DNA of 34,142 nucleotides, taken from Chryseobacterium sp. (GTDB lineage Bacteria; Bacteroidota; Bacteroidia; Flavobacteriales; Weeksellaceae). This document shows, piece after piece, positions 1-34,142 of the stretch. The position numbers and the translations under genes are program-made. The stretch spans positions 12,706-46,847 of the forward strand of contig JADMKO010000010.1 in assembly GCA_015478785.1 (NCBI GenBank), written 5' to 3'. Within the stretch, counting starts at the first letter, position 1; every line of letters begins with the position of its first letter. The notes under the pieces were generated by a model. It ran no database searches, was not told the origin of the DNA, and saw nothing but the letters and a program-made list of their open reading frames with translations.

Positions 1-128
1 ACAGAACCGTTATAGGTTCCGGCAAAAAAGTCGTTGTCAGCAGGATCGTCATCACGGTTGCAGGAAGTCAATAAAATCATGGAGAATGATAGTAGTAAAA
101 ATGCAAAAATTCGGGTTGTCTTTTTCAT
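1..128 (-). CDS. Lipoprotein, N-terminal part (gene runs off the left edge)
   Basis: The reverse strand from 128 reads MKKTTRIFAFLLLSF, then a hydrophobic stretch ending LTSC, then NRDDDPADND. This is a lipoprotein signal peptide with a lipobox Cys at residue 23. The acidic Asp-rich run just after the Cys resembles the export signal that sends Bacteroidota lipoproteins to the cell surface. Only 42 codons lie in the window, so the mature function cannot be read. The gene is divergent from mfd. The ATG at 126-128 is chosen because Lys-Lys follows directly and the signal peptide has normal length. It is not in any obvious operon with the genes to its right. Confidence 0.8.
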   Translation of the reverse strand, partial: MKKTTRIFAFLLLSFSMILLTSCNRDDDPADNDFFAGTYNGS

Positions 129-223
129 AATGTCAATATTTATTTATTATCGGTCACTCACACCAAAAAATATACAGTTATGCTTCAGTAATTGATATTA
201 TATACGAAAACTTAAAAATTGTA

Positions 224-231
224 TAAATTTG
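224..231 (+). promoter_or_regulatory. Candidate -7 box for mfd
   Basis: TAAATTTG matches the Bacteroidota -7 consensus TAnnTTTG. No good -33 TTTG/TTG lies at the usual distance of about 19-20 bases, so the call rests on the -7 box alone. It would start transcription near 237, just before the leader hairpin. Confidence 0.45.
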
Positions 232-242
232 CATTCTTAATT

Positions 243-284
243 CAGAACGGTTTCAAAAGTACTTGAAACCGCATTTCTGTTTTT
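243..284 (+). terminator. Terminator-like hairpin in the mfd leader
   Basis: The arms CGGTTTCAA (248-256) and TTGAAACCG (263-271) pair perfectly around a 6-base loop. CAGAA (243-247) and TTCTG (275-279) extend the stem across a 3-base bulge, and five T follow (280-284). It lies between the predicted mfd start site and the mfd ATG. No rightward gene ends upstream, so it is not needed as an ordinary terminator. It may be an attenuator or a 5'-end mRNA stabiliser. The reverse orientation lacks a T run. Confidence 0.6.
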
Positions 285-300
285 ATATATTTACTCTCAA

Positions 301-3300
301 ATGAAGTTAAAAAATATCAGCGATACGCTGTTGCCTTATCTTTTAAAAAAGAATTTCGGACAAGAGATTTTTCATGAACTTGAAACGAGTGACAGCATTT
401 CTGTGAAAGGTTTTGCCGGTTCTGCGCCGTCACTTTTTGTAGCTGAGTTGTATCTGATTCAAAAGAAAACTGTTCTTTTTCTCTTAGATGATAAAGAGGA
501 AAGTTTGTACGCAACTTCGGAACTGGAAGAGCTTTTGGGTAAAGAACATGTATTGTATTTTCCGCCTTCGCATCTCGAACCTTATCAGATCGAAAAAGTT
601 CAGAATGCCAATTTAGTGTTGCGAACCGAAGTCTTGAACCGCCTGAATTCTGAGAATAAACCGAAAGTTATTGTAGCTCCGTTTGCGGCTTTAAATGAAA
701 AAGTTTTGAAAAAAGAAGATTTCAAAGCGATTTCTCACGCCATCAAAGTAGGCGATTCCTTGGATTTCGATTTTGTGGATGAATTGCTTATGCATTATAA
801 TTTCACGCAGGCGGATTTCGTTTCAGAACCCGGAGAATTTTCTGTACGCGGCGGAATTGTAGATGTTTTTTCCTACGCCAACGAAGAGCCTTATCGCATC
901 ACTTTTTTCGGAAGTGAAGTGGAAAGTATTAAAACATTTGATATCGAAACTCAGCTTTCCAAAGAGCAAATAAAGCAATTTCAGCTGGTTTCCAATATGA
1001 ATTACACGGTTTCGGGCAGCAAAGATTCTTTTTTTGATTTGTTTAAAACGGACAGTTTTATTGTTTCAAAAAATGCTTTTTTGGGTGAAAAGAAAATTCG
1101 TGAATTTTACGAAAAAGCAGAAATTAATTTTGAAAAATTAACTAAGGAACTGAAACATCAAACCCGGGAAGAACTTTTTATTTCCGAAGAAATTCTTGTT
1201 GAAAATTTACAGAAGTTCAAATGGATTGATTTTACTTCTCAGGCGCTGCGCAATTCTCAAACTCCAATACTTTTAAATCAGACTCAGCAACCTGGTTTTC
1301 ATAAGAATTTTGAACTTCTGGCTGAGGATTTAAAAGACAAAAGAGACCGCAATTATGATACATGGATTTCCTTTACATCAGAAAAACAAAAAGACAGGCT
1401 GGAAAGTATTCTTGAAGAATTGAATCATGAGGTCTCTTTTAAAAGCTTTCGGTCCGAACTGCATGAAGGTTTTGTAGATCCCCAACTAAAGATCTCGGTA
1501 TACACGGATCATCAGATTTTTGACCGTTACCAAAGGTTTCAGGCAAAGAACACTTTTGCCAAATCTGAGCAACTTACTCTAAAAGATCTGATGTCTCTGA
1601 AAATTGGAGATTACATCGCTCATATCGATCATGGTATCGGTAAATTCATGGGATTGGTGAAGATTAACAATAATGGAAAAGTACAGGAATGTTTCAAACT
1701 GGTTTATAAAAATCAGGATTTGCTGTATGTATCCATTCATTCACTTCATAAAATATCGAAATATAATGGTCCAGATGGAAGGGAAATCGTACTGTCCAAA
1801 TTGGGTTCGCCGGCCTGGAAATCTTTAAAACAAAAAACAAAAGCCAAGGTAAAGCAAATTGCCTTCGACCTGATAAAACTTTATGCAGAAAGAAAAACCG
1901 CGAAAGGATTTGCCTTCACGCCGGATTCGTATCTGCAGAATGAACTAGAGGCTAGTTTTATTTACGAAGACACGCCCGATCAGGAAAAAGCGACTTTGGA
2001 TGTTAAAAAAGACATGGAAGCCCAAACTGTGATGGACAGATTGGTGTGTGGCGATGTTGGATTCGGGAAAACGGAAGTAGCTATTCGTGCAGCGTTCAAA
2101 GCCGCTACGGATGGAAAGCAAGTCGCTGTTTTGGTACCGACCACAATTCTGGCGTTTCAGCATTACCGCAGTTTTAAAGAAAGACTGAAGGATTTCCCGG
2201 TTGATATTTCTTATCTGAACCGTTTCCGTACCGCAAAACAGAAATCTGAAACTAAAGAAGGCCTGAAAAATGGGAAAATTGATATTGTCATTGGAACGCA
2301 TCAGCTTGTAGGAAAAGATATTGTTTTCAAAGATCTGGGACTTTTGATCATTGATGAAGAGCATAAATTCGGGGTGAATGTAAAAGATAAACTTAAAACG
2401 CTAAAAAGTAATATTGATACGCTTACGCTTACCGCAACTCCCATTCCCAGAACCTTACAGTTTTCGCTGATGGCAGCACGGGATTTATCGGTCATTAAAA
2501 CGCCGCCGCCCAATCGTCAACCGGTGGAAACGCAGGTGATTGGCTTTAACGAAGAAATTATCCGCGATGCTGTGGCTTATGAAATTCAGCGTGACGGACA
2601 GGTGTTTTTCATCAACAACAGAATTGAAAATCTGAAAGATATTGCCGGATTAATTCAAAGATTAGTTCCGGAAGCCAAAGTAATAACGGGTCATGGCCAA
2701 ATGGAAGGGAAGCAACTGGAACAAAATGTTCTGGATTTTATGGAAGGGAAATATGATGTTTTGGTTTCTACCACTATTGTAGAATCAGGAGTGGATGTGC
2801 CGAATGCCAATACTATTTTCATCAACGATGCCCAGAAATTCGGAATGGCGGATCTCCACCAAATGCGCGGAAGAGTGGGACGAAGCAATCGAAAAGCTTT
2901 TTGTTATTTGATTACGCCGCCGTATGATATGATTACTTCCGATGCGCGGAAACGTTTGGAAGCTATTGAGCAGTTTTCAGATTTGGGAAGTGGTTTTCAG
3001 ATTGCGATGAAAGATCTGGAAATTCGTGGTGCCGGAGATTTATTGGGTGCGGAACAGAGTGGATTCATCAACGAAATGGGCTTTGAAACGTACCAGAAAA
3101 TTATGCAGGAAGCGCTGGAAGAACTTCAAAATGACGAGACTTTTGAAAATCTTTTTGAAAATGAGGAAGAACGAAAAAAATTGATCAACACCACCAAAGA
3201 CGTCAATATTGACACCGATATGGAATTGATGCTCCCGGATTCTTATGTTCAGAGTACGGAAGAAAGACTTTCCTTATATCAAAAACTCGCAGGAATTCCG

Positions 3301-3657
3301 AACAAAACCGAATTGCAGAAATTTGAAAGTGAACTGATCGATCGTTTCGGAAATTTACCACAAGAAGCCCAAAACCTTCTGAAATCTGTGGAGCTGAAGT
3401 GGCTTGCTTCCGATATAGGTTTTGAGAAAATTGTAGTCAAAAACGGAATTTTTCTGGGATATTTTCCGGCTAATCCGCAGGATAAGTTTTATGCAAGCGA
3501 GAAATTCAGGCATATTATCACTTATCTGACGTCTAATCCAGTGGAAGCAACTTTAAAAGAAAAACATTCTAAGGACGGCAACCAACTTATGATGCGGAAA
3601 GAAAATGTGAAAAACGTAGACGAAGTAACTGATGTTTTAGAGAGAATTTTAAAATAA
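301..3657 (+). CDS. mfd: Transcription-repair coupling factor Mfd
   Basis: This 1118-residue protein has the length and domain order of Mfd, the ATP-driven DNA translocase that removes RNA polymerase stalled at lesions and recruits UvrA. The N-terminal UvrB-like region (about 1-330) includes HLEPYQIEKVQNANLVL. The CarD-like RNA-polymerase-interaction domain starts near 425 (KIGDYIAHIDHGIGKF). The RecG-like helicase core has Walker A GDVGFGKT (584-591) and the DEEH box (685-688). The TRCF C-terminal domain begins around 975 (LMLPDSYVQSTEERL). The ATG at 301 follows an A/T-rich leader with no Shine-Dalgarno, normal for Bacteroidota. Transcription may read into the lipoprotein genes 60 bases downstream. 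The gene is intact. Confidence 0.97.
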   Translation: MKLKNISDTLLPYLLKKNFGQEIFHELETSDSISVKGFAGSAPSLFVAELYLIQKKTVLFLLDDKEESLYATSELEELLGKEHVLYFPPSHLEPYQIEKVQNANLVLRTEVLNRLNSENKPKVIVAPFAALNEKVLKKEDFKAISHAIKVGDSLDFDFVDELLMHYNFTQADFVSEPGEFSVRGGIVDVFSYANEEPYRITFFGSEVESIKTFDIETQLSKEQIKQFQLVSNMNYTVSGSKDSFFDLFKTDSFIVSKNAFLGEKKIREFYEKAEINFEKLTKELKHQTREELFISEEILVENLQKFKWIDFTSQALRNSQTPILLNQTQQPGFHKNFELLAEDLKDKRDRNYDTWISFTSEKQKDRLESILEELNHEVSFKSFRSELHEGFVDPQLKISVYTDHQIFDRYQRFQAKNTFAKSEQLTLKDLMSLKIGDYIAHIDHGIGKFMGLVKINNNGKVQECFKLVYKNQDLLYVSIHSLHKISKYNGPDGREIVLSKLGSPAWKSLKQKTKAKVKQIAFDLIKLYAERKTAKGFAFTPDSYLQNELEASFIYEDTPDQEKATLDVKKDMEAQTVMDRLVCGDVGFGKTEVAIRAAFKAATDGKQVAVLVPTTILAFQHYRSFKERLKDFPVDISYLNRFRTAKQKSETKEGLKNGKIDIVIGTHQLVGKDIVFKDLGLLIIDEEHKFGVNVKDKLKTLKSNIDTLTLTATPIPRTLQFSLMAARDLSVIKTPPPNRQPVETQVIGFNEEIIRDAVAYEIQRDGQVFFINNRIENLKDIAGLIQRLVPEAKVITGHGQMEGKQLEQNVLDFMEGKYDVLVSTTIVESGVDVPNANTIFINDAQKFGMADLHQMRGRVGRSNRKAFCYLITPPYDMITSDARKRLEAIEQFSDLGSGFQIAMKDLEIRGAGDLLGAEQSGFINEMGFETYQKIMQEALEELQNDETFENLFENEEERKKLINTTKDVNIDTDMELMLPDSYVQSTEERLSLYQKLAGIPNKTELQKFESELIDRFGNLPQEAQNLLKSVELKWLASDIGFEKIVVKNGIFLGYFPANPQDKFYASEKFRHIITYLTSNPVEATLKEKHSKDGNQLMMRKENVKNVDEVTDVLERILK

Positions 3658-3692
3658 TTGCGAAATCATATCCTTTTATTGCTTAAAAAAGA

Positions 3693-3700
3693 TATTTTTG
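3693..3700 (+). promoter_or_regulatory. Candidate -7 box before lipoprotein 1
   Basis: TATTTTTG fits TAnnTTTG and lies 17 bases before the ATG at 3718. The -33 region is weak, so partial read-through from mfd is also possible. Confidence 0.4.
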
Positions 3701-3717
3701 CAACATACATCAATATT

Positions 3718-4617
3718 ATGAACAAAATTTTATCTATTCTTTTTGCAACATTTATTTCTTTTGTTATTTTTTCGTGTACGAGTCCAGATCCTGCTGCTTT
3801 ATACGGTCTGACGCCCAATGATCCCAATAATCCGGGAGCAAATATTGCCGGGCCAAGGATTCTTCATAAAGTTCAATTCAATAATTTACCAAATGCAGAA
3901 TACACTTCCGCAGGAGGAGTTTTAAACGAAGCTGATTTTTATCATTATGATGGTAATAATCTAAGTGAGCATAATAAGGTGATTCTTAATTATTCTGGCA
4001 ACGAAATATCTTCTTTTGAATGGAAAGTTATTCAATCGAGCAACTCTGGTTCTATGACTGAAAAGATTTATCCCACTTATGATGCGACTGGTAAAATTAT
4101 TAATTTCATTCAAGACCGGTATCTCGGTACAGTGCATGTAATGCATATCAAGGGAACGCTAATTTACAATTCAGCAAATTTACCTATAGAAATTATTCAA
4201 AAAATTCATAATCCAGATCCTTTCAATCCCGGGGTTCTTGATTGGGGAGGACAACAAATTAACACTACAATTCTCTACACAGGAAGTAACGTTGTGAAAG
4301 TGAAACACGAGCAAAAACTTTATGATACAACTACTAATACTCTTTTAAATAATCATATTACTTTATATGAATATTCTCAGTATGATGACAAAATTTCACC
4401 ATACTCCACATTGTCTAAAGACTACAGATTGATCTTCGCACAAGTGCATCCGGCTATGCTTTTCCATCTTTCTTACAATAATGCCCTGAAAACGAAAATT
4501 ACTTTCCCGATGGCGCCGCCAATAGAGGGTACAGGAAGTTTCCAGTATGATCAACAAAATTATGCTATTGCTGTGACCGGAGGAAATCTTAAATATATTT
4601 ACAAACCTATCCAGTAA
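3718..4617 (+). CDS. Lipoprotein, paralogue 1 of 4
   Basis: This predicted lipoprotein has 299 residues. The signal peptide MNKILSILFATFISFVIFSC puts the lipidated Cys at 20. I start at the ATG at 3718 rather than the in-frame TTG at 3658, because only the ATG gives a compact lipoprotein signal. The mature part starts with a Pro/Asn/Gly-rich stretch, then GPRILHKV, repeated short beta-like segments with YDGNN and YDATG turns, and a late motif YDDKISPYSTL (222-232). The three following genes share all these signposts, so this is a family expansion. I do not recognise a characterised domain. YDxxG turns recall Rhs/YD-type beta repeats, but the spacing is irregular. It is probably on the outer membrane; function unknown. 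Confidence 0.85.
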   Translation: MNKILSILFATFISFVIFSCTSPDPAALYGLTPNDPNNPGANIAGPRILHKVQFNNLPNAEYTSAGGVLNEADFYHYDGNNLSEHNKVILNYSGNEISSFEWKVIQSSNSGSMTEKIYPTYDATGKIINFIQDRYLGTVHVMHIKGTLIYNSANLPIEIIQKIHNPDPFNPGVLDWGGQQINTTILYTGSNVVKVKHEQKLYDTTTNTLLNNHITLYEYSQYDDKISPYSTLSKDYRLIFAQVHPAMLFHLSYNNALKTKITFPMAPPIEGTGSFQYDQQNYAIAVTGGNLKYIYKPIQ

Positions 4618-4674
4618 TTTGGTATTATTAGGAATTTACCAACACGAAGCTATCTGAAATTTTTGTTGTCAAAT

Positions 4675-4706
4675 ATTGCTGTATCTTTAAAAAATATTTA
4701 GTTTTG
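4675..4706 (+). promoter_or_regulatory. Promoter for lipoproteins 2 and 3
   Basis: A -33 element ATTG (4675-4678) and a -7 box TAGTTTTG (4699-4706) are separated by 20 bases, which fits the Bacteroidota promoter pattern. The start site would be near 4712, about 20 bases before the ATG at 4733. Confidence 0.6.
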
Positions 4707-4732
4707 TGTATTAATAAATTTAAAACAGTATT

Positions 4733-5608
4733 ATGAAGAAGTTTTTACAACTTTTTAGTCTTATCATAGGGCTGCTCATTTTTAATTCTTGTTCGGAATC
4801 GGATCCTGCTGACGTATATGGTTGGGATGATCCCGAGGATATCTCCGGACCCAGAATACTGAAAAAAGTAGTAACAAACGGTGTAGATGAAGAGCTATAT
4901 GAATTAAACCAGGGAAAACTTTTCCAGGTAAAGCGCAATAAATATGACGGAAATAACGCTGTAGAGCAACAAACAATTTATGTTTTTTATCTTGGCAACA
5001 GAATTTCTAAAATTGAAGTGAACGGAACTTATCCGGGAACTACAACGTCCGGCAGATTTGATTTGACTCCGAATTACAACCAGACTTCCGGAAAAATTGT
5101 CAGCCTAATGAGTGATTTCTATACAGGAACTACGCATAAGAAACACGCGATTACCACCTATGTATACGATGCTGACGGAAAACTTGCAGGAGCTCTTACG
5201 AAAACAGCGACGATAGACCCAAGTTCACCAACGAATTATATATATCCGAACTACCGGAAAGATCACCTGAAGTTTGACGGAAATAACGTAACAGAAATTG
5301 AATCCATTGATGAGGTAGTGAATGTAACCACCGGAGTTATCGAAAGTTCCGAATCAAAAAAATATGAATTCAGCAATTTCGACTGGAGAATGAATCCTTA
5401 TACCGGCATTTCTGATAATTATTTGATGATCATGGCTACCTTATTTCCGGAAATGTACGCTCATTTTTCGGATAACAATGCAGCTAAACTGAAGTTTACT
5501 AAAGGAACGGATCCGGTTGCGGAAACTAATTTTACTTACAAGTACGATACGCATAACTATATCACTTCCAACGGGTTTCAAAAGTTTTTTTATCAGTCGA
5601 AGCCTTAA
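4733..5608 (+). CDS. Lipoprotein, paralogue 2 of 4
   Basis: This predicted lipoprotein has 291 residues and the lipobox Cys at 20 (signal MKKFLQLFSLIIGLLIFNSC). After the Cys comes SESDPADVYGWDDPEDI, an acidic stretch compatible with surface export. It matches paralogue 1 in the SGPRILKKV opening, the YDGNN turn, the YDADG turn, a late FDWRMNPYTGI motif (216-226), a DNNAAKLKF segment and an aromatic C-terminus (FFYQSKP). It has its own promoter and is followed after 21 bases by paralogue 3, so these two are probably co-transcribed. Nothing in the sequence gives a ligand or an enzyme activity. All-beta composition is likely. Confidence 0.87.
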   Translation: MKKFLQLFSLIIGLLIFNSCSESDPADVYGWDDPEDISGPRILKKVVTNGVDEELYELNQGKLFQVKRNKYDGNNAVEQQTIYVFYLGNRISKIEVNGTYPGTTTSGRFDLTPNYNQTSGKIVSLMSDFYTGTTHKKHAITTYVYDADGKLAGALTKTATIDPSSPTNYIYPNYRKDHLKFDGNNVTEIESIDEVVNVTTGVIESSESKKYEFSNFDWRMNPYTGISDNYLMIMATLFPEMYAHFSDNNAAKLKFTKGTDPVAETNFTYKYDTHNYITSNGFQKFFYQSKP

Positions 5609-5629
5609 AATTATTTTAACAACAACGTA

Positions 5630-6520
5630 ATGAAAAAACAAACATATTTAATTCTATCAGCGGTTTTGTTGCTCTTTGCAGTTCAGTCTTGCCAAAGAAT
5701 GGGAGATGATGATGGAAATCTGCTGAACAATATGAACGGCAACCAAGATGGTTTGGGGAAAGACCGTTTTTTATATCAGGAAGTTACCTCCGCTAAAGTT
5801 TTAGCTCAATACAATTATTCGGGCAGAAAATTAGTTCAGGTATTGGAAGACAGTGCGATAACAAATATTTCCTATTCAGGAGATCTTATCAGCAGAATCG
5901 ACTATAACGGCGTGGTAGAAGGAGACAGTATTTCCTACATACAGGAATTTAATTATGACATTATGAACGGAAACGTTCTGAATTTGATTACTGAAACCAA
6001 AAGCGTTTACGAAGATATTCATACGGTTCCTTTTATAGACATTATTGTGAAACGGACCAATACAATGTACGAACCAACCTTTGATGCTTCAGGAAAACTG
6101 GCCTCTGTTCTCAGCAAAACCGGAAATGTTGTTCCACTTACGCCTTTTGTTTTTACGTCGTATTGGAAAGTAGATTATACTTATAACAGCTCTAAGAAAA
6201 ATGTGACCAATGTATATAAAGAAATAGGATCAATTGTGATGGGAAATCTTGAACCATCTCCAGTTTACGAGACTTATGATTTTACTGAATACGACAGCGG
6301 AATCAATCCTTACACCTTGATTCCTTTTGGATATACTTTGCATAAAACCTTCCAGAATCCTTACCTCAATTATAGATTTTCGGCAAACAATCCGAAAAAG
6401 ATTATCTGGGAAACCAATGTGGAACCTTTTCCGCATGTGGAAGAAACCCAATACAACTATGATGCTCTGAAATACGCAGTTTCAGGATGGGGTGTTGTGT
6501 ACGATTATCGTCCTTTCTAA
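5630..6520 (+). CDS. Lipoprotein, paralogue 3 of 4
   Basis: This predicted lipoprotein has 296 residues and Cys 21 (MKKQTYLILSAVLLLFAVQS, then C). The mature start QRMGDDDGN is acidic, as in Bacteroidota surface-export signals. Family signposts are KDRFLYQEV, YSGRKLVQVLED, ISRIDYNG, FDASGKL, YDSGINPYTLI (221-231), SANNPKKI and a YNYD-containing tail ending VVYDYRPF. It lies 21 bases after paralogue 2 and ends just before a predicted terminator, so genes 2 and 3 probably form one unit. The function is unknown. Divergence from paralogues 1 and 2 is large, which suggests old duplication rather than recent copying. Confidence 0.87.
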   Translation: MKKQTYLILSAVLLLFAVQSCQRMGDDDGNLLNNMNGNQDGLGKDRFLYQEVTSAKVLAQYNYSGRKLVQVLEDSAITNISYSGDLISRIDYNGVVEGDSISYIQEFNYDIMNGNVLNLITETKSVYEDIHTVPFIDIIVKRTNTMYEPTFDASGKLASVLSKTGNVVPLTPFVFTSYWKVDYTYNSSKKNVTNVYKEIGSIVMGNLEPSPVYETYDFTEYDSGINPYTLIPFGYTLHKTFQNPYLNYRFSANNPKKIIWETNVEPFPHVEETQYNYDALKYAVSGWGVVYDYRPF

Positions 6521-6542
6521 GAAAATTACTTTAAGAAAAACC

Positions 6543-6569
6543 AGAGAAATGTGAAAACGTTTCTCTTTT
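6543..6569 (+). terminator. Intrinsic terminator after lipoprotein 3
   Basis: The arms AGAGAAATG (6543-6551) and CGTTTCTCT (6558-6566) form a 9-pair stem with one T-G wobble and a 6-base loop, followed by T to 6569. It separates lipoprotein 3 from lipoprotein 4. Confidence 0.65.
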
Positions 6570-6591
6570 AATTTAATAACGATTTTAAATA

Positions 6592-7428
6592 ATGAAAATA
6601 AAATTGAAATACACTTCCTTGCTCTTCGCTTTGATGCTTCTCGTTTCCTGCGGTAGATCTACAGGCGATTTAGGTGGATTAAATGATTTGCTGCCAAATT
6701 ATGTTCATAACCGATTGCTCAGCAAAGTACATGTTCAGAAAACTTCTGCTGCACCTTACGATGTTCATTATATGTATGCAGGAAGCAGACTGATATCCGT
6801 GACAAAAGGCAATAATCAGGTGGTTGAAACCCTTGAATATGACGGAAACCAAATCAAAAAAATTACGAAGAAAGATAATACTTTGTCACAACCGTTAATT
6901 ATCACTTCTGAGCTTCACTACGGCGGTACACAAGTTGCGGAAATTTCCGGAACAGTCAGTCAGTCAGGAGTTATTCTTGAAACTTTTGTTACTGAAATTA
7001 CCTATAATGGCGATCAACCGGAGATCATAACCACAGAATATTATCTGCCTGGAAATACCTCAGCAACAAGAACGTTGAAAAGCGAAATTAGCTATTCCGG
7101 ATTTAATATTTCGAAATGGGTTTATACTATTAATGACGCTTCTATACCGGGATCACCTGTGGTCACCACAACGAATTATTCAGATTATGACACGCATCAG
7201 AATCCATTCAGGACACTTCCGGTTCCGCTCATTCTTTCCAATGTTCATCTGGAAAATGAGTTCCTGGGAATTGCTGAACTTTCCATCAGTAATTATAAAA
7301 CGATGACGGTGCAAACCAGTGCAGGTTCCCACACAGAAAATGTGGTACTCACTTATAATTCTGAAGGTTTTCCTGAAACTTCTAAGCAGGCTGATACAAC
7401 GTTACATTTTGAATATATTCCTTTTTAA
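6592..7428 (+). CDS. Lipoprotein, paralogue 4 of 4
   Basis: This predicted lipoprotein has 278 residues and Cys 20 (MKIKLKYTSLLFALMLLVSC). It is the most diverged family member. HNRLLSKV replaces GPRILKKV, then come YAGSRLISV, YDGNQIKKI, ITYNGDQPEI, ISYSGFNISKW, the late motif YDTHQNPFRTL (199-209) and an aromatic end (LHFEYIPF). The post-Cys region GRSTGDLGG is less acidic than in copies 2 and 3. It is bracketed by predicted terminators on both sides, so it is probably its own transcription unit, but I find no clear -7 box. The function is unknown. Confidence 0.85.
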   Translation: MKIKLKYTSLLFALMLLVSCGRSTGDLGGLNDLLPNYVHNRLLSKVHVQKTSAAPYDVHYMYAGSRLISVTKGNNQVVETLEYDGNQIKKITKKDNTLSQPLIITSELHYGGTQVAEISGTVSQSGVILETFVTEITYNGDQPEIITTEYYLPGNTSATRTLKSEISYSGFNISKWVYTINDASIPGSPVVTTTNYSDYDTHQNPFRTLPVPLILSNVHLENEFLGIAELSISNYKTMTVQTSAGSHTENVVLTYNSEGFPETSKQADTTLHFEYIPF

Positions 7429-7445
7429 TAAAGTATACATCAAAT

Positions 7446-7474
7446 GAAAATCCCGGCCTTGTGTTGGGATTTTC
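7446..7474 (+). terminator. Hairpin terminator between lipoprotein 4 and pth
   Basis: GAAAATCCC (7446-7454) pairs perfectly with GGGATTTTC (7466-7474) across an 11-base loop. The T run is only TTTT inside the stem end, so strength is uncertain. The pth -7 box begins two bases later. Confidence 0.5.
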
Positions 7475-7475
7475 C

Positions 7476-7483
7476 TATTTTTG
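7476..7483 (+). promoter_or_regulatory. Candidate -7 box for pth
   Basis: TATTTTTG fits TAnnTTTG and lies 32 bases before the ATG. No convincing -33 element is visible, since that region is occupied by the preceding hairpin. Confidence 0.45.
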
Positions 7484-7515
7484 CCAAGATTGAATTGAAA
7501 AATTATTTTTAAAAA

Positions 7516-8079
7516 ATGAAGTATCTGATTGTCGGTTTGGGAAATAAAGGAGTAGAGTATGCCGAAACCCGTCATAATGTCGGTTTTAAAGTAGCTGAAC
7601 ATTTGGCGAAGGTTATTGATGCGCCTTTTAAAACCGCCAATTTTGGATGGATTGCCGAAGGAAAATACAAAGGCCGCAAAATCTTCATTCTGAAACCGGA
7701 CACGTATATGAATCTTTCCGGAAAAGCCGTCAAATACTGGATGCAGAAGGAAAATATTCCATTGGAAAATATAATGGTGATAACCGACGATCTTGCCTTG
7801 CCTTTTGGAACATTAAGAATGAAATCGAAAGGCTCAGACGCAGGTCATAACGGACTGAAAAGTATCCAGGAAGAACTTCAAACACAACAATATCCAAGGC
7901 TTCGTTTTGGGATTTCTGCGGATTTTACCGAAGGCCGCCAGATAGATTATGTTCTGGGAACCTGGAATACAACAGAGAACGAGCAACTTCCTGAACGTAT
8001 TGAAATGTTTTCCAAAGCGATTTTATCTTTTGTTTTTGCCGGAATCCAAAATACCATGTCTGCCTTTAACGGAAAATAA
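7516..8079 (+). CDS. pth: Peptidyl-tRNA hydrolase
   Basis: This 187-residue protein is the usual length for bacterial Pth, the cytosolic enzyme that cleaves peptidyl-tRNAs dropped from ribosomes and so recycles tRNA. The opening LIVGLGN (4-10) has the conserved Asn10, and TRHNVGF has the catalytic His20. KPDTYMNLSG (60-69) carries the conserved Asn66, DDLALPFG (91-98) the catalytic Asp92, and GHNGLKS the tRNA-contacting Asn112. All key residues are present. It starts at the ATG at 7516 with its own promoter box and converges on the carbonic anhydrase gene with only 24 bases between them. I see no clear terminator in that gap. Confidence 0.97.
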   Translation: MKYLIVGLGNKGVEYAETRHNVGFKVAEHLAKVIDAPFKTANFGWIAEGKYKGRKIFILKPDTYMNLSGKAVKYWMQKENIPLENIMVITDDLALPFGTLRMKSKGSDAGHNGLKSIQEELQTQQYPRLRFGISADFTEGRQIDYVLGTWNTTENEQLPERIEMFSKAILSFVFAGIQNTMSAFNGK

Positions 8080-8103
8080 TATTTTACGTCTACAAAACTA
8101 AAA

Positions 8104-8784
8104 TCACAGAAGGTTTTTATTTTTTTTTCTGCTCATCAGCCAAGGGGAATTGGTCAGGTCATAGACTTTTTGAATGTCTTTCAAAATTTCTTCAAAATCT
8201 ATATTGAGATCTATCAATTCACCTGTAGCAATATCAAACACCCAACCGTGAACGATAGGATAATCATCCAGAATATAGCGTTGTTGAACAGAAGCCATTT
8301 TAATAACGTTAATGCATTGTTCCTGCACGTTTAATTCAACAAGCCTGCGATATCTGGTATGATCGCAGGAAATAGCGTCCAGTTCCGTCTGGTGCGTTCT
8401 GTACACATCCCGAATCGTTCTGAGCCATGGATTTAATAATCCCAGATCCTCGGGTGTCATCGCAGCTTTTACGCCGCCGCAACCATAATGCCCGCAAATA
8501 ATAATGTGTTTTACTTTCAAATGTTCTACAGCGTACTGAATCACTGCTGTTGAGCTCATATCCAACGTATTCACCACATTGGCAATATTCCGGTGTACAA
8601 AAACTTCACCCGGTTTCAGGCCCATCAGTTCTTCCGCAGTAGCACGACTGTCAGAACAGCCAATATACAGATATTCGGGGTGTTGTCCGTCTGCAAGTTT
8701 TTTAAAAAAATCTGCATCCTGGCCCAGTTTTTCCTGAATCCATTTTCTATTATTTATAAAAATTGTTTCGTAAGATTTGCTCAT
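8104..8784 (-). CDS. Beta-class carbonic anhydrase
   Basis: This 226-residue cytosolic enzyme interconverts CO2 and bicarbonate. Zinc ligands of the beta class are visible: Cys43 in CSDSR (43-47, with the Asp45-Arg47 dyad), His99 and Cys102 in GHYGCGG. The first ATG (8784) lies 15 bases after the rmlA stop, with no -7 box between them, so the gene is probably the last member of the ugd-rmlB-rmlA transcript. Bicarbonate feeds carboxylases in fatty-acid, nucleotide and C4 metabolism. There is no obvious direct link to sugar-nucleotide synthesis, so the pairing may be positional. The C-terminus (RKKNKNLL) is basic. Confidence 0.95.
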   Translation of the reverse strand: MSKSYETIFINNRKWIQEKLGQDADFFKKLADGQHPEYLYIGCSDSRATAEELMGLKPGEVFVHRNIANVVNTLDMSSTAVIQYAVEHLKVKHIIICGHYGCGGVKAAMTPEDLGLLNPWLRTIRDVYRTHQTELDAISCDHTRYRRLVELNVQEQCINVIKMASVQQRYILDDYPIVHGWVFDIATGELIDLNIDFEEILKDIQKVYDLTNSPWLMSRKKNKNLL

Positions 8785-8799
8785 TTCCGGTTGTTTTTT

Positions 8800-9660
8800 T
8801 TAATCCATAAGTTTGCGGAGATATTCCCCGTATCCGCTTTTTCCGTACTTTTCTGCGGCCGCCAGCAATTCTTCATTGTTGATGAATCCCTTTTGCCACG
8901 CGATTTCTTCGATACAGGAAATTTTAAAACCTTGTCTTTTTTCCAGAACTTTTACGAATTCTGAAGCTTCGTGCAGTGAATCGAAAGTTCCGGTGTCCAG
9001 CCAAGCTGTTCCGCGCGACATAACGCCCACTTCCAGATTTCCTTTTTGCAGATAAATTTTGTTGATATCGGTGATCTCCAATTCGCCCCGCGGTGAAGGT
9101 TCTAAATTCTTGGCATATTCCACTACAGAATTGTCATAAAAATATAACCCGGGAACCGCATAATTGGATTTTGGTTCTGAAGGTTTTTCTTCAATGGAAA
9201 TGGCTTTGAAATTTTCATCAAACTCTACCACACCGTACCTCTCCGGATCTGAAACCTGATACGCAAAAACGCAACCACCCTGAACGTTGGTTTTGCTTTC
9301 CAGTAACTGTGGCAAACCGGCTCCGTAAAAAATATTATCGCCCAATACCAATGCTACAGAATCATTACCAATAAACGCTTCGCCCAAAATAAACGCCTGA
9401 GCCAAGCCATCCGGTGAAGGTTGAGTTTTGTATTCAATTCGGCAACCGATTTGTGAACCATCACCGAGTAATTTTTTAAAAGCCTCCTGATCATGCGGTG
9501 TTGTGATGATCAATATTTCGCGGATTCCTGCTAACAAAAGCACAGAAAGCGGATAATAAATCATCGGTTTATCGTACACCGGCATCAGCTGCTTGCTGAC
9601 CGCAATCGTAAGTGGAAAAAGTCTGGTGCCGGAGCCGCCTGCTAAAATTATGCCCTTCAT
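8800..9660 (-). CDS. rmlA: Glucose-1-phosphate thymidylyltransferase RmlA
   Basis: This 286-residue protein makes dTDP-glucose from dTTP and glucose-1-phosphate. The nucleotidyltransferase signature [11 protein letters not shown] starts at 8, [16 protein letters not shown] follows, the metal-binding Asp108 lies in LGDNIFYG, and the second metal/substrate region is [14 protein letters not shown]. It is in the same direction as rmlB and ugd, but 179 bases separate it from rmlB, and that gap contains a gene remnant and short repeats. No -7 box is seen in the gap, so read-through from upstream is likely. rmlC and rmlD are absent here, so the final sugar (rhamnose or another 6-deoxyhexose) cannot be fixed from this window. 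Confidence 0.97.
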
Positions 9661-9666
9661 TTTTTT

Positions 9667-9690
9667 GAATTTAAGCGAATTTAGGCGAAT
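9667..9690 (-). repeat. Short tandem repeat before rmlA
   Basis: On the plus strand GAATTTAAGC (9667-9676) is followed at once by GAATTTAGGC (9677-9686) and GAAT (9687-9690). This is a 10-base unit repeated about 2.4 times with one mismatch. It lies a few bases before the rmlA ATG, beside the gene remnant. It could be part of that decayed element or a chance slip repeat. Confidence 0.55.
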
Positions 9691-9716
9691 GCCTCGAGTT
9701 TTTCGCTGTTATAGAT

Positions 9717-9821
9717 TTATAATTCGTTTATATTTAAACCATTTCCGATAGTGGAATGAATATTCATACAAATTCCGATAACTTTGTAACTCTCTTCTTT
9801 GTATAAAATTTCCTTTTCCAT
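9717..9821 (-). pseudogene. Remnant resembling a GxxExxY protein gene
   Basis: A 34-codon reading frame begins MEKEILYKEESYKVIGICMN and continues IHSTIGNGLNINEL before a stop. This resembles the N-terminus of GxxExxY proteins (a PDDEXK-nuclease-like family of about 120-130 residues), which typically open with ILYKxESYxIIGxxxxVHKxLGxGF. The match ends at the Gly-Asn-Gly-Leu of that pattern and everything after it is missing, so the gene looks deleted for about three quarters of its length. Intact members commonly sit among Bacteroidota surface-polysaccharide genes, which fits the position between rmlB and rmlA. The assignment is from memory of the family pattern only. An unrelated small peptide is the alternative. 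Confidence 0.6.
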
Positions 9822-9839
9822 CAATTAGTGGAATTCGTT

Positions 9840-10931
9840 TTAATTAGAGTCATTCGCATACTGCGAAGTATAATATTCCTGATAATTACCCGAGGTCACA
9901 TTCTCCAGCCAATCTTTGTTTTCCAGAAACCAATCAATTGTTTTGGAAAGTCCTTCTTCGAAAACTACAGAAGGTTTCCAGCCCAGTTCATTGGCTAATT
10001 TGGTGGCATCAATAGCGTAGCGTTTGTCATGTCCTGGGCGGTCTTTCACGAAGGTAATGAGTTTCTCAGAATAACCTGCCGGTTTTCCGGTTTTTTCATC
10101 AACTTGCTTGATGAGTTCTTTCACAAGATTGATATTCTGCCATTCATTCCAACCTCCGATGTTGTAGGTTTCGCCAGTTTTCGCTTCATGGAAGATCTGG
10201 AAAATCGCTTTGGCGTGATCAATGACATACAGCCAGTCGCGGGTATATTTTCCGTCGCCATAAATAGGAAGCGGTTTTTCGTTCAGAATATTATGAATAC
10301 AAAGCGGAATCAGTTTTTCCGGAAAATGATTTGGTCCGTAATTATTGGAACAATTGGAAATGATGAAAGGCATTCCGTACGTATTTCCATAGGCTCTTAC
10401 CAAATGATCGGAAGCAGCTTTGCTGGCGGAATACGGTGATTTCGGATCGTATGGAGTTTCCTCTGTAAAGAATCCGGTTTCGCCCAAAGCTCCGTACACT
10501 TCATCCGTGGAAACATGATAAAAAAGATTTGTCCGTTTTTCATTTGGAAAATTTCCGTGTTGATGCTCAGGATTCAGCGTCCAGAATTCTCTGCAGAGAT
10601 TCAGAAGATTCGCAGTTCCGTTTACATTCGTGTTGATGAATGCGTTTGGATCAGTAATGCTTCTGTCAACGTGGGATTCTGCTGCCAGATGAACAATAGC
10701 TTCGGGCTGATATTTTTCAAAAACAGCTTTCAGTTCTTCCGGTTTGGTAATATCGGCTTTTTCAAAAATATAATTGGGTTCGTTTTCAATGTCTTTCAGG
10801 TTTTCAAGATTTCCTGCGTAGGTGAGCGCATCCAGATTGATTACTCTGGTTTGCGGGAGGTTTCTTACAAATTCCCTCACCACATGGGAACCAATAAATC
10901 CGGCGCCGCCGGTGATGATGATGTTTTTCAT
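9840..10931 (-). CDS. rmlB: dTDP-glucose 4,6-dehydratase RmlB
   Basis: This 363-residue short-chain dehydrogenase/reductase superfamily enzyme converts dTDP-glucose to dTDP-4-keto-6-deoxyglucose using bound NAD+. The Rossmann motif GGAGFIGS is at 8-15. The active-site Thr142-Asp143-Glu144 lies in HVSTDEVYG, and the catalytic Tyr167 and Lys171 in SPYSASKAASD. All are intact and the length is normal. The start lies 2 bases after the ugd stop, so translation is probably coupled to ugd. Together with rmlA it supplies the common intermediate for dTDP-rhamnose and related deoxysugars of surface polysaccharide. Confidence 0.97.
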   Translation of the reverse strand: MKNIIITGGAGFIGSHVVREFVRNLPQTRVINLDALTYAGNLENLKDIENEPNYIFEKADITKPEELKAVFEKYQPEAIVHLAAESHVDRSITDPNAFINTNVNGTANLLNLCREFWTLNPEHQHGNFPNEKRTNLFYHVSTDEVYGALGETGFFTEETPYDPKSPYSASKAASDHLVRAYGNTYGMPFIISNCSNNYGPNHFPEKLIPLCIHNILNEKPLPIYGDGKYTRDWLYVIDHAKAIFQIFHEAKTGETYNIGGWNEWQNINLVKELIKQVDEKTGKPAGYSEKLITFVKDRPGHDKRYAIDATKLANELGWKPSVVFEEGLSKTIDWFLENKDWLENVTSGNYQEYYTSQYANDSN

Positions 10932-10933
10932 AG

Positions 10934-12247
10934 TTAAGGTGTAATAGTTTTTCTTCCGATGGATTTGTAATAAAATCCGTTTTGTTCCGCAAGTTCTAAC
11001 GGAAACATATTTCTGCCGTCAAATATAACTTTGTTTTTTAACTTTTCTGCCATCAGTTTAAAATTCGGATTTTTGAATTCCGGCCATTCTGTGGCGATTA
11101 ACAAACAATCGGCACCTTCCAGCGCAGTGTACATATCCTTTGCATATTCAATTTGATCGCCTAAAATTTTGCGTACATTTTCTTCCGCCGCGGTGTCATA
11201 GGCAATTACATTAGCTCCTCTTTCCAGAAAAATACGAATATTGTCCAAAGAAGAAGCTTCCCGAATATCATCAGTACTTGCTTTGAAAGCTAATCCCCAA
11301 ACTGCGATTTTAATGCCCTGAAGTTGGCCATCAAAATAATTATCGATTTCTTCAGCCAGAATAACTTTCTGTTTTTGATTTACTTTTTCCGTTGCTTCGA
11401 GAATTTTAAAATCATAATTTTCATTTTTGCCTGATTTTATCAATGCTTTCACATCTTTCGGAAAGCAACTTCCTCCATATCCTATTCCCGGAAATAAAAA
11501 CCGATGCCCGATTCTGTCGTCACTTCCCATCCCAAGTCGGACCTGATCTACATCTGCACCCACTTTTTCGCAATAATTTGCAATTTCATTCATGAACGTA
11601 ATTTTCACGGCAAGAAAAGAATTAGCAGCATATTTAGTGAGTTCAGATGATTTTTCATCCATGAAAATAATCGGAATCCCTGTATTGGTAAACGGTTGAT
11701 AAATTTTGGACATAATTTCTTTTGCTCTTTCGGAAGTGCTGCCTACTACAACACGAGCAGGATTCATAGCGTCTTCCACAGCAAAACCTTCGCGCAGAAA
11801 TTCAGGATTTGATACCACATCGAACGGTAAATCTGTCTTTGAGAGAATAACTTCCCGAACCTTATCCGCAGTTCCCACCGGAACGGTAGATTTATTAACA
11901 ATCACTTTGTAATCGGTCATCAGCGATCCAATTTGCTCCGCTACACCTAATACATAAGAAAGATCTGCAGAACCGTCTTCGCCCGGAGGCGTTGGTAATG
12001 CGAGATAAATTACCTCACTTTTCGGGATGGCTTCCGCAAGTTCGGTGGTAAAATGAAGCCTTTCTGCCTGAATATTCCTCAGAAACATTTCCTCGAGGCC
12101 GGGTTCATAAATGGGAACAATGCCGTTTTTCATTTTTGCGATTTTGGACGCATCCACATCCACACAATACACCGAATTTCCTAATTCAGCTAAGGTAGTT
12201 CCCGTAACCAGCCCTACATATCCTGTTCCTACGATGGTGATATTCAT
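10934..12247 (-). CDS. ugd: UDP-glucose 6-dehydrogenase
   Basis: This 437-residue protein oxidises UDP-glucose to UDP-glucuronate with NAD+. It starts MNITIVGTGYVGLVTG, the Rossmann nucleotide-binding loop. EPGLEEM near 48-54, the NKSTVPVGTADKV segment (119-131), KYAANSFLAVKITFMNE (205-221) and the catalytic Cys261 in GYGGSCFPKD are all typical of the UDP-Glc/GDP-Man dehydrogenase family. It heads a leftward operon with rmlB 2 bases behind. UDP-glucose dehydrogenase is preferred over GDP-mannose dehydrogenase from the GSCFPKD motif and overall look. The closely related UDP-sugar dehydrogenases (WbpA/WbpO type) are less likely but not excluded. Confidence 0.93.
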   Translation of the reverse strand: MNITIVGTGYVGLVTGTTLAELGNSVYCVDVDASKIAKMKNGIVPIYEPGLEEMFLRNIQAERLHFTTELAEAIPKSEVIYLALPTPPGEDGSADLSYVLGVAEQIGSLMTDYKVIVNKSTVPVGTADKVREVILSKTDLPFDVVSNPEFLREGFAVEDAMNPARVVVGSTSERAKEIMSKIYQPFTNTGIPIIFMDEKSSELTKYAANSFLAVKITFMNEIANYCEKVGADVDQVRLGMGSDDRIGHRFLFPGIGYGGSCFPKDVKALIKSGKNENYDFKILEATEKVNQKQKVILAEEIDNYFDGQLQGIKIAVWGLAFKASTDDIREASSLDNIRIFLERGANVIAYDTAAEENVRKILGDQIEYAKDMYTALEGADCLLIATEWPEFKNPNFKLMAEKLKNKVIFDGRNMFPLELAEQNGFYYKSIGRKTITP

Positions 12248-12272
12248 TTTTACAAACCTAACTTTAAAGGCG

Positions 12273-12280
12273 CAAAATTA
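12273..12280 (-). promoter_or_regulatory. -7 box of the ugd-rmlB-rmlA operon
   Basis: The plus strand CAAAATTA is TAATTTTG on the minus strand, a perfect TAnnTTTG, 25 bases before the ugd ATG. A TTG at 12296-12298 (minus strand) is a possible -33 element at a short 15-base spacing. A second TAGGTTTG at 12253-12260 is too close to the start codon to be the main promoter. Confidence 0.5.
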
Positions 12281-12376
12281 CTAAAAAATGAATTACAACT
12301 TATGCCGGTTTTCTGGTAAATTGGACTAATGTTCGGATAATCTGCATGTAAAACAGCAGTTAAACCCTCGATTTTT

Positions 12377-12406
12377 TTTGATGGCAGAAAAATTATCGTA
12401 TATTTG
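12377..12406 (+). promoter_or_regulatory. Promoter of the rimP-nusA-infB operon
   Basis: The -33 element TTTG (12377-12380, at the end of a T run) and the -7 box TATATTTG (12399-12406) lie 18 bases apart. This is one of the best Bacteroidota-type promoters in the window. The start site should fall near 12412, giving a leader of about 65 bases that contains a terminator-like hairpin. Confidence 0.75.
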
Positions 12407-12427
12407 CAGCTGATTACGGGATAAATG

Positions 12428-12454
12428 AAAAGGCTTCGCAAGAAAGCCTTTTTT
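12428..12454 (+). terminator. Terminator-like hairpin in the rimP leader
   Basis: AAAAGGCTT (12428-12436) pairs perfectly with AAGCCTTTT (12444-12452) around the 7-base loop CGCAAGA, and the T run continues to 12454. It lies between the promoter and the rimP ATG, so it can only affect this operon. A leader attenuator is plausible because the second gene encodes NusA, which acts on hairpin-dependent pausing and termination. Autoregulation is an inference. Confidence 0.7.
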
Positions 12455-12476
12455 CGTAACAATATTTGAGGTGGAT

Positions 12477-12944
12477 ATGGAATTCAAAAAGAAAATAGAA
12501 CGATTGCTGGAGGATTTTCTGGAAAATAGGGAAGATTTGTTCCTCATAGATCTGAAGATTTCTGCTAACGATGATGTAACGATAGTACTGGACGGAGATG
12601 AAGGCGTTACTCTTCAGGATTGTCTGGATGCCAGCCGAGCTGTTGAATTCAATATGGACAGAGAAGCGCATGATTTCAGCTTGCAGGTAATGTCAGCAGG
12701 ACTCAGTGAGCCACTTTCGCGTCCCAGACAGTTTAAGAAAAATATTGGAAGGCCTCTGGAAATCATATTGCTGAATGATATCAGAATAGAAGGTGAACTT
12801 ACAAAAGTGGAGGAAGATAGCATTACTTTACTATTACGCTACCGGAAGCCGAAGGAAGTAGGAAAAGGAAAAATAGATGTCGAGGAAGAGAAAATCATTC
12901 ATTTCCAAGATATAAAGAAGGCATTAGTAACAATAAAATTTTAA
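12477..12944 (+). CDS. rimP: Ribosome maturation factor RimP
   Basis: This 155-residue protein is needed for 30S subunit maturation. The N-terminal alpha/beta domain has FLIDLKISANDDVTIVLDGD and LQDCLDASRAVEFNMD. The linker LQVMSAGLSEPLSRPRQFKK matches the RimP signature (SAGxxxPL), and a small SH3-like barrel follows. I choose the ATG at 12477 rather than the GTG at 12471. It gives the usual start MEFKKKIE and a normal length, and GAGG (12469-12472) then sits 4 bases upstream as a rare Shine-Dalgarno-like site overlapping that GTG. It is first in the operon with nusA and infB, the conserved bacterial order. Confidence 0.95.
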   Translation: MEFKKKIERLLEDFLENREDLFLIDLKISANDDVTIVLDGDEGVTLQDCLDASRAVEFNMDREAHDFSLQVMSAGLSEPLSRPRQFKKNIGRPLEIILLNDIRIEGELTKVEEDSITLLLRYRKPKEVGKGKIDVEEEKIIHFQDIKKALVTIKF

Positions 12945-12961
12945 GCTGTGCTACGGCTTAA
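12941..12961 (+). other. Intra-operon mRNA hairpin at the rimP stop codon
   Basis: TTAAGCTG (12941-12948) can pair with CGGCTTAA (12954-12961) around a 5-base loop, with one T-G wobble. It includes the rimP stop codon and ends 25 bases before nusA. There is no T run, so it is not a terminator. It may be an mRNA processing or stability element, or chance. Confidence 0.35.
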
Positions 12962-12986
12962 GAATAATTTAATACATAAATAACGA

Positions 12987-14222
12987 ATGGACAGTTTAGC
13001 GTTAATAGAAGCGTTTGGCGATTTTAAAGACGAGAAAAGCATCAGTAAGATTGATTTAATGGCAATCATAGAAGACTCGCTTAAAACGCTTTTAAGAAAA
13101 AGATACGATTCCGACGATCATTTTGATGTGATTGTAAACCCCGATAAAGGTGATTTTCAGATATTTCTGAATAAAACCATTGTAGAAGACGGCATGTCCG
13201 AAGATGATGATCTTGAAATTGAAATAGCAGAAGCAAAGAAAATAGACCCTACCTTTGAAGTGGGAGAAGATTATACCGTAGAAATTCCGATCGCACAGCT
13301 GGGAAGAAGAAATGTTCTTACATTGAAGCAGATTTTGGCAACAAAACTTCAGGAACATAACAACGCAATGTTGTATGATCAATTTCGCGATAAAATTGGG
13401 GAAATCGTAATGGGAGAAGTTCACCACGTAAGAAAGCAACATGCAATTTTGCTGGATGATGATGACAATGAATTTATCCTGCCGAAAGAAAATCAGATTC
13501 CATCAGATTTCTTTAAAAAAGGAGAAAGCATCAGAGCCATTGTTGATTCTGTTGATTTTAAAGGAGCCAAACCGCAGATTATTGTTTCCAGAACTTCACC
13601 AAGATTTTTGGAAAAGCTGCTGGAACTGGAAATTCCTGAAATTCAGGACGGAACCATTATGCTGAAAAAAGTAGTGCGCATTCCGGGCGAAAAAGCGAAA
13701 ATTGCAGTAGATGCGTATGATGACCGTATCGATCCGGTAGGAGCTTGTGTAGGCGTGAAAGGTTCGCGGATTCACGGTGTGGTAAGAGAATTGAGAAATG
13801 AAAATATCGATGTTATTCAGTGGTCCAAAAACCCCGAGATTTTAGTAAAAAGAGCTTTGGGTAATGTGACGATTAATAAAATAGAGCTGAATACAGAACA
13901 GCAGTACGCCATGGTGTATACTCCGGTAGAGGAAATTTCAAAAGTGATCGGAAAACAAGGGCAGAACATCAAACTTGCTTCCTGGCTTACCGGTCTTGAA
14001 ATAGACGTGTACAGAGAAACCAGCGAAGATGACGATGTGGAATTGAACGAATTCAAAGATGAAATCGAAGAGTGGGTCATCGAAGAATTCAAAAAAGTAG
14101 GATTGAATACGGCAAGAAGTGTATTGGATAAAGATACTGAAGCCCTTCTGAATCTTGTTGATTTGGAAGAAGAACAAATTGATGAAGTAAAACAGATTTT
14201 AAAAGAAGAATTGGAATCGTAA
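12987..14222 (+). CDS. nusA: Transcription factor NusA
   Basis: This 411-residue cytosolic protein binds RNA polymerase and nascent RNA and controls pausing, termination and antitermination. The N-terminal RNA-polymerase-binding domain (about 1-130) begins MDSLALIEAFGDFKDEKSIS. An S1 domain follows (about 135-205, with GEIVMGEVHHV), then KH1 (about 225-290, with RIDPVGACVGVKGSRI) and KH2 (about 305-365, with VIGKQGQNIKLASWLTG). It lacks the acidic C-terminal repeats of enterobacterial NusA, as is usual outside gammaproteobacteria. The C-terminal stretch is acidic (DLEEEQIDEVKQ). It lies 42 bases after rimP and 67 before infB, with no terminator between. Confidence 0.97.
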   Translation: MDSLALIEAFGDFKDEKSISKIDLMAIIEDSLKTLLRKRYDSDDHFDVIVNPDKGDFQIFLNKTIVEDGMSEDDDLEIEIAEAKKIDPTFEVGEDYTVEIPIAQLGRRNVLTLKQILATKLQEHNNAMLYDQFRDKIGEIVMGEVHHVRKQHAILLDDDDNEFILPKENQIPSDFFKKGESIRAIVDSVDFKGAKPQIIVSRTSPRFLEKLLELEIPEIQDGTIMLKKVVRIPGEKAKIAVDAYDDRIDPVGACVGVKGSRIHGVVRELRNENIDVIQWSKNPEILVKRALGNVTINKIELNTEQQYAMVYTPVEEISKVIGKQGQNIKLASWLTGLEIDVYRETSEDDDVELNEFKDEIEEWVIEEFKKVGLNTARSVLDKDTEALLNLVDLEEEQIDEVKQILKEELES

Positions 14223-14289
14223 TATCCTCATACAACCAAAAACCAAATCCTGATATAAAATTAATATTTTTAAAAAGCAACTATTTTAC

Positions 14290-17094
14290 ATGCCAAAAAT
14301 TAGATTAAATAAAGCGGTAAAGGAATTTAATATTTCAATGTCCAGACTCGTAGAATTTCTGCAGAGCAAAGGATTTGAAGTAGATGCAAACCCGAACGCT
14401 CAACTGGAAGCAGCGGCATATGATGTCCTGGAAGCCGAGTTTGCCAAAGATGGTGAACAAAGGAAAGCTTCACAGGAAGTTGTTATCACAAAAGTACCGG
14501 AAGAAAAACTAGTGATAGAAGACAACAAACCAGAAGTAATAAAAGCCAAATCAGAAAGGCCTGAAACTAAAATTTTAGGAAAAATTGATTTGGAACCTAA
14601 AAAACCTGAGCCGGTAAATGAAGAACCTGCCGTGCCAGTGCAGGAGCTTCCGAAGGAACCTGAGATCATAAAAGCTGAAGCCGAGGAAAAACCAGAACTG
14701 AAAGTTCTGGACAAAATAGACCTTTCCCAACTCGAAAGCAACAAGCCCAAGCCAGCTCCTAAAAAACAAAAACCACAGCCCGAAACCAAAAAAGTGGAAG
14801 AAAAACCAAAGCCTGCTCCTGAACAACCAAAAGCTGAACCGGCGAAGCCGAAATCTGATGAAATTACCCAAGTGGAATTTGACAAGCCAGATCCAGATGT
14901 TCTAAAAACAGTTTATCAGAAACTCGACGGGCCAAAAATTTTAAAGCAAACAGTGGACTTGTCTCAGTTTAAGGATAAATCTAAATCTGCTGCAGATAAA
15001 AAGAAGAAAAGGAAAAGGATCGAAAAACCAGCTACCGGACAAGCAGGCGGTGGAAACCAACAAGGTGGCCAACGTACGCAACAGGGACAAGGTGGCCCGC
15101 GCCCACCAGGTGCAGGAAACAATCAGGGTGGCAACCGCGGCAACAAAAAACCCGTTGGCAGAAGAGGAGAAAGGGTAATGCCTGTGGAACTGACTGATGA
15201 GCAGGTGAAAAACCAAATCCGCGAAACGCTGGAAAAACTGACCAGTAAAGGTGGGAAATCCAAAGGTGCTAAATACAGAAAAGAAAAAAGAGTATACCGA
15301 AGAGAACAAGACGAAATCCAACAAGAAATAGATGCTCAGGATAGAACGCTGAAAGTCACCGAGTTTATTACCGTTGGAGAATTGGCCAGTTTGATGAACG
15401 TGAGCCCTACCGAGGTAATTTCCGTATGTTTCTCACTTGGTGTTATGGTTACCATGAACCAACGTCTGGAAGCCGATACTTTATTATTGGTAACAGATGA
15501 GTTTGGATATAAAATTGAGTTTCAAGATGCAGATCTTGAAGAAGAACTGGAAGAAACAGAAGATGCAGCAGAAGATCTGGAACCTCGCGCACCTATCGTA
15601 ACGGTAATGGGGCACGTGGATCATGGTAAAACATCCTTGCTGGATTATATCAGAAAAACCAATGTTATCGCAGGGGAATCCGGAGGAATCACCCAGCATA
15701 TTGGTGCCTATAATGTTAAACTTGAAAAAGGGCAAAGAATTACTTTCTTGGATACTCCGGGTCACGAAGCCTTTACCGCGATGAGAGCCAGAGGTGCCCA
15801 GATCACCGATATTGTAATTATTGTAATTGCAGCGGATGATGATGTGATGCCGCAAACCAAAGAAGCGATTGCTCACGCTCAGGCTGCGGGAGTTCCAATG
15901 ATTATTGCATTAAATAAAGTGGATAAGCCTACCGCGAATCCTGACAAAATCAGAGAGCAGCTTTCAGCAATGAATGTTTTGGTAGAAGAATGGGGCGGAA
16001 ATATTCAGTCTCAGGAAATCTCTGCAAAATTTGGTAATAATGTTGATCAGCTTCTGGAAAAAGTGCTTCTGCAGGCAGAAATGCTTGAAGTAAAAGCCAA
16101 TCCTGACCGTCATGCCATCGGTACAGTAATTGAGGCGTCTCTTGATAAAGGCAGAGGATATGTTACCACGATGTTGGTTCAGAACGGAACCCTTCGTGTA
16201 GGCGATTATCTGCTTGCAGGTAAAAACCACGGAAAAGTGAAAGCAATGCTGGATGAAAGAGGAAAAAACCTGAAAGAAGCCGGTCCGTCAATTCCCGTTA
16301 CTATTCTCGGATTGGACGGCGCGCCAACAGCCGGAGACAAATTCCGTGTTTTTGGAGAAGAAAGCGACGCAAAATCTATTGCAATCAAAAGAGGCCAACT
16401 TCAGCGTGAACTTTCCATCAGAACCAAGAAGCATACGACTCTCGAAGAACTGGGAAGAAGAATTGCATTAGGAGAATTTAAAGAACTGAATATTATCCTG
16501 AAAGGCGACGTGGATGGTTCCGTAGAAGCATTGTCAGATCAGCTGCAAAGGCTTTCTACAGAAGAAATCAGTGTCAATATTCTACATCAGGGAGTAGGGC
16601 CAATTACCGAATCGGATGTTAACCTTGCCACTGCATCGGATGCTATTATCATCGGATTTAATGTAAGAGCAGGTGCGAATGCTAAAGATCTTGCAGATAA
16701 GGAAGAGATTGAAATCCGAACCTATTCTGTCATTTATGCAGCCATTGAAGAAGTAAAAGAAGCGATGGAAGGAATGCTTTCTCCGGAAATCAAAGAACAA
16801 GTGATTGGTAATGTAGAAATCCGCGAGGTATTTAAAATTTCCAAAATCGGATCTATTGCCGGTTGTATGGTTCTTTCAGGGAAAGTGACCAGAAACTCCA
16901 AAATCAGATTGCTGCGTGACGGTATTGTGAAACATGACGGAGAACTGGAAAGTTTGAAACGTTTTAAAGATGACGTCAAAGAAGTCACCAAAGGTTACGA
17001 ATGTGGTTTGAACATCAAAGGATATAATGATATTGAAATAGGCGATATTCTGGAAGTGTATGAAGAGGTGGCAGTGAAGAAAAAATTGAAGTAA
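14290..17094 (+). CDS. infB: Translation initiation factor IF-2
   Basis: This 934-residue GTPase brings initiator tRNA to the ribosome and joins the subunits. The first IF2_N helical domain is at about 1-55 ([20 protein letters not shown]). A long charged linker (about 60-350) is rich in Lys, Pro and Glu, then Gly and Gln near 250-290. A second IF2_N-like domain lies near 355-415. The G domain has GHVDHGKT (441-448), DTPGHE, NKVDK and a SAK motif. Beta-barrel domains II and IV and domain III follow, ending [13 protein letters not shown]. It is the last gene of the rimP operon. The linker is low-complexity and probably disordered. No truncation is visible. Confidence 0.97.
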
Positions 17095-17106
17095 TTCATT
17101 TTTTTT
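17080..17106 (+). terminator. Weak A/T terminator at the infB stop
   Basis: AAAAAA (17080-17085) and TGAA (17087-17090) can pair with TTCA (17095-17098) and TTTTTT (17100-17105), with one T-T mismatch and the loop GTAA. Eight T follow from 17099. The stem overlaps the infB stop codon and has little GC, so the call is tentative. Confidence 0.35.
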
Positions 17107-17159
17107 ATATATTTACCTGCTTAAATAAATAATTGAAAAAAAAATGTAATTTTAAAGAA

Positions 17160-19064
17160 ATGAAAATTAAAGTTTTACCACTTTTGCTGTTACTTCCTTT
17201 CTTCGCATTTTCTCAGACTGCTGAGGAAAAACGAAAATTGGCTTCTTTTTCCAACAAGGAGGCGAATACAGTTTTGGCAAAAGAATTACAGAAAGAAGAG
17301 CAACAAAGAAAGTTAAGATTAGACGCCTATCTGAAAAGCAATCCTCAAATTTCAAAAGTCGAAACTACCGATGACGGTTTCGGAAAAAAAGAATTGATGG
17401 ACGTGCTCCCTAACGGCGAGAAAATATATGCCCAGACGCATAATTCGGGATCCGCTATTACTGCTAGAGCGAATTCACTTTATAGTGGCGGAAGTTTAGG
17501 AATTAATATTCAAGGACAAGGGATGACAGCTGGTGTTTGGGATGGAGGTACTGTGCGAGGTACACATCAGGAGTTTATGGTAGGGGGTACAAGCAAAGTA
17601 ACAAATATGAATACTTCTACATTGTCTAATCATGCTACTCACGTAGCAGGGACTATCGGTGCACAGGGTATTCAAGCCTCTGCAAGAGGTCTGGCTTTTA
17701 ATGCGAATATACTAGCATATGATTGGACGAATGATTTGACTGAAATGTTAAATGAAGCTTCTACAGGTTTATTAGTTTCTAATCACTCGTATGGCATTGG
17801 AGCTCTGAACTCACTTTGGTTTTATGGTGCTTATGATAGTAGAGCCCAGCAAATAGATAATATTTGTTATAATAATCAGTATTATTTGCCAGTAGTTTCT
17901 GCGGGAAATGACAGGAACGAAACTGCCCCACCAGGATCAACACAGATTGCTGCGAAACAAGGATATGACTTGATCTTTGGTCATGGAAACGCTAAGAACG
18001 TACTCACAGTAGCAGCAATAAATGAAATGACCAACTACATTGGGTTGGCGAGTCCTCAAATGTCTCAGTTTAGTAGCTACGGCCCATCTGACGATGGAAG
18101 AGTGAAACCGGAAATATCTATGAAAGGAGTTAATGTAAACTCAACTACTTTCTCGTCTAATACTTCTTATGGACCTATGAGTGGTACTTCTATGGCTTCA
18201 CCTGGCATAACAGGCGTGATTACGCTTCTTCAGCAATATTATAATCAGTTGTATTCTAACTTCATGAAAGCTGCAACGGTAAAAGGTCTAATTTTGCACA
18301 CAGCTGATGATGCAGGAACCACACTTGGTCCCGATGCAAGATTTGGATGGGGAGTAGTAAATGCGGACACTTCGGCAAAAGCAATCAGAGATAAAAATTT
18401 ACAGTTAAATGGAAGTGTAATTGAAGAAAATGTTTTAAACAATAACGGCACCTATACAAAAACATTTAGTGCCTCTGGCACAGGTCAGCTGAGGGTTTCT
18501 ATTTCGTGGACTGATCCTGCTGCGCCTACATTTAATAATGGTGCTACGGATCCAACGACTATGTATTTAGTGAACGATTTGGATATATCGGTAACTTCTG
18601 TTGCTACAGGCACTACTCATTATCCTTGGAAATTGCAAGGAATGACCGCACCTAATGCTGCTGCAACAAGAAATTCTACCAACGACGTTGATAACTTTGA
18701 AAGAATTGATATTGATAACCCCTCAGGTGAGTATATCTTGAATGTTTCGCATAAAGGTAATCTTACTGCTCCTCAGAATTATAGCATAGTTATTACTGCT
18801 GGCAGTCTCAATACATTAAACGCATCAGAAGTGGAATCTGAACCACAGGTCAAAGTATTCCCTAATCCAACGACGGATATACTGAATGTTCAGGGACTAG
18901 AAAAATTTACTGCAATAATCCTTGATGAAAGTGGAAGACTTTTATTAAACCAAAAGTCAGATAACGGTAAAATTAATGTAAGCTCATTATCAGTAGGCTC
19001 CTATTATTTGGTTATAAAAAATCATAAAGGGAACGATATAACGTTAAAATTCCTAAAAAAATAA
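17160..19064 (+). CDS. Secreted S8 (subtilisin-like) serine peptidase with T9SS sorting domain
   Basis: This predicted secreted protease has 634 residues. The ATG at 17160 gives the clean signal peptide MKIKVLPLLLLLPFFAFSQ. The in-frame TTG at 17133 would add a charged 9-residue tail and is rejected. The catalytic triad is Asp128 (AGVWDGGTVRG), His158 (SNHATHVAGT) and Ser344 (SGTSMASP), with oxyanion Asn250 (SAGND). A beta-rich region follows the catalytic domain. The end (556-634) is a type A T9SS sorting domain: VFPNPTTDILNV, then VGSYYLVIKNHKGN and a basic LKFLKK. The enzyme should therefore cross the outer membrane by T9SS and be anchored or released. Residues 20-100 form a charged propeptide-like region. 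susC follows 73 bases downstream. Confidence 0.95.
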   Translation: MKIKVLPLLLLLPFFAFSQTAEEKRKLASFSNKEANTVLAKELQKEEQQRKLRLDAYLKSNPQISKVETTDDGFGKKELMDVLPNGEKIYAQTHNSGSAITARANSLYSGGSLGINIQGQGMTAGVWDGGTVRGTHQEFMVGGTSKVTNMNTSTLSNHATHVAGTIGAQGIQASARGLAFNANILAYDWTNDLTEMLNEASTGLLVSNHSYGIGALNSLWFYGAYDSRAQQIDNICYNNQYYLPVVSAGNDRNETAPPGSTQIAAKQGYDLIFGHGNAKNVLTVAAINEMTNYIGLASPQMSQFSSYGPSDDGRVKPEISMKGVNVNSTTFSSNTSYGPMSGTSMASPGITGVITLLQQYYNQLYSNFMKAATVKGLILHTADDAGTTLGPDARFGWGVVNADTSAKAIRDKNLQLNGSVIEENVLNNNGTYTKTFSASGTGQLRVSISWTDPAAPTFNNGATDPTTMYLVNDLDISVTSVATGTTHYPWKLQGMTAPNAAATRNSTNDVDNFERIDIDNPSGEYILNVSHKGNLTAPQNYSIVITAGSLNTLNASEVESEPQVKVFPNPTTDILNVQGLEKFTAIILDESGRLLLNQKSDNGKINVSSLSVGSYYLVIKNHKGNDITLKFLKK

Positions 19065-19068
19065 AAAT

Positions 19069-19136
19069 TTAACACAAGTATTGTATATGTTAATTTTATT
19101 TAACATATTTGCTTTTTAATAAATTAAAATTGTTAA
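19069..19136 (+). promoter_or_regulatory. Cluster of four TGTTAA/TTAACA boxes before susC
   Basis: The hexamers are TTAACA (19069-19074), TGTTAA (19088-19093), TTAACA (19100-19105) and TGTTAA (19131-19136). The middle pair belongs to the perfect inverted repeat ATATGTTAA (19085-19093) / TTAACATAT (19100-19108) with a 6-base spacer. That palindrome overlaps the likely -7 box. It could be an operator or a weak A/T terminator, and the region's A/T richness raises the chance rate. Confidence 0.45.
19081..19111 (+). promoter_or_regulatory. Candidate susC promoter
   Basis: TTG (19081-19083) and CATATTTG (19104-19111) are 20 bases apart and differ from the TAnnTTTG consensus at one base. The start site would be near 19117, leaving a leader of about 20 bases before the susC ATG. 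Confidence 0.45.
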
Positions 19137-19137
19137 T

Positions 19138-22086
19138 ATGAATGTCAAATTACGAGTCTTAAGCGCAGGTGTCCTTTTCTTTCTGGGAGGCGTTGCATCA
19201 GCTCAAACAGTTGGAGATACGATAGTATCTGATATTGAAGAAGTTGTGGTTGTCGGTTATGGTACTAAAAAGAAAGAAACACTCACAGGGTCAGTTGCAA
19301 GCGTCAAAGCTGAGGAAATCGCAAAGGTAACCACAGCTAACGTAGTTCAAGGAATGACCGGAAAAGTGGCCGGTGTACAGATTGCCGCTGGTTCAGGACA
19401 GCCTGGACAAGCACCCTCCGTCCGTTTTAGGGGGATTGGTTCAATTAATGGTTCTTCCGAGCCTTTATATATTGTAGATGGAGTGCCATTAACGGGTAGT
19501 ATTACTTCAATCAACAATAATGACATTGAATCTATGTCTTTCCTTAAAGATGCTTCTCTTGCTTCAATGTATGGTAATAGGGGTGCTAATGGAGTAATTA
19601 TTGTTACTACAAAGAAAGGTAGGTCAGGTAAGCCAAAATTTAATTTGGATTTTAAAACTGGTGTTAATGTGAACGGCAATAGACGGTATAAAACTATTGA
19701 TGACCCGGCGCGCTATTATGAAGCTTATTTTCAAGGGTTAGCTAATAATTATATGTTTGGTCAAAATCTTTCATATAATGATGCTCGAACGAAAGCGGCA
19801 GCAGAAATTATTGATGGTGCACAAGGATTAGGATATAATCTCTTTAACACACCAAATGACCAGTTAATTGATCCTGTTACCGGTAAAATTAGAAGCACTG
19901 AACAGATTTATAATCCTGAAAACTGGGAAGATTTCCTTTTCAGACCAGGATACTACAATTCAGTATATTTAAACGCCTCAGGAGGAACGGATGCAACTAC
20001 GTATTATTTCTCTTTAGGATATGAGAAAAATGAAGGATATGCTATCAATTCACGCTTTGATAAGATTACTGCGAGAGGAAAGATTGATACTCAAATTAGT
20101 GACAGAATAAAAATTGGGACTAATATGGCATATACCAACGCAGTATTAGATAATCCAGATGGAAATGGCACTTCTAACTTCTCTTCTCCATATTTATGGA
20201 TCAATTCTATTGCTCCTATTTATGGTGTGTACCTGAGAGATAACAACGGTAATATTATGTATAATAATGCTACTGGTGATATTTTATATGATGATGGTTC
20301 AGGACTTATTGGGCCTAATGTAAGACCTTATGGACAAAGAATGAATCCCTATATAACTGCTCTACAGGATATTAAAAGAACTGATAGAAATGCGGTAGTC
20401 TTAAATGGTTATTTGGATATTAATATTCTTGAAGGTTTAGATTTCAAATACTCAATCACAGGTGATTATATGAATTCTGATAATATTTCAATGGATACTT
20501 CTTTGTATGGAGATGCAGTTGATGCTAACGGTAGGATCACAGGAATCATGACAAATTATTTAGGTGTTACTAATCAACAGCTCTTAACGTATACTAAAGA
20601 TTTTGGAGGACACAAGTTTGATTTGCTCGCTGGACATGAGACTTATGTAAATAGAGTTTCACAAGTGTATTCGGAGAAGTCCAACTTATTCGTACCAGGA
20701 ACGAATATTCTTGATCAGGCAGCAGTATTGCAGGGATCGGGAGGTTCAAAAGGGAAGTATGCTACAGAAGGTTATTTTGGGCGTATCAATTATGAGTATG
20801 GACAAAGGTATTATTTAACGGCCAACGTTCGTAGAGATGCTTCTTCCTATTTTCATCCAGATAACCGATGGGGTACTTTTTACGGCTTCGGTGGTGCGTG
20901 GAGAGTTACTAATGAAAACTTCATGAACAATATCTCATGGCTGAATGAATTCAAACTTAAAGCATCATACGGAGAACAGGGTAATGATAATCTTAATTTC
21001 CCTGTATATACTCCGTACGAAAGACATTATACTGTTGATCAAACAACGGATGCTTCCTTGCCTTTATCTTATACCCGTTACTATAATGGAAACAAAGACA
21101 TCACTTGGGAAAAGATGAAGAATCTAAATGCTGGATTTGAACTAGCATTGTTTAATAAGAGATTAACAATTGATGCAGAGTATTTTGAAAGAAATGTATC
21201 GGATATGCTCTTTCAAGTTCCGTTGTCGCCCTCTATTAGTGGTGGTTGGGTAGGGGAACCAAGGAATATTGGTTCTATGGAAAATAAAGGAGTTGAAGTT
21301 TCTATTGACGCTGATGTGATTAAATCTAATGATTTCCGTTTAAACATCTTTGCTAATGCAACGCATTATAAAAATAGGGTTACTGAATTACACCAAGGTC
21401 AGACTGAAAATAAAGGATTAGGTTTGAAAGTTGGAGAGGATAGATATGTTCATTATATGAGAGAATTTGCAGGGGTTGATCATGCTACCGGTAATGCACT
21501 TTTCTATAAGAATGTAACTGATGCCAATGGTAATATTATCGGTAAAACAATTACAGATAGCTGGGCCGATGCAAGTATCAATTTCCTAGACAAATCAGCA
21601 ACACCAGATGTATACGGAGGTTTTGGTTTGCGAGCAGATTATAAAGGCGTAGATTTCAGTATTGATTTCGCCTATCAATTAGGAGGTTGGGGTTATGACA
21701 CTAACTGGTTAGGAACTATGGGCGGTGGACTCGGTCAGTCCATCCATGAAGATTTCTACAAAACTTGGACTCCGGAAAACCCTAATGCGGAGTTACCTAA
21801 ATTTGCAGTTGAAAATACTATGCAGGCATATAGTGGGTCTTCATTAGCACTGATTAAATCTGACTATTTAAGTATTCAGAATATAACAATAGGATATACA
21901 TTAAAAAGAGATTGGTATGATGGCCTAGGTCTTACTGCTGCTAGATTTTATTTCGGAGTAAACAATGCAGCGCTCTTTTCAAAAAGACAGGGTTACGATC
22001 CAAGATTGTCGATTGCCGGAACAATGGGTTCAGGAACATACAATCTGAACAGAACTTTGATTTTTGGTACAAATATTTCATTTTAA
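19138..22086 (+). CDS. SusC/RagA-type TonB-dependent outer-membrane transporter
   Basis: This 982-residue outer-membrane beta-barrel should import a ligand, probably an oligomer, with energy from TonB. The signal peptide is MNVKLRVLSAGVLFFLGGVA, then SAQ. The region EEVVVVGYGTKKKETLTGSV begins at about residue 35 and leads into the plug domain (VVQGMTGKVAGVQI, IVDGVPL, MSFLKDASLASMYGNRGANG), the SusC family signature. The rest is barrel, ending in aromatic Phe (LIFGTNISF). It lacks the roughly 80-residue carboxypeptidase-D-like domain that precedes the plug in many SusC proteins. susD starts 14 bases after its stop. No ECF sigma/anti-sigma pair or hybrid sensor is nearby, so regulation is not evident. 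The substrate is unknown. Confidence 0.95.
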   Translation: MNVKLRVLSAGVLFFLGGVASAQTVGDTIVSDIEEVVVVGYGTKKKETLTGSVASVKAEEIAKVTTANVVQGMTGKVAGVQIAAGSGQPGQAPSVRFRGIGSINGSSEPLYIVDGVPLTGSITSINNNDIESMSFLKDASLASMYGNRGANGVIIVTTKKGRSGKPKFNLDFKTGVNVNGNRRYKTIDDPARYYEAYFQGLANNYMFGQNLSYNDARTKAAAEIIDGAQGLGYNLFNTPNDQLIDPVTGKIRSTEQIYNPENWEDFLFRPGYYNSVYLNASGGTDATTYYFSLGYEKNEGYAINSRFDKITARGKIDTQISDRIKIGTNMAYTNAVLDNPDGNGTSNFSSPYLWINSIAPIYGVYLRDNNGNIMYNNATGDILYDDGSGLIGPNVRPYGQRMNPYITALQDIKRTDRNAVVLNGYLDINILEGLDFKYSITGDYMNSDNISMDTSLYGDAVDANGRITGIMTNYLGVTNQQLLTYTKDFGGHKFDLLAGHETYVNRVSQVYSEKSNLFVPGTNILDQAAVLQGSGGSKGKYATEGYFGRINYEYGQRYYLTANVRRDASSYFHPDNRWGTFYGFGGAWRVTNENFMNNISWLNEFKLKASYGEQGNDNLNFPVYTPYERHYTVDQTTDASLPLSYTRYYNGNKDITWEKMKNLNAGFELALFNKRLTIDAEYFERNVSDMLFQVPLSPSISGGWVGEPRNIGSMENKGVEVSIDADVIKSNDFRLNIFANATHYKNRVTELHQGQTENKGLGLKVGEDRYVHYMREFAGVDHATGNALFYKNVTDANGNIIGKTITDSWADASINFLDKSATPDVYGGFGLRADYKGVDFSIDFAYQLGGWGYDTNWLGTMGGGLGQSIHEDFYKTWTPENPNAELPKFAVENTMQAYSGSSLALIKSDYLSIQNITIGYTLKRDWYDGLGLTAARFYFGVNNAALFSKRQGYDPRLSIAGTMGSGTYNLNRTLIFGTNISF

Positions 22087-22099
22087 ATTTAAAAAAAGT

Positions 22100-23545
22100 A
22101 TGAAAAACATTAAAATATTTGGATTATTAGTATCTTCGATGCTGGTATTCAATTCATGTGGAGATGAGATTTTGAAGGTTGACAATGAGTCAACTCTGTC
22201 TCAGACAGATCTTCAAGACTTTGTTCAAAACAATCCAGAGAAGGCATTTACTTTATTGGGTGGTTTAGAGGCTGGTAATATTAGAACAATGTCAGATTTT
22301 GGTTCATTGGGAAATTATCATGATGATTTCGGCTATAATGCATACAAATTAGGCTTGGATTTTATGAGCGATGATATTACCATGACTACATCCAATTGGT
22401 TCGTTCATTATTTGAACTACACTGCAAGAGAGCAGGCGAGTTTGAGAACCAGAATGATTTGGCAGTATTTTTATAGAGTAATAGGGGTAATGAATGATGG
22501 TCTTAATCTGATACCTACAGAAGGAACATTGGCTCCGGAGGTAACACATATTAAGGCTAGATATTTGGCAATGCGTGCAGATTCTTATTTTAATCTTATT
22601 AGAATTTACGCTAATGGGGATATCGGTGTTCCTTTAGCCGTGGAAGACCCTGCAAGTTCAAAACCAAACAGAGTCCCTACTTCTGAAATCTATGCACAAA
22701 TAGAAGCAGACCTTTTGGAAGCATACTCTTTGATCGATGGTTACAACAGACCTAGTAAGGAATATATTAATAAAAATGTGATCGCTGGTATGCTGGCAAG
22801 ATACTATCAACAAGTAGAAAATTGGCCACAAGCGGCTGTCTATTCACAAGCAGCTCTAGCAGGTTTCAGCCCGATGAATGCTACTCAGTTAATGGATGGT
22901 TTTAATAAAATTAGTAATCCTGAATGGATGTGGGGAGCTGATATTAACACATTGACTTCTAGTTATTATGCTTCTTTCTTTTCTAACATGGGTAACTTAA
23001 ATAATGGATATGCAGGTCAGCTACAGAGTTATAAGACTGTTGATAAAAGAATTTTTGATCAAATCCCCGCTACTGACGCAAGAAAAGGATGGTTTTTAGA
23101 TGCCGGTAATCCATTTGGGCTTCCAAAATACTCAAATGTAAAATATGTTGACGATACCGATTTTGAAGGTGACTATATTTATATGCGTGCCGCTGAAATG
23201 TATTTAATCAATGCTGAAGCGAATGCACATATTAATCCTTCATTAGGAGCGCAAGTATTAGAGAATTTCGTGAAAACAAGAAATCCCGCTTTTGTTGCAT
23301 CTACTACAACCGCAACTTTACTTGACCAAATATACTTTCAGAGATCTTTAGAACTTTGGGGAGAAGGTGGACACGCATATTTTGATATGAAGCGCTTAGA
23401 CCAGGGAATGAACAGAGCATATCCAGGAAGTAATCATACTATTAATCAATTCTCTTTCCCTGCGGGTTCTCCTAAGTTTAATTTCCAAATTCCATTAATT
23501 GAGGTTGACAACAACCCTGATTTAGGTCCACAAAATCCACTTTAA
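22100..23545 (+). CDS. SusD/RagB-type surface lipoprotein
   Basis: This 481-residue surface lipoprotein forms the lid over the SusC barrel and binds the ligand. The ATG at 22100 gives MKNIKIFGLLVSSMLVFNSC with lipobox Cys 20. The upstream in-frame ATG at 22064 lies inside susC and is rejected. Helical TPR-like segments (HIKARYLAMRADSYFNLIRI, VPTSEIYAQIEADLLEAYSL) and the late RAAEMYLINAEANA and RSLELWGEGGHAYFDMKR stretches are the usual SusD_RagB landmarks. It is translated from the susC mRNA and followed after 13 bases by a third lipoprotein gene. Ligand type cannot be read from the sequence. Confidence 0.95.
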   Translation: MKNIKIFGLLVSSMLVFNSCGDEILKVDNESTLSQTDLQDFVQNNPEKAFTLLGGLEAGNIRTMSDFGSLGNYHDDFGYNAYKLGLDFMSDDITMTTSNWFVHYLNYTAREQASLRTRMIWQYFYRVIGVMNDGLNLIPTEGTLAPEVTHIKARYLAMRADSYFNLIRIYANGDIGVPLAVEDPASSKPNRVPTSEIYAQIEADLLEAYSLIDGYNRPSKEYINKNVIAGMLARYYQQVENWPQAAVYSQAALAGFSPMNATQLMDGFNKISNPEWMWGADINTLTSSYYASFFSNMGNLNNGYAGQLQSYKTVDKRIFDQIPATDARKGWFLDAGNPFGLPKYSNVKYVDDTDFEGDYIYMRAAEMYLINAEANAHINPSLGAQVLENFVKTRNPAFVASTTTATLLDQIYFQRSLELWGEGGHAYFDMKRLDQGMNRAYPGSNHTINQFSFPAGSPKFNFQIPLIEVDNNPDLGPQNPL

Positions 23546-23558
23546 AATTAATACTACA

Positions 23559-24386
23559 ATGAAAAATATATTTTTAATTTTATTTGCGGTTTTCCTCTCG
23601 GCTTTTACTTTACAATCCTGTAAAGAGCATGATGATATTCCGGTTTATGAGTCATCTTCACTTCACTTTATTAAAGAAACTCAAACTGGAGTTTATGATG
23701 GGGCATCGGCTAGTGGAAATAATACTATTGAGTATTCTACTACGAGACCCGTGTCAGCAACGCATTCTGTGAATTTAGTTTATGTTGCTGCTGAGTCAGA
23801 TGCAGTGTTAGGTACCGATTTTACTATAGTGAAAGGAACAGATGATGTTTTAGCTGGTGAAGCAAAAGGAGATTTTGTTATTAACGTGACGTCTGCTGCA
23901 GCCATTGCTGGGAAGCATGCTGTCTTTACTCTAGCTTCCTCATCGCTGGAGTCCGCTTCTTTTAAACAGAAAATAAAAGTGACGTTTAATGCGGTATGTC
24001 AATCTCAACTTCAAGGTAACTATACTTACTCAACAGTGAATTATGGTGTTCCGGGATCTGGCACCCAAACAACTCCTCTTACAGGAACTGGTTCCTTAAC
24101 CGTGAGTGCTCAGGGCGAATATAACATCACTGATGCTGCTTTTGGTGTTTATCTAGCAATGTGGGGCCCACCGGATAACATCGCAGTAACCGGAATTAAA
24201 CTAGTTGATTCTTGTGGGAAATTATCTTTTACAGGAGCAAACGTTTATGGCGATACTTGGTCAATTTCCAATGTAGTTGTAAATGGAAGTAATTTGACCT
24301 TTGATTGGATAACATCTTATAATGAATTTGGTACAACTACCCTTACTAGAGCAGACGGTAGTAATTGGCCTTCTAATCTTCATTAA
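23559..24386 (+). CDS. Surface lipoprotein, third gene of the susCD operon
   Basis: This predicted lipoprotein has 275 residues and Cys 21 (MKNIFLILFAVFLSAFTLQS, then C), followed by KEHDDIP, acidic as in surface-exported lipoproteins. The N-terminal half (about 30-145) looks like an immunoglobulin- or Calx-beta-like domain (SSLHFIKETQTGVYDG, FKQKIKVTFNA). The C-terminal half (about 148-275) is a second beta domain starting CQSQLQGNYTYSTVNYG and carrying SCGKLSF, YGDTWSISNVVV, FDWITSYNEFGTTTL and TRADGSNWP. It sits where SusE/SusF-like accessory binding proteins sit, so a ligand-binding role is inferred. I cannot assign it to a named family with certainty. A strong terminator follows. Confidence 0.85.
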   Translation: MKNIFLILFAVFLSAFTLQSCKEHDDIPVYESSSLHFIKETQTGVYDGASASGNNTIEYSTTRPVSATHSVNLVYVAAESDAVLGTDFTIVKGTDDVLAGEAKGDFVINVTSAAAIAGKHAVFTLASSSLESASFKQKIKVTFNAVCQSQLQGNYTYSTVNYGVPGSGTQTTPLTGTGSLTVSAQGEYNITDAAFGVYLAMWGPPDNIAVTGIKLVDSCGKLSFTGANVYGDTWSISNVVVNGSNLTFDWITSYNEFGTTTLTRADGSNWPSNLH

Positions 24387-24405
24387 TCAAGATTGTAATA
24401 CTTTT

Positions 24406-24437
24406 GAAAGTCCGCATTTATGCGGACTTTCTTTTTT
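24406..24437 (+). terminator. Strong intrinsic terminator of the susCD operon
   Basis: GAAAGTCCGCA (24406-24416) pairs perfectly with TGCGGACTTTC (24421-24431) around the tetraloop TTTA, followed by six T (24432-24437). It has an 11-pair stem with a GC-rich core and a full T run, the clearest terminator in the window. Confidence 0.93.
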
Positions 24438-24466
24438 AAACAACATCTAGTTATTTCCTTTTTTCC

Positions 24467-24474
24467 TATTTTTG
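24467..24474 (+). promoter_or_regulatory. Candidate -7 box for the porin gene
   Basis: TATTTTTG fits TAnnTTTG and lies 17 bases before the ATG at 24492. No clear -33 element was found. Confidence 0.45.
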
Positions 24475-24491
24475 TGGTTACACACCTGCCC

Positions 24492-26426
24492 ATGAAATAC
24501 CTTCTTTTTATATTCCTTTTTTTTGGTTGTATAGTTAATGCTCAGATTGTTAACAAAACAGATTCCAACAGAGTCCGGATTCAGGATTCTGTCATTGTGG
24601 ATTCCGGTGCGAAAGATTCTCTCGTTATTTTCAAACCTACCATTCAGGACTATAAGTTTTATACGCAATTTTCAGCAAAGAAAATCTTGGATACTGTTCT
24701 CACATATGACAAAACTTATATTTTCACACAGTATAACAACCGGGATAATTTCGGAAAAATTCAGTTCGCTAATATCGGTACAGGGTTCAATCCGCTGGTT
24801 TATGAATATAATCCGGAACAAAACCTGACATTGCTTCCCTTCAATAAAGCACACAATATTTTAGGAATTAAAGATATCAGGTATTATGACGTCAAAACTC
24901 CCACCGCAATTTTTGTTTATCATAATGCCATGCGAAATGGCGCAGCACTGAACAGTACTTATACCCAAAACATTGGTAAAACCTTCAATTTCGCCATAGA
25001 ATATATGGGGCTGCGGTCACTGGGAAATTACAGCAACAACCTGGCAGTGAATAATAACACTGTTTTTTCAGGGCATTTTAAATCCCGAAACAATAAATAT
25101 GAAGCTTTTGCGCATTTTATTCACCAAAATGTAAATAGTGAGGAAAATGGCGGAATCGTGAATGACAGTCTTTTCCTCAGTGGTGCAGAAGCGTACAGCA
25201 ACCGGGCCAATGTTGAAGTCAATTTACAAGGCGTCGACTCCCGGTTTTCTTATCGTCGATATTATCTTAGCCATCAGTTTTCTCCCTTTAATCCGGAACG
25301 ATTTCCCTTCAAACTTCAACATACCATTTCTCATCAGGGAAATAAATATTTTTTCAGTCAGACAGGTCTTCAGCCTTTTTTCTATGATCAGCCAACGCAA
25401 ATTATTAGCGGTTTCCCCGTGTCCACAGGTAAATATTCTAATAATCTGAGCAATACGGTTGCTTTGATTTTTGATTATGAAAAGTTTCAGTTGAATGCAG
25501 GAATTCGCCATCAGAATATTGCTTTTGGCGTGTATGAACCTTTGGAAATCGTACAAATGACTGTTCCGCAGGAAATCCGTGAAGACAGAATTGGAGCAGT
25601 AGGAAATTTAAAAATTAATCTTTGGAACAAAATAGCGCTCAAAGCAGATCTGGAAATATCAAGAGGTGAACAGTTCGGTAATTTTATCCGTACCGCCAAC
25701 ACTCTTCATTTTGAACCCTTTACTGGATATTTTATCGATGCAAAAGTCAATTTTCAGTCTTCTGCGCCTTCATTCAATTATCTTCTGAATACTTCTCCTT
25801 ACAGGAAAATGAATTACAATTTCATGAATTTTAAGAATCAGAATATCCTCGAAATTGGAGGAAATATGAATTTGAAATGGTTTAATTCTCAGCTATTTGC
25901 GCAATATTTTAGGGTGGATAATTTTACTTATTTCAATGCAGAAGGCCAGCCTGCGCAAAGCAACACCTCGGTCAATATTTCACAAATCGGTGGAGAAGCA
26001 ACATTTCATTTTAACAAATTCAGGCTTAATACCAGAGTTTTGTTCCAGAATACGCTGACTAATAAAGAACTTTTTCCGGCTCCGAATGTCATTGGAAGGG
26101 CCAATCTTTTTTATCAGACGAAAGCTTTTAAAAATGCCGCGGAATTACAAGGTGGAATCAAAGTTCATTATTTCACGAAATTTGGCTCAAGAGACTATTT
26201 TCCGGTGTTGAATGAATTCACACTTCAGAACGCAAATCCTTTTTCTATTGGTGGAAAACCCATTGTGGATGCCTATATCAACATGAAAGTGAAACGGATG
26301 TTTTTCTTTGTCGAAGGTCAACATCTGAATACTATCCTTGCTAATAATACCACCTATACCGCTCCTCATTATCCGTTTTATGATTTCCGAATCAATATCG
26401 GAATCGTTTGGTATATGATTAATTAA
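24492..26426 (+). CDS. Putative outer-membrane beta-barrel porin
   Basis: This predicted outer-membrane protein has 644 residues. The ATG at 24492 gives the signal MKYLLFIFLFFGCIVNAQ; the earlier in-frame ATG at 24420 falls inside the preceding terminator and is rejected. The mature protein opens with a Asp/Ser-rich segment, then many alternating aromatic/polar strands (FNFAIEYMGLRSLGNYSNNL, FRLNTRVLFQNTL) and ends FYDFRINIGIVWYMIN, a barrel-type C-terminus. It resembles the Bacteroidota putative porin family (Porin_10, PF14121), recalled rather than searched. It has no TonB plug, so passive transport is inferred. bshC starts 10 bases after its stop and is probably co-transcribed. Confidence 0.8.
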   Translation: MKYLLFIFLFFGCIVNAQIVNKTDSNRVRIQDSVIVDSGAKDSLVIFKPTIQDYKFYTQFSAKKILDTVLTYDKTYIFTQYNNRDNFGKIQFANIGTGFNPLVYEYNPEQNLTLLPFNKAHNILGIKDIRYYDVKTPTAIFVYHNAMRNGAALNSTYTQNIGKTFNFAIEYMGLRSLGNYSNNLAVNNNTVFSGHFKSRNNKYEAFAHFIHQNVNSEENGGIVNDSLFLSGAEAYSNRANVEVNLQGVDSRFSYRRYYLSHQFSPFNPERFPFKLQHTISHQGNKYFFSQTGLQPFFYDQPTQIISGFPVSTGKYSNNLSNTVALIFDYEKFQLNAGIRHQNIAFGVYEPLEIVQMTVPQEIREDRIGAVGNLKINLWNKIALKADLEISRGEQFGNFIRTANTLHFEPFTGYFIDAKVNFQSSAPSFNYLLNTSPYRKMNYNFMNFKNQNILEIGGNMNLKWFNSQLFAQYFRVDNFTYFNAEGQPAQSNTSVNISQIGGEATFHFNKFRLNTRVLFQNTLTNKELFPAPNVIGRANLFYQTKAFKNAAELQGGIKVHYFTKFGSRDYFPVLNEFTLQNANPFSIGGKPIVDAYINMKVKRMFFFVEGQHLNTILANNTTYTAPHYPFYDFRINIGIVWYMIN

Positions 26427-26436
26427 ACTGAGAGTT

Positions 26437-28023
26437 TTGAAATTACTTGAGAAAATACAGTTCGCAGATCTTGACAATATTCCCCAGCTTATCAAAGATT
26501 TTTTGGCAGGAAATATAGAGGATTTTCGAAGCGAAAATTTTAGTCTACAGAATATTGAACATAAAATTCAGGTCAGGAAAGAACATTTTTCTTCCGAAAC
26601 ACGCAGTGTGCTTTCTCAGGTTTTGGAGAAACAAATGAAAACGGTTGTTCTTTCCGAAAAGCAGGAAAATCACCTGAACATGATACGTGATGAAAATACA
26701 TTCACGGTCACCACAGGACATCAGTTGAACCTTTTTACAGGACCGGTTTTCTTTATTTATAAAATTCTGCAAACCGTAAAAACCAGTCAGTTTTTGAAGG
26801 AAAAATTTCCGGAGTATCAGTTCGTACCTGTATTTTGGATGGCGACAGAAGATCATGATTTTGAAGAAATCAATCATTTCAAAACCTTCGGCAGACAATA
26901 TGAAATTAATGAAAAGAATGGAGGTGCTGTCGGTGAAATTTCCATCAGCGATACGGATTTCATAAAGAATTTTGAAAGCGAATTTGAAAATTCTGTTTTT
27001 GGAACCGAGCTGATTTTGATGATGAAGGAAGCTTACAAATCGGGATATACATTGGCGGAAGCGACCCGAATTTTGGTGAACCGGCTTTTTTCAGAATTTG
27101 GTCTTTTGATTCTGGATGGAAATGAAATGGATTTGAAACGACTGATGATTCCTGTTTTTAAAGAGGAACTCAATAATAATTCTTTGCTGAAGGAATCCAA
27201 AAAAAATGTAGATTTTCTGATTGAAAATTACGGAAAAGCTCAGGTAAACCCGAGGGAAATCAACCTTTTTTATCTTTCTAAAACGCGAAACCGAATTGAA
27301 TTTGACGGAGAAAAATTTAATATTGTAGACACTGATCTCGCTTTTCATAAAAATGAAATAGAGCAGGAGTTGCATTCTCATCCTGAAAAATTCAGCCCCA
27401 ATGCTCTTATGCGGCCGGTATATCAGGAAACAGTGTTGCCAAACATCATGTATATTGGGGGAAATGCGGAAATCATGTACTGGCTGCAGCTGAAAGATTA
27501 TTTTAAATCCATGCAGTTGCCTTTTCCCGCGCTGGTTCCCAGAAATTCAATGTTGTGGATTACTGAAAAAACTTTAAATAAAATAAAAAAACTGGAGTTG
27601 ACGCCTCGCGATTTTTTAAATAACTTTCAACAAATTACAGATCAGAAAGTTTTGGAAAATCAAAAGATATTGGATAACATCCAACGCCTTGAGAACCTTT
27701 TGGTTTCCGGCTTTTCAGAGTTAAAAAATGTGTCAGAACTCACTGAGAAATCTTTCGGAAATCTCGTAAAAGCAGAAGAAATCAGGCAGCTGAGATCCTT
27801 CCAAAGAATGAAAAAAAGATTGCTGCGCGCCGAAAAAAGAAAACAGCACGAGTTGGTTTCCCGTCTGCAGCAACTTTATCTCACTGTAAATCCTTCCGGA
27901 ATCTGGCAGGAAAGAGTGCTCAACTTTAGCGTCTTTTATGCCGACGAAGGCCGGTCTTGGCTTGAAACTTGTTTAGACGAGATGGACGTTTTGCAACCCA
28001 ATTTGCTTGTTCTTGTGAATTGA
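26437..28023 (+). CDS. bshC: Bacillithiol biosynthesis cysteine-adding enzyme BshC
   Basis: This 528-residue protein should perform the last step of bacillithiol synthesis, joining Cys to GlcN-malate. Family landmarks are TTGHQLNLFTGPVFFIYKIL (near 90), PVFWMATEDHDFEEINHF, NIMYIGGNAEIMYWLQLKDY and a C-terminal coiled-coil region rich in Glu, Arg and Lys. The start is the TTG at 26437. The in-frame stop TGA at 26416 rules out anything far upstream, no in-frame ATG lies between, and LKLLEKIQFADL aligns with where family members begin. Non-ATG initiation may limit expression. bshA and bshB are not in the window. The porin gene ends 10 bases upstream. Confidence 0.93.
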   Translation: MKLLEKIQFADLDNIPQLIKDFLAGNIEDFRSENFSLQNIEHKIQVRKEHFSSETRSVLSQVLEKQMKTVVLSEKQENHLNMIRDENTFTVTTGHQLNLFTGPVFFIYKILQTVKTSQFLKEKFPEYQFVPVFWMATEDHDFEEINHFKTFGRQYEINEKNGGAVGEISISDTDFIKNFESEFENSVFGTELILMMKEAYKSGYTLAEATRILVNRLFSEFGLLILDGNEMDLKRLMIPVFKEELNNNSLLKESKKNVDFLIENYGKAQVNPREINLFYLSKTRNRIEFDGEKFNIVDTDLAFHKNEIEQELHSHPEKFSPNALMRPVYQETVLPNIMYIGGNAEIMYWLQLKDYFKSMQLPFPALVPRNSMLWITEKTLNKIKKLELTPRDFLNNFQQITDQKVLENQKILDNIQRLENLLVSGFSELKNVSELTEKSFGNLVKAEEIRQLRSFQRMKKRLLRAEKRKQHELVSRLQQLYLTVNPSGIWQERVLNFSVFYADEGRSWLETCLDEMDVLQPNLLVLVN

Positions 28024-28042
28024 GTTGAAAAAGGTAATTTTG
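28013..28042 (+). promoter_or_regulatory. Promoter overlapping the end of bshC
   Basis: TTG (28013-28015) and TAATTTTG (28035-28042) are 19 bases apart, a near-ideal Bacteroidota promoter. The -33 element lies inside the last codons of bshC. It would drive the LysM gene independently of the porin-bshC transcript. Confidence 0.65.
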
Positions 28043-28061
28043 CAAATATTCTATACTGTAC

Positions 28062-29714
28062 ATGATAAAGAAATTATTCATATTTTCAGGATTGCTTTTT
28101 TTTGTAAGCCTGTTTGCGCAAAAAACTCACACCGTAGAAAAAGGAGATACTTTGTTTGGTATTTCCAGAAAATACAATATTTCTGTGGACGATCTTTTGC
28201 GTCTGAACCCCGAATCCAAAGATGGAAATATTAAAATTGGTGAGGTACTTCGCCTCGACGGAAAGGGCAGTTCAAAACAGCTGGGTTATATTACCCTGAA
28301 ACCGAAGGAAACCATTTATGGCATTTCAAAACAATACCGTATTTCAGAAACTGATCTTAAAGCCCTAAATCCTGATCTTAACAACCAGATGAAAGCAGGT
28401 TCGCGGATTATTCTTCCTCTGGAAAATATAAAAAAATACGGAAACGGCGAGCTTTTAGAGGAAGTTACTTCACCCAAATCACAGTCTAATATTCCTGTTT
28501 CGTCCAATACTTACACTACAACCGGTGTTTCCTCAGATGAGTTCGTGACTTATACTGTTCAGAGTGGCGATACCACTTTTGGAATTGTCAATAAATTTGG
28601 AATTGCGCTGGATGAACTGATCCAACTGAATCCAGCATTATCCTCCGGACTGAAACCAGGTATTACACTTAAAATCCGAAAAGCAGATCCTGCGTATGTT
28701 AAAAAATCCGGAGACGAACTGAATGTCGCCATCATGTTGCCATTCGGTTATGATTCCAATGATAGCAAATACCGTAACGTTTCTATTGATTTCCTTTCTG
28801 GAGCCAAGCTTGCCATAGAACGAAATGCGAAAAAAGGACAAAAGCTGAATGTGAAAATCATTGATGCCGGAAATGAAGCCACCTTCAAAAACTCACTTAC
28901 CCAAATCAATAAAGACAATACCGATCTTATCATCGGCCCGTTTTTTAAATCCAGCGTTCTGGAAGTTTTGGATTACGTGAAAACATCTAAAATTCCCATC
29001 GTTGCACCTTTTGCCAATTCAGAAGATTTGTATGGATTCAGCAATCTGATCATCATGGAAACCAATGACCAGGTGTATGCAGACCGCATTATGGACGAAG
29101 TAAAAGCGGTATACTCGGATCAAAGAATTTATATTGTAGCTGATTCTGATAAGTCGAAAGCTAATTATATCAGATCAGGTTTGATGAAAACTCTTAAAAC
29201 GCCTCAAATCATCATCGTAAATTCAGCCAACGAAATTCAGGCGGATACCAACATGATGACAGGTCAGAAAGCACCAGTAATCGCAGTTTTGACCAATAAT
29301 AATGATAATGTGGGTGAAGCATTTGCGAATAAAATGATCGCCTTGTCTCAGGAAGTTCAGGGAATTAAAGCATTCAGCATGTATTATGTACCGGCTTTCG
29401 AGAAAAATATAGATGAACTCAGTGCAACCAGTTTGGTGTATTTGATGGATAGAAAAATAAACACCGACGGCCGTTTTGAGAATGAAATTTTAGCTGAATA
29501 CAAAGATAAATATTGTAAAACCCCTTCTAAATACGCAGTTATAGGGTTTGATGTGGTCAATGATATGCTGATGCGCGAAAATACAAAGGGAGAAATCTTC
29601 AAACAGATCAGCAAACCACAGACTCAGTTGGCAACCAAATTTGAGTTTTCCAGAATTCAGAGAAACGGAGCGTATGTCAATACCGGATACCGGATTGTCC
29701 GGCTTCTTCGTTAG
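28062..29714 (+). CDS. Three-LysM protein with periplasmic-binding-protein-like domain
   Basis: This predicted exported protein has 550 residues and the signal MIKKLFIFSGLLFFVSLFAQ. Three LysM peptidoglycan-binding repeats are seen: 22-65 (THTVEKGDTLFGISRKYNIS), 75-119 (more diverged, KPKETIYGISKQYRIS) and 162-205 (YTVQSGDTTFGIVNKFGIA). From about 220 to the end is a type 1 periplasmic-binding fold like the Leu/Ile/Val-binding proteins: NVAIMLPFGYDSND, FLSGAKLAIE, DLIIGPFFKSSVLEVLDYV and IPIVAPFANS. No ABC transporter genes are adjacent, so a wall-associated sensing or scaffold role, comparable in layout to LpoA-like regulators of cell-wall synthesis, is an inference. It has its own promoter. 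Confidence 0.88.
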   Translation: MIKKLFIFSGLLFFVSLFAQKTHTVEKGDTLFGISRKYNISVDDLLRLNPESKDGNIKIGEVLRLDGKGSSKQLGYITLKPKETIYGISKQYRISETDLKALNPDLNNQMKAGSRIILPLENIKKYGNGELLEEVTSPKSQSNIPVSSNTYTTTGVSSDEFVTYTVQSGDTTFGIVNKFGIALDELIQLNPALSSGLKPGITLKIRKADPAYVKKSGDELNVAIMLPFGYDSNDSKYRNVSIDFLSGAKLAIERNAKKGQKLNVKIIDAGNEATFKNSLTQINKDNTDLIIGPFFKSSVLEVLDYVKTSKIPIVAPFANSEDLYGFSNLIIMETNDQVYADRIMDEVKAVYSDQRIYIVADSDKSKANYIRSGLMKTLKTPQIIIVNSANEIQADTNMMTGQKAPVIAVLTNNNDNVGEAFANKMIALSQEVQGIKAFSMYYVPAFEKNIDELSATSLVYLMDRKINTDGRFENEILAEYKDKYCKTPSKYAVIGFDVVNDMLMRENTKGEIFKQISKPQTQLATKFEFSRIQRNGAYVNTGYRIVRLLR

Positions 29715-29764
29715 TGTCACTTCTGTTGGTGACCCCCGTCATGTTTCGGGAAATATTTTTTGCT

Positions 29765-29772
29765 TAAATTTG
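29765..29772 (+). promoter_or_regulatory. Candidate -7 box for fabD
   Basis: TAAATTTG fits TAnnTTTG, 23 bases before the fabD ATG. The upstream GTTTC (29743-29747) is only a degenerate -33 match at 17 bases. Confidence 0.5.
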
Positions 29773-29795
29773 CTGACAATTTTTAAATAAAATTA

Positions 29796-30662
29796 ATGAA
29801 AGCACTTGTATTTCCTGGGCAGGGATCTCAGTTTGTCGGGATGGGAAAAGAACTCTATGATTCCCGGAAAGACATTAAAGATCTGATGGAATCTGCCAAT
29901 GATATCCTTGGTTTCGATATTTTGTCCGTTATGTTTAGCGGAACAGAAGAAGATCTGAAGAAAACTGAAATTACTCAACCTTCTATATTCATACATTCTT
30001 TAGCTGAACTGAAAGCAACCAATACTATTGGCGCAGAAATGGTAGCGGGACATTCCTTAGGTGAATTCTCTGCTCTGGTAGCCAATGGAGTTCTTTCTTT
30101 TGAAGATGGCCTGAAACTGGTCTCCGAAAGAGCGAAAGCAATGCAGGAAGCGTGTAATTCAAATCCAAGTTCAATGGCCGCTATTTTGGGGCTGGAAGAT
30201 CATAAAGTAGAGGAAATTTGCGAATCTGTAGACGGGATTGTAGTTCCTGCGAATTATAATTGTCCAGGACAACTTGTAATTTCCGGAGAAACTTCAGCAG
30301 TAGAAAAAGCCTGTCAGTTGTTGAAAGAAGCAGGAGCTAAAAGAGCGTTAATGTTACCCGTTAACGGCGCATTCCATTCACCTTTAATGCAGCCGGCTCA
30401 GGATCGTTTATCCAACGCCATCGAAGAAACGAAATTCCGGAAAGCAATGATCCCGGTGTACCAAAACATTACTACAACTGCGGTTACTGATCCTGAAGAG
30501 ATTAAACAAAATTTGATTGCGCAACTCACCGGCCCTGTGAAATGGACACAAAGTGTACAAAATATGATTAAAAACGGAGCGACACAATTCGTAGAAGTTG
30601 GACCAGGAAAAACGCTTCAGGGCCTGATCAGAAAAATTAATGCCGAAGTAGCGGTATCTTAA
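29796..30662 (+). CDS. fabD: Malonyl-CoA:ACP transacylase FabD
   Basis: This 288-residue cytosolic enzyme moves malonyl from CoA to acyl carrier protein, supplying fatty-acid elongation. GQGSQ (8-12) forms the oxyanion loop. The catalytic Ser87 lies in GHSLGEFSAL, Arg112 in SERAKAMQ binds the malonyl carboxylate, and catalytic His194 lies in GAFHSPLM. VEVGPGKTLQGLIRKI closes the fold. All essential residues are intact and the length is slightly short of the E. coli enzyme, which is common. The start is the ATG at 29796. The GHMP kinase gene begins 11 bases after its stop, implying one transcript. Other fab genes are not in the window. Confidence 0.96.
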   Translation: MKALVFPGQGSQFVGMGKELYDSRKDIKDLMESANDILGFDILSVMFSGTEEDLKKTEITQPSIFIHSLAELKATNTIGAEMVAGHSLGEFSALVANGVLSFEDGLKLVSERAKAMQEACNSNPSSMAAILGLEDHKVEEICESVDGIVVPANYNCPGQLVISGETSAVEKACQLLKEAGAKRALMLPVNGAFHSPLMQPAQDRLSNAIEETKFRKAMIPVYQNITTTAVTDPEEIKQNLIAQLTGPVKWTQSVQNMIKNGATQFVEVGPGKTLQGLIRKINAEVAVS

Positions 30663-30673
30663 AAACAGAGAAA

Positions 30674-31576
30674 GTGGGCCGCATTTTTTCACCCGGAAAA
30701 TTATTACTCACTTCAGAATATTTCGTTTTAGACGGAGCTCTTGCCTTGACTATACCTACAAAGCTCGGGCAAGAGTTCTTTTTTGAAGAAATTCACGATC
30801 GTAATTCTGAGATCATTTGGCAAGCCTACCATCAGGAAAAATTGTGGCTCAGCATCAAAATAAATTACAGAAACTGGACGATTCTGGATGCCAATCTGGA
30901 AACTCCTGCCAAATTTGTGGTAAGTGTTCTGCAACATGTTCAGGATCTTTCTAATATAAGATTTCATACCGAAAATTCTTATTTTTTGAAAACCAATCTT
31001 CAGTTTCCTCCCGATTTTGGCTTGGGAAGCAGTTCTACATTAATGAATAATTTAGCTGAATGGGCGGAAATAGATTCATTTCAACTCAATGAAAATGCTT
31101 TGGGCGGCAGCGGATACGATATTGCAGTAGCGCAAGAGAAATCTCCGATTTTGTACCAGGCTTTGCCGGAAAAGAAAATATCGAGGGTGGAATTTGATCC
31201 CGATTTTAAGAATGAACTTATCTTCATTCATCTCAATCAAAAACAGGACAGCAGGGAAGGGATTGCGTTGTACCGTTCCAAACCTCGGAATAACGAACTT
31301 ATTCATGAGCTCTCTGAACTTACCAAAGCTGTTTTCACGGCAAAAAGCATAGAAGAATTTACGCTCTATATGAATCATCATGAAATGTTGATTTCTTCTT
31401 TTTTAGGAATAGAAACAGCCAAAGAAAAATATTTTCCACAATACGGAGGATTCATAAAAAGTCTGGGAGCTTGGGGTGGAGATTTTGTATTGGCTTCAAA
31501 ATTCGGGGATTACAAAAAATATTTTTCAGATAGAAACTTTACCCGCATTTTCGAGTGGCAGGATTTAGTACGCTGA
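30674..31576 (+). CDS. GYDIA-type GHMP kinase
   Basis: This 300-residue small-molecule kinase belongs to the galactokinase/homoserine/mevalonate/phosphomevalonate kinase superfamily. FSPGKLLLTSEYFVLDGALA (5-24) is the substrate-side motif 1, GLGSSST (116-122) the ATP-phosphate loop, and GGSGYDIA (144-151) contains the GYDIA string that names the Bacteroidota subfamily. SLGAWGGDFVLA near 270 is motif 3. The start is the GTG at 30674. It gives VGRIFSPGK, close to the usual start, and no ATG is available. The subfamily is often linked to the mevalonate pathway, but the substrate is unproven. It lies 11 bases behind fabD and is probably co-transcribed. Confidence 0.9.
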   Translation: MGRIFSPGKLLLTSEYFVLDGALALTIPTKLGQEFFFEEIHDRNSEIIWQAYHQEKLWLSIKINYRNWTILDANLETPAKFVVSVLQHVQDLSNIRFHTENSYFLKTNLQFPPDFGLGSSSTLMNNLAEWAEIDSFQLNENALGGSGYDIAVAQEKSPILYQALPEKKISRVEFDPDFKNELIFIHLNQKQDSREGIALYRSKPRNNELIHELSELTKAVFTAKSIEEFTLYMNHHEMLISSFLGIETAKEKYFPQYGGFIKSLGAWGGDFVLASKFGDYKKYFSDRNFTRIFEWQDLVR

Positions 31577-31606
31577 CAATCAATTATTTCAATCAGTTTT
31601 TCTATG

Positions 31607-31620
31607 CTGATTTAAATCAG
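31607..31620. promoter_or_regulatory. Perfect palindrome upstream of pckA
   Basis: CTGATTTAAATCAG is a perfect 14-base palindrome. With wobbles it extends to about 31603-31624. An extra AATCAG half-site lies at 31591-31596. It has no T run, so it is not a terminator. It lies about 35 bases ahead of the pckA -7 box, a reasonable place for an activator or repressor dimer. Confidence 0.45.
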
Positions 31621-31654
31621 TATGCTTTTCTCAGTAAAATGCCGTTTTTTTATT

Positions 31655-31662
31655 TAAATTTG
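31655..31662 (+). promoter_or_regulatory. Candidate -7 box for pckA
   Basis: TAAATTTG fits TAnnTTTG and lies 35 bases before the ATG. The -33 region is poor, which would suit a promoter that needs an activator. Confidence 0.5.
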
Positions 31663-31697
31663 GAAATCTTCAAACTAAAAAATAAACCCTTTCAAAT

Positions 31698-33302
31698 ATG
31701 AGAAATTTCAAGATTATCCAGGATCTGAAAAACATGGGAATTAATGGTGACCATGAAGTGGTGTACAACCCAGGTTTTGAGCAATTATACCAAGATGAAG
31801 TAGCAGAAACTAATGAAGGTTTTGAAAAAGGTATTCTTACGGATTCTGGTGCTATCGCAGTGGAAACAGGCATCTTTACAGGACGCTCGCCTAAGGATAG
31901 ATATATCGTTTTAGATGATGTTACCAAAGAAACCATCAACTGGGATGGAAAAGTGAATTTGCCGACAACGCCTGAAATTTTTACAGATTGTAAACAGCAG
32001 GTTCTCGATCAGCTTTCTAAAGCAGAGAAACTTTATGTAGTAGATGCTTTTTGCGGTACCAACCCGGATACGAGACTTAAAGTCCGTTTCATTATGGAAG
32101 TTGCATGGCAAGCTCATTTTGTGACCAATATGTTTATTCGTCCTTCTCATTATGAGCTGGAAAATTTCGGAACTCCGGATTTTACAGTAATCAACGGTTC
32201 CAAAACGACCAACAAAAACTGGGAAGAACAAGGATTGAATTCTGAAAACTTCATCATGTTTGATCTTACCGAAAAAATGCAGATTATCGGCGGAACCTGG
32301 TATGGCGGAGAAATGAAGAAAGGAATGTTCGCCATGATGAATTATTACCTTCCGCTGAAAGGAATGGCTTCTATGCATTGTTCTGCCAACGTTGGCGAGG
32401 ACGGCGATGTTGCTTTGTTCTTCGGACTTTCCGGAACCGGGAAAACTACACTTTCTGCAGATCCGAAACGTTATTTAATCGGAGATGATGAGCATGGATG
32501 GGATGATAATGGTGTGTTCAACTATGAAGGTGGTTGTTACGCAAAAGTTATTGACTTATCAGAGGAAAAAGAACCGGATATTTTCAGAGCCATTAAAAGA
32601 GATGCACTTCTCGAAAATGTGGTGGTAAAAGAAAATGGAGAAATAGATTATACGGACAATTCCATCACCGAAAACACTAGGGTTTCTTATCCTATTTATC
32701 ACATTAATAAAATTGTACTTCCATCAAAAGCGGGTCACGCCAAAAAGATCATTTATCTTTCAGCTGATGCTTTCGGAGTTTTGCCTCCGGTTTCTGTTTT
32801 AAATGAAGATCAGGCACAGTACCATTTCCTTTGCGGTTATACTTCCAAACTGGCAGGAACTGAAAGAGGAATTACGGAGCCACAACCTTCTTTTTCACCT
32901 GCATTCGGTGAGGCGTTTCTTACATTGCATCCAACGATGTATTCGAAAACACTGATCGGGAAAATGAAAGAACATGGAGCCAAAGCTTATCTGGTAAACA
33001 CCGGTTGGAATGGAACTGGCAAAAGAATTTCATTGAAAGATACCCGTGCCATTATTGATGCCATCATCGACGGATCTATTGAAAATGCACCTAAAACGGT
33101 AATTCCTATCATGAATCTTGAAATTCCTACTTCACTTCCAAAAGTATCTGAAGGAATTCTGGATCCGAGAGAAACTTATTCGGATGTTGCTGAATGGGAG
33201 ACCAAAGCAAAAGATTTGGCCGGAAGGTATATCAAGAATTTTGAGCAATATTGCGATAACGAAGAAGCCAAAAAACTGATCGCAGCAGGGCCTCAGTTAT
33301 AA
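31698..33302 (+). CDS. pckA: Phosphoenolpyruvate carboxykinase (ATP)
   Basis: This 534-residue enzyme converts oxaloacetate and ATP to phosphoenolpyruvate, CO2 and ADP in gluconeogenesis. The substrate loop [16 protein letters not shown] is near 55-71. The kinase-1a P-loop GLSGTGKTT is at 243-251, with the metal site GDDEHGWDD just after. [11 protein letters not shown] binds near the C-terminal mobile lid. The length and motifs place it in the ATP-dependent family, not the GTP one. It is monocistronic by context: its own promoter with a palindrome upstream, and a strong terminator after it. Carbon-source control through the upstream palindrome is an inference. Confidence 0.97.
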
Positions 33303-33322
33303 TACATGTTTTAAACTTAAAT

Positions 33323-33356
33323 AAAATCCTCAAGCATTGAAGTTTGAGGATTTTTT
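33323..33356. terminator. Bidirectional terminator between pckA and aroQ
   Basis: AAAATCCTCAA (33323-33333) pairs perfectly with TTGAGGATTTT (33344-33354) across a 10-base loop, with T to 33356 on the plus strand. The minus strand also ends in a T-rich stretch. It lies between two convergent genes, so it can serve both. Confidence 0.9.
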
Positions 33357-33371
33357 GATTCTAAAAATGAA

Positions 33372-33788
33372 TTATTGTTGATTCAGTAAACTTAGTATTG
33401 CGAGCCGGTATCCATTCAAACCAAAGCCCGAAAGCACAGCATCGGTGTACATGGCTGTGACAGATTTCTGGCGAAATTCTTCCCGTTGGTAAATGTTAGA
33501 AATATGAACTTCAATTTTGGGTTTTTGAATGTTTTTCAAACAGTCGGCAATCGCATAAGAATAATGCGAAAAAGCTCCGGGATTGATGATTAAAGCATCA
33601 AAACTACTGTCCTGCAAATGATCTATAATTTCACCTTCATGGTTAGACTGGAACAAAGCAATATCATTTTCAGGAAAATTATCTCTGAGCCGATCCAGAA
33701 ATTCCTGCATGCTCACTGTTCCGTAAATTTCCGGTTCGCGAGTTCCTAGCAGGTTCAGATTAGGGCCGTTTACTATTAATATTCTCAT
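33372..33788 (-). CDS. aroQ: 3-dehydroquinate dehydratase, type II
   Basis: This 138-residue dodecameric-type enzyme of the shikimate pathway turns 3-dehydroquinate into 3-dehydroshikimate. GPNLNLLGTREPEIYG (8-23) carries Asn10, Arg17 and catalytic Tyr22. NPGAFSHYSYAI holds Asn69 and His75, and EVHISNIYQREEFR (93-106) has the Glu and His of the active site and Arg106. All expected residues are present. It starts at the ATG at 33788 with its own -7 box and lies 92 bases behind dinB in the same direction. Confidence 0.97.
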   Translation of the reverse strand: MRILIVNGPNLNLLGTREPEIYGTVSMQEFLDRLRDNFPENDIALFQSNHEGEIIDHLQDSSFDALIINPGAFSHYSYAIADCLKNIQKPKIEVHISNIYQREEFRQKSVTAMYTDAVLSGFGLNGYRLAILSLLNQQ

Positions 33789-33808
33789 GTATTTTTTTGA
33801 AATTTAAT

Positions 33809-33816
33809 CAAAGATA
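33809..33816 (-). promoter_or_regulatory. -7 box for aroQ
   Basis: The plus strand CAAAGATA is TATCTTTG on the minus strand, a perfect TAnnTTTG, 20 bases before the aroQ ATG. The -33 region is not convincing. The rest of the 33789-33880 gap shows nothing further. Confidence 0.5.
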
Positions 33817-33880
33817 AGGAAACAAGGACAATGGATTGAGAAATATGCTGAGATTAAAATAGGACAAAATCATTTAAAAA

Positions 33881-34142
33881 CTAATCCAATTCCGGAAAAG
33901 GAATTTTCAGTTGTACCGAAACCTGTTTTTTTTCCTGTGTATTGAGATTGGAAAGCGACAATCCAAGCAAGCGTACAGGTTTATCAAAAGGCCGCAGTTC
34001 CCAGAGTTTTTTAGCAGTTTTGTAAAAATCTTCCAAGTTTTCATAGTACATTTCCTGAGTTTTACTTCGGGTATAAACAGAAAAATCCCGGTATTTTATT
34101 TTCAGGGTAAGCGATTTGCCGCGGATTTCTTTTCGGCGCAGC
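33881..34142 (-). CDS. dinB: DNA polymerase IV, C-terminal part (gene runs off the right edge)
   Basis: The reverse strand gives 86 residues ending at a TAG stop. LRRKEIRGKSLTLKIKYRDF, then TRSKT and KPVRLLGLSLSNL, match the little-finger domain of Y-family polymerase IV, which grips DNA during translesion synthesis. The tail VQLKIPFPELD has a QLxxxF-like string that could be a sliding-clamp contact. The catalytic palm lies outside the window. It is co-directional with aroQ but probably separately transcribed, because aroQ has its own -7 box. Confidence 0.88.
   Translation of the reverse strand, partial: LRRKEIRGKSLTLKIKYRDFSVYTRSKTQEMYYENLEDFYKTAKKLWELRPFDKPVRLLGLSLSNLNTQEKKQVSVQLKIPFPELD

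Follow-up and report, generated by a model that had tools for sequence, protein, structure and literature searches.

Background

A gap of any size inside an operon raises the question of what once filled it, and a short open reading frame inside that gap sharpens it. The ugd-rmlB-rmlA operon of a Chryseobacterium sp. poses both. It lies on the minus strand of the stretch of DNA analysed here (34,142 nucleotides in full, hereafter the window), and a 34-codon frame separates rmlB from rmlA. We asked what this frame is, how it came to be there and whether comparable genes elsewhere share its surroundings. The window feature is confirmed to be a piece of a GxxExxY gene (TIGR04256/PF13366, PD-(D/E)XK nuclease superfamily). 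By itself the wreck is ordinary, and its value is as a pointer to the architecture of the GxxExxY family.

The remnant between rmlB and rmlA

In the direction of transcription the operon carries ugd, of the UDP-glucose 6-dehydrogenase family (10934..12247, minus strand; TIGR03026, 3.1e-133), rmlB, a dTDP-glucose 4,6-dehydratase (9840..10931, minus; NCBIfam TIGR01181, 2.4e-135), and, downstream of the remnant, rmlA, a glucose-1-phosphate thymidylyltransferase (8800..9660, minus; TIGR01207, 1.3e-146). Only 2 bp separate ugd from rmlB, which leaves the 179-bp stretch between rmlB and rmlA as the sole sizeable gap of the operon, as an initial annotation of the window had stated. The 34-codon frame that it houses (9717..9821, minus) was confirmed and reads MEKEILYKEESYKVIGICMNIHSTIGNGLNINEL before its stop (34 aa). 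Sequence and profile match together divide it into about 29 N-terminal GxxExxY residues, five foreign residues and the stop codon.

The annotation had taken this frame for a decayed GxxExxY gene. Against the curated models the 34-residue peptide stays below the cut-offs because of the deletion described below (TIGR04256, 14.9 bits, E 0.026, cut-off 35; PF13366, 13.2 bits, E 0.12, cut-off 22). A profile made of seven full-length proteins from the rmlB-rmlA gap of other genomes, with the window left out, matches 29 residues of the remnant at 46.0 bits (E 4e-13) and ranks it first among 1556 window frames, the runner-up reaching 6.5 bits; this bears the assignment out. At the DNA level the N-terminal part is identical to the C. 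koreense copy at 75 of 86 positions. Just downstream, in the other frame, the original gene's final nine codons and stop (9709..9738, minus) read FKYKRIINL, which is the C-terminus of full-length orthologs (LNYKRIINL or LKYKRIINL before the stop). Both ends of the gene are therefore retained.

Intact copies stand in the same gap of relatives, where the annotation had suggested looking for them, and two of these (L011 in genome G030 and L049 in G148) locate the break. The window copy keeps its start and then jumps at GGTTT to TTTAAA near the 3′ end, with the deletion junction TTT/AAA at 9733..9738 (minus). Missing are 267 bp plus one base, or 268 bp in a single step. The lost segment includes the second half of the GxxExxY motif, which is cut after GNGL, and the D and ExK catalytic residues; when the remnant was checked for a complete motif and for these residues, the motif was incomplete and the residues were gone. 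No full-length GxxExxY gene above threshold was found in the window's own assembly (92.6% complete, 187 contigs). The word "truncated" in the annotation is right in that the gene is incomplete, but "internally deleted" describes it better since C-terminal codons remain.

The remnant is flanked by two repeat arrays. The left one (9822..9857, minus) has four degenerate CACGAATTA-type units of about 9 nt and provides the stop codon of rmlB, whose final codons (ANDSN and stop) fall within it; a comparison of rmlB tails shows that empty sites end differently, for example YHEQYQA and stop in L002. This array aligns with the left ends of L142, L144, L146 and L141 at scores of 84, 78, 83 and 54. The right array (9667..9698, minus) is inverted relative to the left one and eroded, with ATTCG units every 9-10 nt. 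The two window ends match each other weakly as inverted repeats (score 18 vs 12.9 for shuffles, p 0.034), and the fold of the remnant is likewise not strong (z -1.97).

Occupied and empty sites

Searching 59 genomes for the rmlB-rmlA pair gave matches in 53, from which 30 loci were fetched; both genes lie on the retrieved stretch in 27. Three of these 27 gaps are GxxExxY-derived, namely the window remnant, a frameshifted copy (L003, genome G011) and the intact L011. Eight hold a four-helix-bundle S23-type frame (L005, L007, L008, which is broken, L010, L012, L013, L022 and L023), thirteen measure at most 61 bp, including one of 3 bp in the same-genus genome G001, and three are of other kinds (L018, L026, L030 (different large frame in gap)). 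The S23 identity is based on TIGR02436 matches at the places of L013 and L022 and on BLASTP similarity for the rest, which also divides these genes into three groups. At least four different inserts have therefore used this gap, and the S23-type ones are bounded by inverted tandem repeats of about 8 nt whose units differ (e.g. GTGATGAG, TGTGAAGA and ACCACTAA). A separate internal deletion has removed the catalytic core from the copy in the rmlB-rmlA gap of Kaistella yonginensis (L149:1501-1776) and left both repeat arrays in place. With the gene broken in the window, L003 and L149, its proposed dispensability at rmlB-rmlA holds, and so does the idea of an insertion point, the same gap being filled by unrelated inserts in other genomes. 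The suggested variable polysaccharide locus is better described as a conserved operon pair that accepts inserts.

Two of the rmlB-rmlA gaps (L018 and L004, 127 and 57 bp) contain inverted repeats without a gene that resemble solo ends of an S23-type insert. A table in PMC5524665 places a four-helix-bundle gene between guanylate kinase and nicotinate-nucleotide adenylyltransferase in two strains of Flavobacterium columnare; going by that table, this is another short operon gap with a four-helix-bundle insert.

GxxExxY genes occur in 90 of 148 genomes of the bacterial family, with a maximum of 10 copies. The full-length L049 protein from the rmlB-rmlA gap scores 143.2 bits with TIGR04256 and 133.6 bits in a second score, above the cut-off, and it has both the motif and the catalytic residues. 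The L049/L011 protein led to 199 confirmed relatives, of which the best 80 were retained. Grouped by the similarity of both flanks, these 80 represent 20 sites, with 48, 9, 4, 2 and 2 loci plus fifteen singles. The top nine all sit at the rmlB-rmlA gap and include Frigoriflavimonas asaccharolytica, Chryseobacterium taeanense, C. koreense and K. yonginensis. The 48-locus site is the gap between a methionine aminopeptidase and a methyltransferase gene (identified in L172 and L154), and the 4-locus site that between miaB and a sigma54 regulator (identified in L215). The special link to surface polysaccharide genes that had been drawn for GxxExxY is not upheld: 48 of the best 80 relatives share one other gap and only 9 of them are at rmlB-rmlA, and we reject a specific tie. 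Protein likeness among the copies of one genome reaches at most 67-72%, and seven of eight sites in genome G090 are common to its congener G141. Thus there is no recent burst of GxxExxY within genomes, and the copies are mostly old residents.

The aminopeptidase-methyltransferase gap was followed in Flavobacterium and its kin, with matches in 155 of the 246 genomes searched and 30 loci fetched. Seven of the 30 loci have only 0-23 bp between the aligned flanks, and L226 and L231 lack an insert although their flanks are 84-90% identical to those of the occupied L172. Nine other loci carry an intact GxxExxY gene from a second clade that shares about 34-40% identity with the first; their arrays are of the CACAAAG/CGCAGAG type in place of CACGAATTT. 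Another site has the gene in genomes G132 and G159 and a solo array in G178; both are lacking from G162 and G184, whose flanks are 91-93% identical to those of G159. Comparison by eye with empty sites whose flanks are about 80-90% identical showed no recognisable target-site duplication. Two loci of the aminopeptidase-methyltransferase gap (L224 and L237) have palindrome-bearing inserts of 133-146 bp without a gene; the L224 palindrome is CCTGCAAGGTTTTCAAAACCTTG-like, a different kind of intergenic repeat.

Repeat arrays at the ends of GxxExxY genes

Intact GxxExxY genes are usually bordered by arrays of tandem repeats of about 8-10 nt, the two arrays being mutually inverted. For each locus the left and right flanks, 220 bp each, were compared as inverted repeats by local alignment with a threshold score of at least 28, and flanks shifted outward by 700 bp served as the control. 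Among the 80 named loci, two were too short for the test and four at the 700-bp offset; the threshold was reached in 66 of 78 as against 1 of 76 at 700 bp. Median end scores in the family's best-scoring 30 GxxExxY and 30 S23 loci were 31 and 26, vs 18 and 18 in the control. When every copy was taken from four genomes (three picked for high copy number plus the congener G001), inverted ends were present in 19 of 27 vs 0 of 27, and inverted or direct ends in 20 of 27 vs 3 of 27. Inverted ends were thus missing at this threshold in 8 of 27 copies, and direct instead of inverted repeats occur at some GxxExxY copies.

The end repeats differ strongly among the copies of one genome (for example AACACTTAAGTTAC, AACCGCAAAAGCGACAAAAG and AACCACAAAAGTCACAAAAG among L281, L284, L273 and other loci of G090, G092 and G141), yet they pair within each copy. 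In three genomes the mean match of an end was 37.8 with its own partner vs 21.5 with the partners of others, 39.2 vs 21.2 and 39.4 vs 21.9 (p<1e-4). Within a genome, the arrays are therefore private to each copy, the left one matching the right. Own-partner ends are also better in the S23 set (27.4 vs 19.5) and among orthologs at the 48-locus site (z 6.5; p 0.0002 for 15 non-redundant loci), while at the rmlB-rmlA site they were no better than other-partner ends (n 9, p 0.78).

Array type tracks gene phylogeny. On a tree of 121 copies, 100 of them with an array label and the 21 others excluded, the type changes 8 times, as compared with at least 24 changes in 300 shuffles. A tree thinned to one or two copies per site requires 6 changes vs at least 9 in shuffles (33 labelled of 44 copies, 11 excluded).

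Repeats and genes also go together in number. The motif CACRRAGN{1,2}CACRRAG, whose reversed-pattern control is rare, has 633 matches over 148 genomes, and its tally correlates with GxxExxY number (Spearman 0.63; partial 0.58 given S23 counts) and not with S23 number given GxxExxY (-0.07). Over 33 genera the correlation is 0.85; after genus centring, through which alone genome size was controlled, r is 0.37. In one genus (g9, 20 genomes) tally and gene number are unrelated (rho -0.13), and G154, with 16 repeat matches and no GxxExxY match, is an exception to the relation. Repeats are found in genomes also alone, with no gene beside them. The pattern ACGAATTN{1,3}ACGAATT, with 41 matches among those listed in 32 of 148 genomes, was too infrequent for correlation and had no match in the window's genome. 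At G092:C1:161387-161685 and G078:C1:1892941-1893519, pairs of CACAGAG-type repeats follow one another at intervals of ~130 bp with no GxxExxY gene among the matches listed; there the arrays themselves have therefore been tandemly amplified.

Predicted fold of the full-length protein

Across 15 GxxExxY proteins, G26, G28, E31, Y34, D71, E81 and K83 are invariant. The C. koreense protein (L144) was modelled with AlphaFold2 from a 30-row alignment, with a mean pLDDT of 94.1 and a pTM of 0.86. The model's top PDB match is SSO0001 (Foldseek E 1.6e-4; VIA Z 9.4 over 101 residues at 4.3 A), which we take to be a Cas4 exonuclease. Further matches are an alkaline exonuclease, lambda exonuclease and Cas4-family proteins, with the proviso that VIA Z values below 8 in this list may reflect merely a common arrangement. 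Conservation is complete at D71, E81, K83 and Y99 and almost complete at Q95. The model thus supports the prediction that the full-length GxxExxY protein is a minimal Cas4/RecB-like PD-(D/E)XK nuclease. PMC8934634 gives a case of one gene named cas4 by one program and GxxExxY by another.

Discussion

We conclude that the window feature is probably a dead, internally deleted, repeat-bounded nuclease element that was once inserted at the end of rmlB. Such a one-gene element would consist of a GxxExxY nuclease gene between two inverted arrays of short tandem repeats. Its nuclease may recognise the arrays of its own lineage and may drive, or once have driven, the insertion, excision or turnover of the element. 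By analogy, this action would parallel that of RAYT transposases, which are thought to act in this way on REP repeats. The window copy is incapable of it, as the catalytic core is lost and no intact copy was found in the assembly. In favour of this reading are the gene remnant with its deletion, the intact orthologs and empty sites at the same place, the inverted and privately matched ends, the agreement of array type and repeat number with the gene, and the predicted fold. Points that count against it are the failure to recognise a target-site duplication, the lack of a recent burst, the 8 of 27 copies short of inverted ends, the missing gene-repeat relation in genus g9 and in G154, the weak match and fold at the window itself, and the rmlB-rmlA site, where own-partner ends fitted no better than others.

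Beyond this locus, it is possible, at somewhat less than an even chance, that GxxExxY genes provide the activity of a widespread class of DNA elements, apparently not described before, in which the Cas4-like nuclease of each lineage would recognise private tandem-repeat ends, with intergenic S23 elements and 23S rRNA intervening sequences (IVS) as a second branch. No description of repeat-bounded GxxExxY elements was found in the literature searched, whose scope excluded subscription journals and preprints; the repeat strings searched as text returned nothing relevant, and GxxExxY is mentioned merely in passing in the literature found. Other intergenic heptamer repeats are treated in PMC4679880, which raises the idea of a mobile repeat-binding protein.

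Three other explanations deserve consideration. An IVS-like RNA element would account for the tolerance of the insert inside operons. In this view the two arrays pair in the transcript to a long hairpin that carries the gene in its loop, as in the 23S rRNA intervening sequences that RNase III excises. The RNA of L172 can indeed form a stem of about 54 bp closing the gene (-143.8 kcal/mol, z -8.7, 0 of 100 shuffles), S23 genes, the gene family of IVSs, share the end architecture at rmlB-rmlA and elsewhere, and PMC4990558 describes a Coxiella IVS that has an S23 ORF, inverted repeats at its termini and a stem of 28 bp. We nevertheless regard this explanation as unlikely. Some copies have direct instead of inverted repeats, and the end mismatches of 107 elements are without G-U bias on the coding strand (214 G-U vs 279 A-C type, 0.43; cross-pair control 0.45). 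With that bias sought and absent, the RNA hairpin was rejected as the selected feature, and action on DNA is therefore tentatively preferred; the strong L172 fold is the reason to retain the RNA element as a rival.

Less likely again is a second rival. Here the arrays would belong to the host as resident REP-like repeats or regulatory hairpins and act as spots of recombination, and the nuclease gene would be a passenger with another job such as defence or repair. Solitary repeats and the inheritance of most sites between congeners agree with this. Against it, array type tracks gene clade even at one identical site, the ends are private to each copy, and repeat counts follow GxxExxY counts better than S23 counts. 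That the 34-codon frame is a conserved small protein and no wreck is very improbable. It is open and close to the GxxExxY N-terminus, but the short frame is absent from all the other rmlB-rmlA gaps among the 27 read, and the original C-terminus stands out of frame right behind it. We rejected this candidate, as the other gaps contain a full-length, broken or absent gene or a different insert; family match and full-length versions alike thus speak against the outcome that the annotation had named as its refutation.

A nuclease element with its own ends gives this common gene a new appearance, that of a part of a small mobile element coming and going at particular gene gaps. The private matched ends are an obvious candidate substrate of the GxxExxY nuclease, which brings its function within reach of a test that needs one such protein and the repeat beside its gene. 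The architecture common to GxxExxY and S23 elements also opens a new way into the question of where rRNA intervening sequences come from, a matter that PMC4990558 describes as unclear.

Comparison with known systems

The remnant, whose full-length same-place ortholog L049 reaches 143.2 bits, is a piece of a member of the GxxExxY family (TIGR04256, PF13366 PDDEXK_3) and differs from it in lacking the second half of the motif and the catalytic core. With Cas4, lambda-exonuclease and RecB-type nucleases, GxxExxY proteins appear to share the fold and the D, ExK and Q/Y positions; they differ in having only 126 residues, the comparison being one of predicted fold.

REP/RAYT units, as described in PMC2817692, where RAYT stands for REP-associated tyrosine transposases, likewise have a single gene between inverted repeats, copies of which also stand alone, and a repeat type tied to gene type. 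GxxExxY differs in its predicted PD-(D/E)XK fold, which is not that of a Y1/HUH transposase; a Pfam scan of L049 and L172 found PF13366 alone and no Y1/HUH transposase gene. Its ends differ too: each copy has private arrays built of ~8-10-nt tandem units.

The Coxiella 23S rRNA IVS (PMC4990558) resembles GxxExxY elements in its size of about 0.4-0.6 kb, its one small gene, its patchy distribution and the inverted repeats at its ends, which could pair into a long stem. GxxExxY elements differ in lying between protein genes, in carrying a predicted nuclease gene and in having no sign of selection for RNA pairing. The window copy is not a 23S rRNA IVS, for its place is the rmlB-rmlA gap and its sequence is part of a GxxExxY gene, not S23.
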